Source: Cryomorphaceae bacterium | GTDB taxonomy: Bacteria; Bacteroidota; Bacteroidia; Flavobacteriales; Schleiferiaceae | DNA: 64,000 nt | Assembly: GCA_017858515.1 (NCBI GenBank) | Contig: JAFMBM010000003.1 | Span: forward strand, 1-64,000 | Direction of reading: 5' to 3' | In this document: one piece after another, positions 1 through 64,000 of the stretch | How the letters are laid out: each line of letters opens with the position of its first letter | Position numbering within the stretch: position 1 is the first letter of the stretch | Notes under the pieces: model-generated | Database searches by the model: none | What the model was told of the DNA's origin: nothing | The model's input: the letters and a program-made list of their open reading frames with translations, nothing else | Made by a program: the position numbers and the translations under genes

Positions 1-282
1 GAAATGGGAAAAAACAAAAGCTCAAATGGAGAAGCATCCTAGATGGTATACATTCCCATTTGAACTGTTATTATCCCTGATGCAATTCAATGTAGAGTTC
101 GCTCTGATTGATCGAATACCTGAAAAAAGCGATTGCTTATATCTATCTTTCTCTTCAATAAGTCGCAGCCATAGTCTTAAGCAGAACTGCTCATGGCCGA
201 GAAGCCCTAGGTAACTGAGATTACTACCAAGTTATATTGGATAGTACCCTTAGGCTTTAATTAGATTTCGCACGCAGCCCAC
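1..282. other. Left-edge stretch without a supported gene
   Basis: No gene is supported here. A plus-strand frame is open from base 2 to a stop at 214, so it could be the C-terminal 70 residues of a gene cut by the window edge. Its translation matches no family I recognise and its tail is rich in Ser, Arg and Cys, which is typical of chance translation. An imperfect inverted repeat (AAGCCCTAGG near 202 and CCTTAGGCTT near 248) could be a weak terminator. Confidence 0.2.
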
Positions 283-1812
283 TTATTCAGCCCAATCGGC
301 TTTGTCTAAACTTCGGTATTGTATGGCTTCTGCCAAATGATGCAATCCTATAGAAGCGGATCCATCTAAATCGGCTATGGTTCTAGATACCCTCAGAATA
401 CGATCGTAGGCTCTTGCCGAAAGTTTCAATCGCTCCATGGCAATGGCAATGGTCTTCCTCGATTCTTCGTCGAGGGCACAGTACTCTTCCACCTGCCGTC
501 TGCTCATCATGGCATTTGAAAAAACTGAATCTTGTCCTTTGAATCGCTGGTTCTGAATGGCCCTAGCCCGTATAATTCTCTTTCGAATGTCGGTACTTGA
601 TTCAATAACCACCTTGGCTTGTAGGGCGGAAGTCTCTACTGGAGTAACCTCAATGTGCAAATCTATCCGATCCATTAAAGGGCCACTAATCCTATTGAGG
701 TATTTCCGCACCGCACCCGGAGGGCAAGTGCATTCTTTCTCTGGATGATTGTGAAATCCACAAGGACAAGGGTTCATAGAAGCCACCAGCATAAATCCTG
801 CAGGATAATCTACCACCGACTTAGCCCTGGAGATAGTTACTTTCCGCTCCTCCATAGGCTGTCTTAGCACTTCCAACACCTGCCGCTTGAACTCGGGCAA
901 TTCATCTAGAAAGAGTACCCCATTGTGAGCCAAGGAAATCTCACCTGGTTGCGGATGGCTTCCTCCTCCCACCAAGGCCACGTCTGAAATACTGTGATGC
1001 GGAGAGCGGAATGGACGGGTTCCTACCAATCCCTTCACTGCCCCACTCTTGGTGGCAACCGAATATATCCGTGTGGTCTCAAGAGCTTCTTCAAATTCCA
1101 TAGGTGGAAGAATTCCAGGCAAACGCTTTGCAATCATGGTTTTCCCTGCCCCCGGAGGACCTATAAGCAATAGATTGTGTCCTCCTGCTGCCGCCACTTC
1201 GAGCGCCCTTTTTACCGCTTGTTGCCCCTTCACCTCATTTAAGTCCAATAAACTTGAACTCACTCCCTCTGACTTATAGTACGATTGAACAGGCGTATGC
1301 TTCTTTGGATTCATAAGAAAATCAAGAACATCGCGAATGTTCTCCATTCCATAAACAGGCAAGCCTTCTACCAAGGCCGCTTCCAAGGCATTGGCAGCGG
1401 GCAAAATCATTCCTTTAAAGCCCGCATCGCGAGCGTAAATGGCCATAGAAAGAGCCCCTCTAATAGGATTAATACTTCCATCCAACGAAAGCTCGCCCAT
1501 AATTAAGTAGTCAGAAAATAACCCACTATCACACTGACCCGTACAGCCCAGAATACCTAAAGCCATGGGTAAATCGTAAGCCGATCCCTCCTTGCGAATA
1601 TCGGCCGGCGCCATATTAATAGTTACTGTTTTACCAGGATAATGATAGCCCGTATTCTTTAGGGCCGCTCTAATTCGAAAATAGGCCTCCTTCATGGCGT
1701 TATCGGGGAGACCCACTAAGAAAAATTTACTTCCATTTGAGATATGTACCTCAATCTCTACGGGCAAGGCTTCAATGCCGCTCACGGCGCAGCCAAATAG
1801 TCTAACAATCAT
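283..1812 (-). CDS. yifB: YifB/ComM family Mg-chelatase-like AAA+ ATPase
   Basis: The 509-residue protein has the three-part ComM/YifB layout: an N-terminal ChlI-like domain (residues about 20-140), an AAA+ core with Walker A GPPGAGKT near residue 220 and the sequence FLDELPEF as Walker B, and a C-terminal Mg-chelatase subdomain ending near residue 500. Four cysteines around CPCGFHNHPEKECTCP are the usual family insertion. Length matches full-length homologues. ComM in Vibrio and Acinetobacter is a hexameric helicase that extends branch migration during natural transformation; the name Mg chelatase is historical and there is no chlorophyll pathway here. It starts at an ATG at 1812 and stands alone, with a gene-free stretch upstream. 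The family call is firm; a role in transformation is inference. Confidence 0.95.
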   Translation of the reverse strand: MIVRLFGCAVSGIEALPVEIEVHISNGSKFFLVGLPDNAMKEAYFRIRAALKNTGYHYPGKTVTINMAPADIRKEGSAYDLPMALGILGCTGQCDSGLFSDYLIMGELSLDGSINPIRGALSMAIYARDAGFKGMILPAANALEAALVEGLPVYGMENIRDVLDFLMNPKKHTPVQSYYKSEGVSSSLLDLNEVKGQQAVKRALEVAAAGGHNLLLIGPPGAGKTMIAKRLPGILPPMEFEEALETTRIYSVATKSGAVKGLVGTRPFRSPHHSISDVALVGGGSHPQPGEISLAHNGVLFLDELPEFKRQVLEVLRQPMEERKVTISRAKSVVDYPAGFMLVASMNPCPCGFHNHPEKECTCPPGAVRKYLNRISGPLMDRIDLHIEVTPVETSALQAKVVIESSTDIRKRIIRARAIQNQRFKGQDSVFSNAMMSRRQVEEYCALDEESRKTIAIAMERLKLSARAYDRILRVSRTIADLDGSASIGLHHLAEAIQYRSLDKADWAE

Positions 1813-2215
1813 GTAGGCAATATATTACCAATCACTGTTCTGTGCTAATACGCGAGTATACGAATACAGCAATAAAGATGGCTTCTTTTGTTAAAGACAA
1901 TTGAAATCAAACAGATGATAAATAAACTCAATCATATTTACAATCAGCAATTTACATTTTGTAACCAGGAGATAATCGATGTCCATCACAAAACAGCGAC
2001 CGGAAGAAAGGGAAAAGGAAAGATGACAAAAGAGGGAAGTACAGACCCGTACCGCATCGAAGTTTAAAGGGCAGATAACATAAAGATTAGCCTTCTTACA
2101 AAGAAACCAAAAGAAGCTATTAAATTATCAATGAAACAAAGATCAGAGTGAAGGAGAGTCCTCGAAAGAGTAAAAACAGCAAGGCCAGCACAGAATATAG
2201 GGAAATTAAACCCAA
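1813..2215. other. 403-base gap with no recognised gene
   Basis: No ORF, tRNA or known RNA is recognisable between yifB and the tRNA terminator. The plus strand is strikingly purine-rich from about 1990 to 2215, with runs such as GGAAGAAAGGGAAAAGG. A short palindrome, TTACATTTTGTAA, lies near 1952-1965. The yifB promoter should lie in the first 60 bases, but I see no good TAnnTTTG element there. Confidence 0.5.
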
Positions 2216-2258
2216 GAAATAAAAATGCTGAAAGCCCTGTAAATACAGGGCTTTCAGC
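2216..2258 (-). terminator. Rho-independent terminator of the tRNA-Gly/tRNA-Leu transcript
   Basis: A perfect 15-bp inverted repeat (GCTGAAAGCCCTGTA, two-base loop, complement) occupies 2227-2258. On the minus strand it is followed by a T-rich tail (ATTTTTATTT). It lies 34 bases beyond the 3' end of tRNA-Leu, which fits the end of the tRNA transcript. On the plus strand no T-run follows, so it acts in one direction. Confidence 0.85.
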
Positions 2259-2291
2259 TAAAAAGGGATAAATGCTTCAAAAGCATTATTG

Positions 2292-2377
2292 TGCTCGAGA
2301 CGGGAATCGAACCCGTACGGGCCTTACAGCCCACGGGATTTTAAGTCCCGCGTGTCTACCTATTCCACCACCCGAGC
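2292..2377 (-). tRNA. tRNA-Leu (anticodon UAA)
   Basis: Read on the minus strand, 86 bases fold as a class II tRNA. The acceptor stem is GCTCGGG/CTCGAGC with one G-U pair. The D arm contains GGTAGACACG, the anticodon loop CTTAAAA gives UAA, a long variable arm (tgggctgtaaggcccg) is present, and the T arm is GGGTTCGATTCCC. CCA is not encoded. The long variable arm and UAA anticodon identify leucine. It is co-transcribed with tRNA-Gly 61 bases upstream. Confidence 0.97.
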
Positions 2378-2438
2378 GGCCATCTAAGTCAAATTGACCT
2401 CGAATAAAAAAAGCCATCGGTAGAGATGGCTTCTCTTG

Positions 2439-2511
<73 letters not shown>

Positions 2512-2531
2512 GTTTCCTCAAATGAGGGCGA

Positions 2532-2562
2532 CAAATGTATAACAAAAGAGGCATTTTGCAAA
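2532..2562 (-). promoter_or_regulatory. Bacteroidetes-type promoter for the tRNA-Gly/Leu pair
   Basis: On the minus strand a TTTG (-33 element, bases 2559-2562) is followed after exactly 19 bases by TACATTTG (-7 element, 2532-2539). This matches the Bacteroidetes primary-sigma consensus TTTG-N19-TAnnTTTG. The expected transcription start is near 2526, about 15 bases before the tRNA-Gly 5' end. Confidence 0.8.
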
Positions 2563-2569
2563 TTGATTT

Positions 2570-5143
2570 TTATGTGTGCAGCTTCTTTTGTAGATCATTT
2601 AGAAAAATCAAAGCCTCCACTGGAGTTAGACTATTTACATCCAAGCCAACAATCATGCTCTTAACTTCTTGTAATAGAGGGTCATCCATCTGTATTAAGC
2701 TCAGTTGAAAGGCCTCTTTGGGCTTCGATTTTCCTGAATCTGGCCTTTTATCTTCAAAAAATTTTAGCATCTGCTCAGCTTTTTTCACCACAAATTGGGG
2801 CATTCCAGCCATTCTCGCCACATGTATTCCAAAGCTATGGGCACTTCCTCCCCTTTGTAACTTCCTTAAAAACACAATTTCCTTCCCTACCTCCTTCACA
2901 CTAACATTGTAATTTACAATACGCTCATGCGACTCAGTCATTTCGTTCAATTCATGATAATGAGTAGCAAATAGAGTTAAAGGCCGAGTAGGATGTTCGT
3001 GTAAAAAAGAAGTAATAGACCAAGCGATAGACACTCCATCATAAGTACTAGTGCCTCTGCCAATCTCATCCAACAGAACTAGGCAGTTTCCTTGCAGATT
3101 GTTTAGAATACTTGCAGATTCATTCATCTCAACCATAAAGGTAGATTCACCCTTTGAAATATTATCCGAAGCGCCTACCCTAACAAACAAACGATCTAAC
3201 AAGGGCAACTCAGCCTTTTCCGCCGCAACAAAGCATCCACATTGAGCCAATAAACAATTTAATCCCACCTGCCTCAGCAATGCCGACTTTCCCGCCATAT
3301 TTGGACCTGTAATAACGGCAATTTGCTCCTTATCTGAATCCAACACTATTCCGTTCGAGATATAGGGTTTGCCGGTTGGAAGGGTAGTTTCAATTACCGG
3401 ATGACGCGCCTCTACAAGGTTTAAAGACTTTCCATCATCTATCCAACTCGGCCTGCAATATTTCCTTTCCAGCGAAAGAGAGGCAAAAGACGACAAAGCA
3501 TCTAGCTTACCGATATAGCGAGCATTTTCGAGGAAGGCTTGTACATTCCATTCCAAAGATTGCACAAGATCTGCATAGAGCTTGTTTTCAATGGTTCCAA
3601 TCTTTTCCTCTGCATTTAAGATGCGCTCTTCGTATTCCTTCAGCTCCTCTGTAATGTAACGCTCAGCCGAAACCAGGGTTTGCTTTCGAGTCCAGTCTGC
3701 AGGAACTTGATCTTTATAGATATTTCGCACCTCCAAGAAATAACCAAAAACATTATTAAAGCTAATCTTAAGACTATTGATTCCCGTTTTCTTAATCTCT
3801 CTATCGAGCAAATTCTTAAGGTGTTGCTTACCATTGAGCAATAGATCGCGCAAAGAATCCAATTCCTCATTTATGCCAGTTCGGATAGCACCTCCCTTTT
3901 GAATTAAAACAGGAGGATCGTCGGACAAGGTGAAAAGAACAGACTTCAAACCAATCTGAACATCCCTCCAGCCATTTAAAAATGAATGAGATAACTCTTT
4001 CTGCAGGTGTTCATGAAAAAGTTTGAGGGATCGAGCCAAATAAAATAACTCTCTTGGGCCAATACGTTGCGCCGCCAATCGAGAGACACTTCGTTCTAAA
4101 TCTGGAATGCGCTCAAGTACAGATCGCAATTTTGCACAGAGGAAATCGTCTTCCACAAAAAACTGCACCGTATCTAAGCGTTCATCTATTTCGTCCTTAC
4201 GCCGAAGCGGAGCCGAAAGCCATCTCCGCACCACCCTTTTGCCCATGGGTGTAACAGACTTATCCACTACATCAATAAGAGAGACGCCATCTGCACTATT
4301 GGATTGCAGCACTTCTAGATTTCTCAGAGTGAAGCGATCGAGCCACATATATGAATCATCGGTTAACAGCTGGATGGTTGAAATATGCGCCATTCTCTGA
4401 TGGCCATTCTGAACTAAATACTGCAAAGCCATACCGGCAGCTACTACACCCGTACTATTTGAATCTAATCCAAAACCTTTTACACCATAGGTTTGAAAGT
4501 GTGAAGTAATAGTGGTTATAGATTGAGCTGGTTTACAGGCCCAATCGGGAAGAGTGCTGAGATAGAAAGCATTACCATACCGCTCTTCAAAATCACTTTT
4601 CAGACTCAGAGGAATAACCACCTCCTTTGGTTCTAGGGAAGTGAGCAGGCGATCTAAATCAGGCACATCATCCTCCACCACTAAGAACTCACCTGTTGAA
4701 ATATCAATGAAGGCAAGTCCTTCTTTACTTCCCACCAAATACCAAGAGGCCAAGAAATTATTCTTGCCATCCTTAAGAATACCATCCCTAAAATGCGCGC
4801 CCGGAGTAACCAACTCGGTAACTCCCCTTTTCACTATACTCTTTGTTGCCTTAGGATCTTCTAGCTGCTCGCAAATCGCTACGCGCTGCCCTGCTTGCAC
4901 CAATCTAGGCAAATAGGTTTCCAAGGAATGAAAGGGGAAGCCAGCCAATTCTATTTCAGAAGCAGAACCATTGGCTCTTTTGGTAAGAACAATTCCTAGA
5001 ATCTTAGAGGTAGTTACTGCATCTTCGCCGAAGGTTTCATAGAAATCACCTACTCGAAAGAGTAACAAGGCACCTGGATGACTTGCTTTGATCTCATTGT
5101 ACTGAGTCATCAGAGGCGTTTCCTTTGTTTTCTTTGCAACCAA
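2570..5143 (-). CDS. mutS: DNA mismatch repair protein MutS
   Basis: The 857-residue protein is a full-length MutS1, which recognises mismatches as a clamp dimer and recruits MutL. The N-terminal mismatch-binding motif GDFYETFGEDA lies near residue 33 (the Phe-X-Glu wedge is FYE). Lever and clamp domains occupy the middle, and the C-terminal ABC-type ATPase has Walker A GPNMAGKS near residue 614, Walker B VLLDEIGRGTS and the helix-turn-helix dimer region. I keep the TTG start at 5143 because residues KETPLMTQY align with the conserved N-terminal segment of MutS (HTPMMQQY in E. coli); the first ATG at 5110 would cut it off. It is divergent from the RNA methyltransferase, 25 bases away. Confidence 0.97.
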   Translation of the reverse strand: MVAKKTKETPLMTQYNEIKASHPGALLLFRVGDFYETFGEDAVTTSKILGIVLTKRANGSASEIELAGFPFHSLETYLPRLVQAGQRVAICEQLEDPKATKSIVKRGVTELVTPGAHFRDGILKDGKNNFLASWYLVGSKEGLAFIDISTGEFLVVEDDVPDLDRLLTSLEPKEVVIPLSLKSDFEERYGNAFYLSTLPDWACKPAQSITTITSHFQTYGVKGFGLDSNSTGVVAAGMALQYLVQNGHQRMAHISTIQLLTDDSYMWLDRFTLRNLEVLQSNSADGVSLIDVVDKSVTPMGKRVVRRWLSAPLRRKDEIDERLDTVQFFVEDDFLCAKLRSVLERIPDLERSVSRLAAQRIGPRELFYLARSLKLFHEHLQKELSHSFLNGWRDVQIGLKSVLFTLSDDPPVLIQKGGAIRTGINEELDSLRDLLLNGKQHLKNLLDREIKKTGINSLKISFNNVFGYFLEVRNIYKDQVPADWTRKQTLVSAERYITEELKEYEERILNAEEKIGTIENKLYADLVQSLEWNVQAFLENARYIGKLDALSSFASLSLERKYCRPSWIDDGKSLNLVEARHPVIETTLPTGKPYISNGIVLDSDKEQIAVITGPNMAGKSALLRQVGLNCLLAQCGCFVAAEKAELPLLDRLFVRVGASDNISKGESTFMVEMNESASILNNLQGNCLVLLDEIGRGTSTYDGVSIAWSITSFLHEHPTRPLTLFATHYHELNEMTESHERIVNYNVSVKEVGKEIVFLRKLQRGGSAHSFGIHVARMAGMPQFVVKKAEQMLKFFEDKRPDSGKSKPKEAFQLSLIQMDDPLLQEVKSMIVGLDVNSLTPVEALIFLNDLQKKLHT

Positions 5144-5168
5144 GAGTATTAAATCAAAATATTAGACA

Positions 5169-5699
5169 ATGTTAGATAGAAAGCTGCGAACCCACGAAAT
5201 GGATCGCAAGAGCCTTAGCGACTTCAAAGTTGCTGAAAAATTCGGATTTAGCTTTGTTTTAGATGACATTCGGAGTGCACTAAATGTTGGGTCCATTTTC
5301 CGCACCTCAGACGCCTTTCTATTTGAGAAAATACATCTCTGCGGACTAACAGCCCAACCACCCAGCCCTGAGATTGCCAAATCTGCCCTAGGAGCAACGG
5401 AAAGTGTAGAATGGCAACACTGGCCGTCGACAAAAGAATGTCTAAGCCTACTCAAACAAACACATCACATCATCGGTATAGAAATCACTGCCAACGCTCT
5501 TTCTTTAGATGCATATCTCTTCAACACTTCCAAACCCATAGCTGCGGTTTTGGGGAATGAAATTACCGGAATATCCTCGGAGGTAATTGAACTTTGCGAC
5601 GAGATTGTCTCGATCCCCCAGTTTGGAACCAAGCATTCATTGAATGTATCCGTTTGTGCTGGCATAATTGGATGGTCTTACTTGACTAGGCATATATAA
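5169..5699 (+). CDS. TrmH/SpoU family tRNA/rRNA 2'-O-methyltransferase
   Basis: The 176-residue protein carries the SpoU (SPOUT) signature motifs: motif 1 ALNVGSIFRTSDAF with the catalytic-type Asn and Arg, motif 2 AAVLGNEITGIS, and motif 3 HSLNVSVCAGI, which forms the trefoil-knot SAM site. It lacks an N-terminal substrate-binding extension and so resembles short TrmL/TrmH-type enzymes that methylate the ribose of tRNA or rRNA. The substrate cannot be told from sequence alone. It starts at ATG 5169 and is followed by a strong terminator, so it is probably a single-gene unit. Confidence 0.9.
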   Translation: MLDRKLRTHEMDRKSLSDFKVAEKFGFSFVLDDIRSALNVGSIFRTSDAFLFEKIHLCGLTAQPPSPEIAKSALGATESVEWQHWPSTKECLSLLKQTHHIIGIEITANALSLDAYLFNTSKPIAAVLGNEITGISSEVIELCDEIVSIPQFGTKHSLNVSVCAGIIGWSYLTRHI

Positions 5700-5703
5700 C
5701 AAC

Positions 5704-5735
5704 AAAAAGGGCTGTCTTTTCAGACAGCCCTTTTT
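5704..5735. terminator. Bidirectional terminator between converging genes
   Basis: A 14-bp perfect stem (AAAAAGGGCTGTCT and its complement) with a short loop is flanked by A-run and T-run. It can terminate the plus-strand methyltransferase gene and the minus-strand OmpA-like gene, which converge here. Confidence 0.9.
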
Positions 5736-5753
5736 CAATGAATATTATAAAGA

Positions 5754-7148
5754 TTATTCTCCAGGAAGAACCTCAACTCTACGATTAACATCATTACGCT
5801 TAGCAGTTAAGAAACTAGAAGCTCCTTTTGATTCAACGCTTATTCTAGAAGCATCAATACCATAAGTATTTACCAATTCTCTCTTAACAGCCTCCGCACG
5901 ACGAGTTCCTAACTTCATATTATACTCTTCAGGACCAGTCTTGTCTGTATAACCTACTAATTTAATAGTCATGTCTTCGTTAGAATTTAACATTCCAGCC
6001 AAAGCTGCAAGGCTACGGTGTTCCGCATCACCTACTGCTGCGCTATTAAGCGGGAAATAAACTGTGCTTGAACCCGCACCAGCCATACCAACTGCACCGC
6101 TGCTTCCTTTTGGAATTCTCTTACCTTGGAAATTCACCAATTCTCCTGCAGGTGAATTTGGTTCAGCATCTCTGCTATCTGGAACTCCGTCTTTATCTGT
6201 GTCAACCTCTTTACCTTGAGAATCTACTTTCGCACCTCTAGCACTGAAAGGCTGAGCATCCATAAAATCAGGAATACCATCTGCGTCTGAATCCATTGGG
6301 CGACCAGAACCATCTACAATCGCTCCAGCTGGAGTAGCATTGTCTTTATCCATGATGTTTGCAACACCGTCTCCATCGTCGTCTGTAGTAAGACCATCCA
6401 TTTTGGCTTTCGTCTCAGCAACATCTCTTGCCAACTTACCAATTGGGTTAGTGTACATAGCCGAACTCTTTTCTTTGTTCTTACCAAAGTTGTAAGTCAT
6501 ACCAACAAATGGGTAAGCCAAACCATCATTACCTCGACCGCCTATATAAGCGTCTGCTTTATCATACACCATCATCCAATAACGAACCCCAGCATCTACA
6601 TCGAAACGACCCACTTTATATTTACCGATCAAACCTAAAACAATTGAAGCGCCAAGATTATTATCTGACACAGAGGCTATTTTCCCGTCTGGACCAGCGT
6701 AACGCTCTGCGTTCACAATCATACCAGAAACACCACCAGTGGCAAGTAGAGCGAATTTTCTCTCGGCTGTTCTTGGACTAACACCAAGATTCGACAAATT
6801 CATAACTCCTTCGAGTTCGAATGAGTTGATACTTCCGCTGAAAGATCTATTTGGATTCAAGCTACCGCCTGTACCCAAGTAATGATATCCACCACGAATG
6901 CTCCAAAGATGGTCGATAGCTCTTGTTAAAGCAATACCGAAACCAAAATTGATTCCACTTGTTCCATCTGTAAGTTTATCAGCTCTATCGAAATTCACTC
7001 CTAAATCCATCGAGGATACCGTTGGACCTAGTTCTAATCCTAGACCCCAAACACGATACTCATCTTTGAGTTTTGAAGTTTGTGCCGCTGAGCTAAGGGA
7101 TAAGCCCATTGCTGCCAACAGGAATAAACCAATTAAATTGTTTTTCAT
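5754..7148 (-). CDS. OmpA-family outer-membrane protein with thrombospondin type 3 repeats
   Basis: Using the ATG at 7148, the 464-residue protein begins with a clean signal peptide (KNNLIGLFLLAAMGLSLSSA|AQ). A beta-barrel-like region of about 200 residues follows. Then come three Asp-rich calcium-binding TSP3 repeats (DDDGDGVANIMD, DSDADGIPDFMD, DTDKDGVPDSRD). A C-terminal OmpA peptidoglycan-binding domain (about 350-464) contains KLVGYTDKTGPEEYNMKLGTRRAEAVKREL. The family anchors the outer membrane to peptidoglycan and is abundant in Bacteroidota. The longer frame in the ORF track (to 7265) adds 39 residues with no signal-peptide logic and crosses the promoter, so I reject that start. Confidence 0.93.
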   Translation of the reverse strand: MKNNLIGLFLLAAMGLSLSSAAQTSKLKDEYRVWGLGLELGPTVSSMDLGVNFDRADKLTDGTSGINFGFGIALTRAIDHLWSIRGGYHYLGTGGSLNPNRSFSGSINSFELEGVMNLSNLGVSPRTAERKFALLATGGVSGMIVNAERYAGPDGKIASVSDNNLGASIVLGLIGKYKVGRFDVDAGVRYWMMVYDKADAYIGGRGNDGLAYPFVGMTYNFGKNKEKSSAMYTNPIGKLARDVAETKAKMDGLTTDDDGDGVANIMDKDNATPAGAIVDGSGRPMDSDADGIPDFMDAQPFSARGAKVDSQGKEVDTDKDGVPDSRDAEPNSPAGELVNFQGKRIPKGSSGAVGMAGAGSSTVYFPLNSAAVGDAEHRSLAALAGMLNSNEDMTIKLVGYTDKTGPEEYNMKLGTRRAEAVKRELVNTYGIDASRISVESKGASSFLTAKRNDVNRRVEVLPGE

Positions 7149-7208
7149 GGTTACAATGATGTTTGTATTACCTCGATCTATTGAGGATCTACTGGTTAAA
7201 TCTTTCGG

Positions 7209-7216
7209 CAAAAGTA
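7209..7216 (-). promoter_or_regulatory. Promoter -7 element of the OmpA-like gene
   Basis: The minus strand reads TACTTTTG, a perfect TAnnTTTG match. A possible -33 TTG lies at 7239-7241 with a long 22-base spacer. This predicts a 5' leader of about 55 bases before the ATG at 7148 and supports the shorter start. Confidence 0.6.
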
Positions 7217-7281
7217 CGAAACAAGCGATAATATTGTGCAAGAATCGAAATAAATTTAATTTCAACTCGACTTAAAAAATA

Positions 7282-7881
7282 CTACTCTTTTTTCCATTGA
7301 GTAATTCTATGAATAAGAGACTCTAGGTCAGATTCGTTTTTTAAGAAATCATAACGATCTGCTTCAATGGTCCAAAAACTATCTTTTGGATTACCTTCTA
7401 ACCATTCATTATAAAAACACTGTATGTCAAATAGATAGCTATCTTCGATATTCTGTTCATATGATCTACCTCTTTTTACAATATTCTCCCTCAAGGTTTC
7501 AGGAGATCTGTTTAAGTAAATAACAAGGTCAGGAGGCACAAGATCCTTACTCAACAATTTGAATAATTTTTCAAAGGCAGGATAGACCGATTCATCTAAA
7601 TTTTTACTAGCGAACAACAAACTTTTAACATAGTGATAATCAGAAATAACATGAGAATGAAAAAGTTCACCCTGTGAGCTCGAATTCCACTGGAGAAAAC
7701 GCTGAGCCATAAAAGAGACTTCCAAAGGAAATGCATGCTTCTCAGGATCGCGGTAAAAGAGTTCTAAAAAAGGATTGGATTCGAAGTCTTCCAACAATAA
7801 GAGCCCATTCATTCTTTTAGCCAATAGACTCGCCAAAGTAGTTTTCCCAGCGCCAATATTTCCTTCAATCGCTATATGCAC
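7282..7881 (-). CDS. Deoxynucleoside kinase (dNK/dGK-dAK family)
   Basis: The 199-residue protein opens directly with a P-loop, EGNIGAGKTTLA. It has the DxxY-type motif ISDYHYVKSLLFA and an arginine-rich lid, KRGRSYEQNI, typical of the eukaryote-like and Gram-positive deoxynucleoside kinases that phosphorylate deoxyadenosine or deoxyguanosine in nucleotide salvage. The start is GTG at 7881, because the next residues are already the P-loop strand. It overlaps the end of folK by 10 bases, so the two are probably translated from one mRNA. Nucleoside preference cannot be read from the sequence. Confidence 0.9.
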   Translation of the reverse strand: MHIAIEGNIGAGKTTLASLLAKRMNGLLLLEDFESNPFLELFYRDPEKHAFPLEVSFMAQRFLQWNSSSQGELFHSHVISDYHYVKSLLFASKNLDESVYPAFEKLFKLLSKDLVPPDLVIYLNRSPETLRENIVKRGRSYEQNIEDSYLFDIQCFYNEWLEGNPKDSFWTIEADRYDFLKNESDLESLIHRITQWKKE

Positions 7882-8375
7882 TTTAACTCGCCTTTAAGTT
7901 GAAGACTGGTGGCCTCTTCCGCTAATAAACACTTTTCAATTGGCATCAAAAGTACGGGATGGAAAAAATGGGGCACCACCTCTAACAATGGTTTTAATAC
8001 AAAGTCTCTTCGTTCAATTTCTGCATGAGGAATTACCAATTCACGCCCATTCAAAACTTCCTTCCCAAAAAAAAGAATATCCAAATCAATTGGACGATCT
8101 AAATACTCCCCCTTTTTTTTCGCCCTTCTTCCCCTACTCGCTTCGTAGCCCTTGAGCATTTGTAGCAATTGATGTGGTGTTACATTATCTATACAGACCA
8201 TAGACACCATATTTAAAAATTGGTTAGACGACTGGAAACCAAAGGGCTCAGATTCATATAACGAACTAGATCGAATGGGACTTTCCGTTAAAGTCCCTAA
8301 ATAGTCAAGCGCCCGACAAAGCTCACTTTCTCGATCTCCAAGATTACTCCCTAATCCTAAAACGACTTCTATCAT
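7872..8375 (-). CDS. folK: HPPK: 2-amino-4-hydroxy-6-hydroxymethyldihydropteridine pyrophosphokinase
   Basis: The 167-residue protein has the HPPK hallmarks: LGLGSNLGDRE at the N terminus, the substrate loop SLYESEPFGF, and the metal-binding signature DRPIDLDILFFG. It transfers pyrophosphate from ATP to the pterin in folate synthesis. I prefer ATG 8375 to the GTG at 8402 because HPPK proteins begin just before the LGLGSN strand. It is the first gene of a two-gene unit with the deoxynucleoside kinase and is divergent from sppA, 66 bases away. Confidence 0.95.
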   Translation of the reverse strand: MIEVVLGLGSNLGDRESELCRALDYLGTLTESPIRSSSLYESEPFGFQSSNQFLNMVSMVCIDNVTPHQLLQMLKGYEASRGRRAKKKGEYLDRPIDLDILFFGKEVLNGRELVIPHAEIERRDFVLKPLLEVVPHFFHPVLLMPIEKCLLAEEATSLQLKGELKCI

Positions 8376-8441
8376 TGAACGGGCTAAGTTAGAATATGAC
8401 ACCTGCCTGTTGTATCATTGTGCTGTATTAAATTTCGGATT

Positions 8442-10232
8442 ATGAAGCGTTTTTTTGCAAATGTCTTAGCATCAATTCTTGGTGGCCTAATTCTAATCTT
8501 TTTACTTTTCTTCCTCCTCATTGGTCTAGCAGCAAGCCTAGGCAGTTCATCGAATGAAGTCGTGGAGGTAAAGAATGGCAGCTTTCTTCATCTAAACATA
8601 ACAGGCGTACAGATTGTAGACCGCAATGTTTCCGATCCCATGGCTGGGTTTGGGCTGCTCTTTGGCGGCAATTCTATGGCCGGTGTAAATGAAATCATTG
8701 AAGCGATTGAGAGAGCTGAGACAGACGATCGAATAGAAGGCATTACTTTAGATTTGGGGTTTTTCGCAGGTGGAAGTGCTTCCGCTAAAGAAATTAGAGA
8801 TGCCCTGCTTCGCTTTAAGAAAAATTCTCATAAGCCCATCTATTCTTATGGAACCTTTGCTAATTCAAAAAGCTACTACATAGCATCTGTTTCAGACAGC
8901 ATTGGCTTAAATCCAAGTGGTTTAATCGATTGGACTGGAATGAATTTAAGTGTGTCTTACTACAAAGACCTGCTCCAAAACATTGGAGTAGAGGTTGAGG
9001 TGATCCGCGGAAGCAATAACCAATTTAAAAGTGCGGTGGAACCTTTTCTTCAGAACTATATGAGCGATGCCAATAGGACTCAGCTCAGCACCCTAGCTGG
9101 CGATCTTTGGGGCATTATGCTCGAAGAAGTGGCCGAAGCCAGAAGTATGGATGTATCTGGCCTGCAAACTATTGCCGATAGTCTATCCCTTGATGAAGCA
9201 AAAAAAGCACTCAGCCTCCATTTTGTAGACGTTTTAATGCACGAAGATGAATGGACTGACTTTTTAAGAGTTAAAACCAATGTTTTAGAGGGAAGGAAGC
9301 CTTTAAGCATCCATTTCAGCAAGTATATTAAATCCAGCTCTGGCTCAAATGCGTCCTATAAAAATGACCGCATTGCTGTTCTTTATGCTCAAGGTGAGTT
9401 TACTCCAGCAAATGACAATTACACGGTTTCAGAAGAAAATATGATAGAAGCCCTCGAAGCTATTTTAAAAGATGATAAAGTGAAAGCCCTAATCTTAAGA
9501 GTGAACTCTCCTGGCGGACAAGCATATATCGCGGATAAAATGGTTCGGATGCTAGAAAAGGTAAAAGAGAAAATGCCAGTAGTTGTATCTATGGGTGATG
9601 TAGCTGCCTCTGCCGGATATATGATTAGCGCAATTGGCGATACCGTTCTGGCTCATCCCAATACGGTTACAGGCAGCATCGGTGTTTTTGGAATGCTCTT
9701 AAATTATCAAGATCTTATGGAAAACAAGATCGGCATTCATACCGAACACGTTCAGACAGCGGCACATAGTAGCATAGGCTCACCCGATAAACCACTTGAT
9801 GCCTTTGAAAAGAAATGGCTGCAAACCAGTATAGACCGATATTACGGACAGTTTTTAAATCATGTTGCACAAAATAGAAATTTAGACAGTCTCTATGTCG
9901 ATAGCATCGGACAAGGAAGGGTTTGGAGTGGGAAAAGAGCCGTTGAATTAGGTCTCGTAGATGGATTAGGGACTTTTTATGATGCTCAAATGGCAGCAAA
10001 AAATTTAATCGGAGAGGATGAAAGTACCCTTTACAACTATGTGGCCTACCCTGAACCCAAAGATCCGTTTGAAGAAATTCTAACCAATTTAGAGCAGTAT
10101 AGTAAGTCTTTGGTAAAACCAATATGGTTAGAAGGAAGTGAAATTCTAAAAGCCCAAGAATACATAACAAAATGGCAGTCCCTTAGCGGTAAACCCATGA
10201 TGCGAATCGAAGAAGAACTATCCATCCCTTGA
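8442..10232 (+). CDS. sppA: Signal peptide peptidase SppA, 67K type
   Basis: The 596-residue protein is a tandem-domain SppA that degrades cleaved signal peptides in the inner membrane. A single N-terminal membrane helix (about residues 8-32) is followed by two peptidase S49 domains. The catalytic lysine sits in NQFKSAVEPF (near 197), matching E. coli GTYKSAVEPF, and the catalytic serine in DVAASAGYMIS (near 389). VNSPGGQA and NTVTGSIGVFG are further family motifs. The ATG at 8442 gives the KRFFANVLASIL anchor; the TTG at 8418 adds nothing plausible. The stop overlaps the start of the next gene, so translational coupling is likely. Confidence 0.95.
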   Translation: MKRFFANVLASILGGLILIFLLFFLLIGLAASLGSSSNEVVEVKNGSFLHLNITGVQIVDRNVSDPMAGFGLLFGGNSMAGVNEIIEAIERAETDDRIEGITLDLGFFAGGSASAKEIRDALLRFKKNSHKPIYSYGTFANSKSYYIASVSDSIGLNPSGLIDWTGMNLSVSYYKDLLQNIGVEVEVIRGSNNQFKSAVEPFLQNYMSDANRTQLSTLAGDLWGIMLEEVAEARSMDVSGLQTIADSLSLDEAKKALSLHFVDVLMHEDEWTDFLRVKTNVLEGRKPLSIHFSKYIKSSSGSNASYKNDRIAVLYAQGEFTPANDNYTVSEENMIEALEAILKDDKVKALILRVNSPGGQAYIADKMVRMLEKVKEKMPVVVSMGDVAASAGYMISAIGDTVLAHPNTVTGSIGVFGMLLNYQDLMENKIGIHTEHVQTAAHSSIGSPDKPLDAFEKKWLQTSIDRYYGQFLNHVAQNRNLDSLYVDSIGQGRVWSGKRAVELGLVDGLGTFYDAQMAAKNLIGEDESTLYNYVAYPEPKDPFEEILTNLEQYSKSLVKPIWLEGSEILKAQEYITKWQSLSGKPMMRIEEELSIP

Positions 10233-10924
10233 TTCGTGCCGAAATAAATGCAGACAAACAGGCAAAAGCATTTGGACTCTATCTGCTTTTAGCTTCTCTA
10301 TTTGTTACAGCTTTAGTGGTTTGTAACCTAATAGCTAACAAATTTGTAACCGTTGATCTCGGCTTTAAAACGTTTATCGTGAGTGCAGGCATTCTTCCAT
10401 ACCCGATAACCTTTCTCATCACTGATTTACTTTCAGAGATCTACGGTAAGAAAAAAACAGATCAGGTAGTATTTGTAGGTCTTGCCGCCTCTATTTTCGT
10501 TCTTTTCCTATTGTGGCTCGGCAATCAATTTTCCGCCATCGACCTTTCCCCTGTTTCGGATGAGCAATATACCGCAGTATTCCAAAACTCAAAAAAAGTC
10601 ATTTTTGCTTCAATGCTAGCCTATCTCAGCGCTCAATTTGTAGATATTCGACTCTATCACTTTTGGAAGAATTTAACCAAAGGAAAGCATCTTTGGATTC
10701 GAAACAACTTCAGTACTATACTCTCGCAATTGCTAGACACCACACTGGTAGTAGGCATTCTTTTTATCGGCTCACTATCCAATGAAACGATTTTAGAAAT
10801 GATTCGCGATGGCTGGCTTTTTAAGGTTATTTGCGCACTCATTGATACTCCCGTTATTTATTTGGCGGTTTACGCGATCCGTAGATATTTCCATATTTCT
10901 CCGAATGAAGAACTGGCTATCTGA
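10229..10924 (+). CDS. yhhQ: Queuosine precursor transporter, YhhQ/VUT family
   Basis: The 231-residue integral membrane protein has about six helices and the family motifs CNLIANKF near the start and ITDLLSEIYGKKKT. The YhhQ family imports queuosine precursors (preQ0/preQ1) for tRNA modification. No ATG is available near the start. TTG at 10229, overlapping the sppA stop (TTGA), is the only reasonable start and implies coupled translation. Its 3' end overlaps the next gene by 20 bases. No queuosine synthesis gene is visible in this window. Confidence 0.88.
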   Translation: MIRAEINADKQAKAFGLYLLLASLFVTALVVCNLIANKFVTVDLGFKTFIVSAGILPYPITFLITDLLSEIYGKKKTDQVVFVGLAASIFVLFLLWLGNQFSAIDLSPVSDEQYTAVFQNSKKVIFASMLAYLSAQFVDIRLYHFWKNLTKGKHLWIRNNFSTILSQLLDTTLVVGILFIGSLSNETILEMIRDGWLFKVICALIDTPVIYLAVYAIRRYFHISPNEELAI

Positions 10925-11849
10925 ATACCCCCTACTTCGGAAAATTTTAGAGTCCACTAAGTGGATTCTAGTGGCTATTGCTTTAATTATCGTTTATGAT
11001 AAATTCAACAGTCAATCCTTAAGGCTTCCCAACTGGAAGGCTTGGCAATGGATCAGCCTTTCTCTCCTATCAATTATAGGTTTATTGATTGAGAGCGCTC
11101 TTTGGTACATTCCTGCAAAAAATATCGGAAAGCTGAGTTTTAGATCGGCTCTAGCCAATACATTACTCTTTCAATATTTCCATCTGTTCGCACCTTCTGG
11201 AATAAGTGAATTCAGTGCTAGACTTGGACAATTTCAAGAAAAGAAAGACAAGAAGAAATCCATCGAAATAACTTTACTCATTCAGATTTCAAAATGGTTG
11301 GCCAGGCTTTTTCTTACGGCTATCGCAGCCATTATTTGGACTGACTCTGGATTAAAACTCGAGATCCGGTTGATTTTTGCGCTAATTATTCTTCTAGTAA
11401 TTTTCATAATTGCATCCCTTATAAAGAAGCCACATTATTGGCATTCGCGTTTCAATGATAAATGGAATGATCGATTGCTGAGGTGGTTACCTGCGACACT
11501 TTCGGGAAAGTTTCCTATTTACAAAAGCACACTGTTAAGTCTAGCGAAGGCTATGTCTTATACCCTAGCCTTCTCTCTTCTTTTACTTCCTTCAGAAAAT
11601 GCCAGCTTTATCCTTTTCGTGCAATTTCTTATGGCTACTTGGATATTCTATTTCGCCTTGTCTTTTTTACCTAGTCTTGGCCTAGCTGAAGGTCTTGTTA
11701 AAGTAGGTGCGGGTATTCTTTTCTTTTCTGAAACTATGGTTCCGGAGTACCAAGTGGGAGCAACCACCCTCATAGTCTGGACATTTAACAAAGCTTTACC
11801 AGGAATGATTGGAGGAATTTATTCTCTTAAGGTTAAGTTAAAGCGATAA
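10905..11849 (+). CDS. Flippase-like / lysylphosphatidylglycerol-synthase-type membrane protein
   Basis: From ATG 10905 the 314-residue protein has about eight membrane helices. The segment ALANTLLFQYFHLFAPSGISEFSARLGQF resembles the conserved core of the LPG_synthase_TM (UPF0104/AglD-like) superfamily, and the C-terminal part (SFLPSLGLAEGLVKVGAGILFF) resembles its second conserved patch. Members move or bind lipid-linked substrates, or form the membrane half of MprF. No soluble synthetase domain is present, so this is a stand-alone transmembrane unit. It overlaps yhhQ by 20 bases and ends 62 bases before the ABC transporter gene. The substrate is unknown. Confidence 0.65.
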   Translation: MKNWLSEYPLLRKILESTKWILVAIALIIVYDKFNSQSLRLPNWKAWQWISLSLLSIIGLLIESALWYIPAKNIGKLSFRSALANTLLFQYFHLFAPSGISEFSARLGQFQEKKDKKKSIEITLLIQISKWLARLFLTAIAAIIWTDSGLKLEIRLIFALIILLVIFIIASLIKKPHYWHSRFNDKWNDRLLRWLPATLSGKFPIYKSTLLSLAKAMSYTLAFSLLLLPSENASFILFVQFLMATWIFYFALSFLPSLGLAEGLVKVGAGILFFSETMVPEYQVGATTLIVWTFNKALPGMIGGIYSLKVKLKR

Positions 11850-11911
11850 GTTGTTTAGCTTTAGCCTAAACCAAGAGAGCACAATTGCGTTATAGCGACT
11901 ATTAAAATAAA

Positions 11912-13645
11912 ATGGCAGAAACAAAGAATTCCAAGCTAACACCCTTGAGGCGTTTCCTAATGCTCCTCAAGCCGGACAAAAAAGATCTCATTTATATATA
12001 TGTATTCGCTGTCTTAAATGGAGTAGTAAATCTTTCGTTGCCTTTGGGTGTTCAAGCCATCATTGGACTCATTATAGTTGGCTCAGTAAGCACTTCTTGG
12101 AGCGTTTTAGTGGGAATCGTTTTGGTGGGAATTGCGCTTACAGGTGTTCTTCAAATTTTACAACTAAGCGTGCTCGAATCAATGCAACAAAGAATGTTTG
12201 CCCGAGCTGCATTTGATATGGCCTATCGTATACCACGCTTTAAACAAGAAGAGATTCGAAAGTTCGATCCTACTGAATTGATCAATCGCTTTTTCGACGT
12301 TATCACTGTTCAAAAAGGACTTCCCAAAATTTTATTAGACTTCTCATCGAGTGTTTTAAATATTCTTTTCGGACTGATACTCTTAAGTTTTTACCACCCA
12401 TTTTTTGTCTTCTTTGGCATTGTAATGCTCATTATTCTGCTTGCGATCTTTTACTTCACCATTCCAAGAGGAATGAAGACCAGTATTAAGGAATCGAGTC
12501 ATAAGTACCGAGCCGTCTATTGGTTGGAAGAATTAGCTCGTTCTATGACAACCTTTAAAATGGCTGGAAAAACAAACCTTCCATTGAGGAAAATCGACGA
12601 AATAACTCAAGATTACCTGCAAGCACGTAAGAAGCACTTTAGAGTTCTAATATGGCATTACATTCATACTATAAGTTTTAAAACAATAATAACGGGAGGC
12701 CTTCTTATTTTGGGTGGATTATTGGTTATGCAGCGCGAAATAAATATTGGCCAATTTGTAGCTGGAGAAATTATTATCATTCTTATCATCAACTCGGTAG
12801 AAAAGGTAATTCTATCTCTAGAGACCATGTACGACCTGTTTACCGGTTTGGAGAAATTAGGTCAGGTGATGGATATAGAATTAGAACAAGGCAATCAGAA
12901 CAAATCCTTTGAACTCAATCCTTGCTCATGCGTAGAAATTGAAGTTTCCAATTTAAGACTCATCCTTCCGCCTCAAACCAAACCAATTCTCGATGGTTTA
13001 AACTTGAAAATAGAGAAACAAAGCAGCGTTTGCATTTCTGGAGCAAGTGGCACTGGCAAAACAGCACTATTGCACGTTCTTGGCAGTATTTACAACAATT
13101 TTGAAGGAGTGCTTGCCTTTGACGGAATGCCTTTGGGAAGTATAGATATTGAAAGTTTGCGCTATTCTATAGGAGATAATTTCAATCAAGAATCGCTCTT
13201 CACAGCGAGTTTGGAGGAGAATATTACCCTCGGACGTGAGGGAATTGAGAGTGAATACCTGCAGCAAATAATTAAGATTTCTGGACTTACAGAATTTGTA
13301 ATGCAACTGCCCTCTGGGTTAAAAACCATCATGGATCCGACCAATCGAAATCTTCCTCAAAGCATAGAAAGAAGGGTTTTCTTAGCACGCAGTTTCGTGC
13401 ACAAACCAAGTTTGCTTCTATTAGACGAGCTCTCTGAGTTAAGTGAGCTTCCTGATTACAACAACCTCATTAGCTATGTTACTTCAGCGGAACGAAATTG
13501 GACCCTTGTTCTTGTATCCAATGATCCCGATGTTGCAAAACTCTGCGACAAAGTGGTGTTTTTAGAAGCAGGCCACGTAGCACATGAAGGCCATTTTAAT
13601 GAACTGAAGGATATACCTTCTGTTCGTAAAATTTATGAACTATAA
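11912..13645 (+). CDS. ABC exporter (fused TM-NBD) with degenerate ATPase motifs
   Basis: The 577-residue protein has an N-terminal six-helix ABC exporter domain (to about residue 310) and a C-terminal nucleotide-binding domain. Walker A GASGTGKT (near 376), a Q-loop-like NQESLFTASLEENI and Walker B LLLLDE are intact. The ABC signature, normally LSGGQ, reads LPQSIERR (near 480), and the switch histidine is replaced by Asn (LVSNDPD, near 537). It has no C39 peptidase domain. HlyD and TolC genes follow at once, which marks it as the inner-membrane part of a tripartite exporter. No partner ABC gene is present, so how it hydrolyses ATP is unclear. The substrate is unknown. Confidence 0.85.
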   Translation: MAETKNSKLTPLRRFLMLLKPDKKDLIYIYVFAVLNGVVNLSLPLGVQAIIGLIIVGSVSTSWSVLVGIVLVGIALTGVLQILQLSVLESMQQRMFARAAFDMAYRIPRFKQEEIRKFDPTELINRFFDVITVQKGLPKILLDFSSSVLNILFGLILLSFYHPFFVFFGIVMLIILLAIFYFTIPRGMKTSIKESSHKYRAVYWLEELARSMTTFKMAGKTNLPLRKIDEITQDYLQARKKHFRVLIWHYIHTISFKTIITGGLLILGGLLVMQREINIGQFVAGEIIIILIINSVEKVILSLETMYDLFTGLEKLGQVMDIELEQGNQNKSFELNPCSCVEIEVSNLRLILPPQTKPILDGLNLKIEKQSSVCISGASGTGKTALLHVLGSIYNNFEGVLAFDGMPLGSIDIESLRYSIGDNFNQESLFTASLEENITLGREGIESEYLQQIIKISGLTEFVMQLPSGLKTIMDPTNRNLPQSIERRVFLARSFVHKPSLLLLDELSELSELPDYNNLISYVTSAERNWTLVLVSNDPDVAKLCDKVVFLEAGHVAHEGHFNELKDIPSVRKIYEL

Positions 13646-13659
13646 TCCCTGAGAAGAAA

Positions 13660-14997
13660 ATGCTGAATATTTCAGAAAATCGAATTGGGGATCGTATTGA
13701 TCAGAAAAACTATCCCTCACTAAATCAATCCAAAACCAACAAACAAATCCGAATTTTTACCTATTGGATTTACACAGTTGTTGTGCTATTTATTGTGGTT
13801 TTGTTTCTTCCATGGACTCAGGTAGTAAGTGGAAAAGGAAAGGTAACTGCTTTATTTCCAAATCAAAGACCGCAAACTATTCAAAGTCCTATTCCAGGGC
13901 GTATTTCAAATTGGCTGGTCAATGAAGGAGATACAGTGGAGAAGGGAGAGATCATGTTAAAAGTGACCGAGATAAAGGATGAATACTTTGATCCTAACAT
14001 TATTCAACGGTTAAATGAGGAACTCAAGGCCAAACAGAATTCAGTCTTGGCGTATCGATCTAAGGCAGAAGCGCTTCATAGGCAAATTGAGTACTTACGA
14101 GAAAATTTGAGAGTTAAACTGATTCAAAACACTCAAAAGATACAGGCCGACAGCAATGCTTTTGCTGCTTCTGAAATTCAAAAACAGCTTGCCACTATCC
14201 AGTATCAAAGGGCCGATACGCTTTTAAGTGAAGGAGTTATAAGCAAATTCGAATGGGAAAAGCGCAAGCAATACATGCAAGAAGTCTTAGCTAAAAATAT
14301 TGAATCGAGAAACAAGTATCGGAACACTTTAACCGATATTCAAGCTTTAAAGGCAGAGTATCAAGAGAAAATATCGAAAGCAGAATCAGATCAATTCTCT
14401 GCAGAAAGTTCTGCCCTTGATTCCGAGGCTTCTGTGGCCAAACTGCAAGTGAAATTAAATAATGTTACTATTCGTCAATCTTATTATGAATTGCGGGCAC
14501 CGCAAAAAGGTCTAGTTACCCGAATTCTAAAAACGGGAATTGGTGAGAATATTAAAGAGGGAGAATCTATCATCGAAATTATGCCCTTAGACTATCAATT
14601 GGCAGTAGAGATATTCATCCGTCCTGTTGACTTACCCCTTATTCAAAAAGGACAACATGCGCGAATCGAATTCGACGGTTGGCCAGCTATTGTTTTTAGC
14701 GGATGGCCTAATACTTCTTTTGGAACGTTTGGTGCGGAAGTTTTCGCTGTAGACAACGTATTAGATGAATCAGGCCGCTACCGAATTTTACTCAGAAAAG
14801 ATGAAATAGATCTTGAATGGCCAGAACCTCTGCGCTTTGGGGCCGGAGCAAATGGGATGCTCCTTCTCAAGGATGTTCCAGTATGGTATGAAATATGGCG
14901 TCAAATTAATGGCTTCCCACCCGAATTTTACACTGGTCAAAATTCGAATAAAGAAGAGGTAAAGAAGTCGAAACCCAAAGTAGGCTACTCGAAATGA
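13660..14997 (+). CDS. HlyD-family periplasmic adaptor (membrane fusion protein)
   Basis: The 445-residue protein has one N-terminal membrane helix (about 33-53), a split biotinyl-lipoyl domain (NWLVNEGDTVEKGEIMLKV and KGLVTRILKTGIGENIKEGESI), a long helical hairpin between them (about 115-270) and a C-terminal beta-barrel region. It bridges the ABC protein to the TolC-type channel. It begins 14 bases after the ABC stop and overlaps the outer-membrane gene by 4 bases (ATGA), so the three genes form one operon. The long hairpin is typical of type I secretion adaptors and also of some lipid or peptide exporters. Confidence 0.9.
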   Translation: MLNISENRIGDRIDQKNYPSLNQSKTNKQIRIFTYWIYTVVVLFIVVLFLPWTQVVSGKGKVTALFPNQRPQTIQSPIPGRISNWLVNEGDTVEKGEIMLKVTEIKDEYFDPNIIQRLNEELKAKQNSVLAYRSKAEALHRQIEYLRENLRVKLIQNTQKIQADSNAFAASEIQKQLATIQYQRADTLLSEGVISKFEWEKRKQYMQEVLAKNIESRNKYRNTLTDIQALKAEYQEKISKAESDQFSAESSALDSEASVAKLQVKLNNVTIRQSYYELRAPQKGLVTRILKTGIGENIKEGESIIEIMPLDYQLAVEIFIRPVDLPLIQKGQHARIEFDGWPAIVFSGWPNTSFGTFGAEVFAVDNVLDESGRYRILLRKDEIDLEWPEPLRFGAGANGMLLLKDVPVWYEIWRQINGFPPEFYTGQNSNKEEVKKSKPKVGYSK

Positions 14998-16397
14998 GGC
15001 AGTTTATTCTCTTTTTAACATTGATTTTCAGCCTCTTCGGAAGTGCTCAATACGATAGTTCCCTATTTAAGCCCGAACTTGTTTTTGCGCTTCTGCCAAA
15101 TCATCCTGTTGCTCGAATTGCAGACTTACTAAATATGGAAAGTCAAATGATTCGCTTACAGGCCAAAGGTCTATTTGATCCAAAATTTGAGTTTGATCAA
15201 AATGCGAAAGAGTTTGATAGCAAAGACTATTATCAACTTCAAAAAGCTGGTCTTTCTGTAGCTACTTGGCCAGGGATAGACTTCAAGGCAGCCTATAAAA
15301 ACAGCGATGGAGAATTTCTAAACCCTCAAGCAACCTTGCCAGAAAGCGGTATGATTGAAATGGGTGCAGATGCAAATCTCTTGAGAGGATTATTGTTTGA
15401 TTCTCGCAGAGCAGCCCTTCAGGAAGCAAAGGCCTTCGCCCTTGCCAATGACGCTGAAAGAAGAATGGCTTTGAACAAACTTGTGTCAGAAGCCATGAGT
15501 TCTTATTGGAATTGGGCTGCTTCCTACAGTAAATTCAAATTAGTAGATCGATCTCTCCAAAATGCATTGGAAAGATACGAAGGGATTCGTTCGAGTTATT
15601 TCGCGGGTAGTGTTGCAGCTATTGATACCGTTGAGGCCTTAACTCTAGTTCAGAATAGGCGAATGGACAAGGAGAAAATGAATTACGAGCTGACTAAAAA
15701 TCGTTTGGTATTGAGTACTTATTTATGGGGCGCAGACAGTTTGCCACTAAGGCTTTCGCCCACTGCCTTTCCTATTGAGATCACACGCTGGGAACAGAGC
15801 TTTTTTGTGCGTGACTCCTTAGAATCCATTATTCGAAATTTGGATCAATTCCAACCTGAACTACTTAGTATTTCCGCCGATTTGGTTCGTTTGGATGCAG
15901 GAAGGAAGCTGGCTTTAAACAACTTATTGCCAGAGGCAAAAGCCTCCTACCGATGGTTAAATCCTGGAGATCAATTTTTTAATTCGGAAGAATTCGGTCC
16001 TACAAACAATTATACTCTTGGACTCTCAGTTAGCGTGCCTTTGTTTCTTCGAAAAGAAAGAGCTTATTTAAAACTGAATCAACTAAAGCGAACCGAACAA
16101 AATCTGAAGTTAATGGATAAGCGCAATACGCTTATTAACAAGCTTGGAGCACATTATGAAGGACTCTTGTTATACCGTAGAAATAGCCTCACGGCAGAAC
16201 AAAACTTCAGCAATTACACCCAACTCTTTGAAGTGGAGACTAGAAAATTTAAAATGGGTGAGAGTACTCTATTCTTAATCAATTCTCGCGAAAGTTCACA
16301 GCTAAACTCTGGAATGAAGTGGATTGAGCAACTAGAATCCTTTGAAATTCAAAAACTCAAACTCTTAGAAGAAGCCGGACTGCTTCTTTCAGAGTAA
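14994..16397 (+). CDS. TolC-family outer-membrane efflux channel
   Basis: The 467-residue protein starts with a signal peptide (RQFILFLTLIFSLFGSA|Q). Two TolC-like repeats follow, rich in long helices, with strand segments such as GLSVATWPGIDFKAAYK and NNYTLGLSVSVPLFLRKERAYL; the latter is the usual pattern in the second TolC half. Such proteins form trimeric tunnels across the outer membrane. The position at the end of the ABC-HlyD operon fixes the role. No terminator is obvious in the 16 bases before the converging gene. Confidence 0.88.
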   Translation: MRQFILFLTLIFSLFGSAQYDSSLFKPELVFALLPNHPVARIADLLNMESQMIRLQAKGLFDPKFEFDQNAKEFDSKDYYQLQKAGLSVATWPGIDFKAAYKNSDGEFLNPQATLPESGMIEMGADANLLRGLLFDSRRAALQEAKAFALANDAERRMALNKLVSEAMSSYWNWAASYSKFKLVDRSLQNALERYEGIRSSYFAGSVAAIDTVEALTLVQNRRMDKEKMNYELTKNRLVLSTYLWGADSLPLRLSPTAFPIEITRWEQSFFVRDSLESIIRNLDQFQPELLSISADLVRLDAGRKLALNNLLPEAKASYRWLNPGDQFFNSEEFGPTNNYTLGLSVSVPLFLRKERAYLKLNQLKRTEQNLKLMDKRNTLINKLGAHYEGLLLYRRNSLTAEQNFSNYTQLFEVETRKFKMGESTLFLINSRESSQLNSGMKWIEQLESFEIQKLKLLEEAGLLLSE

Positions 16398-16413
16398 TTT
16401 ATTAGAAAAATAA

Positions 16414-17001
16414 TTATTTCTTTTTGGCTTTTGGATCTGGCGCATTTTTAGTCCAATTTAATGGTCCTTCACATAAGAGCTCAATAGTCATGGTAGAGAA
16501 ATCTCCTAATTGCTTTTCCATAGATCTTACCCATTCATCAAAATCTTCTTGAAAATAATCTGAGCATTTCATCTGCAGTATCGCAATATACTTTTCATCC
16601 ATGAGAACTATGGTGGGTTTGGCATATTCATATGTTCTAACTGGTCTTCCAATTCGCACGGTTTTTCCTTCCATAAATTCTTTTAACCAAGCGTCTAAAG
16701 CATAAGTAGCATCTTCTTCATCATTGTAATAATACAAGGCCACATCCATTTTTGCGTAGCCCTTCCTCCCTAAATTATCTTCCGTTTTTTCACGAGATTT
16801 AAACTGAAAATACAGATGATAATCTGGATCTGAGTTGTTCAATGCGCCCCAAACAGGCTCCGCAATGTTCATCTCCTTCACTTCATATTTCTCCGATGCC
16901 CAAGCTTGAAACGAATCCATTTTCGCCTGAACTTCGCCTAAACTTTGCGCTTGGATTTGGAGAAATGAGAGTGTGATAAAAAGGGGAAGTAATTTCTTCA
17001 T
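16414..17001 (-). CDS. Secreted hypothetical protein
   Basis: The 195-residue protein has a signal peptide (KKLLPLFITLSFLQIQA|QS) and a predicted mixed alpha/beta body with many acidic and aromatic residues. Its C terminus is basic (DPKAKKK). I do not recognise the family. Its start overlaps the birA stop by 4 bases, so it is probably expressed with birA, but nothing ties it to biotin metabolism. It converges on the tolC gene with a 16-base gap. Confidence 0.75.
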   Translation of the reverse strand: MKKLLPLFITLSFLQIQAQSLGEVQAKMDSFQAWASEKYEVKEMNIAEPVWGALNNSDPDYHLYFQFKSREKTEDNLGRKGYAKMDVALYYYNDEEDATYALDAWLKEFMEGKTVRIGRPVRTYEYAKPTIVLMDEKYIAILQMKCSDYFQEDFDEWVRSMEKQLGDFSTMTIELLCEGPLNWTKNAPDPKAKKK

Positions 17002-17777
17002 TCTATATTTTCTAAGTACACTAGCTCTTTAATATTGGGATAAAGATAGCTACCATCAGCACAAAGAAAAATCAATTGACCACTTTCACGAACACCCTGT
17101 ATAGAACCTTCAACTAGTTCTCCTTTAAACTTATATTTCCGCCGAACTCCTTTTCCCACTAATCTATCGTGATAATCTGCTGAAATTTGATTCCATTTCA
17201 TTTGCCAAAGTTGCTCTAAACGAGAGTCAAGAGAATCGAAAAGCTCCCTTTCAACCTCAGACAATTTTGCATTAACACCCGATTCTAATGCAAGTGATGT
17301 GGCCTTTTCCAATCCTATGAAATTAGAATTATTTACGTTGATTCCAATTCCTACGATACTATGTTCCCAAAAAGTAGAAAGTATATTTTCTATCAATATT
17401 CCTGAACACTTTTTGCCTTTAATCATTATATCATTGGGCCATTTAATCGCAACCCCATCAATTCTATTGGAGAGCACATCAAAAACAGACAGACATATTG
17501 ACATGTTTAATAGAAATTGTCGCTCAATTCGAATAGGTGGACGACGAAGAACAAGACTCATAAGTATGCTACTCCCCAGTTCATCCTGCCAGCTTGTCCC
17601 CATTTGTCCACGGCCTAAATTTTGGTGCTTGCTCAAGATAACCGTTCCGTGATTTATCTGTTTGCTCCGAATGAGTCTTTTGAGATACTCATTAGTGGAA
17701 TCAACCGTTTCTAGTCGAAGAATGCCAGAAACAAATGAACCTTGTCTCTTCTCAAGAGCATCAAATGAATAAGTCAT
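16998..17777 (-). CDS. birA: Biotin--[acetyl-CoA-carboxylase] ligase
   Basis: The 259-residue enzyme has the biotin ligase core: STNEYLKRLI, the ATP/biotin loop NLGRGQMGTSWQ (GRGRxG-type) and KWPNDIMIKGKKCSGILIEN, followed by a small C-terminal SH3-like domain. It attaches biotin to carboxyl-carrier proteins. The N-terminal helix-turn-helix of E. coli BirA is absent, so it is a non-regulatory ligase. I chose ATG 17777 over the TTG at 17783. It is divergent from rsfS; the rsfS promoter begins 18 bases from its start codon. Confidence 0.93.
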   Translation of the reverse strand: MTYSFDALEKRQGSFVSGILRLETVDSTNEYLKRLIRSKQINHGTVILSKHQNLGRGQMGTSWQDELGSSILMSLVLRRPPIRIERQFLLNMSICLSVFDVLSNRIDGVAIKWPNDIMIKGKKCSGILIENILSTFWEHSIVGIGINVNNSNFIGLEKATSLALESGVNAKLSEVERELFDSLDSRLEQLWQMKWNQISADYHDRLVGKGVRRKYKFKGELVEGSIQGVRESGQLIFLCADGSYLYPNIKELVYLENIE

Positions 17778-17794
17778 GAACAATGGTAATAGAG

Positions 17795-17802
17795 TAGTTT
17801 TG
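17795..17802 (+). promoter_or_regulatory. Promoter -7 element of the rsfS-ftsH block
   Basis: TAGTTTTG is a perfect TAnnTTTG match 19 bases before the rsfS ATG, giving a leader of about 13 bases. No clear -33 TTG is found at the usual distance. Confidence 0.55.
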
Positions 17803-17821
17803 CAAATCTATATTGAACTAA

Positions 17822-18175
17822 ATGAGTAAACACATTTCAGAAGAACTTGTCGAGCAGATCGTTGAGGGTCTTGAAGAAATAAAAGGGGAAGGAATAACAG
17901 TACTAGATCTTCGATCTATTGAGAACTCTGTTTGTGACTTTTTTGTTATTGCCAATGCACTGTCAGGAACACAAGTTCGGGCTCTAGGCAATTCAGTAGA
18001 AAAAGTGGTGTTCGAAAAGAGTAAAGAGAAGCCTTGGCATGTTGAAGGCCTTGAAAACCTTGAATGGGTTTTAATGGATTATGTTAGTGTAGTTGTGCAT
18101 ATTTTCAGGACTGAAGCACGTGCTTTTTACGATCTAGAAAGTTTATGGGGAGATGCACCTGTAATTGGTGCTTAA
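17822..18175 (+). CDS. rsfS: Ribosome silencing factor RsfS (Iojap)
   Basis: The 117-residue protein has the Iojap signature ITVLDLRSIENSVCDFFVIANALSGTQVRAL and HVEGLENLEWVLMDY..VVVHIF. It binds ribosomal protein uL14 and blocks subunit joining when nutrients are low. It starts at ATG 17822, 44 bases from birA on the other strand, and leads the block continuing into ftsH, whose start lies 11 bases beyond the rsfS stop. Confidence 0.96.
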   Translation: MSKHISEELVEQIVEGLEEIKGEGITVLDLRSIENSVCDFFVIANALSGTQVRALGNSVEKVVFEKSKEKPWHVEGLENLEWVLMDYVSVVVHIFRTEARAFYDLESLWGDAPVIGA

Positions 18176-18186
18176 CAAAGATTAGA

Positions 18187-20226
18187 ATGAGTACAGAAGA
18201 AGAAAAGAATCAGCTTAATAAATTGAAAGAACAATTTTCAAAAGGCAACAAAAGTCCTCAAGGAGGCAATAACGGCAATAAAAGGAATAATTTTTATTGG
18301 ATATATGCAGGTTTACTGGTTCTTTTTATTGGAATCCAAATTATAGGAAGCTTTGGAAATGCAATGAAAATGAGCAACTTCCCTGAGTTTGAAACTATGG
18401 TTAAGGCCGGAGAAGTGAGTAGAGTGAAGATTATAAATCAGAATAACATTGAGATTTATATAACAGAAGATGCTCTTAAGAACAATCCTAAGTACAAGGA
18501 TGTAAAAGAAAAATCAATTGGTGAAGGAATCAATCCAGGACCTCATTACAATTTCGAATATCCGTTTGAAGTATTTGAATCGAATCTAAAGGAGATCTAT
18601 GGAGAAACGGACAACCGCATACGCATAGATTACGAAGAACGTCATGATTACTGGGGCGAGGTATTGGCTTGGATTTTCCCATTATTATTAGTGATCGGGC
18701 TATGGGTCTTTATTATGCGCAGAATGAATTCTGGAGCAGGCGGGGGTCCTGGCGGTCAGATTTTTAATATTGGAAAATCAAAGGCCACCTTATTCGATAA
18801 AGACACCAATGTTAAAACTACCTTTTCCGACGTAGCGGGCTTAGAAGGTGCAAAAGAAGAGGTTGAGGAAATTGTTCAATTTCTTAAGAACCCAGATAAA
18901 TACACCAATCTAGGCGGCAAAATTCCAAAAGGAGCCCTTTTGGTAGGTCCTCCTGGTACAGGAAAAACCCTTCTAGCAAAAGCAGTCGCTGGGGAAGCCA
19001 AAGTGCCATTTTATTCATTGTCTGGATCTGATTTTGTTGAAATGTTTGTTGGTGTCGGAGCTTCTAGAGTTCGAGACTTATTCAAACAGGCGAAAGAGAA
19101 ATCACCTGCTATCATCTTTATAGATGAAATCGATGCCATTGGTAGAGCGCGTGGGAAAAACGCCTTCACAGGCGGAAACGACGAAAGAGAGAACACTCTT
19201 AATCAGCTACTTACTGAGATGGATGGCTTCAATACTAAAGACCATGTTATTGTCCTAGGTGCAACAAATAGGGCAGACATACTGGATAGAGCCTTGATGC
19301 GCGCAGGACGATTTGACCGTCTTGTGTACATAGACCTTCCAGATTTAAGAGAGAGAAAAGAAATTTTCCAGGTTCATTTAAAACCTTTAAAGCTCGGAAC
19401 AGATATAGACATTGATTTTCTCTCAAGACAAACTCCTGGATTTTCAGGTGCAGACATTGCTAACGTTTGTAATGAAGCAGCTTTAATTGCCGCTCGAAAA
19501 GAGAAAACCCAAGTTGAAAAACAAGATTTCCTCGACGCCGTAGACAGAATTGTAGGTGGTTTAGAAAAGAAAGCTAAAATTATTACTCAAAACGAGAAAA
19601 ATGTAATCGCTTACCACGAGGCTGGACATGCCACGGTAAGTTGGATGTTAGAGCACGCGGCCCCTTTAGTAAAGGTAACTATTGTTCCTCGTGGGAGATC
19701 ACTCGGAGCCGCTTGGTATATGCCAGAAGAGCGACATTTATCGAATACCGATCAAATGCTTGACGAAATGTGCGCTGCTTTAGGCGGAAGAGCTGCGGAG
19801 GAAGTTGTGTTTAACAAAATTTCTACGGGTGCACTTTCTGACCTTGAAAAGGTAACCAAGCAAGCGAACTCAATGGTTACGATCTATGGTCTAAATGAGA
19901 AATTAGGTAATATTACTTATTACGATTCATCTGGACAGAATGAATACGGCTTTGGGAAGCCGTACAGCGAGAAAACTGCACAAATAATTGATGAAGAAAT
20001 TCAAAAAATTATTAAAAAACAGTACGAAAGAGCAAAGGAATTACTCAGCGATAACAGGGATAAACTAGATTTATTAGCAAAACTCCTGCTAGAGAAAGAA
20101 GTTATTTTCAAGGAAAATTTAGAGGAAATCTTTGGGAAAAGGCAATGGATTCAAGTTGGTGCCGATGAACTTTCAGATGCACTTAGCCAACAATATAAAA
20201 ATCCTGAAGTAACTTCGGCCCCATAG
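18187..20226 (+). CDS. ftsH: ATP-dependent zinc metalloprotease FtsH
   Basis: The 679-residue protein has a charged N-terminal segment rich in Asn and Lys, two membrane helices (about 35-55 and 155-180) around a periplasmic domain, an AAA+ domain with Walker [14 protein letters not shown] (near 254) and Walker [16 protein letters not shown], and a zinc protease domain with HEAGH (near 477). It degrades misassembled membrane proteins and short-lived regulators. The ATG at 18187 fits the family; the ORF-track start at 18145 lies inside rsfS. Cotranscription with rsfS is likely. Confidence 0.97.
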
Positions 20227-20238
20227 GCGAAGAGGTGA

Positions 20239-20268
20239 TTTGCATTTCGATTGCAACTGTTACCTTAG
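20239..20268 (+). promoter_or_regulatory. Possible promoter before the LUD-domain gene
   Basis: TTTG at 20239-20242 and TACCTTAG at 20261-20268 are separated by 18 bases. The -7 element has one mismatch to TAnnTTTG. It ends 7 bases before the ATG at 20276, which would give a nearly leaderless transcript. Confidence 0.4.
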
Positions 20269-20275
20269 TTGCCGA

Positions 20276-20902
20276 ATGGGAAAGAATAAAAAGAGTGAAA
20301 TCGGCGTGATTAAACGCTTCCTAAAAATGCTAAGTGGCGAACCTGATTCTAATGAGAGTCAGGAAGAGCAACTTTTGAAAATAGACGAAAACGATCCTAT
20401 AGATGTTCGCTTTGCTAAGCGGTTCAATCATGAGGGCGGTAAATTCGTCTATTGTCAGAATATGGAGGAAGTTCAGCGTAGCCTGAGAATGATTGCTTCA
20501 GAACTAGAAGCAAAATCTTTTTATTGCCCTAATCCAGCCATTCGAGAGCAATTTAAAGAGTGTGATTTGTCTTTTACAGATTCAGAGTCTGCGACTGTTT
20601 TTATAACGGATTGCGAATGCTTGGTTGCTTTTATTGGGGCCGTTATGATCTCATCTAAACAAATGATGGGAAAAAAACTGGATCAACTTCCTGGAAAATA
20701 TATCGTTGTCGCGAACACCTCTCAATTTGTAGATAAGCTTAATGCCGGGCTTACTATGATTCGCGAAAAGCACTCGGGTAGAATCCCAAATCAAATCACC
20801 ACTTTACACGCTCCCTTACACAGGATAGAACTCGGTAATGAGGCGTCTACAACATCAAGAAAAGAACTATTCTTGCTTCTTCTTGAAGAATCCATCGCAT
20901 GA
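20276..20902 (+). CDS. LUD-domain protein (LutC/YkgG family)
   Basis: The 208-residue protein has a basic N terminus and a LutC-type LUD domain (about 60-205) with ESATVFITDCECLVAFIGAVMISSKQ and PGKYIVVANTSQFVDKL. LutC takes part in lactate oxidation with LutA and LutB in Bacillus. Neither partner is present here, and stand-alone LUD proteins next to ftsH and cdsA have no proven role that I know of. The start at ATG 20276 avoids a Cys-rich extension that crosses the promoter. Its stop overlaps the cdsA start by 4 bases. Confidence 0.75.
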   Translation: MGKNKKSEIGVIKRFLKMLSGEPDSNESQEEQLLKIDENDPIDVRFAKRFNHEGGKFVYCQNMEEVQRSLRMIASELEAKSFYCPNPAIREQFKECDLSFTDSESATVFITDCECLVAFIGAVMISSKQMMGKKLDQLPGKYIVVANTSQFVDKLNAGLTMIREKHSGRIPNQITTLHAPLHRIELGNEASTTSRKELFLLLLEESIA

Positions 20903-21729
20903 ACAATTTCACCAAACGCACGCTATCTGGCATTCTTTACGTCCTTATTCTTTTAAGTGGAATATGGTGGAAACCTCAAGGCTTTGTCCTTATGTTGTAC
21001 ATACTACAGTTGATGTGTGCAATTGAGACTTTAACACTGTTAAACCTCAACCGTGTCCTCCCAAGAAGCTTAGCTATTCTTGTAGGTTTACTTGCTTTTA
21101 TTATCTCTGCACAAGTATTTTACGGAAATATTGTCCTTGGCGAACGTTGGCTATTGCCGCTGCTGTTCATTCTAGCGATCGCACATGTTGCAGCGCTAGC
21201 AGTATTAACTTTCATAAAGAGTCCTCGTGTCCGTTTAGTCAAAGTAGATTGGATTCACGCCACTCTCTATACTCTATTTCCTTTTACGGTACCGATGCTT
21301 GTCTTCGACATGAATGATCCGTGGTATATGCATTTTATGACTCTTACATTCGTTCTTATTTGGGTGAATGATACCTTCGCCTTTCTCTTTGGAAAAATGC
21401 TGGGTAAAACACTCTTAATTCCAAGACTATCTCCCAAGAAAACTTTTGAAGGATTGGCAGGAGGGGTAATTATGACCTTTATTGTTGCAATATTTATCAT
21501 TCCCTACTTCTCTGATCGCCTCTCTCCTCTAGCCCTCTCAGGTATGGCCGCCATAACCGTGGTATTTGGAAATATTGGGGATCTATACGAATCTAAGATG
21601 AAGCGACGCGCAGATGTTAAAGACTCAGGAAATCTTATACCAGGACATGGAGGAATTTTAGATCGCCTCGATAGTTATTTATTGATCATGCCTGCCGCCA
21701 GCGCATTCATTTACTTTATCCTACCCTAA
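20899..21729 (+). CDS. cdsA: Phosphatidate cytidylyltransferase
   Basis: The 276-residue membrane protein has about eight helices and the CdsA signature near the C terminus: SKMKRRADVKDSGNLIPGHGGILDRLDS. It makes CDP-diacylglycerol, the precursor of phosphatidylserine, phosphatidylethanolamine and acidic phospholipids. It is followed after one base by psd, so two steps of phosphatidylethanolamine synthesis are encoded side by side; the pssA gene that links them is not in this window. Confidence 0.96.
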   Translation: MNNFTKRTLSGILYVLILLSGIWWKPQGFVLMLYILQLMCAIETLTLLNLNRVLPRSLAILVGLLAFIISAQVFYGNIVLGERWLLPLLFILAIAHVAALAVLTFIKSPRVRLVKVDWIHATLYTLFPFTVPMLVFDMNDPWYMHFMTLTFVLIWVNDTFAFLFGKMLGKTLLIPRLSPKKTFEGLAGGVIMTFIVAIFIIPYFSDRLSPLALSGMAAITVVFGNIGDLYESKMKRRADVKDSGNLIPGHGGILDRLDSYLLIMPAASAFIYFILP

Positions 21730-21730
21730 T

Positions 21731-22393
21731 ATGATTCATAAGGAAGGGCGCATGCCTATCTTGCTTTTGTTGCTGGTTTTTGGAGGAATCTACCTTTTCT
21801 TGGAAAATATTTGGCCTGTAAACAGACTAGTAACTACTGTTTTCTTGCTAATCTTCATTTTTCTAATTGGATTTTTTCTACAGTTCTTTCGCAACCCTAA
21901 GAGATATAGCAACACAGCAGAAAATGAGCTAATTGCTCCAGCCGATGGCAAAGTTGTAATTATTGAGAAAGTTCTAGAAACAGAGTATTTCGAAGACGAA
22001 AGAATGCAGGTTTCCATTTTCATGTCTCCGATTAACGTGCATGTTAACCGATTTCCACTTAACGGAATAGTGCGATACTCTAAATATCACAAGGGCAAGT
22101 TTTTAGTAGCATGGAATCCCAAATCTTCTTTGTTGAACGAAAGAACCACTGTAGTTGTAGAACCAAAAGAGCATGAAGCCATCCTCTATCGTCAAATTGC
22201 TGGAGCTTTGGCTAGAAGGATTATAAACTATGCTAAAGAAGGTATGATAGCTAAAAAAGGCTCAGATTCTGGATTTATACGATTTGGATCTAGAGTTGAT
22301 TTACTTTTACCATTGGAATCTGAAATCTTAGTTAATATTGGAGATATTATGAAAGGCGGAGAAACCATTGTTGCACGCATTCCTAAAAAGTAA
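21731..22393 (+). CDS. psd: Phosphatidylserine decarboxylase proenzyme, short type
   Basis: The 220-residue protein has two N-terminal membrane helices, the PSD motif NPKRYS..AENELIAPADGKVVIIEKV, MSPINVHVNRFPLNGIV and the self-cleavage site FIRFGSRVDLLLP, where the serine of GS becomes the pyruvoyl group. It converts phosphatidylserine to phosphatidylethanolamine. The short form is standard for Bacteroidota. It is packed between cdsA (1-base gap) and the ACBP gene (17-base gap). Confidence 0.94.
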   Translation: MIHKEGRMPILLLLLVFGGIYLFLENIWPVNRLVTTVFLLIFIFLIGFFLQFFRNPKRYSNTAENELIAPADGKVVIIEKVLETEYFEDERMQVSIFMSPINVHVNRFPLNGIVRYSKYHKGKFLVAWNPKSSLLNERTTVVVEPKEHEAILYRQIAGALARRIINYAKEGMIAKKGSDSGFIRFGSRVDLLLPLESEILVNIGDIMKGGETIVARIPKK

Positions 22394-22410
22394 TACGGTC
22401 TTTATCATTG

Positions 22411-22704
22411 ATGAATCAAGAAGAAATAAAAGATTTAGACTCTGTCTTTGAAGAGCATGTTCGCCTTGGCAATTCAATGCCCCCACAAACGGCCGACAAT
22501 ATGCTCATAGCCTATGCTTATTTCAAGCAAGCTAGTGAGGGTGACAATACACATGAACGACCCACCCATTCGGATGTTATCCGCACTTTTAAACACGATT
22601 CTTGGAAAAGGCTTGCTGGTATGGATCAGATAGAGGCAAAAAAGCTCTATATCAAGCACATAAAAATGTTAATTCAAATTTCTAAGGAAGAAGGCAGACT
22701 TTAA
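22411..22704 (+). CDS. Acyl-CoA-binding protein (ACBP) family
   Basis: The 97-residue protein matches the four-helix ACBP fold in order: LDSVFEEHVRLGNSMPP, the YAYFKQASEGD motif (YxxYKQATxGD in the family), RPTHSDV, and HDSWKRLAGMDQIEAKKLYI (KWDAWxxLxGMSxxEAxxxYI). ACBPs bind long-chain acyl-CoA with high affinity and are common in eukaryotes but patchy in bacteria. The position after cdsA and psd suggests a role in supplying acyl chains for phospholipids. I use ATG 22411; the ORF track begins at a TTG one codon earlier. It converges on cmk, overlapping by 4 bases. Confidence 0.85.
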   Translation: MNQEEIKDLDSVFEEHVRLGNSMPPQTADNMLIAYAYFKQASEGDNTHERPTHSDVIRTFKHDSWKRLAGMDQIEAKKLYIKHIKMLIQISKEEGRL

Positions 22705-23402
22705 CCTAGGGCCTTTTCTTTGCGTTTTGCAATAATCTCTAAAACCCAAATTAGCTGCTCTTTTTCATTCAAATTTGAATTGTCAAGTTCAATGGCATCA
22801 TCAGCTTTCAATAAAGGACTATCCAATCTCTCTTGATCTTGTTTATCTCTTTTTAATAAATTTTCTTTAACCTCTTCTCGGTCTACAACTGTTCCCTTAG
22901 ACCTTAACTCAGCATACCTTCTTTCGGTTCTTATATCCGGATCTGCCGTCATATATAACTTTAACTCAGCATTGGGGAATACAACAGTTCCAATATCTCT
23001 ACCATCCATTACAACTGAGCCTTCTGAACCCATTCTTTGCTGATCCTTTACCATGGCTTTGCGAACTTGCGATATAGAACTCACTATACTTACCACGGAA
23101 TTAACCTCCATCGAACGCAAATCTTTTTCAACCTCCTTGCCATTCAAATATATTTCAGATTCTCCAGAGTTCACATTGTACTGAAATTCAATTTTAATGA
23201 ATTCCAAAGCATCAACTATTCCTTGTACATCCACCTCAGAATCTGAACGTATTAGACCATTTTCTATTCCATACAGCGCTACTGCCCTGTACATTGCACC
23301 GCTATCGACATACTTATACCCAAGTTCCCGAGCAATTGCTTTGGCTAAGGTACTCTTCCCCGTACTTGAAAAGCCGTCAACGGCAATGGTGAACCCTTTC
23401 AT
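22701..23402 (-). CDS. cmk: (d)CMP kinase
   Basis: The 233-residue protein opens with a nucleotide-binding loop, VDGFSSTGKSTLAKAIA, and has the CMK signatures YVDSGAMYRAVALY, VVMDGRDIGTVVFPNAELKLYMTA and RRYAEL. It phosphorylates CMP and dCMP. Its ATG directly follows the porQ stop with no gap, so the two are co-translated from the lon-porQ-cmk strand. Confidence 0.96.
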   Translation of the reverse strand: MKGFTIAVDGFSSTGKSTLAKAIARELGYKYVDSGAMYRAVALYGIENGLIRSDSEVDVQGIVDALEFIKIEFQYNVNSGESEIYLNGKEVEKDLRSMEVNSVVSIVSSISQVRKAMVKDQQRMGSEGSVVMDGRDIGTVVFPNAELKLYMTADPDIRTERRYAELRSKGTVVDREEVKENLLKRDKQDQERLDSPLLKADDAIELDNSNLNEKEQLIWVLEIIAKRKEKALG

Positions 23403-24431
23403 CTACTTCTTTTTATACTTGTCTATATCTATTGTTAAACCTACCTGATTGGTGGCCCCCGCTACATGATGTATTGATCTAGAATAATTAAAAAATGTTT
23501 TAAAAATTCGAATTCCAAATCCAAAAGACAATCCAGCAGACGACCTTCTTGTAAGCATACTCATTTCCGCTCTTCTGCGAAAACTATAGGCTGTATGAAA
23601 ATGAAAACCTGGAACCATCTGAAACTCTGCTCCAATTAAAACATGCCTCATAAACATTTGACCAAAAGAAACTTTCTGATCTAAGAATTCTCCTGTTAGA
23701 GGATCAACTTGACTGAGATTTGGATTGAAATAACTCAAATCCCACCTCTGCAAATGTTCTAAGGTTACATGCCATCGAAATGGCATGTGTTCAAATTTAT
23801 TAGACACCCCAAACTGTATCTCGAAGGGAAGAGGCTCCTTAACCCCAGAATAGGTAGTCAATTGGGTGCCCATATTCCTTAATAACAGTGAGAATGTAAT
23901 ATTTTTTTCTGGAATTCGATAGCTTGCGGCCACATCGGCAGCCAGCCCCCAGGACGTGTACGATTCTAAAACTGAATTTATTATTTTGAATTGAATTCCA
24001 ATATTCCAGTTGGTATCAATTTGTCTTGAAGCAGATAGAAGAAACGCATAATCAGCAGCTGTAAATGAACCTGTGATAATGCCTTGAAAATTTGCAGCAT
24101 CGAATTGGCCATAGTTCAAGTATTTCATACCCGCTTGAAAAGTGGCCCATCCTTTTTTATGATAAACATAGCTCGCTTCAGCACTGCTAATACCAACGGG
24201 AAAATTTAGATTGCTTATTGCAATCTGATTGTGCATAGACGGACGTAACATTGACGGATTCGCCAAAGCAAAATTTAAGTCGTTCTCATCAAATGCAACC
24301 GCTTTCGAACCCAAACCCGCCAAGCGAGGAGAAGAAACTACATCGAGAAAATTGTAAACACCACGCCCTCCAATCTGGGCTTCAGATCTGATAAACAGCA
24401 ATATAAAAGCAAAAGAAAGGAGAATCCTCAT
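23403..24431 (-). CDS. porQ: Type IX secretion system outer-membrane protein PorQ
   Basis: From ATG 24431 the 342-residue protein has a signal peptide (RILLSFAFILLFIRSEA|Q) and the PorQ/PorV-like barrel pattern: GGRGVYNFLDVVSSPRLAGLG, NLNFALANPSMLRPSM, SYVYHKKGWATFQAGM. In Porphyromonas PorQ is part of the attachment complex that fixes type IX cargo to the cell surface. Its presence supports T9SS export of the C-terminal-domain proteins seen elsewhere in this window. The ORF-track start at 24479 adds 16 residues without a signal-peptide rationale. Confidence 0.9.
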   Translation of the reverse strand: MRILLSFAFILLFIRSEAQIGGRGVYNFLDVVSSPRLAGLGSKAVAFDENDLNFALANPSMLRPSMHNQIAISNLNFPVGISSAEASYVYHKKGWATFQAGMKYLNYGQFDAANFQGIITGSFTAADYAFLLSASRQIDTNWNIGIQFKIINSVLESYTSWGLAADVAASYRIPEKNITFSLLLRNMGTQLTTYSGVKEPLPFEIQFGVSNKFEHMPFRWHVTLEHLQRWDLSYFNPNLSQVDPLTGEFLDQKVSFGQMFMRHVLIGAEFQMVPGFHFHTAYSFRRRAEMSMLTRRSSAGLSFGFGIRIFKTFFNYSRSIHHVAGATNQVGLTIDIDKYKKK

Positions 24432-24484
24432 GGTCTGCAAATTAGACATCACAAGGCAGAAACGCGTAGTTATTCTCAAGATTG

Positions 24485-26941
24485 TTATGAAAGGGAGATT
24501 GGCTTATCAACTTTTAACTTTAGCAACGCTCTATCCGTCACTTCATTCATCCATTTTACGTAAGAAAACACAAGACCCTTTGTATAAACCTCACCCATTT
24601 CCTCTACATCCTTGCGGTTGTCTTCACACAAAATTATCTCAGTAATTCCAGCTCTTTTTGCTGCTAAAATCTTCTCTTTAATACCCCCAACAGGAAGCAC
24701 CTTTCCTCTTAATGTAATCTCTCCAGTCATGGCAATTTTACCTCTAACCTTTTGCTGGGTAAAGAGAGAAGCCAAAGCCGTTAACATAGTTACTCCCGCT
24801 GAAGGTCCATCTTTAGGAGTTGCACCTTCTGGAACATGAATATAAACATCCCAATTCTTGAATGTATCCGATACAATACCAAAATCGTCGGCATGAGATT
24901 TTAAATAAGCCATGGCAATAGAGGCCGATTCTTTCATAACATCACCCAAATTTCCAGTAACAGTCATTTTACCTGTTCCCCTACTCAATGCAGATTCTAT
25001 AAAAAGTATATCTCCACCTACTGGCGTCCATGCCAATCCTGTTACCACACCTGCGACATCATTTCCTTGATACTTATCCCTATTTAGTCTCTCAGGACCT
25101 AGTATTTTCGAGATCTCTTCAAGAGACGGTGAAGGATGGTATTCCTCACCTGTTGCAACCTTCATAGCCAAGTTTCGCACAATCTTAGCAATTGTTTTTT
25201 CTAAGCCTCTTACGCCTGATTCCCGCGTATATCCTTCTACAATAAGGTCCAAAACCTTCTTAGACAATTTTAAATCACCCCTTTTTAAACCATGTTCTTC
25301 CAATTGTTTTGGAAGAAGATATTTCAAGGCAATCTCAATCTTTTCTTCCATTGTATAGCCGGTAATCTCAATGATTTCCATTCTATCGCGGAGAGCAGGC
25401 TGGATGGAGCCCAAATTATTGGCTGTTGCAATAAATAAAACCTTAGAAAGGTCATATCCCAATTCAACAAAATTATCCGTGAAGTTATTATTCTGTTCTG
25501 GATCTAAAACCTCAAGCATTGCACTAGATGGATCTCCTTGTCCACCGTAGGAAATCTTATCAATTTCATCGAGTACGAAAACTGGGTTTGAAGTACCTGC
25601 CTTTTTTACGGATTGAATAATTCTTCCCGGCATTGCGCCTATATAGGTTTTTCTATGCCCTCTTATTTCGGCTTCATCTCTAAGACCGCCCAATGCCACT
25701 CGGATGTATTTTCTATTCAATGCTTTTGCAATCGATTTCCCTAAAGAAGTCTTTCCTACACCCGGAGGCCCGTATAAACACAATATGGGAGATTTCATAT
25801 CTCCTTTTAACTTTAAAACGGCTAGATACTCTAGAATTCGTTCTTTCACTTTTTCAAGACCAAAATGATCTTTATCCAAAATCTTTCTCGCCTTTACTAA
25901 ATCAAAATCATCTTTAGAAACATGATTCCACGGCAACTCAAGAAGCAATTCTAGATAGTTTCGCTGAACCGAATACTCAGGCATTTGAGGATTGGTTCTC
26001 TGAAGCTTAGAAAGCTCTTTGTCAAACGTTTTTGCCACCTCTTCTGGCCATTTCTTTTTTGAAGATTTCTGCCTTAATTCTTCTACCTCAATCTCGTAAG
26101 AGTTTCCGCCTAACTCTTCTTGGATAGTTTTCATTTGTTGATGTAGAAAATACTCCCTTTGTTGTTGGTCGAATTCTGTCTTAACTTTCGATTGTATTTC
26201 ATTTTTCATTTCGAGCATTTGAAGCTCGGTAGTCAAATGACGCAAAACAGAATTGGCCCGCTTGGAAAGATCTATTTCTTCTAAAAGCGCTTGCTTTCCT
26301 TCCACCTCTAAGTTCATGTTTGAAGCAATGAAGTTTACCAAAAATGCATTGCTTTCTATACTCCGGACGGCAATAGAGGCTTCCGAAGGAATATTGGGTG
26401 ACTCTCTAATGATGGTAAGGGCCATATCCTTAACCGAATCTATTAGGGCCTTGAAGGCCTGGGTCTCTTTCTTGGGTCTCTTTTCATTAAGCGGATGAAT
26501 CCTTCCTCTTAAATAAGGCTCAGTTTCCGTAATTTCATCTAACACAAACCTTCTTTTGCCTTGGATGATAACCGTAGTATTTCCATCTGGCATTTTGAAA
26601 AGCTTAATAATTTTAGCCAGTGTTCCCACTCCAAACAAGCCGCTGGGTGTAGGATCTTCATCGTTCATATCGCGTTGCGCAATAATACCAATGACCCCTT
26701 TTGTCTTTTGAGCTTCTTGTAAAAGCTTAATTGACTTATCTCTTCCAGCCGTAATTGGAATAACTACACCAGGGAACAAAACCGTGTTGCGTAGAGGAAG
26801 AATTGGAACCTCCTCAGGCAAATCATCGCTTTCCATAGCCGACTCATCATCAGCCGACATGAGAGGTATAAAATCAGGATCGCTATCCGATTTAGAAATA
26901 AAGAAATTGTGGAAATTCAAAATATCTTCAGGTAAATTCAT
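24485..26941 (-). CDS. lon: ATP-dependent protease Lon
   Basis: The 818-residue protein has the LonA layout: an N-terminal substrate domain beginning [18 protein letters not shown], an AAA+ module with Walker [16 protein letters not shown], and a serine protease domain with catalytic Ser in [12 protein letters not shown] (near 715) and Lys in [17 protein letters not shown]. It degrades misfolded and regulatory proteins in the cytoplasm. An acidic leader of about 35 residues precedes the LAN domain. porQ and cmk lie downstream on the same strand; the 53-base gap to porQ holds no evident terminator. Confidence 0.97.
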
Positions 26942-27020
26942 TGAGTCAATGTGTCAGTAAACCCAATAAATCTTGGGTAGATGCTAATAAAACAAGCTAT
27001 GTGCCGAAAATAGAAACCCG

Positions 27021-28196
27021 TCAGTTTGACTGACCTTCTCCATTCAACGAGTAAACTTCCTTTAATATTTCTATTTCTATACTATCTAATTCAATTCCCC
27101 TACGGGCCATCATTCTATCTGCCGTTTCCATTGCCTTTTCGAAACGATAGGGAATTAAACCCGAAGCTCCACCCCAGCTAAAAGAAGGAATGTAATTCCT
27201 TGGAAAACCAGAACCGAAGATATTACTAGAAACACCCACGATAGTGCCTGTATTAAACATTGTGTTAATACCACTCTTGGAGTGATCTCCCATTATCAAT
27301 CCGCAGAATTGTTGCCCAGTTGAGATGAATTTCTTCTCGACATAACTCCAAATCTTTACTTCGTCGTAGTTATTTTTAAGGTTTGAGTTATTTGTATCGG
27401 CGCCTAGATTACACCATTCACCCAATACCGCATTGCCCAAAAAACCATCATGGCCTTTATTGGAATATCCGAAAAGTATAGAGTTATTAATCTCTCCACC
27501 TGCCTTGCAATATGGCCCTAAGGTTGTTGCTCCATATATTTTGGCACCCATCTTTAATTGACTATGTTCTGCCAAGGCAAGTCCTCCTCGAATCATACAC
27601 CCTTCCAAAATAGAAGCTTCATCGCCAACATAGATGGACCCTGTATTCGCATTTAAAATACTGGCTTCAACGGAGGCGGAAGGTTCTAAAAATATCCTTC
27701 CTCCTAAAACAGTATTACTCTTAGATATCTCAGCACTTTCCCGACCTTTTGTCAGTCGATCAAAGTCATGTTCAAGCTCTGCTCCATTTTCTGCAAACAG
27801 TTGCCATGGAAAACGACATAGCCTAAAATCACCGAGAAATGGAATCTCTTCAACACCTGAAGGCAAATCAACATCCTCCCAAGACTGAGTTGACATAAAT
27901 CCAAGAAGAGCATTCTCTGCTACCAAAGCTTGTCCATCTTCTAACTCTACAAGAGAATCAATTAATTCCGGACTAGGACATAGTCCTCCATTAACGTATA
28001 GGTTTAGTCCAGTAGGTTGATGAGGGTATTTTCTCTGCAGATATTCTACAGTACGAAAAGATGGGGGAAGCCCCATATCCTTCTCCCATTTTTCTGAAAT
28101 GGTAAGTATGCCCCAGCGCAAAAGGCCCATGGGCCTAGTAAATGTCAGTGGGAGCAATTGATCTCGTTCTTTTCCGTCGAAGAGGATTAAGTTCAT
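27021..28196 (-). CDS. GlmU-like sugar nucleotidyltransferase/acyltransferase (Bacteroidetes type)
   Basis: The 391-residue protein starts with NLILFDGKERDQLLPLTFTRPMG, the opening of the alternative GlmU family of Bacteroidota. A reduced nucleotidyltransferase-like N-terminal half is followed by a left-handed beta-helix of hexapeptide repeats (about 150-330; e.g. GDEASILEGCMIRGGLALAE and NAVLGEWCNLGADTNNSN). By family it is proposed to make UDP-N-acetylglucosamine. The classical GlmU loop GxGTRM is missing, so catalysis may differ. It follows rpmE, with the terminator between them. Confidence 0.82.
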   Translation of the reverse strand: MNLILFDGKERDQLLPLTFTRPMGLLRWGILTISEKWEKDMGLPPSFRTVEYLQRKYPHQPTGLNLYVNGGLCPSPELIDSLVELEDGQALVAENALLGFMSTQSWEDVDLPSGVEEIPFLGDFRLCRFPWQLFAENGAELEHDFDRLTKGRESAEISKSNTVLGGRIFLEPSASVEASILNANTGSIYVGDEASILEGCMIRGGLALAEHSQLKMGAKIYGATTLGPYCKAGGEINNSILFGYSNKGHDGFLGNAVLGEWCNLGADTNNSNLKNNYDEVKIWSYVEKKFISTGQQFCGLIMGDHSKSGINTMFNTGTIVGVSSNIFGSGFPRNYIPSFSWGGASGLIPYRFEKAMETADRMMARRGIELDSIEIEILKEVYSLNGEGQSN

Positions 28197-28224
28197 ATTT
28201 TGAAAATTGAAAGTGCGTAAAATA

Positions 28225-28252
28225 GAAAAAGCCTCCTTAAAAAGGAGGCTTC
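28225..28252 (-). terminator. Terminator downstream of rpmE
   Basis: On the minus strand a 9-bp stem (AGCCTCCTT/AAGGAGGCT) is followed by TTTTT. It lies 23 bases past the rpmE stop and 29 bases before the GlmU-like start, so it separates the two transcripts or lowers read-through. Confidence 0.8.
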
Positions 28253-28274
28253 TTGTATTATCAAATGTCGAAAT

Positions 28275-28526
28275 TTACTTTGAGAATTTCGAGTAACGAT
28301 TTCTGAATTTGTCAACACGACCTGCCGTATCGATCAATTTCTGTTTTCCTGTGTAAAATGGATGGCTAAAGCCAGAAATTTCCATCTTAATAAGTGGATA
28401 TTCAACTCCATCAACTACTTCAGTATCTCGCGTATCTGCGCAAGAACGAGTAATAAACTGGTCTCCCGTTCCCATATCTTTGAAAACGCAGAGGCGATAA
28501 TTGCTAGGGTGTATGTCTTTTTTCAT
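28275..28526 (-). CDS. rpmE: 50S ribosomal protein L31, type B
   Basis: The 83-residue protein begins KKDIHPSNYRLCVFKDMGTGDQF and has the type B pattern SHPFYTGKQKLIDTAGRVDKFRNRY. The four zinc-binding cysteines of type A L31 are absent, which is the normal C-minus form in Bacteroidota. ATG 28526 is the family start; the ORF-track start at 28562 adds an unsupported leader. It has its own promoter and terminator. Confidence 0.96.
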   Translation of the reverse strand: MKKDIHPSNYRLCVFKDMGTGDQFITRSCADTRDTEVVDGVEYPLIKMEISGFSHPFYTGKQKLIDTAGRVDKFRNRYSKFSK

Positions 28527-28576
28527 TTTTGTGTGTAAGCTTAGGATTTTGCCCAAGTCCAATACTAAAAGGGGTG

Positions 28577-28607
28577 CAAAGATAGTTCTATTTCAACTTA
28601 AAGCAAA
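28577..28607 (-). promoter_or_regulatory. rpmE promoter
   Basis: On the minus strand TTTG (28604-28607) is followed after exactly 19 bases by TATCTTTG (28577-28584), a full match to the Bacteroidetes consensus. The predicted leader before the rpmE ATG is about 45 bases. Confidence 0.8.
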
Positions 28608-28635
28608 CATATCAAAAAGACATTTAAACAGTCAC

Positions 28636-28643
28636 TAGCTTTG
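28636..28643 (+). promoter_or_regulatory. Promoter -7 element abutting the beta-helix lipoprotein start
   Basis: TAGCTTTG is a perfect -7 match whose last base lies only 6 bases before the ATG at 28650. Transcription would begin at or within a few bases of the start codon, giving a leaderless mRNA. No clear -33 TTG is present. Confidence 0.6.
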
Positions 28644-28649
28644 CAAGCC

Positions 28650-30119
28650 ATGCGAAACATATTTTCTTTAGGCATCCTTGGCCTTCTACTTACCTTTTCA
28701 TGCCGAAAAGATCCCGTTGAAATAAGGAATGCTAACAATCTTGAATTCTCTCAAGACACCGTCTTTTTAGACACTGTCTTTTCTACTATTGGATCTTCTA
28801 CTCGCATCCTAAAAGTCTTTAATAGAAGCAATAACGATGTAAATATCCCTGCAATACGCTTCGGAAAAGGTAGTTCATCCTATTTCAGAATGAATGTTAA
28901 TGGTAAGTCTGGAAAAGAAATACTAAACACGGAAATCCTAGCAAAGGATAGTTTGTATATCCTTTTAGAGGTTACTGCAGATGTACTTGGGGCCCCAGAA
29001 TTACTCTACACAGACAGCCTAGTTTTTAATCTAGAAGGCAAAAGTCAGGACGTAAAACTTGTAACTTTAGCAAAAGACGCCTTTTTTCACCTTCCGAACC
29101 AGACCGATACATTAGGAAACTTGATTCTCCGGTACAAGGTTATTGCAAACGACACCACTTGGTCAAACAGTAAACCGCATGTCGTTTATGGGTACATTCT
29201 CGTTGCTTCTGGGGCAAAACTGACGATTCCTGAAGAAACTCAAGTTCATTTTCATTCGGGTTCAGGAATTATTGTAGCCGGCAGTCTTGAAGTAGATCCT
29301 TTCGGACTATCTAAATATGATCGACCTGTGGTTTTTCAAGGAGATCGTTTGGAGCCTTGGTACGAAGACGTTCCTGGACAATGGGGTGGTTTATTAGGCG
29401 GGATTTTGCTTCTAGGCGAAAGCAGTAGCAACCTCATTCAAAACACCATTATTAAAAATGCTACCATAGGATTGCGAATAGATAGTAATAATACGGGCAG
29501 CAGCAATGTAAGCCTTAAAAATCTCAGAATATTTAACTCTTCTCGCGTTGGCCTTTACGGCGGATTTGCTCATTTAGAGGCGGAAAACACTGTAGTTGCC
29601 AATAGCGGTTTATATAATCTCTATGTTCTAGGTGGAAGATACCGATTCATCCATTGCACTTTTGCAAATTATTGGCCTTATGGAACTCGAAATACTCCTT
29701 CGATTGGCCTTTTCAACTTTTTTGAAGACGGGAATGGAAGCCGAAGAACGAGAGATGTAATCGACTGTTATTTTGGCAATTGCATTGTCTATGGCAGTCA
29801 AACCAGTGAGCTAGCTATTGGAGAAGAAACGACTGGTCTAATGAATTACAAATTCAATTCGGCTTTATTACGCATTGAGCCCGAACCAGAAGACGGCAGT
29901 TACGATCTAACTGATTTGAGTCGATTTGAAAATATTTTCATTAATCAAGATCCTAATTTCGCCAATGCCTTCCGCAATGATTACGACTTAGATACGCTCT
30001 CTCAAGCTATGGACAGAGCTAACCTAATAGATGGGGCGCAAGTACCCCTTGATATAAAAGGACAGTTTAGGAGCTTCAACGGGATACCCGATTTAGGGGC
30101 ATTTGAGAGAGTTGAGTAA
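28650..30119 (+). CDS. Beta-helix lipoprotein of unknown function
   Basis: The 489-residue protein has a lipoprotein signal peptide (RNIFSLGILGLLLTFS|C), so it is probably anchored in a membrane. Residues about 25-160 look like a beta-sandwich (ILKVFNRSNNDVNIPAIRFG). From about 180 to 380 it has the Gly- and Asn-rich pattern of a right-handed parallel beta-helix (VSLKNLRIFNSSRVGLYGGF, AENTVVANSGLYNLYVLGG). Near the end it repeats the DxDLG..D/PDLGAFE motif common in Bacteroidota beta-helix surface proteins. The ATG at 28650 follows the promoter directly. I cannot assign a substrate. Confidence 0.8.
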   Translation: MRNIFSLGILGLLLTFSCRKDPVEIRNANNLEFSQDTVFLDTVFSTIGSSTRILKVFNRSNNDVNIPAIRFGKGSSSYFRMNVNGKSGKEILNTEILAKDSLYILLEVTADVLGAPELLYTDSLVFNLEGKSQDVKLVTLAKDAFFHLPNQTDTLGNLILRYKVIANDTTWSNSKPHVVYGYILVASGAKLTIPEETQVHFHSGSGIIVAGSLEVDPFGLSKYDRPVVFQGDRLEPWYEDVPGQWGGLLGGILLLGESSSNLIQNTIIKNATIGLRIDSNNTGSSNVSLKNLRIFNSSRVGLYGGFAHLEAENTVVANSGLYNLYVLGGRYRFIHCTFANYWPYGTRNTPSIGLFNFFEDGNGSRRTRDVIDCYFGNCIVYGSQTSELAIGEETTGLMNYKFNSALLRIEPEPEDGSYDLTDLSRFENIFINQDPNFANAFRNDYDLDTLSQAMDRANLIDGAQVPLDIKGQFRSFNGIPDLGAFERVE

Positions 30120-30122
30120 ATA

Positions 30123-30731
30123 CTAAATGCGTTTAATGCTACAACCCATTTGTTTGGTTTCAGCAGGATTTGGGTTTTTACCAGCCATCATATTTACAAT
30201 AGCATCTTGCAAATAAAATTTTTCAGCTTCCTTATTCTTATTCTCGTATTTATCGTTGATACTTCCCTTGTAGATCAAATTTAGATCCTTATCAAATAGA
30301 TAAACATGAGGTGTGGTTTTCGCTCCAAAGGCATTCGCTAATAGACTTCCTTCATCCACCAAATAAGGAGAATTATAACCCATAACTTGAGCATGAGTAA
30401 CCATTTCTTCAAAAGAATCTCCCCCCTGTCTCTTTGCCTGATTGCTGTTTATCAACGCCATTCCAATTGAATTTCGCTCAGTTATTTGCCCTAAAAGAGG
30501 GTATTGATCTTCCCAGCCAACAACGAATGGACAAGTATTGCAACTAAAAATAACCAAGAGCCCATTCTCTTCCTTGAGATCAAAAAGGCTGTAATCTCCA
30601 CCGGAAACATCCTTCATTTTAATATCGGCCATAGGAGCTTTATCTCCAATATTTAATCCATCTAATGGAAGCCTAAACGCAGATAAAAGAACAAAGACCG
30701 CGAAAACTAAAATGGAAACATACTTTTTCAT
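30123..30731 (-). CDS. Thioredoxin-fold redoxin, exported
   Basis: The 202-residue protein has an N-terminal hydrophobic signal or anchor (KKYVSILVFAVFVLLSAF) and an AhpC/TSA-like redoxin domain: GDKAPMADIKMKDVSGGDYSL, the active-site region FSCNTCPFVVGWEDQY, and the cis-Pro segment KTTPHVYLFD. CNTC resembles a CxxC dithiol site. It probably acts in the periplasm on disulfides or peroxides. A further Cys lies near the C terminus (MGCSIKRI). It converges on the lipoprotein gene with a 3-base gap. Confidence 0.85.
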   Translation of the reverse strand: MKKYVSILVFAVFVLLSAFRLPLDGLNIGDKAPMADIKMKDVSGGDYSLFDLKEENGLLVIFSCNTCPFVVGWEDQYPLLGQITERNSIGMALINSNQAKRQGGDSFEEMVTHAQVMGYNSPYLVDEGSLLANAFGAKTTPHVYLFDKDLNLIYKGSINDKYENKNKEAEKFYLQDAIVNMMAGKNPNPAETKQMGCSIKRI

Positions 30732-30777
30732 AGCAATTCATTTATTATACGACACAATGGTAACCAAAATGTTCAAA

Positions 30778-30814
30778 CAAAAAAAAGGGCCTTCCAATTA
30801 ATCTTGGAAGGCCC
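30778..30814 (-). terminator. Terminator-like hairpin between the S46 peptidase and redoxin genes
   Basis: An 11-bp stem (GGGCCTTCCAA/TTGGAAGGCCC, six-base loop) is followed on the minus strand by a run of nine T. It lies 66 bases beyond the stop of the S46 peptidase gene. Confidence 0.9.
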
Positions 30815-30879
30815 TCAAAATGAACTTTGTCTTAAAAAAGCTAAAGATTCCTTTTAGATAAAAAAGAAATCAAAGCCAA

Positions 30880-33087
30880 TTACATTTTTCTTCTAACCAA
30901 TGTCATTTCATCGATTAGGTGTTTTGCTCCGGCATATTTATCAATAATAAAAAGGGTGTAGCGGATATCAACACTTATTGTGCGCTGCAAATTTTCTTCA
31001 AAAAAGATATCTCCACTCATGGCTTCCCAGTTACCATCGAAAGCGGTTCCAATGAGTTCACCGTAAGCATTAATTACAGGGCTTCCACTATTTCCTCCCG
31101 TTATGTCGTTATTGGAAATAAAGTTCACAACTAAATCGCCATTTTCATCGGCGTATGGACCATAATCTTTTGCCTCGTATAGCTCCTTTAATTTAGCGGG
31201 AACAATAAACTCATCATCCGAAGGATCTTCTTTTTGCATTATTCCCTCAATAGTGGTTATGTTCTCGTATTTCATGCCATCCTTTGGAGCATAACTACCC
31301 ACCACTCCATAAGTTACTCTGATAGTACTATTTGCATCTGGAGAGAATTTCTTGTTTGGCAACATTTCGCGAATACCCGCAGTGAATAGGCGGTATCCCT
31401 TATCTAACATATCCTGAGCACCTTCTGTACCTTCTCCTCCATTTCTATAAAGCTCATAGGCTTCATCAGAAATACCGAACATGATATCCTCTTCCAATTT
31501 ATCAAAATCTGGATTTTCAATAGCCGCCATCAATTTGTCTTTCGATGCCAAAACGGATTTTTTCCAGATTTTATCTGTTAGCTTCTGCATTTTACCATTG
31601 TACTTCTTTATGAACCCAGGTTGATGTGCCTCGTTTATATCGTCTGCATACAATTGAAATAATTGAGTCATCAAGTCTTTTTCTAAGGGCTCATGATAGT
31701 CTTTATAAAACTCCTCTGCCATTCCTTTCAAAGCTGGTCGTAGGCGCTCACCCATTTGTTGGTATTTCGCTTCCGCTGCTTTAATCTTTTCAGCATCCTT
31801 TGTCTTTTTTGCCTCCTTTAGTTCATCAGCACTAGCCTTCCAAGCCTCAAAAGATCTACCCATTCTCAATCCAAATAAAACCATACTTGGACCAAGTAAA
31901 ATGGCCTCTCTGTTGTAAACTTCAGAAACAACAAATGGATCTGTTGTTGCATAGCCTTGACTAAACATATTGAGTACCTCTCCATACTTTTTAGTACGAG
32001 TAGCATCCGCTTTTAACCAAGTATCGAACTGATCTTCAAGCTTCTTCTTTTTATCAAAGACTTTGTTGTTCTTCAACTGCTCAGTTTGTCCGATATAGTA
32101 CTTCCAATAATTCGCAGTACTTGCATAGTTGGAAGCGTATTGAATTCGAACCTTTGGCTCGGCCTCCATATACTTGCGCATAATGGCCAGTTTTAAGTCG
32201 CGCACACGAACTACAGCGGGATTGTATTTATCGATCGCCTGTTTAACCCCAGCAGAGCTCAAATAACGATCTGTTGAGCCAGGGAATCCAAAAACCATTG
32301 AAAAGTCACCTTCTTCTACTCCATCCAAGTTAACTGGTAAAAAATGTCTTGGATTTAACGGAATATTCTCTGCACTATAGTCTGCTGGTTTTCCATCTGG
32401 ACCCGAATAAATTCGGAAAATAGAGAAATCTCCTGTATGCCTTGGCCACATCCAATTGTCTGTATCTCCACCATATTTTCCAACAGAACTTGGAGGAGCT
32501 CCTACAAGACGAACATCTTTATAAGTCTCCATTACGAATAAATAATATTCATTCTCATGGAAAAAGGAACGAACAAAACCGTTGTAATGCGTTCCTTCTG
32601 TGGCAGAAGCCACCAATGTTTTACCTATCTCCGCCGCCTTATTTGCGCGATCTTCTTCAGACATTTCATCTGTTAACTCAGCATTGATTTTTTCTGTTAC
32701 ATCCTCAATTCGAACTAAAAAGGTTGCCGTTAAGCCCTGATTTGGAAGCTCTTCCGATCTATTCATGGCCCAAAAACCATCTTTTAGATAATCGTTCTCT
32801 ACTGAACTATGAGTTTGGATGGCATCATAACCACAGTGATGGTTTGTTAAAAGCAGCCCTTCTCTAGAGATCACTTCAGCGGTACAGAATCCGCCTAAGG
32901 AAACAATTGCATCCTTTAAAGAAGACTTGTTTACACTGTACACTTCCTCGGCACTCAGCTTAAGGCCGAGAGCTTTCATATCTGAGTAATTCAAATTGGC
33001 CAAGAAATGCGGTAGCCACATGCCTTCATGTGCCGAAAGTTGCAAGCTCATTAACAGAACCGCAACTAAGCGTATCATTTTCTTCAT
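30880..33087 (-). CDS. S46 family dipeptidyl peptidase, DPP7-like
   Basis: The 735-residue protein has a signal peptide (KKMIRLVAVLLMSLQLSA|HEG) and the S46 serine-protease features: catalytic His in LLTNHHCGYDA (near 84) and catalytic Ser in TGGNSGSPVINAYGELIG (near 665), with a helical cap between. S46 enzymes cut dipeptides from the N terminus of peptides in the periplasm or at the surface. The residue 18 positions after the catalytic Ser is Gly (AFDGNWEAMSGD), as in DPP7, rather than the Arg of Asp/Glu-specific DPP11. This suggests preference for hydrophobic residues; specificity is inference. It probably has its own transcription unit. Confidence 0.93.
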   Translation of the reverse strand: MKKMIRLVAVLLMSLQLSAHEGMWLPHFLANLNYSDMKALGLKLSAEEVYSVNKSSLKDAIVSLGGFCTAEVISREGLLLTNHHCGYDAIQTHSSVENDYLKDGFWAMNRSEELPNQGLTATFLVRIEDVTEKINAELTDEMSEEDRANKAAEIGKTLVASATEGTHYNGFVRSFFHENEYYLFVMETYKDVRLVGAPPSSVGKYGGDTDNWMWPRHTGDFSIFRIYSGPDGKPADYSAENIPLNPRHFLPVNLDGVEEGDFSMVFGFPGSTDRYLSSAGVKQAIDKYNPAVVRVRDLKLAIMRKYMEAEPKVRIQYASNYASTANYWKYYIGQTEQLKNNKVFDKKKKLEDQFDTWLKADATRTKKYGEVLNMFSQGYATTDPFVVSEVYNREAILLGPSMVLFGLRMGRSFEAWKASADELKEAKKTKDAEKIKAAEAKYQQMGERLRPALKGMAEEFYKDYHEPLEKDLMTQLFQLYADDINEAHQPGFIKKYNGKMQKLTDKIWKKSVLASKDKLMAAIENPDFDKLEEDIMFGISDEAYELYRNGGEGTEGAQDMLDKGYRLFTAGIREMLPNKKFSPDANSTIRVTYGVVGSYAPKDGMKYENITTIEGIMQKEDPSDDEFIVPAKLKELYEAKDYGPYADENGDLVVNFISNNDITGGNSGSPVINAYGELIGTAFDGNWEAMSGDIFFEENLQRTISVDIRYTLFIIDKYAGAKHLIDEMTLVRRKM

Positions 33088-33193
33088 AAGATAGTTTTAG
33101 AAAGGCGCAATAATAACTCAAAAGAAGAGAATGAGGAGCAATTCATTCTATTAATTCCAAGGTTTAACCTGATTTTTACAGAATCAAGAAAAT

Positions 33194-33769
33194 TTAGAAT
33201 CGCTTGGTGTACTTGTGACAGTACGGAGTCCCTCCTTTTATATCGTAATAATCCTGATGATAATTCTCAGCTGGCCAAAATTTGGCCGACTCTAAAACCG
33301 CTGTTGCCACAGAAATTCCTTTTGCCTCAAGAAGTGCAATTAACATTTCTGCAATGGCCTTTTCATCATTAGATGAATAGAAAATAGCCGAGCGATACTG
33401 AGAGCCGATATCTGGGCCCTGGCCATTGGCCTGCGTTGGATCATGTGTTTCAAAAAAAGTACGCGCCAAAGTTTCATAGTCCACTTTAGATGGATCATAC
33501 TGAATTTCAATGGCTTCATAATGCCCGGTACGACCCGTGCAGACTTCCTTGTAAGTTGGATTCTCGACACTTCCGCCCGTGTACCCAACTGTAGTGGAAA
33601 TTACTCCATCAATACGCTTCATATAATATTCCGTTCCCCAGAAACATCCTGAAGCAAATACTGCCCTTTTTGTTATTCCATTATTCATATTCGTCAATTC
33701 AGATTTAGGTTGTTGAGCACAAGAAGTAAAAAAACCCAATGCGGTCAAACAGAAAAGAAATATTTTCAT
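33194..33769 (-). CDS. msrA: Peptide-methionine (S)-S-oxide reductase, lipoprotein form
   Basis: The 191-residue protein has a lipobox signal (KIFLFCLTALGFFTS|CAQQ) and an MsrA domain with active site GCFWGTEYYMK (catalytic Cys near 41), VGYTGGSVENPTYKEVC, GHYEAIEIQYDP and a C-terminal TPYCHKYTKRF with a possible resolving Cys. It repairs oxidised methionine in envelope proteins. ATG 33769 gives the lipoprotein signal; the ORF-track start at 33814 does not. Upstream on the minus strand TACTTTG (33790-33796) resembles a shortened -7 element. Confidence 0.95.
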   Translation of the reverse strand: MKIFLFCLTALGFFTSCAQQPKSELTNMNNGITKRAVFASGCFWGTEYYMKRIDGVISTTVGYTGGSVENPTYKEVCTGRTGHYEAIEIQYDPSKVDYETLARTFFETHDPTQANGQGPDIGSQYRSAIFYSSNDEKAIAEMLIALLEAKGISVATAVLESAKFWPAENYHQDYYDIKGGTPYCHKYTKRF

Positions 33770-33836
33770 AAGTGTTGAAATTTGTTTTCCAAAGTAAGAA
33801 CAACAAAACTTCAATAAAGGTCGCTGAAATGACTTA

Positions 33837-34820
33837 TTACATCCACTTTACTAAGAGTTCGGCTATTTGAACTGCATTTGTAGCCGCCCCTTTTCTCAAA
33901 TTATCAGCCACAATAAAAAGATTGATAGCCTTCGGATTTGAATGGTCTAATCGAATTCTTCCAACAAAAACTTCATCTTTATCCTTCGAATAGAAAGGCA
34001 TGGGATAGATTTTCTCAGACGGATTGTCCTTCACTTCCACTCCAAAAGACGTAGCCAAAATCTCTCTGATTTCAGATACATTAGGTATTTCAGCAAACTC
34101 TATGTTTACACTTTCTGAATGCCCTCCTGTAACGGGTACACGGACTGCCGTAGCGCTCACTTTAACGGAAGCATCACCCATGATTTTTACTGTTTCGTGG
34201 GTCAACTTCATTTCTTCTTTGGTGTAGTCGTTCTCTAAGAATAGGTCGCAATGAGGAATTAGATTCAAATCAATTTTATAGGGATAAACCATATTGGCCT
34301 TCTCGCCCTTTCTTTCGGCTTCCATTTGCTCAACAGCCTTGTAACCCGTACCGGTAATGCTCTGATATGTAGATACAATGACACGATGTATGCCATATCT
34401 TTTGTGCAAGGGCGATAAAACCATAACCAATTGAATGGTAGAACAATTCGGATTAGCAATAATTCTATCCTCCTTTGAAAGGAGATAACCATTTACCTCT
34501 GGAACTACTAGTTTAACAGAGGGATCCATTCGCCAAGCGGAAGAATTATCGATAACTCTAGTTCCAATTGCAGCAAATTTAGGAGCCCATTCCAAGGATA
34601 CATCTCCACCTGCAGAGAAAAGAGCTAAGTCTGGCTTGCGATCCAAAGCTTGTTCCATAGAAATCACTTCCAGTTCTTGATCTCCAAAAACTATTTTTTT
34701 TCCTACACTCTTTTCAGAGCCAACCATAAGAAATTCTTTGGCTGGAAAGGAACGATTATACAGAACCCGTCTCATCTCTTGACCGACCATACCAGTTGCG
34801 CCTACTATTGCTACAATCAT
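33837..34820 (-). CDS. asd: Aspartate-semialdehyde dehydrogenase
   Basis: The 327-residue enzyme begins MIVAIVGATGMVGQEM, the NADPH-binding Gly-rich loop. It has the catalytic Cys in NPNCSTIQLV (near 126), the conserved QSITGTGYKAVEQ segment and the active-site His region PVTGGHSESVNIEF. It reduces aspartyl phosphate to the semialdehyde, the branch point to diaminopimelate, lysine, threonine and methionine. ATG 34820 is certain from the loop position; the ORF-track frame extends 50 residues further into the divergent neighbour. Confidence 0.97.
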   Translation of the reverse strand: MIVAIVGATGMVGQEMRRVLYNRSFPAKEFLMVGSEKSVGKKIVFGDQELEVISMEQALDRKPDLALFSAGGDVSLEWAPKFAAIGTRVIDNSSAWRMDPSVKLVVPEVNGYLLSKEDRIIANPNCSTIQLVMVLSPLHKRYGIHRVIVSTYQSITGTGYKAVEQMEAERKGEKANMVYPYKIDLNLIPHCDLFLENDYTKEEMKLTHETVKIMGDASVKVSATAVRVPVTGGHSESVNIEFAEIPNVSEIREILATSFGVEVKDNPSEKIYPMPFYSKDKDEVFVGRIRLDHSNPKAINLFIVADNLRKGAATNAVQIAELLVKWM

Positions 34821-34844
34821 TTCTTTGATAAATAGATTTACAGA

Positions 34845-37391
34845 ATGAAAGCCCTCATTCTTCTCTTTACTTTTGTTTCTGTTACTGCCCAAACTCAATG
34901 GAATCAAGACTTTAATAGTCCATTTTCCTTCTCTAATCACGGTATAATAGGAGACACTTTGGATTTCCAAGTCGATTCTACCAACCAGCTAAAGCTTCAA
35001 GCAATTCCTCAAACACACTCCTCTTTTCTCGCTTTTCCTTCAGCAATAAACCATCAAGCAAGCTACGAATTTGAGCTTTCTCTTGGGTTCAATCCGTCTT
35101 CATCCAACTATGCAAAAGTATTCGTCTGGTCGGATGTTGCAAACCCTTCCTCAGCTAATAATGGCGTTTTTATAGCTATTGGAGGAACTACGGAAGATCG
35201 AATTTCACTTTATGGCTTAAACCAAGGTCAAAATCAACTCTTGGTTGAGTCTACTGCCGACTTTCTAAATGAAGTCAATTTGGAATTAAAAATAAAGCTA
35301 GAATTGGATAGCCTAGGGAATTATCACCTATGGGTACAGAAAGGAATAGACTCTATGATATATTTAGGGAATGGCTTTTTTTTCTCTTCCTCTCCTTCAA
35401 ATTATTTTTCTCTCGAGTGCATTTACACCTCTACGCGTTCAGATAAATTCACCTTCGATAAAATTTTAGTAGCTGGCAGTGAGATGGAAGATAAAGAAGG
35501 ACCAAGGATTCTTAGATTGCGCACCAATTCTCGTAAAGAGATACTCCTTAATTTCAGTTTAGACTCGGATACTGCAGAGTTAAAAGACCCTGACCATTTT
35601 AGGTTATTCCCTGGAAATCACAAGACATATAACCTCCGATACCGAGCATCTTACAGAGAGCTTACTCTCTCCTTTGATGAAAGTTTAACTGACAGTTTGC
35701 AATATGCCTTAGAGATTACTTCTATTCCTGATGAATCTGGAAATCTGCTTGACACAATCCTCAATAATTTGAGTTTCTACAAGCCAAAAAAAGGTGATAT
35801 TCTCTTTTCAGAGGTGTTGTTCGATGCCGAACCTCCCGTTCAACTACCTGAAGAAGAGGGAATAGAAATCTATAATAGAAGATCGTTTCCCATTGTTTTG
35901 AGCGACTGGATTCTTTCTAACGGTAATCTTAACTTTAGAATAGACTCCTTTTCAATCAAAGGACATTCGTTTGCGTGGATAGCAAATAATCCTGAACCAT
36001 GGTCTTCCATTGTTCCCGAGCAAGATATTTTGCCCGCTCCATTAGCGTCTAATTTTCTATTAACCGAAGAAGGGAAGGTTTCCCTCTCAGACTCATCATC
36101 CTTTATTATTGATCAATTCCATTATTCAAAAGAAATGTTCAATAGTGAGCCCAAAAAATTAGGCGGATGGACCTTAGAACGCAGCGCTCTTATTAGTCCT
36201 TGCGGTTCTCCGAATCTTTGGTCTGAATCCATTCATTCTTCTGGTGGTACCCCTGGTAGTGAAAATAGTATCTCGGAAACTTATGTGGATGAAAATCCAC
36301 CTTATTTGGAGTATTTCGGAAAAGTAAACGACAGTACACTTCAACTAGTTTGGAGCGAAGACATTCACTTAACCGGAATACCAATAGTGAATGAAGACTT
36401 CGCAATTCTAGACAGCTTTTGGGTAAATCCGTTAATAGAATCACGGCTCTATCTTCAATTCCAAGCCAAAATTCCCGCCTCAAATTCATTTAAACTCGAA
36501 CTTGGGTCTTATTTAAAAGACTGCATTGGAAATCCTTCGCACTACGAGACCATCGAGCTTTCTTTTCCTGAACCACTTCTCTCAAAGGGTTTGCAAATTG
36601 AAGAGGTTCTGTTTAATCCAAATGAGAAGCAAGTAGAATATGTAGAAATCGTCAATAGAGGGCTTAAGACTTTCGATATCAAAGGTCTGCGATTCTGGAT
36701 CGCATCGGATACATTCTCTTCCCAAATGAATAGCAGCGCTCCATTAGTTGAAAGTAGAATAGTTCAAGCAGGAGAGCGGGTTTGCTTAACAAAGCAAGCA
36801 CCCCGTGATTTCGATGATCTCTTCTATTCATCGAAACACTATTTTGTTGAAATTCAAGACTTTCCTAATTTATTGTCAACCGAGAGTTCCATAGGAATAA
36901 CAAGTATATCACTAGAGAATATCGATAAGGCAACGTATAGCGTCCAATTTCACAGCCTACTTTTGAGAGATACAAAGGGTTACAGTCTTCAAAGAATTTC
37001 TTTTAATAACGAAGCCCATCAAGCACTAGATTGGAGGAGCGCCGAGCCTTCTCCTGGGATTCCATCGGCACAAATTGAAGAAGCAGAAAATTATGTAATA
37101 CAGTTCAATGAGGAATGCTGGAAGAGGAGGAGCAACGAGAATCTACAATTAGAAATTTCAAAGCCTTTAGAATCAGCACTTTTGGACTTGAGGCTTTTTG
37201 CTTTGAATGGAAATGAAATCTGCAAAATTACCGAGAGACATTGGATCTCTGGATCTACAAATATTTCTTGGAATGGCCTTAGAAGCAATGGAGAAGTCAT
37301 TTTACCAGGTATCTATTTCCTGGTAGCAAACTTGTATTTCGAGAATGGCACAAAACGAAAAGAAGTACATGCATTTTCTATTTGCGACTAA
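34845..37391 (+). CDS. Secreted lamin-tail-domain protein
   Basis: The 848-residue protein has a short signal peptide (KALILLFTFVSVTA|QT). The first ~200 residues look like a concanavalin-like jelly roll. Two lamin-tail domains follow, one near 320 (ISEVLFDAEPPVQLPEEEGIE) and one near 585 (IEEVLFNPNEKQVEYVEIVN), with an Ig-like Bacterial_Ig/Big segment (FDESLTDSLQYALEITSIPD) and a FlgD-like C-terminal domain ending GEVILPGIYFLVANLYF. Such proteins are usually exported to the cell surface in Bacteroidota. The start lies 24 bases from asd on the other strand. Function is unknown; there is no nuclease or protease motif that I can see. Confidence 0.75.
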   Translation: MKALILLFTFVSVTAQTQWNQDFNSPFSFSNHGIIGDTLDFQVDSTNQLKLQAIPQTHSSFLAFPSAINHQASYEFELSLGFNPSSSNYAKVFVWSDVANPSSANNGVFIAIGGTTEDRISLYGLNQGQNQLLVESTADFLNEVNLELKIKLELDSLGNYHLWVQKGIDSMIYLGNGFFFSSSPSNYFSLECIYTSTRSDKFTFDKILVAGSEMEDKEGPRILRLRTNSRKEILLNFSLDSDTAELKDPDHFRLFPGNHKTYNLRYRASYRELTLSFDESLTDSLQYALEITSIPDESGNLLDTILNNLSFYKPKKGDILFSEVLFDAEPPVQLPEEEGIEIYNRRSFPIVLSDWILSNGNLNFRIDSFSIKGHSFAWIANNPEPWSSIVPEQDILPAPLASNFLLTEEGKVSLSDSSSFIIDQFHYSKEMFNSEPKKLGGWTLERSALISPCGSPNLWSESIHSSGGTPGSENSISETYVDENPPYLEYFGKVNDSTLQLVWSEDIHLTGIPIVNEDFAILDSFWVNPLIESRLYLQFQAKIPASNSFKLELGSYLKDCIGNPSHYETIELSFPEPLLSKGLQIEEVLFNPNEKQVEYVEIVNRGLKTFDIKGLRFWIASDTFSSQMNSSAPLVESRIVQAGERVCLTKQAPRDFDDLFYSSKHYFVEIQDFPNLLSTESSIGITSISLENIDKATYSVQFHSLLLRDTKGYSLQRISFNNEAHQALDWRSAEPSPGIPSAQIEEAENYVIQFNEECWKRRSNENLQLEISKPLESALLDLRLFALNGNEICKITERHWISGSTNISWNGLRSNGEVILPGIYFLVANLYFENGTKRKEVHAFSICD

Positions 37392-37410
37392 ACAATCGTT
37401 TGTACTTTTC
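37381..37410 (+). promoter_or_regulatory. Possible promoter for the arginase-family gene
   Basis: TTTG (37381-37384) and TACTTTTC (37403-37410, one mismatch to TAnnTTTG) are separated by 18 bases. The -7 element ends 4 bases before the ATG at 37415, so the mRNA would be leaderless or nearly so. The -33 element lies inside the last codons of the previous gene. Confidence 0.45.
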
Positions 37411-37414
37411 GACC

Positions 37415-38455
37415 ATGACAAGCAAAGAAGAAAAACTGCAAGACTTTGATGCCAATGGACTTGCTTTAAGCGGACAACTCTATGGCCTGCCCTTTACTCC
37501 AGAAGAATGTGAAATTGTACTAATCCAAGCTCCTTGGGAAGCAACAGTATCTTATCGAACCGGCACTGCGGGTGGTCCAAAAGCTATTCTCGATGCCTCT
37601 GCGCAAGTAGATCTTTATGATTCTTTCTTGTCAGATGGTTGGAAACGAGGATTTGCATTCTTACCCGAAGATTTGGGATTATCCGAGCTTAGTTTTAAAG
37701 CTAGGGAACAAGCAGAAATACAACTCGATGCCTTAAGTAATGGCGAATCGAATTCTGAGGCGGTAGACTTTGTAAATCAGTCTTGTATAAACATGATTGA
37801 TCTCATTAAAAATAAAGCCACTACTTGGTTAGAACAGGGCAAAATAGTTGGCTTGGTTGGAGGAGATCACAGTACTCCGCTAGGACTAATGAAAAGCATA
37901 GCGAAAAAATATCCTTCATTTGGAATCCTTCAGATAGACGCTCATATGGATTTGAGAAAGGCATTTGAAGACTTCAAATATTCCCATGCCTCCATCATGT
38001 ATAATGCATTAGAAGAAATTCCAGCTATCAGTAAACTCGTTCAGGTAGGAATTAGAGATTATTGCATAGAAGAAGTGGAGTATGCTCATTCAAATAGAGT
38101 TGTCTACTTTTTAGATTCAGCCGCTAAGAAAAAGCAACTCATGGGTTCTAGTTGGAGTGAAATAGTGGATACTATTATTTCAAGCCTTCCTGAAAACGTT
38201 TATATAAGCTTTGACATCGATGGACTCGAGCCCTCCTTATGTCCGAATACTGGCACCCCAGTCCCAGGTGGTTTACGGTGGGAGGAAGCGATTTATCTTC
38301 TAGAGGAGTTGGTTTTGAGTAAGAAAAGAATTGTTGGATTTGATTTGAATGAAGTCACTCCTGCAACCGATAATGAATGGGATGCTTCAGTAGGTGCACG
38401 TTTACTTTTTAAGCTGTGCAACTTAGCCATAGCGAGTAAAGAATCTCTGTCTTAA
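37415..38455 (+). CDS. Arginase/agmatinase/formimidoylglutamase family hydrolase
   Basis: The 346-residue enzyme has the ureohydrolase metal-binding motifs: GGDHSTPLGLM, QIDAHMDLR and SFDIDGLEPSLCPNTGTPVPGGL, which bind the dimanganese centre. An N-terminal stretch of about 60 residues and an insertion around 95-135 make it longer than classical arginases (about 300 residues). The substrate (arginine, agmatine, formimidoylglutamate or other guanidino compound) cannot be read from the motifs. The stop overlaps that of the converging DAHP synthase gene by 4 bases. ATG 37415 is preferred; the ORF track begins inside the previous gene. Confidence 0.88.
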   Translation: MTSKEEKLQDFDANGLALSGQLYGLPFTPEECEIVLIQAPWEATVSYRTGTAGGPKAILDASAQVDLYDSFLSDGWKRGFAFLPEDLGLSELSFKAREQAEIQLDALSNGESNSEAVDFVNQSCINMIDLIKNKATTWLEQGKIVGLVGGDHSTPLGLMKSIAKKYPSFGILQIDAHMDLRKAFEDFKYSHASIMYNALEEIPAISKLVQVGIRDYCIEEVEYAHSNRVVYFLDSAAKKKQLMGSSWSEIVDTIISSLPENVYISFDIDGLEPSLCPNTGTPVPGGLRWEEAIYLLEELVLSKKRIVGFDLNEVTPATDNEWDASVGARLLFKLCNLAIASKESLS

Positions 38456-39540
38456 TCGGAGTTGCGTTTATTCAATATTCGAACCTGTTCTTCGAGAGCA
38501 TTTTTATGAATCACTCGAAATAACTCGTGAATCATACTGGACGAAAGCTTACTCTCATTTGCGGCTTGTTTTCGTGTTTCAACAATTTCCATCCATCTTT
38601 TTAATTGAAAGATAGCTAGGTTGTGTTTATCCTTTTCATTCGCAATTTCCCTTATAATCTCTAATCGCTTGGCTACAATTTGAATTAATTCATGGTCTAC
38701 TTCATCTATTTGAGCCCTCAATTTTTGTAACTCATTCGACACCAAAATATTACCATTGATCTGATCACGAATAGTCAAACTGGCTATCACCTCTTTTAAT
38801 CGCTTTGGTGTTAGTTGTTGATCTGCATCACTCAGTGCTCTTTCAGGATTATTATGTGCCTCAACCATTAATCCGTCTAGACCGAGATCAAGTGCAATTT
38901 GACAAACTTCTGGCACCAATGCTCTTTTTCCAGCGATATGGCTCGGATCGCAAAGAATAGGAACTTCTGGAACTCTTTCCCTTAATTCTACAGCCAGTTC
39001 CCAACCCGCCTCATTTCTATAAGGTGAAGCCGCCAAACTGAAATAACCTCTATGAACCGCTCCGATTGACTGAATACCAACCTGCTCAAAGCGCTCCAGT
39101 GCACCTATCCATAAATTTATTTCTGGATGAATTGGATTCTTCACCAGTACATTGACATCCGCCCCACGCATTGCTTCTGCCAATTCTTGCACATAAATAG
39201 GGTTCACTGTTGTTCTAGCCCCAATCCAAAGTATAGACACCCCTGCCTTTAAACAGGCCTCTACATGCTCCGTTTTGGCTACCTCTGCTGCAACAGGAAG
39301 TCCAAGTTCATTTCCGGCTTCAATTAGCCAGGGAAGAGACTGTTCGCCAATCCCCTCAAAGCTGCCTGGTCTAGTTCTCGGCTTCCATATTCCGGCTCTC
39401 AAACCAAAAAGTCCAGGAATAGCGGCTAATTCCCTGCTCGTTTCTAAAACTTGTTCATAGCTTTCAGCGCTGCAAGGCCCTGCAATGAGCATTGGACTAT
39501 TACCATTTGACCTGAAGAAAGACTCCTTTTTAAGTACCAT
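38452..39540 (-). CDS. Bifunctional DAHP synthase / chorismate mutase (type II)
   Basis: The 362-residue protein fuses an N-terminal type I-beta DAHP synthase (about 15-260; AGPCSAESYEQVLETSREL, LRAGIWKPRTRPGSFEG, CDPSHIAGKR) to a C-terminal AroQ chorismate mutase (about 270-350; ELQKLRAQIDEVDHELIQIVAKRLEIIREI). It catalyses the first shikimate step and the branch step to prephenate. In such fusions the mutase domain often makes the synthase sensitive to prephenate or chorismate. rsmI lies 21 bases upstream on the same strand, so the two may be co-transcribed. Confidence 0.94.
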   Translation of the reverse strand: MVLKKESFFRSNGNSPMLIAGPCSAESYEQVLETSRELAAIPGLFGLRAGIWKPRTRPGSFEGIGEQSLPWLIEAGNELGLPVAAEVAKTEHVEACLKAGVSILWIGARTTVNPIYVQELAEAMRGADVNVLVKNPIHPEINLWIGALERFEQVGIQSIGAVHRGYFSLAASPYRNEAGWELAVELRERVPEVPILCDPSHIAGKRALVPEVCQIALDLGLDGLMVEAHNNPERALSDADQQLTPKRLKEVIASLTIRDQINGNILVSNELQKLRAQIDEVDHELIQIVAKRLEIIREIANEKDKHNLAIFQLKRWMEIVETRKQAANESKLSSSMIHELFRVIHKNALEEQVRILNKRNSD

Positions 39541-39561
39541 ATATTCTTAACATTCAATTGC

Positions 39562-40257
39562 CTATTCCGTTCTCAATTCAGCGGATTTTTTCGGCAAACC
39601 TCCCACGACCACCACAATCTCCCCTTTAGGAGCGACCGATTCGAAATGAACGATTAGGTCTTGTAAACTTCCTCTTTTATGCTCTTCAAACAACTTAGTA
39701 AGTTCTCTACTAACGGCAACCTTTCTATCCAAGCCGAAAAAAGGCACCATCTCTTTTAAAGTTCTGAGAAGCCTATGCGGAGCTTCATAAAAGACTATCG
39801 TTCGCTGTTCCATGGAGAGCAACTCTAGTTTTGATGATTTTCCTTTCTTGGCTGGAAGGAATCCCTCAAAAATAAAGCGATCACATGGAAGGCCAGAGGC
39901 AACCAAAGCTGGAATAAAAGCCACTGGACCAGGAAGGCATTCTATTTCTATTCCCTGCTCTATGCATGCCCTTACTAATAGATAACCTGGATCAGAAATT
40001 GCAGGGGTACCTGCATCTGAAACTAATCCGACCTTCTGACCGTTCTTAATTAAACCGATGTATTGGTCTAGTACCTTGTGTTCGTTGTTTAAATGGAAAC
40101 TCTTCAAGGGTTTAGAAATGCCAAAACGTTTGAGTAAAATCCCAGTGTTCCGCGTATCTTCCGCTAAGATTATATCCATCTCTTCTAGTATGCGCAAACT
40201 ACGCGGTGAAGCATCCTCCAAATTTCCAATTGGAGTTGGTACAAGAAATAATTTCAT
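39562..40257 (-). CDS. rsmI: 16S rRNA (cytidine-1402 2'-O) methyltransferase
   Basis: The 231-residue protein starts MKLFLVPTPIGNLEDASPRSL, the diagnostic RsmI opening. It has DTRNTGILLKRFGI, GLVSDAGTPAISDPGYLLV, the SAM-binding ECLPGPVAFIPALVASGLP and FEGFLPAKKGKS. It methylates C1402 in the decoding centre. ATG 40257 is fixed by this motif; the ORF track adds 57 residues antisense to the next gene. Confidence 0.97.
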   Translation of the reverse strand: MKLFLVPTPIGNLEDASPRSLRILEEMDIILAEDTRNTGILLKRFGISKPLKSFHLNNEHKVLDQYIGLIKNGQKVGLVSDAGTPAISDPGYLLVRACIEQGIEIECLPGPVAFIPALVASGLPCDRFIFEGFLPAKKGKSSKLELLSMEQRTIVFYEAPHRLLRTLKEMVPFFGLDRKVAVSRELTKLFEEHKRGSLQDLIVHFESVAPKGEIVVVVGGLPKKSAELRTE

Positions 40258-40723
40258 TAATGCAAAGATCGCATGTGGATTGGTGTTCTTGTTTCTTTTT
40301 GGCTCTTTTAAATTAAATGCACAAGAAGAGCAACCGATTGATAAGGTTTTAAAAGTTCTTTCTTCTCCTTCTAGTGCTATGCCTGAAAAAGCTATTTCCA
40401 TTTTGGAAAGCCATAGCTGGGAAGCCATTGCCTATTGGGACCCTGGAACTGAAGCCATTGTGACCAATTTATTTGAGGCCGTTCCGGATGTTTATCGATT
40501 TGACCGAGGAAACTTTAAAATCTTTCTACAAACACAAGGTGGAAAACCACAAACGGTAAACGGGAAGTATACCCTATTTGGATCTGAAATTCAGCTATTC
40601 AAAAAAGATCAAAATGAGATTATAGATCGTTGGAAGGTTCTCTTCTTAAGCAATGAGTACCTTGCATTGGATATGGGAGATTTGCATGTCTTTTTCGTTC
40701 TCCCCGACAACGATCCGTTTTAA
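40190..40723 (+). CDS. Small secreted protein, lipocalin-like; start uncertain
   Basis: A signal peptide is clear (NAKIACGLVFLFLFGSFKLNA|QEE), followed by a ~145-residue body with predicted beta strands (TVNGKYTLFGSEIQLFKKD, RWKVLFLSNEYLALDMGDLHVFFVL) that recall small lipocalin-like proteins. The family is not recognised. The only in-frame ATG close by is 40190, which would add 22 residues antisense to rsmI. The signal peptide itself starts at an ATT codon (40256). The next NTG codons (40280, 40283) would cut the n-region. The gene body is well supported; the start is not. Confidence 0.7.
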   Translation: MRKLRGEASSKFPIGVGTRNNFINAKIACGLVFLFLFGSFKLNAQEEQPIDKVLKVLSSPSSAMPEKAISILESHSWEAIAYWDPGTEAIVTNLFEAVPDVYRFDRGNFKIFLQTQGGKPQTVNGKYTLFGSEIQLFKKDQNEIIDRWKVLFLSNEYLALDMGDLHVFFVLPDNDPF

Positions 40724-40748
40724 TAATTTTACAACAAAGGCAACATAA

Positions 40749-41153
40749 ATGGCTATTCAGAAAAACAATGTCGAGATCAGTCGATTGCAAAAAGAAATTG
40801 CATCTTATCTAACCTTAGGTTCCACTGAAGTAATCTTTGAATTTGATGAATCCTCAACTTCAGTGCGCTTGAATTTAATTACGGTTAACCCCAGACACAA
40901 TCAATCCTTCTTATTTCATTTGGTTGAAGGGCATAGCGAAGTAGAATGTCTTAAAGAAATGTTGGAGTACGTCAAGACCTACAAGGAAAAAAGAAGTAGC
41001 TACACTATACAATGGAGTTCTAAAATGGAAAATGAACTTCAAACTTCTTATTTCCGCGCGAAAGATATACCCGAAGCTATCGAAAAGCTTCAATTTGGAA
41101 GGGATCCTAATAGCCTTATTATTTTCAGCGTTGTTTTAAATCCAATGAGCTAA
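40749..41153 (+). CDS. Conserved-looking hypothetical protein, cytoplasmic
   Basis: The 134-residue protein has no signal peptide or membrane helix. It reads as an alpha/beta protein with regular strands (EVIFEFDESSTSVRLNLITVN, SYTIQWSSKM) and a helix-rich C-terminal part, ending in a strand (NSLIIFSVVLNPM). I do not recognise the family. It follows the small secreted protein by 25 bases on the same strand and could share its transcript. Confidence 0.75.
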   Translation: MAIQKNNVEISRLQKEIASYLTLGSTEVIFEFDESSTSVRLNLITVNPRHNQSFLFHLVEGHSEVECLKEMLEYVKTYKEKRSSYTIQWSSKMENELQTSYFRAKDIPEAIEKLQFGRDPNSLIIFSVVLNPMS

Positions 41154-41208
41154 TTTCAAGTGATTTTTCTTACAATATTATCAAGCGAAAAACCATTTAA
41201 CTAAATGA

Positions 41209-41240
41209 TTTGCAGACCTTAATAAATTTTCCTACTTTCA
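41209..41240 (+). promoter_or_regulatory. Possible promoter for the 32-residue membrane peptide gene
   Basis: TTTG (41209-41212) and TACTTTCA (41233-41240) are separated by 20 bases. The -7 element has two mismatches in its last two positions. It would give a leader of about 20 bases before ATG 41265. Confidence 0.35.
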
Positions 41241-41264
41241 TCACGCAAGAAGATGAGAAGTTAA

Positions 41265-41363
41265 ATGGAAATGACAAACAAAACAAAAGCAACAATACAG
41301 ATTGGTGGTGTGGTAGCCCTGATTGCTGGTATCGTGGCATTAGCCGTAATTTTAGCCACTTGA
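41265..41363 (+). CDS. 32-residue single-pass membrane peptide
   Basis: This short ORF is absent from the ORF track. It encodes MEMTNKTKATIQIGG followed by a continuous hydrophobic helix (VVALIAGIVALAVILAT) ending at TGA. A charged N terminus and one 20-residue hydrophobic span make it a typical small membrane protein. A promoter-like pair lies upstream, GAGAAG precedes the ATG, and the TerB/DnaJ gene begins 64 bases downstream on the same strand. A second in-frame ATG at 41271 is an alternative start. Chance is possible at this length, but uninterrupted hydrophobic coding after a start codon and promoter is suggestive. Confidence 0.5.
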   Translation: MEMTNKTKATIQIGGVVALIAGIVALAVILAT

Positions 41364-41427
41364 GAGAGCTGTGTCCTTTAGATTCTAAAGCATCTACTAT
41401 CCTCAGGACAAGAATTAGGATAGCAAG

Positions 41428-42174
41428 GTGAATCAGTATCTAAAATGGATGATTGCTGGTGGTCTAGGTTGGGCTTTTGCAGGTCCAGTTGGTCTGATAT
41501 TGGGTATTGCTCTAGGCAACATTATTGAAACATATTCTAATTCAAACAAAGAGAATGAGTCTGATTCTCCCAAAAGAAAACTAAAAGAATACTCCCAACC
41601 AGGAGATTTTGAAATTAGTCTATTAATACTTTCTGCCGTTGTAATTAAGGCTGATGGTATTTCAAAAACAGAGGAGCTCGATTACGTTAGAAGGTATTTC
41701 GCCAAAATGTACGGAGCTAGAAGAGCTAATGAGAGTTTTGCTCTATTCAAAGAAATCATTAATCAGCCAATCTCTATTCACAGCGTATGCTCTCAGATAA
41801 GAGGTCATATGTCTCATGCAGGTAGATTACAATTGATTTATTTTCTATTCGGCTTGGCTAAGTCTGATGGTATCGTTAGCAACGATGAAGTTAATATTAT
41901 TCAGAAAATTGCGAACTACTTGTATATCAACGACAAAGACTTTTTGTCCATTCGTTCTATGTATTATGTTAAGAGCGCCCATCATTACGAGGTCTTAGAA
42001 ATCAATCCTGAAGTGAACGATGATGAAGTTAAAAGAGCTTACAGACGCATGGTATTAAAATTCCACCCCGACAAGGTCGAAGGTTTGGGAGAAGAAGTCC
42101 GAAAAGGTGCTCAAGAGAAGTTCCTACAAATTCAGTTAGCTTATGAAGAAATTAAAAAAGAACGCGGTCTCTAG
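41428..42174 (+). CDS. TerB-like and DnaJ-domain membrane protein (DjlA-like)
   Basis: The 248-residue protein has an N-terminal glycine-rich membrane helix (KWMIAGGLGWAFAGPVGLILGIALGN), a TerB/DjlA-type helical domain (about 45-170; ILSAVVIKADGISKTEELDYVR, LAKSDGIVSNDEVNIIQKIA) and a C-terminal J domain with the HPD motif (YRRMVLKFHPDKVEG). That is the order of DjlA, a membrane-anchored DnaK co-chaperone. I use the GTG at 41428, preceded by AGGA, because the next ATG would trim the membrane helix. No dnaK is in this window. Confidence 0.9.
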   Translation: MNQYLKWMIAGGLGWAFAGPVGLILGIALGNIIETYSNSNKENESDSPKRKLKEYSQPGDFEISLLILSAVVIKADGISKTEELDYVRRYFAKMYGARRANESFALFKEIINQPISIHSVCSQIRGHMSHAGRLQLIYFLFGLAKSDGIVSNDEVNIIQKIANYLYINDKDFLSIRSMYYVKSAHHYEVLEINPEVNDDEVKRAYRRMVLKFHPDKVEGLGEEVRKGAQEKFLQIQLAYEEIKKERGL

Positions 42175-42355
42175 CTGTCATTAAGCACACTAGTAACTAA
42201 GGTAGTCAACAATTAAAGCGGATCAGAAGGCATCGCTCGGATGACAAATAGCCTTACTCCATAAGCTTCATACAAACCTCCCATGTCTATTTTTATGTTC
42301 TCAGTTGACCTTCCAATTCCGAAATAGGCCAACATATACTTATCACGTAAAGAGC

Positions 42356-42390
42356 AAAAAAATTCCCCTCGTATTGAGGGGAATTTTTTT
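42356..42390. terminator. Terminator after the act-cox operon
   Basis: A 15-bp perfect stem (AAAAAAATTCCCCTC and complement, five-base loop) has an A-run on one side and a T-run on the other. It lies directly after the coxA stop and can also stop transcription coming from the TerB/DnaJ gene. The 181 bases between that gene and the hairpin hold nothing I recognise. Confidence 0.9.
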
Positions 42391-42392
42391 GC

Positions 42393-44201
42393 TTAATGTG
42401 TCTCTTCTTCGCCAGGACCGAGTGGAATTGTTTGGGGCACAAAGTCCTCATCCATTCCTGGTTTACTGTAATCATAAGCCCAACGGTGTACGGTAGGCAA
42501 CTCTCCTGGCCAATTACCATGTATATGCTCCACAGGAGCAGTCCACTCTAAAGTATTTGATTTCCATGGATTTTGCGCTGATCTTTTTCCTCTGAACATA
42601 CTGTAGAAGAAATTGAAAAAGAAAATACCTTGTGCAATTGCACCCAAGATAGCGAAATTGCTAATTAATATGTTAATATCTGCAAGGTCATCAAACATTG
42701 GAAACGCCGTGTTGGTGTAATAACGTCTTGGTAAACCTGCCATTCCTAGAAAGTGCATTGGAAAGAACACTCCATAAGCACTAATGAAAGTGAGCCAGAA
42801 GTGAAAATATCCCATAGTCTTATTCATTCTACGTCCCCACATTCTTGGGAACCAATGGTAAATACCAGCGAACATTCCAAATATGGCTGAAAGACCCATC
42901 ACAATATGGAAATGGGCTACGACAAAGTATGTATCATGAACATTAATATCTAGAGCAGAATCACCCAAGATAATCCCAGTTAAACCTCCAGTTATAAAAG
43001 TACTTACCAGCGCAATAGAAAACAACATCGCAGGGGTAAACCTGATATTTCCCTTCCAAAGAGTAGTTATATAGTTGAATGCCTTAACTGCAGATGGAAT
43101 TGCAATCAATAAAGTTGTAAACGTAAATACAGATCCTAAGAATGGATTCATTCCTGTTACAAACATATGATGCCCCCAAACTATAAAGCTTAAGAATGCA
43201 ATTGCCAAAATAGATCCAACCATTGCCCTATAACCAAAAATAGGTTTTCTAGAATTGGTTGCAATTACTTCAGAGGTAATACCCAATGCTGGCAACAAAA
43301 TAATATATACCTCCGGGTGTCCGAGGAACCAAAACAAATGTTGAAATAGTACTGGACTTCCGCCAGCATGATCCAAAACTTCTCCGCCTATGAAAATATC
43401 ACTCAGATAAAAACTTGTACCCATGCTACGGTCAAAAACCAACAACAACGCAGCAGATAAGAGAACAGGGAAAGAAAGTACACCAAGAATAGCTGTAACA
43501 AAGAACGCCCAAATGGTAAGAGGTAGTCGAGTCATACTCATCCCCTTTGTTCTCAAGTTCAACACTGTAACAATATAATTCAATGCCCCTAGAAGCGAAC
43601 TAACAATAAACAAGGTCATACTAACCAACCAAAGAGTCATTCCCGCTCCAGAACCAGGTATAGCTTGAGGTAAAGCGCTTAGAGGCGGATATACCGTCCA
43701 ACCAGCACTTGCAGGCCCGCTAGTCACGAACAAGCTAATCACCATTATAACACTAGAAACAAAGAAAAACCAATAGGATAGCATATTCATAAATCCACTG
43801 GCCATGTCTCTTGCACCAATTTGAAGTGGAATCAAAAGATTTGAAAATGTTCCGCTCAAACCAGCCGTAAGAACGAAGAACACCATGATGGTACCATGAA
43901 TAGTAACGAGAGCCAAATAAATACTAGAATCCATAACACCATCAGGCGCCCACTTGCCCAGCAGTTTTTCTAATATAGGAAATCCTTGTTCTGGCCATGC
44001 TAGTTGAAGGCGGAATAATACCGACATCATCATACCAATGGTTCCCATAACAATACCTGTTAAGAGGAACTGCTTAGCAATCATTTTATGATCTTGGCTG
44101 AATACGTAGGTATTCCAAAAATTTGCCTCGTGATGGTGATCATCATGAGAGTGATCGTGCGTATCTGTGTGCATTGTTTCTGCTGATTGGATATCTGACA
44201 T
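42393..44201 (-). CDS. coxA: Cytochrome c oxidase subunit I
   Basis: The 602-residue protein has twelve or more membrane helices and the haem-copper oxidase signatures: the CuB/Tyr helix WFLGHPEVYIILLPALGI (His-Tyr cross-link), the HH pair WGHHMFVTGMNP, and the haem-ligand helix HDTYFVVAHFHIVMGL. The presence of HPEVY places it in the A-type (aa3-like) family. The N terminus carries a histidine-rich stretch (HTDTHDHSHDDHHHE). It is the last gene of the act-cox operon and receives electrons through the adjoining CoxB. Confidence 0.96.
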   Translation of the reverse strand: MSDIQSAETMHTDTHDHSHDDHHHEANFWNTYVFSQDHKMIAKQFLLTGIVMGTIGMMMSVLFRLQLAWPEQGFPILEKLLGKWAPDGVMDSSIYLALVTIHGTIMVFFVLTAGLSGTFSNLLIPLQIGARDMASGFMNMLSYWFFFVSSVIMVISLFVTSGPASAGWTVYPPLSALPQAIPGSGAGMTLWLVSMTLFIVSSLLGALNYIVTVLNLRTKGMSMTRLPLTIWAFFVTAILGVLSFPVLLSAALLLVFDRSMGTSFYLSDIFIGGEVLDHAGGSPVLFQHLFWFLGHPEVYIILLPALGITSEVIATNSRKPIFGYRAMVGSILAIAFLSFIVWGHHMFVTGMNPFLGSVFTFTTLLIAIPSAVKAFNYITTLWKGNIRFTPAMLFSIALVSTFITGGLTGIILGDSALDINVHDTYFVVAHFHIVMGLSAIFGMFAGIYHWFPRMWGRRMNKTMGYFHFWLTFISAYGVFFPMHFLGMAGLPRRYYTNTAFPMFDDLADINILISNFAILGAIAQGIFFFNFFYSMFRGKRSAQNPWKSNTLEWTAPVEHIHGNWPGELPTVHRWAYDYSKPGMDEDFVPQTIPLGPGEEETH

Positions 44202-44213
44202 ATCAATCCAGTA

Positions 44214-45239
44214 TTAAAGCGTTTCTGCGAAAGTTTTCTGAGAGCTCATCCAGTTATCAAACTCCTCTTGACTTTCGACAACTATTTTCATTTGCATATT
44301 GTAGTGAGCTGAACCACAAATTTTATTACATAATAAAACGTAATCAAACTCATAAAGTTCTTCTCCTTTTGCCTTACGTATAGCATTAATTGTAGCCGTC
44401 TTAGCGATTACATCTTGCTCCTTACGCATCTCTACAGTAGTTACATCTGGTGTTACTGCAAACTGTGTTACAGCACCCGGTACACAATTCATCTGTACAC
44501 GAAAATGAGGCATAAAAGCCGAGTGGATCACATCCTGTGCTCTAAATCTAAAGAGGACCGGTTTACCAACTGGTAAATGAAGTTCCGTTGTAACGATATC
44601 GTCTAATGAAGCCCCATCAGTATCATCTACCCCTAAAACATTCACTCCTGCAATATTGCGGACGTTTGCATAACCCAACTGGTTATCTGCACCTGAGTAT
44701 CTAGCATTCCAACCAAACTGTTTTGCGTAAATCTCCACAATCATTGGTTCTTCATCTTCAGGCCTAAACATGGTAGAATTCCACGTGGATAAACCATATA
44801 GAATCAATCCAGCTAAAACTATAGCGGGAATAAATGTCCAAATTAATTCCAACTTATCATTGTGCGATACAAACGTAGCCCTATTCGCTTTTTTACCCTT
44901 GTATTTGAAAGCAAAGTAAAACAGCAATGGCTGTGTAACGACGAACATTGCCGTTATTACAATCATAGAAATCGCCATTAAGTTATCCACCTCCTTTCCG
45001 TGAACCGAAGCAGACTTTGGCAACATCACTTCCCAATACGACGCTGACATCCAAATAAACGTTATGAACATGCCAAACATGAATATCAGCATGTACCAAC
45101 CTTGACGTTTGTTGTCGTCATCGGTTATCTCATTCTCATCCTTTCCCTTTAGGGCGTTTGAGATTTCGAAAATTCGAACAGCCTGACCTATTGCAACACC
45201 TGCAAGGACTAGAACTATAATAATTAAAAGTGCGCTCAT
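44214..45239 (-). CDS. coxB: Cytochrome c oxidase subunit II
   Basis: The 341-residue protein has about four N-terminal hydrophobic segments, then a cupredoxin domain with the CuA site LLCNKICGSAHYNMQM (Cys-x3-Cys-x3-His-x2-Met) and the first ligand His in QDVIHSAFMPHFRVQMN. Only the last two helices belong to the canonical subunit II hairpin; the first two look like an extension. There is no fused cytochrome c domain, so electrons must come directly from alternative complex III or a separate cytochrome. It lies 12 bases upstream of coxA. Confidence 0.95.
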   Translation of the reverse strand: MSALLIIIVLVLAGVAIGQAVRIFEISNALKGKDENEITDDDNKRQGWYMLIFMFGMFITFIWMSASYWEVMLPKSASVHGKEVDNLMAISMIVITAMFVVTQPLLFYFAFKYKGKKANRATFVSHNDKLELIWTFIPAIVLAGLILYGLSTWNSTMFRPEDEEPMIVEIYAKQFGWNARYSGADNQLGYANVRNIAGVNVLGVDDTDGASLDDIVTTELHLPVGKPVLFRFRAQDVIHSAFMPHFRVQMNCVPGAVTQFAVTPDVTTVEMRKEQDVIAKTATINAIRKAKGEELYEFDYVLLCNKICGSAHYNMQMKIVVESQEEFDNWMSSQKTFAETL

Positions 45240-45251
45240 CTATAGAGGATC

Positions 45252-46604
45252 TTAGATGTGATGTAATTTACTCTCAGTTAACATAGGATGATTCTTTGGA
45301 ACCAATGCCGCCTTAGCTAGGGAAGAAAAAACTACCCAGATAAAGAGCCCCATAAATCCGCAGAAAATGCCAAGGTCGATCAAACCAATTGACCACTCTA
45401 CCCCAACCGTTCCAGGCATAATCATAACGAAATGATCTAACCAATGACCAGCCAATATGGCTATACCCGCTGTGATCACAAAGTACATATTCCTTTTGCT
45501 ATCCCTGCTCATCATAACCAGAATAGGAAACAAGAAGTTCAAAGCTAAGGCAGTCATAAATGGACCCTTGTATTCTTTGAAACGTATTAGATAATATGTA
45601 ACTTCTTCAGGAATGTTTGAATACCAGATAAGCATATATTGTGAGAACCAGAGGTAGGTCCAGAAAACACTAAAGGCAAACATAAATTTACCAAGGTCCT
45701 GCAAGTGGCTATGATTCAATTCTGGCAGATAGCCATTCATTTTTAGATATATTGCGATTAACGTAATTACGGTTAAGGCTGACACAAATAATCCAGCGAA
45801 AGTGTACCAACCAAATAAGGTGCTAAACCAATGAGTATCTATACTCATAATCCAATCCCAAGCCATCATTGAACTGGACACAGCAAAAAGAACCAAGAAA
45901 ACAGCAGATAAGGTGCGCTTTTTCGACCATAATGCTGCCCCTTCCTCTTTAGAACCTGTATCTGCTTGAAGAGAATACTTCCTAAATAATTTTGCTCCCA
46001 ACACCCAAATCAATAGATAAACTACTGAGCGAGTAATAAAAAACCCAGGATTAAGATACCCTTGCTTACCTGCAATTATTGAATCATACGCCGGGCTTTC
46101 TGGGTCCATGATTCCTTCTGCCATCCAATGCCAAAGATGATGCACATGGAAAACCCCTAAAATGCTTAAACCAATTATCAACAAAACAGGTATTATCAAA
46201 AACTGAGACATGGCTTCCATGATCCTCAACACTACCACAGACCATCCCACTTGAGCCGCATATTGAATCGACAAGAAGAACAGTGCTCCTAAAGAAATGG
46301 CCATAAAAAAGAAAATATTCACAAATAACCTAGACCATGGCTTATTCACCAACTGATGATGATTGTCATGCCCAACATCATGGCTACTAGTCTCATGATG
46401 ATCATTCGAAGCATGTTGATCCTCGCTATGCCCTGTGGCATGCTCTCCAACTACAGCTTGTGAATGTTCCTCATGACTAGTAATATGAGTAACATCTTCG
46501 TGACTTACTCCCTCTGACATTGTAAAATTCAATATCAAAGAGATTACTCCTACAGCCATTAAAATAAGGCTGAAACGTTTTGCTTTTGCGCTGAATACAA
46601 ACAT
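45252..46604 (-). CDS. actF: Alternative complex III subunit ActF
   Basis: The 450-residue membrane protein has about ten helices and matches the quinol:cytochrome c oxidoreductase subunit ActF by position and pattern (MAWDWIMSIDTHWFSTLFGWYTFAGLF, LMIWYSNIPEEVTYY). After the first helix there is a ~50-residue histidine-rich loop (HEDVTHITSHEEH, SNDHHETSSHDVGHDNHH). The assignment rests on gene order; alone it would be a polytopic membrane protein. It starts just 4 bases after the actE stop and ends 12 bases before coxB. Confidence 0.92.
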   Translation of the reverse strand: MFVFSAKAKRFSLILMAVGVISLILNFTMSEGVSHEDVTHITSHEEHSQAVVGEHATGHSEDQHASNDHHETSSHDVGHDNHHQLVNKPWSRLFVNIFFFMAISLGALFFLSIQYAAQVGWSVVVLRIMEAMSQFLIIPVLLIIGLSILGVFHVHHLWHWMAEGIMDPESPAYDSIIAGKQGYLNPGFFITRSVVYLLIWVLGAKLFRKYSLQADTGSKEEGAALWSKKRTLSAVFLVLFAVSSSMMAWDWIMSIDTHWFSTLFGWYTFAGLFVSALTVITLIAIYLKMNGYLPELNHSHLQDLGKFMFAFSVFWTYLWFSQYMLIWYSNIPEEVTYYLIRFKEYKGPFMTALALNFLFPILVMMSRDSKRNMYFVITAGIAILAGHWLDHFVMIMPGTVGVEWSIGLIDLGIFCGFMGLFIWVVFSSLAKAALVPKNHPMLTESKLHHI

Positions 46605-46608
46605 GTTA

Positions 46609-47244
46609 TCAGACTTCAGGATTGGTTTGCTCTTCTACACTTGCAGTAACTGGATTTGGAGAAGGATCATTTCTCAACTGTAAAACATACTGCACTATTT
46701 TCCAGCGTTCATCATGACTCAACTGTGAAGCATGTGAGCCCATTATATTCTTGCCATACATAATTACATGGTAGATACTTCCTTCTGTAATATTAGGAAG
46801 CTTTTCACTTGAGTACGATGGTACCCCAAGTATCTTTTCTCTTTCTACTAGAATTCCATTTCCATCCCCCTTTTCTCCGTGGCAATGACTACAAAAAATG
46901 GTATATAACTCCTTTGCATCCTGCATCAACAATTCTTTTTCTTCAGAGGTAAAAGATCTAAGATCCCAAGGAGTTTTAAGATAAGCTAAGGCCGAATCAT
47001 AACCTTGCTGAGAATTGCTATAATCATATGGAATATAACCTCTAGCTATAGTGCCATTTACGGGTTTACGAGCACTCAGCCCATCTTCAAAATTAGGATT
47101 GCTTGTATAGGCCTCAAACGCTGGTCCTCTATACATATTAGGCATATACTCCAATGCAGTTTGAGTTTTATCTCTTCTGCACGAAGTCCCAAAAACTAGG
47201 GCAAGGGCTAACACTGTCCCTAAAATGAGGAAAGTCTTCTTCAT
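46609..47244 (-). CDS. actE: Alternative complex III cytochrome c subunit ActE
   Basis: The 211-residue protein has a lipoprotein signal (LALALVFGTS|CRRDK) and one class I cytochrome c domain with haem motif CSHCHGEKGDGNG and a distal Met ligand probably in YGKNIMGSHASQL. It carries electrons from the ActA multihaem subunit towards the oxidase. The N-terminal 90 residues hold the conserved MYRGPAFEAYTSNPNFEDG segment of the family. Confidence 0.94.
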   Translation of the reverse strand: MKKTFLILGTVLALALVFGTSCRRDKTQTALEYMPNMYRGPAFEAYTSNPNFEDGLSARKPVNGTIARGYIPYDYSNSQQGYDSALAYLKTPWDLRSFTSEEKELLMQDAKELYTIFCSHCHGEKGDGNGILVEREKILGVPSYSSEKLPNITEGSIYHVIMYGKNIMGSHASQLSHDERWKIVQYVLQLRNDPSPNPVTASVEEQTNPEV

Positions 47245-47253
47245 CTCTTCTTA

Positions 47254-47826
47254 TTAATGCAATTCAACTGCACCTGTATCCTTTAAAATAGCTATCAACT
47301 GATCGCGGTCGCCTTTTAACTCCACTTCCATTAAGAACATATCATCCGTTGTTCTAGGATCAGGATTCATTGCCTTTCTACCTGGAAATAAACCATTTCT
47401 AACAAAGAAAGTCCATACCATTAAATGAGCGGCAAAGAAGACAGTTAATTCGAACATTATGGGCACAAAAGCTGGCATATTTTGAATCCAGGTGAAACTT
47501 GGTTTTCCACCAATATTCTGTGGCCAATCGACTACCATCATATAGTATGTCATCGCTATAGCGGTACTTAACCCCAAAAGACCATACATAAAAGCAGTAA
47601 TAGCTATTCTAGTCTCTTTTAATCCCATGGCCTTATCAAGACCATGAACTGGAAAAGGTGTAAATACTTCATGTATTTTATATCCTTTCGCTCTTAATGC
47701 CTTCACACTGCTCATTAAGATATCATCATCATTGAACATTGCGCTCACAATGACTTTTTCTGAACCTCCATGATGACCGGAGGTATCAGCGCTTCCGTGT
47801 GCTATAATCTTCTCAGTGGTGTCCAT
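47254..47826 (-). CDS. actD: Alternative complex III subunit ActD (DUF3341)
   Basis: The 190-residue protein has a soluble N-terminal domain (VIVSAMFNDDDILMSSVKALRAKGYKIHEVFTPFPVHGLD), two membrane helices (about 75-100 and 115-145) and a conserved C-terminal tail (DELK-type end EVELKGDRDQLIAILKDTGAVEL). This is the DUF3341 pattern of ActD. It overlaps actC by 14 bases, indicating coupled translation. Confidence 0.94.
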   Translation of the reverse strand: MDTTEKIIAHGSADTSGHHGGSEKVIVSAMFNDDDILMSSVKALRAKGYKIHEVFTPFPVHGLDKAMGLKETRIAITAFMYGLLGLSTAIAMTYYMMVVDWPQNIGGKPSFTWIQNMPAFVPIMFELTVFFAAHLMVWTFFVRNGLFPGRKAMNPDPRTTDDMFLMEVELKGDRDQLIAILKDTGAVELH

Positions 47827-49201
47827 CCTCTGTATGGTGTTTCTTTTGACTTTCTCCTGATGATTTCAAAATGGTTTTCAATTCTGCCTGTGCAATTACT
47901 GGGAAGGTTCTAGCATACAACAAGAAAAGAACAAAGAAGAAACCAATTGTACCCAAATAGATCCCTATATCTACAAAGGTTGGAGAGAACATTGTCCAAC
48001 TTGAAGGAAGATAATCACGGTGTAATGATGTCACAATAATTACAAAACGTTCAAACCACATTCCAATATTTACAACAATAGAGATGATAAACGTGAACAT
48101 AATATTCGTTCTCCATTTTTTAACCCACATCAACTGAGGAGAAAAAACATTGCAGGTCATCATAGACCAATATGCCCAAGCATAGGGGCCTGTTGCACGA
48201 TTTAAGAAAGCATATTGTTCATATTCTACTCCAGAATACCATGCGATAAACAACTCTGTGATATATGCGACACCTACTATTGATCCCGTAAGCATGATAA
48301 CAATATTCATCATTTCAATATGCTGAATTGTAATATAGTGCTCCATTCGGAACATTTTCCTCATAATTATGAGAAGTGTTTGTACCATCGCAAACCCAGA
48401 GAATATGGCACCCGCAACAAAATAAGGCGGGAATATAGTTGTATGCCAACCTGGTATAACCGACGTGGCGAAGTCCATAGATACAATAGTGTGTACCGAG
48501 AGAACCAGTGGAGTAGCCAAGCCCGCAAGAACAAGAGAAACTTCTTCGAAACGCTGCCAATGTTTAGCCTTTCCTCCCCATCCAAAGCTCAAAATAGAAT
48601 AGACATGTTTTTGAACTGGTTTTATTGCTCTGTCTCTAAGCATGGCAAAGTCAGGTATCAAGCCAACGTACCAAAACACAACCGATACTGAGAAGTACGT
48701 TGATATAGCGAACACATCCCACAGAAGCGGTGAATTAAAATTCACCCATAACGAACCAAACTGATTTGGAATTGGAAATACGAAATATGCTAACCAAATT
48801 CTTCCCATGTGTATACCTGGAAAAAGAGCGGCTTGAATTACAGAAAAAATGGTCATTGCTTCAGCCGAACGGTTGATAGACATTCTCCATTTCTGTCTAA
48901 ACAATAAGAGTACTGCTGAGATCAAAGTGCCCGCGTGGCCAATTCCAACCCACCAAACGAAATTGGTGATATCCCAAGCCCAGCCTACAGTCTTATTTAG
49001 ACCCCAGGTACCAATACCTGTGCCTATCGTATACAAAATATTACCTACCCCCCACAAGAAGAGAAGTAATGAAATGCTGAAGGCTATCCACCAAGAGCGA
49101 GGTGGCGCCGTTTCAATCGGACGTGCTACCTCTACGGTGACATCGTGATAATTCTTGTCGCCGAGAATGAGTGGTTCGCGGATGTGTGATTCGTAGTGCA
49201 T
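47813..49201 (-). CDS. actC: Alternative complex III subunit ActC (NrfD-type)
   Basis: The 462-residue protein has about ten membrane helices and the NrfD/PsrC family pattern (WWIAFSISLLLFLWGVGNILY, FVWWVGIGHAGTLISAVLLLF, ALFPGIHMGRIWLAYFVFPIP). It is the main quinol-binding membrane subunit of alternative complex III. The C-terminal tail ends in a histidine cluster (KKHHTEDGHH). It follows actB by 18 bases. Confidence 0.95.
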   Translation of the reverse strand: MHYESHIREPLILGDKNYHDVTVEVARPIETAPPRSWWIAFSISLLLFLWGVGNILYTIGTGIGTWGLNKTVGWAWDITNFVWWVGIGHAGTLISAVLLLFRQKWRMSINRSAEAMTIFSVIQAALFPGIHMGRIWLAYFVFPIPNQFGSLWVNFNSPLLWDVFAISTYFSVSVVFWYVGLIPDFAMLRDRAIKPVQKHVYSILSFGWGGKAKHWQRFEEVSLVLAGLATPLVLSVHTIVSMDFATSVIPGWHTTIFPPYFVAGAIFSGFAMVQTLLIIMRKMFRMEHYITIQHIEMMNIVIMLTGSIVGVAYITELFIAWYSGVEYEQYAFLNRATGPYAWAYWSMMTCNVFSPQLMWVKKWRTNIMFTFIISIVVNIGMWFERFVIIVTSLHRDYLPSSWTMFSPTFVDIGIYLGTIGFFFVLFLLYARTFPVIAQAELKTILKSSGESQKKHHTEDGHH

Positions 49202-49219
49202 CGACTATTCCTTTCTACG

Positions 49220-52200
49220 TTAGGCTTTGTTACGGACTTTTGTTTGATAAAACACAGATGGTTGTGTACCTACTTCATCTAATAAATGGTACATTCTATC
49301 ATCTTTCTTAAGCTTTGCTATTTCACTCTTGGTATCATTTGCATCACCAAAACGAATAGCACCTGTATCGCAGGCCTGAGCACAAGCCGTTTGAATTTCT
49401 CCATCCTCTACAGGTCTTCCTTCTTTCTTTGCTTCCAATTTTCCGTATTGGATTCGTTGGATACACATAGAGCATTTCTCCATTACACCTCTTGAACGAA
49501 CGGTAACGTCTGGATTTAATACCATTTTACCCAAATCATCATTCATAGCGTAATTCACATCGAACTGATCTTGATTGTCATGATACAAGAACCAGTTGAA
49601 ACGACGTACTTTATATGGACAGTTATTAGCGCAATAGCGAGTCCCGATACAGCGGTTATATGCCATGTGATTTAATCCTTCAGCCGAATGGGTTGTTGCA
49701 GCCACTGGACAAACTGTTTCACAAGGAGCATGGTTGCAATGTTGACACATTACAGGTTGGAAAACTACTTCAGGAGATTCTGAAGGCTCTTCCATTGCAT
49801 TGAACATATCAATAGCACCAATATTACTTTCATGTGCCACTTCCTCATTCATATCCGAAGAGAAATAACGGTCGATTCTCAACCAATGCATATCTCTACT
49901 CCTGCGAACTTCATCCTTACCCACTACAGGTACGTTATTCTCAGCATGACAAGCTATCACGCAAGCTCCACATCCAATACACTTTGTGAGGTCTATAGAC
50001 AAGTTCCAAAAATGACCTGTCTTGTGATCAAAATCTTTCCAAAGATTCGCCTCAGAAGAAGTCAGAGCCCCTTCATAAGTCTCAAAAGTTGTTCTTTCAT
50101 TCCAACCCTCTCCGTTAGCTTTGGCAGGTTTGTTTAGGAAGGTATCTAAACTAATTTCTCGTACAATATCTCTACCCATCATGGTGTGGTGCAGCTGTAC
50201 ACATGCAAATTCGTGGTCCTCGGCTGCTGATTTCTCAATCCTCACATCCGCTGCAGAATGCATTCCATCCTTAATTAGCATGAAGGCATTAACACCCACA
50301 TTATTCCCTGCTTTTCCTGCCAGAGTTCTTCCATAACCTATCGCAAGTCCAACAGAACCATAAGTCTGGCCTGGTTGGATATAAACAGGCACTCCCTGTA
50401 GGCTTACACCATTTACAGTCAAATCTACCTTCGAGCCATTCAATGAACCGTTCGAAGTATTATAGTTCTCTAAGCCCAACTCTTTCGCCTGTGAAGCACT
50501 AATAGTTAGGTAATTATCCCAAGAAGCCCTTGTAAGAGGGTCTGGCATTTCTTGTAGCCATGGGTTATTTGAAAGAACTCCAACTCCCATTGATGCCTTT
50601 TGATAAAAAGCTATTTCAGTACCTCCAGACTTAAGTGAAGAAATTCCTTTCGCACTAGCCGAAAGCTGGGTAGAAATATCTTCAGCTAATTCATATGATT
50701 GTTCACCAGACTCGGTTTCAGTCAATTCAGCCTTGTAATAACCATCATGCACTGCCTGATTCCATCCCATTCCAGCCGTTAAAATACTGCCAGTCCAGAA
50801 ATTTTTCAGGTAGTCGTAGTATTTCGCAGAAACGCCCATTACGGCCAGTAGAATTTCTTCTCTCTGCATGGTATTGAACAAAGGCCTAATAAGCGGCTGA
50901 CCGATGGTGAGCACTCCATCTGCTGGAAGTGCATCAGTCCAAGACTCAAAGCCATGGTTCATTGGTAATACAATCTGAGATAAACTAGAAGTTTCATCCA
51001 ATCTCTCTGCGATAGACACCTTGTATTCTACTTTGGCCAAGGCATCAGCAAAACCAGGAACATTATAAACTGGATTAACTGAATCAAGTAAAATAACTTC
51101 TATTTTACCTGAATTCATATCAGCTATCAGCTGACTCAAAGCACTATCGTCGCCAGATCTCAACCTAGATCTTCTATTCGCTAGAACAGTGCTATCTATG
51201 TTACCAAGTAATTTATTGATGCCAAAGCAGATAACCTCGTCATCCTTTCTATTTCCTCCTATAAAAACCACTGATGATTTTGCACTAAGTAGCTCCTTCG
51301 CTGTTTCTGTAGCATCTTTCATCAATTTAGCATCCAGATTAGGTGAAGACAATGTAGCCTCTCCTTTTGCCTTAGCTATTTCATTATAGATTGCTAATAG
51401 AACCTGCGACTGCTCGCTAGGTTTAACGCGCACTCTCTTATCTGCATTCGATCCAGAAAGCGACATTACCGATTCGAACTGAATATGGCGAGCCATATCT
51501 TTCGACAATTCTCTCGCTTTACTGTAATCCGATGTCATTGACTGACCGTTATAGTCACTCAAAAAGTCAGCTCCAATTGAAACAATCAATCCAACTTTCG
51601 AAATATCATAAAGCGGCAAAGCTCTTCTTCCCGTTAAGGTCTGCCAGGCATCCAATTTTCCTGAAAGGCTGAAGGCATCGTAACTCACGTGCCTGAAATT
51701 CGGATGTTCCGAGGCAAACTGTTGGACAGCCGAGGACATAGTAGGACTAACTATTGTATTCGAAAGTAGAACCGTCGATTTTGAATTAGCTACCTTATTC
51801 TTTACTTCTAAAAGTATATCTGACCAGATTACTTCCGCACCGTCTTTCAATGGTGCTTTTAATCTTGAGTTATCATAGAGTGACAAAGCTGCTGCTTGAA
51901 CTCTAGCATTTGCTGAACCGTTAAAAGGAGCCTCTCTGTTTGCATCCACCTTAATCGGACGACCTTCTCTAGTCTTCACAAGAATAGAAGCAAAATCATG
52001 TCCATCATAATAAGTAGTCGCATAATAATTGGGAACACCAGGCAATACGCTGTCTGGCTTGACAACGTAAGGAATGGATTCTACAATAGGAGCCTCACAC
52101 GCTGCAAGGGCTGCTGCTGCCGTTGAGAATCCTAAATATTTTAGGAAATCTCTACGAGAAGTTTGCGCTCCAGCAAGCATTTCGCCATTGCCCAAGAAAT

Positions 52201-52309
52201 CTTCGACTGGCATTTCTGATGCGAACTCATTCTGCCTAAGGTTGTCCATGATAGGACTGTTCTCCTTAAGCTCCTCAAGTCCTTTCCAGTATTTCTTTAC
52301 TTCCGCCAT
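49220..52309 (-). CDS. actB: Alternative complex III molybdopterin-type/iron-sulfur subunit ActB
   Basis: The 1029-residue protein joins a degenerate molybdopterin-oxidoreductase domain (about 70-740) to a C-terminal ferredoxin domain with four cysteine clusters (CIGCGACVIAC, CQHCNHAPCETVCPV, CIGTRYCANNCPY, and CSMC...CAQACDTG). A Tat-type twin-arginine motif (SRRDFLKYLGF) sits at residue 51, inside a long N-terminal leader, followed by AAAALAACEA, which could be a lipobox. ActB homologues bind no molybdenum cofactor. It transfers electrons through iron-sulfur clusters next to ActA. Confidence 0.95.
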   Translation of the reverse strand: MAEVKKYWKGLEELKENSPIMDNLRQNEFASEMPVEDFLGNGEMLAGAQTSRRDFLKYLGFSTAAAALAACEAPIVESIPYVVKPDSVLPGVPNYYATTYYDGHDFASILVKTREGRPIKVDANREAPFNGSANARVQAAALSLYDNSRLKAPLKDGAEVIWSDILLEVKNKVANSKSTVLLSNTIVSPTMSSAVQQFASEHPNFRHVSYDAFSLSGKLDAWQTLTGRRALPLYDISKVGLIVSIGADFLSDYNGQSMTSDYSKARELSKDMARHIQFESVMSLSGSNADKRVRVKPSEQSQVLLAIYNEIAKAKGEATLSSPNLDAKLMKDATETAKELLSAKSSVVFIGGNRKDDEVICFGINKLLGNIDSTVLANRRSRLRSGDDSALSQLIADMNSGKIEVILLDSVNPVYNVPGFADALAKVEYKVSIAERLDETSSLSQIVLPMNHGFESWTDALPADGVLTIGQPLIRPLFNTMQREEILLAVMGVSAKYYDYLKNFWTGSILTAGMGWNQAVHDGYYKAELTETESGEQSYELAEDISTQLSASAKGISSLKSGGTEIAFYQKASMGVGVLSNNPWLQEMPDPLTRASWDNYLTISASQAKELGLENYNTSNGSLNGSKVDLTVNGVSLQGVPVYIQPGQTYGSVGLAIGYGRTLAGKAGNNVGVNAFMLIKDGMHSAADVRIEKSAAEDHEFACVQLHHTMMGRDIVREISLDTFLNKPAKANGEGWNERTTFETYEGALTSSEANLWKDFDHKTGHFWNLSIDLTKCIGCGACVIACHAENNVPVVGKDEVRRSRDMHWLRIDRYFSSDMNEEVAHESNIGAIDMFNAMEEPSESPEVVFQPVMCQHCNHAPCETVCPVAATTHSAEGLNHMAYNRCIGTRYCANNCPYKVRRFNWFLYHDNQDQFDVNYAMNDDLGKMVLNPDVTVRSRGVMEKCSMCIQRIQYGKLEAKKEGRPVEDGEIQTACAQACDTGAIRFGDANDTKSEIAKLKKDDRMYHLLDEVGTQPSVFYQTKVRNKA

Positions 52310-52333
52310 AGGGCTGAACTCTTTTTTATTGGA

Positions 52334-53614
52334 TCAATAATGACATTTACCACACTCTAAGCCTCCGATTTTTTCAACCGTAATTGGCTCATCACCATAC
52401 TTTTCTTTCAGCTTTGCATGAAGCTCAGCATAATAACCGTTTGACTCCACTTGCACTTCAGTCTCGCGATGACAATTAATACACCATCCCATGGTTAGAG
52501 GTGAGTATTGGTAAACTTCTTCCATCTCCTGAATAGGACCGTGACAAGTTTGACATTCTACTTGACCAGCACTTACGTGTTGAGCATGATTAAAATAGGC
52601 CAAATCCGGAAGGTTATGTATTCGAACCCATTTTACTGGCTTCTCTTCATAATCAGGGATATAAGACCTATTCTCAGGATCCCATCCGATTGCATTGTAG
52701 ATCTTCGCAATTTCAGGCGATTTCTCTCCATTATACTTTAGTTCGCCTGTTTCTGTTTGAATTTCGCTACCATCGATATACATATGACAGTTCATACAAA
52801 CATTGGTACTTGGAATTCCAGAATGCTTACTGAAACGAGCGCTTGAATGACAATAATTACAATCTACTTTATTATCTCCAGCATGAATTTTATGTGAAAA
52901 AGCAATCGGTTGAACCGGCTGGTAATGTGCATTTAGTCCAACGCCCATCATTCCATAATATGCTTCTCTCAATAAAAAGACAGACACAAATATTGATGCG
53001 AGGATGATAAATGACTTGCTCCTTAAAATGGTTCTTGTCCAAAAATTAGAATCTTCAAGAAGAGTAGATGTTGGATCTCCTTTCACCGCCTTCAAAGTAT
53101 TCTTAACCTTAACCAATAAGAAGATTAACAATATCAAGAAAACAGACAATGAAATAAGAACAACTAGGTTAGAATCTCCACTTGCTGCTGTATTTGGATC
53201 AGGACTGTTATTGCCGCCACCATTTACCACCACTTTTGGCTTATTGCCCTCAACAGTATAGGCTAGAATGTCATTTATATCCTGATCAGACAACTGCGGG
53301 AAAGCAGCCATCACAAGACCGTTATATTCATTAAAGATTGCTTTCGCATCTGCGTCTCCGCTCGCGCGTAGGGCCGCATTATCTTTAATCCACGCAACGA
53401 GCCAGTCAAGCTCACGACGTTCAGTAACGTCACCTAAAGCTGGACCCACCAACTTTTTGTCGAGTTTATGACAACTCGCACAGTTGGCATTAAAAATGGC
53501 TTTACCGTTCGCTGCATCACCCTGAACTTCAAAGGCCATCGACACCAAGGGTGTCAAAGCTAGAAGAACGATGAATAATAAAGAGCGAGATCGGGCAATA
53601 AAGGATGTTCTCAT
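52334..53614 (-). CDS. actA: Alternative complex III multihaem cytochrome c subunit ActA
   Basis: The 426-residue protein has a signal peptide and six haem-binding motifs: CASCHK in an N-terminal monohaem domain (about 25-110), and CNYCHS, CMNCHM, CQTCHG, CINCHR and CGKCHY in a C-terminal pentahaem domain, joined by two membrane helices. The pentahaem part is the ActA core; the extra N-terminal domain is a fusion. I chose ATG 53614 because AAGGGGA lies seven bases upstream; ATG 53644 (10 residues more) is possible. It is the first gene of an eight-gene operon ending with coxA. Confidence 0.94.
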   Translation of the reverse strand: MRTSFIARSRSLLFIVLLALTPLVSMAFEVQGDAANGKAIFNANCASCHKLDKKLVGPALGDVTERRELDWLVAWIKDNAALRASGDADAKAIFNEYNGLVMAAFPQLSDQDINDILAYTVEGNKPKVVVNGGGNNSPDPNTAASGDSNLVVLISLSVFLILLIFLLVKVKNTLKAVKGDPTSTLLEDSNFWTRTILRSKSFIILASIFVSVFLLREAYYGMMGVGLNAHYQPVQPIAFSHKIHAGDNKVDCNYCHSSARFSKHSGIPSTNVCMNCHMYIDGSEIQTETGELKYNGEKSPEIAKIYNAIGWDPENRSYIPDYEEKPVKWVRIHNLPDLAYFNHAQHVSAGQVECQTCHGPIQEMEEVYQYSPLTMGWCINCHRETEVQVESNGYYAELHAKLKEKYGDEPITVEKIGGLECGKCHY

Positions 53615-53651
53615 CAGGTTTTCCCCTTGTTTCTCGTGGTTCATGTGGCAG

Positions 53652-53659
53652 CAAATTTA
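53652..53659 (-). promoter_or_regulatory. Promoter -7 element of the act-cox operon
   Basis: The minus strand reads TAAATTTG, a perfect TAnnTTTG match just upstream of actA. No good -33 TTG is found at the usual distance, which could indicate an activated promoter. It predicts a leader of about 30 bases to ATG 53614. Confidence 0.55.
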
Positions 53660-53772
53660 ACGTATAAACAGTAGGAGCGCTTGTTAGTGTTTGAACGAAA
53701 TATAATTTATAATGAATCTAAATAAGTGTAGAATTTGATATTTACAGCTAGAACACTTAGTACTTTTACAAC

Positions 53773-54180
53773 ATGAGAAATAAGCATTGGAAATCAGCGA
53801 TCTTCATAATACTTCCGCTTCTTTTTAATCCACTTTTTGGACAGACTGCATCTTCCGACAGTACTTATTGGGAAGAAGAAGAAGGAATTTCTACTGCCAT
53901 AGGTCTATTTACAGAATACAATTTGTTAAATCCGACCTCAAAAGGATTTCGAATTCAGATTTTCAATGGTTCGAAACAGAATGCGAACAAGAAAAAAACT
54001 GAGTTTTTGCAAAAATACCCAACCATGGTTGCGCACGTAATTTATGAATACCCTGAATACCGAATTCAGATAGGCGACTACAAGACAAAATATGAAGCCG
54101 AGAAAACACTCTCTGAAATAAGAGAATGGTTTCCCGGCTCCTTTATAGTTATCACCCAAATAGGGCAAGGTCTACGATAA
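53773..54180 (+). CDS. Secreted SPOR-domain protein
   Basis: The 135-residue protein has a signal peptide (KHWKSAIFIILPLLFNPLFG|QTA) and a single SPOR-like domain of about 75 residues (GFRIQIFNGSKQNANKKKTEFL, YRIQIGDYKTKYEAEKTLSEI). SPOR domains bind septal peptidoglycan lacking stem peptides, though many Bacteroidota copies have unproven roles. TACTTTTA (one mismatch to the -7 consensus) ends 4 bases before the ATG. It converges on infB with a 2-base gap. Confidence 0.85.
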   Translation: MRNKHWKSAIFIILPLLFNPLFGQTASSDSTYWEEEEGISTAIGLFTEYNLLNPTSKGFRIQIFNGSKQNANKKKTEFLQKYPTMVAHVIYEYPEYRIQIGDYKTKYEAEKTLSEIREWFPGSFIVITQIGQGLR

Positions 54181-54182
54181 AC

Positions 54183-57100
54183 CTAAAGAGTCTTCTTAAC
54201 CTCTACTTCTTTAAATCCTTCTACGATATCACCGACTTTAATGTCGTTGAAATTCTGAATATTAAGTCCACATTCGAAGCCTTTTGCCACTTCTTTCACA
54301 TCATCCTTAAAGCGTTTCAGAGAGCCTAACTCACCTGTATAGACTACAACGCCATTGCGAATCAATCTCACTCTAGAATTTCTATTGATCGTGCCATCGA
54401 GAACCATACAACCTGCAATGGTTCCCACCTTAGATATTTTAAATGTCTCACGCACCTCAATACTACATATAATTTCTTCTTTGATTTCAGGTGCAAGCAT
54501 GCCTTCCATAGCATCTTTTACCTGATTTATTGCGTCGTAAATTATACTGTAAAGTCGAATATCTACTTGTTCTTTCTCAGCTAATTTCCTTGCATTCGCG
54601 CTAGGACGAACTTGGAATCCAACAATGATAGCATTCGAAGCAGCAGAAAGAAGAACATCAGATTCAGATATTTGTCCAACAGCTTTATGAATAATACGCA
54701 CTTGAATTTGTTCAGTGCTCAATTTCTCCAAAGCATCCGACAAGGCTTCTATCGAGCCATCCACGTCTCCTTTAAGTACGATATTTAACTCTTGGAAGTC
54801 TCCCAAAGCGAGTCTTCTTCCAATCTCTTCTAACGTAAGATTCTTGGTTGTTCGAACGCTCTGCTCTCTTTGAAGCTGATTTCTCCGAGCGGCAATGGTC
54901 TTAGCCTCCCTCTCATCGTCCATAACCATGAACTTATCTCCTGCTTGAGGTGCACCATCAAGCCCAAGTAAACTAACTGGGACACCTGGACCAGCGATAT
55001 CCACTCTATGGCCACGCTCATCTAACAACGCCCTTACTTTACCCGAATACTGTCCGGCTAATACATAATCACCAATTTTCAGTGTTCCATTCTGAACAAG
55101 GATGGTACTAATGTACCCTCTTCCTTTATCCAAGGCTGCTTCTATAATTGTACCCGTAGAGTTTCTGTTTGGATTTGCCTTCAAATCTAAAACCTCGGCT
55201 TCTAAAAGAACTTTTTCTAGGAGCAAATCGATATTCAATCCTGTTTTGGCTGAAATCTCTTGACACTGAATTTTTCCTCCCCAGTCTTCCACCAAGACAT
55301 TTATCATGCTTAGTTTCTCGCGGATTTTCTCCGCATTGGCCGTAGGTCTATCAATTTTATTAATGGCAACAACAAAAGGAACGCCCGCAGCTTGAGCGTG
55401 GGATATAGCTTCCTTTGTTTGTGGCATCACATCATCATCTGCGGCAACCACAATAATTACTACATCGGTAACCTGTGCTCCTCTGGCACGCATAGCTGTA
55501 AAAGCCTCGTGACCTGGAGTGTCAAGGAAGGTAATATGACTTCCGTTGGCCATCTCTACTGAATATGCACCAATATGTTGTGTTATTCCACCTGATTCAC
55601 CGGCAATAACATTCGCTTTGCGGATATAATCTAATAAGGAAGTTTTACCATGGTCTACGTGACCCATTACCGTAACAATAGGCGCTCTTGGTTTAAGGTC
55701 TTCTTCTCTGTCTACAATAGCTTCAAAAGCTTCTTGAACATCCGCATCTACGAAGTGCGTGTCAAATCCAAATTCCTCAGCAACAATAGAGAGCGTTTCA
55801 GCATCTAATCGCTGGTTCATGGTAACCATGATTCCCAAAGACATACAGGCAGAAATAACTTGTATCGAAGGAACATTCATCATGGTTGCAAGCTCATTTA
55901 CTGTTACAAATTCTGTAACCTCTAAAGTTTTACCCGCCTCTTCACGTTGCATTTCATCCTTTGCAACTTGTTCTTTTCTTTCCTCTCTCTTTAGCTTTCT
56001 GAGCTTAGAACCTTTTGACTTTCTTCCTCCATCTTTCAGCTTCTCTAAAGTCTCCTTAACCTGCTTCTGAATTTGCTCATCCGTAAGCTCAACTTTGGGC
56101 GCATTGGCTGGTTTCTTTCTGCCAGCTTGCCCTTGACCCGGTGTATTCGGACGGTTGTTTGACCCCTGACCTGGAGGAGCATTATTAATCCGCTTGCGTT
56201 TGGGTTTATTATCTCCAGGAGTGCCTGGTTTCTTGTCCTTAGGTTCTCCAGCAGACGAAGCCACTTTCTTTTTTGGTCTTTCGAATTTTGAAAGATCAAT
56301 TTTGGCACCAGTAAAAGTTGGACCCGTTAGCTTCGCGTACTTCGTTTGAAGAACATTCTTGTCTCCTGATTCAACTTCTGGTTTTGCTTCCGCAGCACCC
56401 TCAACTAATGGAATAGTCTCAGAAGTAGACTGTTTCTCTGTCGATGCTTCAGTCACCTCCACTTTATCCTTCTCCTTTTCACCTTCTGAAATGGAAGAAT
56501 TATCCTTTTCATTAGTGGGTTCAGATACAAGTTCAACCTCTTTCTCTTCTAGCTTTACCTCCTCAACTTTAGAATCATCTGGAGGTGATATTATCGCCCC
56601 TTCAATATTTAAATCTTCTGGAACACTTTCTACAATTGCTCCTTCCTTCGAATGAGATTCGATTGAATCGGGTTGCTCTTCGTTTTCAATTTTAGGAGTA
56701 GACTCATGCTTCTCCTCCTCTGAATCCATTGATGTTTCTGTAGAAGGCAGCTCTAAAGGTGATTCAGAAACAGCTTCCATCTTCTGATCAAGATCTACCG
56801 TTTCAATTTCAGAAACAACAGGAGCTTGTTCAACAACTTCTTCCTCTTTCGATTCAACTGGCTCAACAATTTTAGGGGGTGGATTAAGGTCAATCTTGCC
56901 CAATGTTATCACGCCTTGCAAAACCGCTTTTGCCTTTACAACCTCTTCCCTCTTTGGGCGAGTGTCTACCAGTGGCTTATAATGCTTCGCCTCTAATTCG
57001 GCCCTCATGGCCTCCTTTTCTTCCCGCTTCTTTAAGCTGACTTCCTCAGACTTCAGCTTTTTGGTCATGTCGGTTTGGAACTCACCTACCAATATATCGT

Positions 57101-57233
57101 ATACGTCCGTATCAATTTTGGTAGTAGGACGTGCCTCAATTTCAATGCCTTTAGACTCTAGAAATTCTACAGCTCTATTCATCGAAATATTGAGTTCGTT
57201 AAGAACCTTATTTAATCTAAGCGGTGCACTCAT
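54183..57233 (-). CDS. infB: Translation initiation factor IF-2
   Basis: The 1016-residue protein has an N-terminal IF2_N-like segment ([25 protein letters not shown]), a long acidic then basic low-complexity linker (about 95-410), a second IF2_N segment ([21 protein letters not shown]), the G domain with [16 protein letters not shown] (near 522), DTPGHEAF and NKIDRP, and the C-terminal fMet-tRNA-binding domains. It brings initiator tRNA to the 30S subunit using GTP. It is the third gene of rimP-nusA-infB, 57 bases after nusA. Confidence 0.97.
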
Positions 57234-57290
57234 CTACTTTACTTTCCTTCTCTAGTTTGTCGTATACTCTCAATTGGCTTGGGCTGGATT

Positions 57291-58526
57291 TTAATCCTCT
57301 AGCTCCGCCTTCAAAATCCTTACAATTTCCTTTATTGTCTCTTCCTCTAGATCAGTGCGACTCACTAATTCCTCTACAGAAAGTTCCAATACACTTCTTG
57401 CCGTGTCACACCCAATGGTTTTTAACTCAGCAATTATCCATGGTTCAATTTCATCGCTGAACTCGGTCAATTCAACATCCTCATCCTCATCCACATCTCT
57501 ATAAACATCAATCTCATAGCCGGTTAATAAGCCCGCCAATCGAATATTGTTTCCTCCTTTTCCAATAGCTAAAGAAACCTGATCTGGTTTTAAGAAAACC
57601 TCTGCTCTCTTGCCTTCTTCATCAATGTTAATACTGGTAACTTTAGCAGGATTAAGCGCCCGTTGAATGAACAACTGGGTATTGTTGGTGAAGTTAATTA
57701 CATCGATATTCTCGTTTCTCAACTCGCGAACAATCCCGTGAATTCTAGACCCTTTCATTCCCACACATGCTCCAACAGGATCAATGCGATCATCGTATGA
57801 CTCTACCGCCACTTTTGCTTTTTCTCCAGGTACCCTTACAGCTTTTCTAATGGTTATAACTCCATCAAATACCTCAGGAATTTCTTGTTCAAAAAGCTTC
57901 TCTAAGAAAAGAGGTGCCGTTCTGGAAAGAATAACCACTGGCTTATTCCCTCTCAATTGAACTTCTCTAACGACAGCCCTTACCGTATCTCCTTTATGGA
58001 AGAAATCTTGTGGAATCATGCTATCTTTTGGCAAAATCAGCTCATTCTGTTCATCATCATAGATGATAATCTCTCTATGTCGTATGTGATGAACCTCTCC
58101 TGAAACCAATTCACCCTCCAAATCCTTGTATCTCTTATAAAGAGTGGAATTGTCGTGTTCTTGAATTTTAGTAAGAAGATTTTGTTTGAATGAAAGCACA
58201 AATCTCCTACCCAAATCAACGAGCTTCACTTCTTCCGATACTTCTTCACCAACCTCAAAGTCAGGCTCGATGCGCAAGGCCTCAGTAAGTGCTATCTCCT
58301 GATTTGGATCTTCCACTTCGTCATCCGCAACAATAATTCTGTTTCTCCAAATTTCAAGGTCACCCTTGTCTGGGTTTACAATAATGTCGAAATTCTCGTC
58401 ATCACCGTACTTTTTCTTCAACTGATTGCGAAACGCTTCCTCAATAATTGCCATGAGGGTAACGCGATCAATATTCTTTTCATCCTTAAAATCGGAAAAC
58501 GACTCTATAATGGCCAGATTCTCCAT
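57291..58526 (-). CDS. nusA: Transcription termination/antitermination factor NusA
   Basis: The 411-residue protein has the N-terminal RNA-polymerase-binding domain (VTLMAIIEEAFRNQLKKKYG), an S1 domain (about 130-200; ELVSGEVHHIRHREIIIYDD), two KH domains (VGACVGMKGSRIHGIVRELRNENIDVI, VSLAIGKGGNNIRLAGLLTG) and a short C-terminal helical tail. The paired acidic repeat domains of E. coli NusA are reduced, as is usual outside Proteobacteria. It starts 2 bases after the rimP stop. Confidence 0.97.
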   Translation of the reverse strand: MENLAIIESFSDFKDEKNIDRVTLMAIIEEAFRNQLKKKYGDDENFDIIVNPDKGDLEIWRNRIIVADDEVEDPNQEIALTEALRIEPDFEVGEEVSEEVKLVDLGRRFVLSFKQNLLTKIQEHDNSTLYKRYKDLEGELVSGEVHHIRHREIIIYDDEQNELILPKDSMIPQDFFHKGDTVRAVVREVQLRGNKPVVILSRTAPLFLEKLFEQEIPEVFDGVITIRKAVRVPGEKAKVAVESYDDRIDPVGACVGMKGSRIHGIVRELRNENIDVINFTNNTQLFIQRALNPAKVTSINIDEEGKRAEVFLKPDQVSLAIGKGGNNIRLAGLLTGYEIDVYRDVDEDEDVELTEFSDEIEPWIIAELKTIGCDTARSVLELSVEELVSRTDLEEETIKEIVRILKAELED

Positions 58527-58528
58527 AA

Positions 58529-58993
58529 CTACTTAAAATTGTATATCCTTTTAGTTTCCTTAATATCCTCAAAACGAATTCTCTCCGTTTTTTTAATTGT
58601 CACTTTTCCTTTACCAATCTCTTTGGGAACTCTTTCCTCCCAACTCAACACAATATCCTCCTCATTCACCTCATCTAAAATACCTGAAAACTCTTTACCA
58701 TCGAGTGCAAGCACTTTAATATCACGACCCATGTGTTTGTGATACTGCCTCTTCACTTTAAATGCAGTCCCCATTCCAGGAGAACTGACTTCTAACCCAT
58801 AATCTTCCACCTCCCGATCAAAAGCTTCTTCAATTTCACGGTGAATACCTGTCAACTGTTTTAAGGTTGGATGATCATCACCATCAATAAATACAGAGAA
58901 ACGGTTATCCGCTGAACTTTTAATTTCAACCAAAAAAAGACCGGCCTTTTCTGCGGCCGCCTCTACTACCGAATGCAATGCTGTTTGATTCAT
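58529..58993 (-). CDS. rimP: Ribosome maturation factor RimP
   Basis: The 154-residue protein has the RimP N-terminal domain (VEAAAEKAGLFLVEIKSSADNRFSVFIDGD), the linker signature YGLEVSSPGMGTAFK (LEVSSPG) and an SH3-like C-terminal domain. It supports 30S subunit assembly. It leads the rimP-nusA-infB operon. Its ATG lies just behind a terminator-like hairpin in the leader. Confidence 0.96.
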   Translation of the reverse strand: MNQTALHSVVEAAAEKAGLFLVEIKSSADNRFSVFIDGDDHPTLKQLTGIHREIEEAFDREVEDYGLEVSSPGMGTAFKVKRQYHKHMGRDIKVLALDGKEFSGILDEVNEEDIVLSWEERVPKEIGKGKVTIKKTERIRFEDIKETKRIYNFK

Positions 58994-58998
58994 AATCC

Positions 58999-59026
58999 AA
59001 AGAAAGAGGGGACTCTTGGTCCCCTC
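58999..59026 (-). terminator. Terminator-like hairpin in the rimP leader
   Basis: On the minus strand an 8-bp perfect stem (GAGGGGAC/GTCCCCTC, loop CAAGA) is followed at once by TTTCTTT, then GGATT and the rimP ATG. The hairpin starts about 10 bases after the predicted transcription start. It has the form of an intrinsic terminator or a ribosome-access hairpin. Confidence 0.65.
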
Positions 59027-59043
59027 CGCTTGTTTTCAGGCTG

Positions 59044-59051
59044 CAAATATA
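59044..59051 (-). promoter_or_regulatory. Promoter -7 element of rimP-nusA-infB
   Basis: The minus strand reads TATATTTG, a perfect -7 match. It predicts transcription from about 59038 and a leader of about 45 bases that contains the terminator-like hairpin. No clear -33 TTG is seen. Confidence 0.55.
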
Positions 59052-59651
59052 GGAATTTCATCGATGCTATTTTGCTGCCTTACACTACTAAAGCGATATT
59101 CTTTACTTCGAGCTATGCGCAATTATCCTATTCCCCTTAGAATTATTTACGAATGAAATAAAGCAGATACTAAAAACCATAGCAATTCTTAGGGTTCGAC
59201 TAAAGAAATGAAGAGAATGATTCGCAGAGGAAAAAAATGCTAATCCCGAAATTCTGGTTTCAAATTGAAAAGTTGTTAACAACGCTCCTTTACAAGACTA
59301 TAATCATATGCGATTTCTAAAAACCTAAGAATAAAACATACTAACGAGGGCATATTGAATAATAAAAGTGACGGTGAGCTGGAGCTTAAACAAAAACAAG
59401 AAGTGGCCGTCTGAATATAATACTGTATTTCAACACTTTAATTCCCTACTAAAAATCGCAACTCCTAATGCCGCTATTCTTGATTCTCGATCAAACTTCA
59501 TTACAATTTCATATCAATTTGGTAATATAATTCCATTTTTGGGAAAAAAAAGCAAATGACCAGATGAAATATTGTTATTATTAACCACTGATATGCATGC
59601 ACTTATACACTTTAAAAGCCGATTTTAAGAAATGGAACTTAAATTGCAATC
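59052..59651. other. 600-base gap, nothing firmly recognised
   Basis: No gene, tRNA or known RNA is recognised. The stretch is AT-rich. The only ORF in the track (59368-59559, GTG start) has no recognisable motif. A shorter frame beginning with TTG at 59354 encodes 19 charged residues. The stretch must hold the promoter of the receiver-domain gene; I see no good TAnnTTTG close to 59652. Confidence 0.4.
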
Positions 59652-60071
59652 ATGTTTGGTATGATTAAGACCTTCGGACGAAAAGTTCGCAAGAAAATAT
59701 TGATTGCTGAGGATGACCCGACCATGAGAAAGCTAATGGAGCTTCAATTGGTGAGACAGGGTTATGATGTGACTGCAGTAGAGGATGGTCGTCAGGCCCT
59801 CCTTCTTTTACAGCAGGAGAAATTTGATTTAGTTATCTCAGATATTATTATGCCATTTGTAAGTGGTCTTGAGTTGCTGAATTCCATGCGGAAAGCAAAA
59901 AATGATATAGCAATTATTCTGTGCAGCAGCCTGAAATCAGAGAACGCTGTTAGTAAGGCCTTTGAAATTGGTGCAAATGGCTTCATTCCTAAGCCCTACA
60001 GTTCACAAGACATGCTGTCTGAAGTAGAACTAATTTTGAACAGAGTGGAACAACGGAAAGCTGCCATCTAG
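59652..60071 (+). CDS. Single-domain response regulator (CheY-like receiver)
   Basis: The 139-residue protein is a receiver domain alone: acidic pair AEDDPT, phospho-acceptor Asp in VISDIIMP (near 63), switch Ser in ILCSSLKSENAV and conserved Lys in FIPKPYS (near 114). A basic N-terminal extension (KTFGRKVRKK) precedes it. It has no output domain and no histidine kinase nearby, so it probably works through protein contact, as CheY or Spo0F does. ATG 59652 or, three codons later, 59661 could be used. Confidence 0.92.
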   Translation: MFGMIKTFGRKVRKKILIAEDDPTMRKLMELQLVRQGYDVTAVEDGRQALLLLQQEKFDLVISDIIMPFVSGLELLNSMRKAKNDIAIILCSSLKSENAVSKAFEIGANGFIPKPYSSQDMLSEVELILNRVEQRKAAI

Positions 60072-60128
60072 CTTTTTCTTTTCATTTCCCCTTATTTGAC
60101 CTTTTTGTTTTAGACCTTTACTGAATCT

Positions 60129-61541
60129 ATGACAGACTCTAGATTCGCGGCTTCCCGTCATTTCGTCAAAAGCCATTGGCCTTTTGGAATGAAGGCTTCT
60201 CTTTTTCTTCTAGTGGTACTTCTGAGCTTTTTAGGAGGCTTCTGGATAAGAGGCGGAGATTGGACAGACCAAAGTACCTACGCTTTAATTCTTTTGTTCA
60301 CCGCTGTTGGGCTTTGGCTAACCGAAGCAATTCCCCCTTTTGCTGTGGCGCTTCTAATTATAGGGGTTTGTGTCCTTGCACTTTCCTCTCCCGTTCTAAA
60401 TGCGAATCCGATTGCGTATACTCAGTTTACCCAAACCCTATCGAGTTCAGTTATTTGGCTCATACTTGGAGGCTTCTTTCTTGCCCAAAGCATGCAAAAA
60501 GCGGGATATGACGCCTATATTTTTTCCTTTACGATCAAGTTATTTGGCACAAAACCTTCGTACGTTTTACTAGGTATGATGTTGACCACTTGGGTTGCCT
60601 CCTCCATCTTGTCTAATACCGCTTCTACTGCTATGATGCTCGCGTCTGTTCTGCCTTTCTTGCGTCAACTTGAGAAGAATGCACCAATTGCAAAAGCTAT
60701 TTTTCTTGGGATACCAACTGCAGCAGCTCTTGGTGGATTAACAACTATTATCGGGAGTCCTCCCAATGCTGTGGCAGTTGGTTTCGCACAGCAAGCCGGT
60801 TACTCTATAAGTTTTCCTGAGTGGGTAATGTATGGGATCTTGCCCTCCATCGCCCTGCTATTTATCACTTGGTTCATTCTTCTAAAAATTTATCCTCCCA
60901 AGATTGATCATTTGGTCATCCTATTACCTAATCGATCTGAAAGTAGTACTATGGGATCTGGTTTAAAGAAGTTCGTGCTTTTTACCCTTCTCGGAACTCT
61001 AGCATTATGGTTTACCGCGCCCCTCCACTCTATTCCTATTACGGCCACAGCTTTTGTGCCCATTGTATTACTCACCGTCTCAGGTGTAATAGACTCCAAC
61101 GATTTTAATGGCATGCCTTGGGACACTCTCATTCTAATTGCTGGAGGCTTGGCACTAGGTGTTGCCATGACAGAATCAGGCTTAGTGGTTATTATCGCTG
61201 ATAGTCTAAAAGCCTTTAAACAGTCTGAATTAATCATAATTACTGTGGTCTGTTACTTAACTGTGTTGCTAAGCAATGTTATGAGCAACACCTCGGCAGC
61301 TACCGTTTTACTTCCCATTGCGTTAGAGCTTCTTCCAGAACAAGCGCTTCTTGTGGCCACTTCAGTTGGACTTTCCGCAAGTTTTGCCTTATTACTTCCT
61401 GTCTCCACCCCGCCCAATGCCATTGCTTTTAGCTATGGTTTTCTTGAACAAAAAGATTTTAGGCCCCTCGGTTTCTGGATTGGTTTAATCGGCCCACCCA
61501 TTGTGATTGGTTGGCTTTTATTACTTACCCAATGGACATAG
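60129..61541 (+). CDS. SLC13/DASS family sodium-coupled anion transporter
   Basis: The 470-residue protein has about eleven membrane helices and the two SNT motifs of the divalent-anion:Na+ symporter family: ILSNTASTAMMLASVLPF and LLSNVMSNTSAATVLLPIAL, with TIIGSPPNAVAVGFA and VSTPPNAIAFSYG as the second parts of the binding loops. Members take up dicarboxylates, citrate, sulfate or related anions with sodium. The substrate cannot be read. Its last 10 bases overlap the FRG-domain gene, which suggests the two are expressed together. Confidence 0.9.
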   Translation: MTDSRFAASRHFVKSHWPFGMKASLFLLVVLLSFLGGFWIRGGDWTDQSTYALILLFTAVGLWLTEAIPPFAVALLIIGVCVLALSSPVLNANPIAYTQFTQTLSSSVIWLILGGFFLAQSMQKAGYDAYIFSFTIKLFGTKPSYVLLGMMLTTWVASSILSNTASTAMMLASVLPFLRQLEKNAPIAKAIFLGIPTAAALGGLTTIIGSPPNAVAVGFAQQAGYSISFPEWVMYGILPSIALLFITWFILLKIYPPKIDHLVILLPNRSESSTMGSGLKKFVLFTLLGTLALWFTAPLHSIPITATAFVPIVLLTVSGVIDSNDFNGMPWDTLILIAGGLALGVAMTESGLVVIIADSLKAFKQSELIIITVVCYLTVLLSNVMSNTSAATVLLPIALELLPEQALLVATSVGLSASFALLLPVSTPPNAIAFSYGFLEQKDFRPLGFWIGLIGPPIVIGWLLLLTQWT

Positions 61542-62323
61542 AAATTAGCTCTTGGAAAGATTTACAAGAACATCTATTCAGAGACAGCTGGGATCCCAGC
61601 ATTCAGCGTTATCGCTCACCTTTTATCTACCGTGGCAATAATATCAAAGATTATGATCTCACCACCAGTCTACAGCGGCTAGGTGGGCCCTATGAAAAAT
61701 TGGAGAAGCACCTTTTGAGAAATTTTCGGAAGTATGCTCATTTGGATAAAACTGAAGATCAATCTACTTGGAATTGGCTGGCCTTAGCTCAGCATCATGG
61801 TCTGCCTACTCGTCTGTTGGATTGGACCTATTCTCCATATATCGCTCTGCATTTTGCTACCAACGAACTTGAAATGTTTGAAGAAGATGGAATGATTTGG
61901 GCTATGAACTACGTAGGGCTAAATCGATATCTACCTCCTCATTTTAAAGCTATTATAGAAAGAGAAGAAAGCAATGTTTTTACCGCTGATATGCTTAATG
62001 AAGTAAGTAAAAACTTAGAACATCTGAACGCTGGAGTGGCAGATCCGTTTCTTCTCTTTCTTGAACCCCCTTCCCTAGACTACCGAATTATTAATCAATT
62101 CGCACTCTTTTCTCTCATGTCTGATGCCAAGTTAAATCTAGGAGATTGGCTCAGCGAGCATGAAGATCTTTGCTTTAGAATTCATATTCCTGCAAAACTA
62201 AAATGGGAAATAAGAGATAAACTTGATCAAGCCAACATCACGGAAAGAGTATTATTTCCTGGCCTTCAAGGCTTGAGCATGTGGTTAAAGCGACATTATA
62301 GTTCGAAACAATCTCAAACATAA
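61532..62323 (+). CDS. FRG-domain protein
   Basis: The 263-residue protein has an FRG domain named for its F/Y-RG motif: FIYRGNNIKDYDLTTSLQR near residue 30, and the diagnostic QHHGLPTRLLDWTYSPYIALHFA near 85. No other domain is evident; the C-terminal half (NQFALFSLMSDAKLNLGDWL) is the usual extension. The biochemical role of FRG domains is not established. Translation from ATG 61532 overlaps the transporter stop (10 bases); an earlier TTG at 61511 is less likely. Confidence 0.85.
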   Translation: MDIEISSWKDLQEHLFRDSWDPSIQRYRSPFIYRGNNIKDYDLTTSLQRLGGPYEKLEKHLLRNFRKYAHLDKTEDQSTWNWLALAQHHGLPTRLLDWTYSPYIALHFATNELEMFEEDGMIWAMNYVGLNRYLPPHFKAIIEREESNVFTADMLNEVSKNLEHLNAGVADPFLLFLEPPSLDYRIINQFALFSLMSDAKLNLGDWLSEHEDLCFRIHIPAKLKWEIRDKLDQANITERVLFPGLQGLSMWLKRHYSSKQSQT

Positions 62324-62357
62324 CTTTCGGATAATCTAAATTCCCCGATTCGAAATG

Positions 62358-62365
62358 TACCTTTG
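62358..62365 (+). promoter_or_regulatory. Promoter -7 element abutting the secreted EEP-protein start
   Basis: TACCTTTG is a perfect -7 match ending 6 bases before ATG 62372, the same spacing as at 28636. A leaderless or nearly leaderless mRNA is expected. No -33 TTG is present at the usual distance. Confidence 0.55.
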
Positions 62366-62371
62366 CGGCCC

Positions 62372-63694
62372 ATGAAAATAAGGTCTCGAATCTTTTTGTT
62401 GCTTGCTATCGTTTTCTGCAGTCTTTTGAATGCACAAACAAGTTATCAAGAAATACGCATAATGACGTATAACTTATTGTCCTACAGAACCACCAATGGT
62501 CAATGTACAAGCAATAATAACAATCCAACCAACAAAGACACTTATCTAAAAGATATAGTGCAGTATGTAGATCCAGACATACTGGTTTGCAACGAAATTG
62601 GTTCTCAAACCGTTAATTCAGATCGAATTCTAACCAACGCCCTCAACTATGCTGGGATAAATACATGGAATAAGGCAGAGTATTCGAACAATGGTTCCAA
62701 CCTAGTTAACATGCTTTTTTACGACAGCACATTGGTTGGTCTTCGTAGTCAATTCAATCTGGATAGAGACCTTCAAAACAATAGCTTGGTTCGTGTCATC
62801 GATTTCTACAGATTGTATTATAAAGATCCAGCACTAAAACTCGGAGGAGACACTACTTTTTTTGTCGTAGGTGTGGCCCACCTGAAGGCGGGCTCTACCT
62901 CTTCTGATGAACAAGAGCGAGCTCGCGCAACCCTGGCCGTTATGGACTATTTGAAGAATAGTGTAAACGATGAAGCTGTTTTCTTTTGTGGCGACTTGAA
63001 CGTATACAGTTCTAATGAAGCTGCCTTCCAAAACCTCGTTTCATATCCAACCATTTCTGAACGATTTTATGATCCAATAAATTCTTTAGGTGGATGGAAC
63101 AACAGCCCATTATTCGCTTCCATTCATACACAGAGCACCCGATCGGGCAACACAAATAGTGGTTGCTTCTCAAGCGGTGGTTGCGATGATCGCTTCGATT
63201 TTATATTAATGAGCAACAAAATAGTTAACGATCCTAGCTATAAAATTCAATATGTAAACAATTCTTATGAAGCGGTAGGAAACGATGGTCTTCATTTCAA
63301 CAAGGGTTTAAAAGATCTTCCAGCCAACATTTCTACTCCAAGTTCTATTGTTGATGCTCTATATAATATGAGCGACCACCTTCCAGTTTCTGCGGAATTC
63401 AAGGTTGCAAAGCTCGGTCTAGGGTTGGAGGATGCGCAATTCTTTCCTCAATTCGCCTTCGAAAATCCTATAGAATCTAAACTTGAAATTTTCATTCAGT
63501 CGAATGGACCCTCAGAAGAATGTCAAATTGAGATTCAGAATATGCAAGGACAGGTATTGCATAGTTCTTCTTTTCAGACTGATGCAAATTCTACTTATCG
63601 CTTTCGTCACGACTTCCAATACAAGTCAGGCGTTTACCTCATTAGCATAATTCAGAATGGCTATCGCAGCACAAAAAGATGTTTGAAAAAATGA
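62372..63694 (+). CDS. Secreted endonuclease/exonuclease/phosphatase-fold protein with T9SS sorting domain
   Basis: The 440-residue protein has a signal peptide (KIRSRIFLLLAIVFCSLLNA|QT) and an EEP (DNase I-like) domain: RIMTYNLLSYR, DPDILVCNEIG, GVAHLKAGS, FFCGDLNVYSSNE, DDRFDFILMSN and SDHLPVSAEF supply the Asn, Glu, His and Asp residues of the metal-dependent active site. The last ~90 residues look like a type A T9SS C-terminal domain (IQNMQGQVLHSSSF, YKSGVYLISIIQNGYRSTKRCLKK). It is probably an extracellular nuclease or phosphodiesterase; the substrate is not known. It overlaps the next gene by 4 bases (ATGA). Confidence 0.88.
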   Translation: MKIRSRIFLLLAIVFCSLLNAQTSYQEIRIMTYNLLSYRTTNGQCTSNNNNPTNKDTYLKDIVQYVDPDILVCNEIGSQTVNSDRILTNALNYAGINTWNKAEYSNNGSNLVNMLFYDSTLVGLRSQFNLDRDLQNNSLVRVIDFYRLYYKDPALKLGGDTTFFVVGVAHLKAGSTSSDEQERARATLAVMDYLKNSVNDEAVFFCGDLNVYSSNEAAFQNLVSYPTISERFYDPINSLGGWNNSPLFASIHTQSTRSGNTNSGCFSSGGCDDRFDFILMSNKIVNDPSYKIQYVNNSYEAVGNDGLHFNKGLKDLPANISTPSSIVDALYNMSDHLPVSAEFKVAKLGLGLEDAQFFPQFAFENPIESKLEIFIQSNGPSEECQIEIQNMQGQVLHSSSFQTDANSTYRFRHDFQYKSGVYLISIIQNGYRSTKRCLKK

Positions 63695-64000
63695 AAACTG
63701 GCCTCTTCATTTTCTTGATTTTTCCTTTTCTTGCTGTGGCTCAGACTAGTTTTGATGAGCAGAATACTTCTGCGAGTAATATGCGTCTGAACATTACAAA
63801 TCTTGGAACCTTTGGCAATGCTTGGCGCGGATACCGAGACGGTTCTGGCGACCCTAGTTGTGAATATCCAGCAGGATCTGGAATTGAACATTTGTTTGAG
63901 GGGGGAATTTGGATTGGTGGATTAGAAAATGGTGGAAATGTGCGTGTTTCTACAACGGCGTATGACCAAGCTCAAGGCTATTCTCCCGGAAGAGCTGGGT
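63691..64000 (+). CDS. Secreted protein, C-terminal part beyond the window
   Basis: An open frame starting at ATG 63691 runs to the window end and is missing from the ORF track because it has no stop here. It begins with a signal peptide (KTGLFIFLIFPFLAVA|QTS), then SASNMRLNITNLGTFGNAWRG and GSGIEHLFEGGIWIGGLENGG, a pattern I associate with large surface proteins of marine Flavobacteriales. It overlaps the EEP-protein stop (ATGA), so the two are co-translated. The function is unknown. Confidence 0.8.
   Translation, partial: MKTGLFIFLIFPFLAVAQTSFDEQNTSASNMRLNITNLGTFGNAWRGYRDGSGDPSCEYPAGSGIEHLFEGGIWIGGLENGGNVRVSTTAYDQAQGYSPGRAG

Follow-up and report, generated by a model that had tools for sequence, protein, structure and literature searches.

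It is the ATPase that defines an ABC transporter. In tripartite pumps of the MFS type, such as EmrAB-TolC, the inner-membrane protein is ion driven and works together with TolC and an adaptor of the HlyD type. SbmA has an ABC-type membrane domain without an ATPase; protons drive it via a glutamate ladder, and its proposed ancestor is a full-length ABC transporter (PMC13316013). In known heterodimeric exporters, a degenerate ATP site is combined with a competent one, and in ABCC1 one site tolerates the exchange of the H-loop histidine for Asn or Gln (PMC7756269). In the window analysed here, i.e., the whole stretch of 64,000 nucleotides, an operon of the HlyB-HlyD-TolC kind appears, with a probability of roughly 0.6, to encode a tripartite HlyB-type exporter that no longer depends on ATP hydrolysis and is probably driven by an ion gradient, in convergence with SbmA.

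The operon lies on the forward strand. Its first gene (11912..13645, +) is an open reading frame for an ABC-exporter-derived inner-membrane protein of 577 residues with a degenerate ATPase, in which Pfam recognises ABC_membrane (PF00664) and ABC_tran (PF00005). It is followed, after 14 bases, by the gene of an HlyD-type periplasmic adaptor (13660..14997, +; 445 residues), which shares an ATGA overlap with that of a TolC-type (TolC/OEP) outer-membrane factor (14994..16397, +; 467 residues); the tight packing described in an earlier note on this DNA is confirmed by the reading frames. In the AlphaFold2 model of the ABC protein (overall pLDDT 75), the ATPase fold is predicted confidently (block means mostly 80-92) and the membrane domain moderately so, and the best Foldseek matches of the model are PCAT1, TM287/288, and HlyB. 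The architecture is that of a type IV ABC exporter, i.e., a six-helix membrane domain with an ABC ATPase fold. The gene set is that of type I secretion (ABC, HlyD, and TolC together), but the NCBIfam type I models score far below their cut-off, and the ABC protein, judged by its motifs, is not the ATPase-competent HlyB of a type I secretion system. The operon is conserved: HlyD lies within 100 bp downstream in 150 of the 162 relatives with room for it, and two of the remaining twelve are HlyD fusions. The flippase-like and YhhQ genes upstream, proposed as possible members of the same operon, are indeed neighbours in the window's own genus, but not elsewhere. Outside that genus, the upstream neighbour seen most commonly is a TetR-family gene, which directly precedes the ABC gene in 61 of 138 relatives with room and hints at a small-molecule signal. 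Six Phaeodactylibacter-like loci (L012-L015, L017, and L020) carry a very large gene (about 1815-1850 codons) upstream of TetR-like and ABC genes, together with a gene for approx. 177 residues (an ECF sigma factor in L012), and these are candidates for a regulon or substrate link. Degenerate ABC genes also occur alone, with no recognisable HlyD or TolC adjoining (L058, L069, L072-L077, L079, and L082), and their adaptors are perhaps encoded elsewhere. In Riemerella anatipestifer (L262), the operon is found on a 101,897-bp plasmid (NZ_CP081938.1) amid the housekeeping genes fabG, rsmI, murB, and alanine racemase, and this replicon looks like a piece of chromosome or one that has been wrongly labelled.

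The ABC protein is divided into a transmembrane domain (residues 1-332; 11912..12907, +), which in some relatives persists by itself or in fusion with HlyD, and a degenerate nucleotide-binding domain (residues 343-577; 12938..13642, +). As had been reported, Walker A (GASGTGKT, residues 377-384; 13040..13063, +) and Walker B (LLLLDE, residues 501-506; 13412..13429, +) are intact, such that K383, D505, and E506 are retained, whereas LPQSI (residues 481-485; 13352..13366, +) stands where LSGGQ is expected and N537 (13520..13522, +) occupies the position of the switch histidine. The closest relative (L009), which is 93% identical and nearly saturated at synonymous sites, shows the same motif state, and a sequencing error, which the earlier note had allowed for, is therefore excluded. 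A scan of genomes yielded 80 related loci, none of which has a normal signature where the motif is readable; the histidine is kept in only two, and the Walker B glutamate is also missing in most. When the window-type set was enlarged with further genomes to 156 non-redundant proteins, no member had all four motifs together: Walker A is retained in 138, the Walker B glutamate in 15, an S-x-G signature in five, and the histidine in two. The window protein, in which Walker B survives although most relatives have lost it, is among the least degraded of its family. In five genomes (G101, G108, G113, G146, and G302), the match continues across a stop codon close to the C-terminus, which looks like erosion of the degenerate ATPase domain from this end.

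The alternative of local decay, also raised at the outset, has been rejected since the relatives with LSTGQ and the histidine all belong to a distant clade, made up of other families, and the entire window-type clade is degenerate. This deep clade is separate and well supported and comprises 17 sequences (families f36, f38, f41, f42, f49, and f61 and relatives), seven of which have all four motifs, i.e., LSTGQ- or ISFGM-like signatures, DE, and His. HlyD and TolC are neighbours at most of its loci as well. The same operon thus also exists with a competent-looking ABC protein, and the window protein is part of a degraded branch. The rooting on distant canonical exporters is unsure owing to long branches.

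In 18 genomes, the ATPase domain is physically absent. In 11 of them (families f16, f22, and f23, including G481, a single contig of 7.0 Mb), a lone membrane domain of 332-339 residues is followed by HlyD and TolC. Its stop codon overlaps the HlyD start in nine, which leaves no space for an ATPase remnant; the other two have gaps of 34 and 66 bases. The remaining seven genomes, all from a sister genus, encode a fusion of membrane domain and HlyD (732-761 residues), with a short linker where the ATPase domain was and with the membrane anchor of HlyD retained. One further candidate (G765/L251), initially counted as ATPase-less, proved to be truncated by a contig end and was dropped. The maximum-likelihood tree sets the two groups apart, a single origin being sufficient in none of 200 bootstrap trees; the AU test rejects one ATPase-less clade with moderate strength (p = 0.026). 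The nearest full-length sisters of both losses already have a broken Walker A (GSGRT[KS] in g8 and GSGKHT in G431), which suggests a stepwise path whereby the hydrolysis motifs were lost first, then the P-loop, and finally the domain itself. A search for a detached family-like ATPase domain in the 18 genomes found none; the best matches, located in frames of the size of ordinary exporters, did not exceed 101 bits, compared with 258 bits for a true family homologue.

Related ABC genes are also borne by plasmids of Sphingomonadales (Novosphingobium, Sphingobium, Croceicoccus, and Sphingomonas), and thus by a second phylum, with HlyD and TolC directly downstream of most of them. In these proteins Walker A, Walker B, and the signature are all destroyed, Lys383 being replaced by Glu or Asp in eight of eight, and some are annotated merely as 'ABC transporter transmembrane domain-containing protein'. 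Two loci (L265 on pTK1 and L270 in Sphingopyxis 113P3) have an IS3-family transposase directly after the ABC gene instead of HlyD and TolC, and the ABC frame of L270 is short (475 residues).

Since nearly all members have a defective motor and at least two lineages have discarded it altogether, the pump apparently operates with no ATP hydrolysis. The membrane domain has retained a set of charges, of which E89, E286, E297, K298, and D308, as well as K135, R126, and D129, are invariant or nearly so. E89 in TM2 (12176..12178, +) is Glu in 156/156 window-type and 15/15 ATPase-less proteins and Asp or Glu in 17/17 of the deep clade. The position of E286 in TM6 (12767..12769, +) is acidic in 156/156 window-type, 15/15 ATPase-less, 16/17 deep-clade, and 8/8 sphingomonad proteins, and acids at 286, 297, and 308 are jointly present in 155/156 window-type and 15/15 ATPase-less members. 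E286 and the further TM6 acids E297, E304, and D308 (12800..12835, +) are located on one face of the predicted helix (0, 20, 0, and 40 degrees), and acids at 286 and 297 are absent from the canonical exporters compared. This arrangement, together with the SbmA precedent, favours export driven by an ion gradient. Nonetheless, the acids were there before the ATPase was lost, being present already in the competent-looking deep clade, and they may therefore bind a cationic substrate rather than couple energy; moreover, sphingomonad relatives have E297 in 0/8 and E89 in 1/8. For these reasons, independence from ATP, which comparison of the sequences supports well, is better supported than proton coupling, which is hypothesised by analogy.

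Under the favoured model, the inner-membrane part would descend from an HlyB-type ABC exporter that abandoned ATP hydrolysis, and its transmembrane domain, presumably as a homodimer, would perform transport together with HlyD and TolC. The ATPase domain would be a relic. That of the window protein, with Walker A and B intact, may still be able to bind ATP and might thus modulate or stabilise the transporter; that of the sphingomonads would be unable to do so, and at least two lineages have deleted it. Energy would most likely come from an ion gradient, and the analogy with SbmA makes E89, E286, E297, and D308 candidate sites for protons or cations. A broader and more tentative reading, which we hold at somewhat less than even odds, is that this family turned a primary, ATP-driven HlyB-type exporter into one driven by an ion gradient, independently of SbmA and in the outward direction through TolC, and that the intermediates are still alive as competent, degenerate, Walker-A-less, and ATPase-deleted proteins and as fusions of membrane domain and adaptor.

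Selection has acted differently on the two domains. Mean identity among window-type proteins is 53% in the membrane domain vs. 34% in the ATPase domain, the reverse of the pattern in ordinary exporter paralogues (17% vs. 44%). At matched divergence of the membrane domain, the ATPase domain is better conserved in the deep clade than in window-type proteins (ratio 1.12 vs. 0.67 at 30-40%), and ATPase-domain columns conserved above 85% number 47 and 15, respectively. The membrane domain has a dN/dS of about 0.01-0.08, and the window-type ATPase domain one of about 0.04-0.19, which indicates purifying selection, with synonymous sites saturated for many pairs. Where retained, the ATPase domain is therefore not junk, and together with the persistence of Walker A this makes it probable, judging from the sequences, that nucleotide binding matters in window-type proteins. 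These observations also suit another explanation, namely that the protein has become a passive or gated conduit for facilitated diffusion, in a CFTR-like conversion, with the retained ATPase domain gating it by ATP binding alone: Walker A persists in the great majority of window-type members while the hydrolysis motifs are gone, and energy coupling is itself hypothetical. However, other lineages have deleted the ATPase domain or lost Walker A, which shows that a nucleotide gate is dispensable, and ungated passage through both membranes would be costly, so we regard a conduit as unlikely. The suggestions of very slow hydrolysis or of a nucleotide-gated scaffold made in the earlier note are likewise possible where Walker A is kept, including in the window protein, but cannot explain the members without Walker A or without an ATPase domain.

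Less probable still is the idea that the protein is the degenerate half of a heterodimer, or part of a system with a shared ATPase, such that a competent ABC protein encoded elsewhere hydrolyses the ATP. Degenerate and competent halves are known to pair (PMC7756269), each genome has other exporters, and a general ATPase common to other transporters is compatible with the sequence data. However, the ABC protein is, as claimed, the only one in its HlyD-TolC operon, and a search of related genomes for a second ABC gene beside HlyD and TolC revealed no adjacent competent partner as a rule. Two neighbouring genes were considered and rejected: that of L037, at a distance of 5 kb, encodes an ordinary exporter of the C39 type, and the ABC_tran gene of L211 lies about 1.3 kb beyond TolC, apparently in another operon. 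The family is present in 49 of 60 genomes of the window's family, in 101 of 393 phylum genomes (query, the window protein; E up to 1e-35), and in 208 of 396 class genomes (query, the membrane domain), with exactly one copy in each of the 49; G306, with two full-length members on different contigs, is an exception to the single copy. The other full-length ABC exporters of the window genome have canonical motifs, are located elsewhere, and are just 19-23% identical to the ABC protein of the operon. Any heterodimer would still have both sites without the contributions of this half, and a homodimer would, as predicted from the motifs, have two defective sites. The ATPase-less relatives have nothing to pair, and in them the coupling positions are relaxed: E207, R210, and F215 of intracellular loop 2 (residues 207-215, the coupling-helix region; 12530..12556, +) and E325 of the linker are conserved in the presence of an ATPase domain and relaxed in its absence, at the place where the membrane domain of an ABC exporter should contact it. 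A partner elsewhere is thus disfavoured, given one copy per genome and deletion in two lineages without a detached replacement. Slow but real hydrolysis by an atypical mechanism in members with Walker A and B, with the deletions as side branches of other function, fits K383, D505, and E506 of the window protein and the tolerance of Asn or Gln in ABCC1 (PMC7756269), but it is quite improbable given that 141 of 156 relatives lack the catalytic glutamate, none has all motifs, and the ATPase-less members retain the same HlyD and TolC.

Many relatives, e.g., L045 (7554-8000) and most of the Cytophagales loci L030-L088, have an additional N-terminal domain of approx. 150 residues, which has no Pfam match and is predicted to run helix-helix-helix-sheet. 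Profile comparison of this extension with C39 gave no significant match, and the predicted fold of L045 aligns with HlyB over 736 columns, N-terminal domain included, which points to an HlyB-type ancestor whose C39-like domain has disappeared from the window branch. A family found in about half of the sampled class genomes appears to have shed its ATPase within a type-I-like export system. How primary transporters turn into secondary ones has been debated mainly on the basis of SbmA vs. YddA; natural intermediates make this question directly testable. Many genes labelled 'ABC transporter ATP-binding protein' probably encode proteins that do not use ATP in the way this label implies. No prior description of this family, or of an ATPase-less tripartite HlyB-type system, was found in the open-access literature; the component parts are of known kinds, and it is their combination, a tripartite HlyB-type system minus the ATPase, that was not found described.

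Each of the known systems shares some of these parts. With HlyB-HlyD-TolC (8dck, 7sgr), the window system has in common the operon make-up, the fold, and the HlyD and TolC families; it differs in that ATPase motifs have been lost or the domain deleted and in that the window protein has no C39-like N-terminal domain, and none of the adjoining genes was recognised as encoding a substrate. TM287/288 and BmrCD, in which one site is degenerate, share the fold and the loss of signature, Glu, and His, but here there is no partner gene, and a homodimer would be degenerate at both of its sites. The SbmA/BacA (SLiPT) peptide importers resemble it in their ABC-exporter-type membrane domain, intramembrane glutamates, and proposed full-length ABC ancestry, and their absence of an ATPase is matched by the relatives in 18 genomes, though not by the window protein. 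The latter, in contrast, matches PF00664 and no SbmA/BacA family model, belongs to a tripartite exporter with HlyD and TolC, and retains the coupling-loop region, and its coupling to protons is hypothetical. Under the favoured model, the system would work like EmrAB-TolC, with an inner-membrane part of ABC rather than MFS descent.
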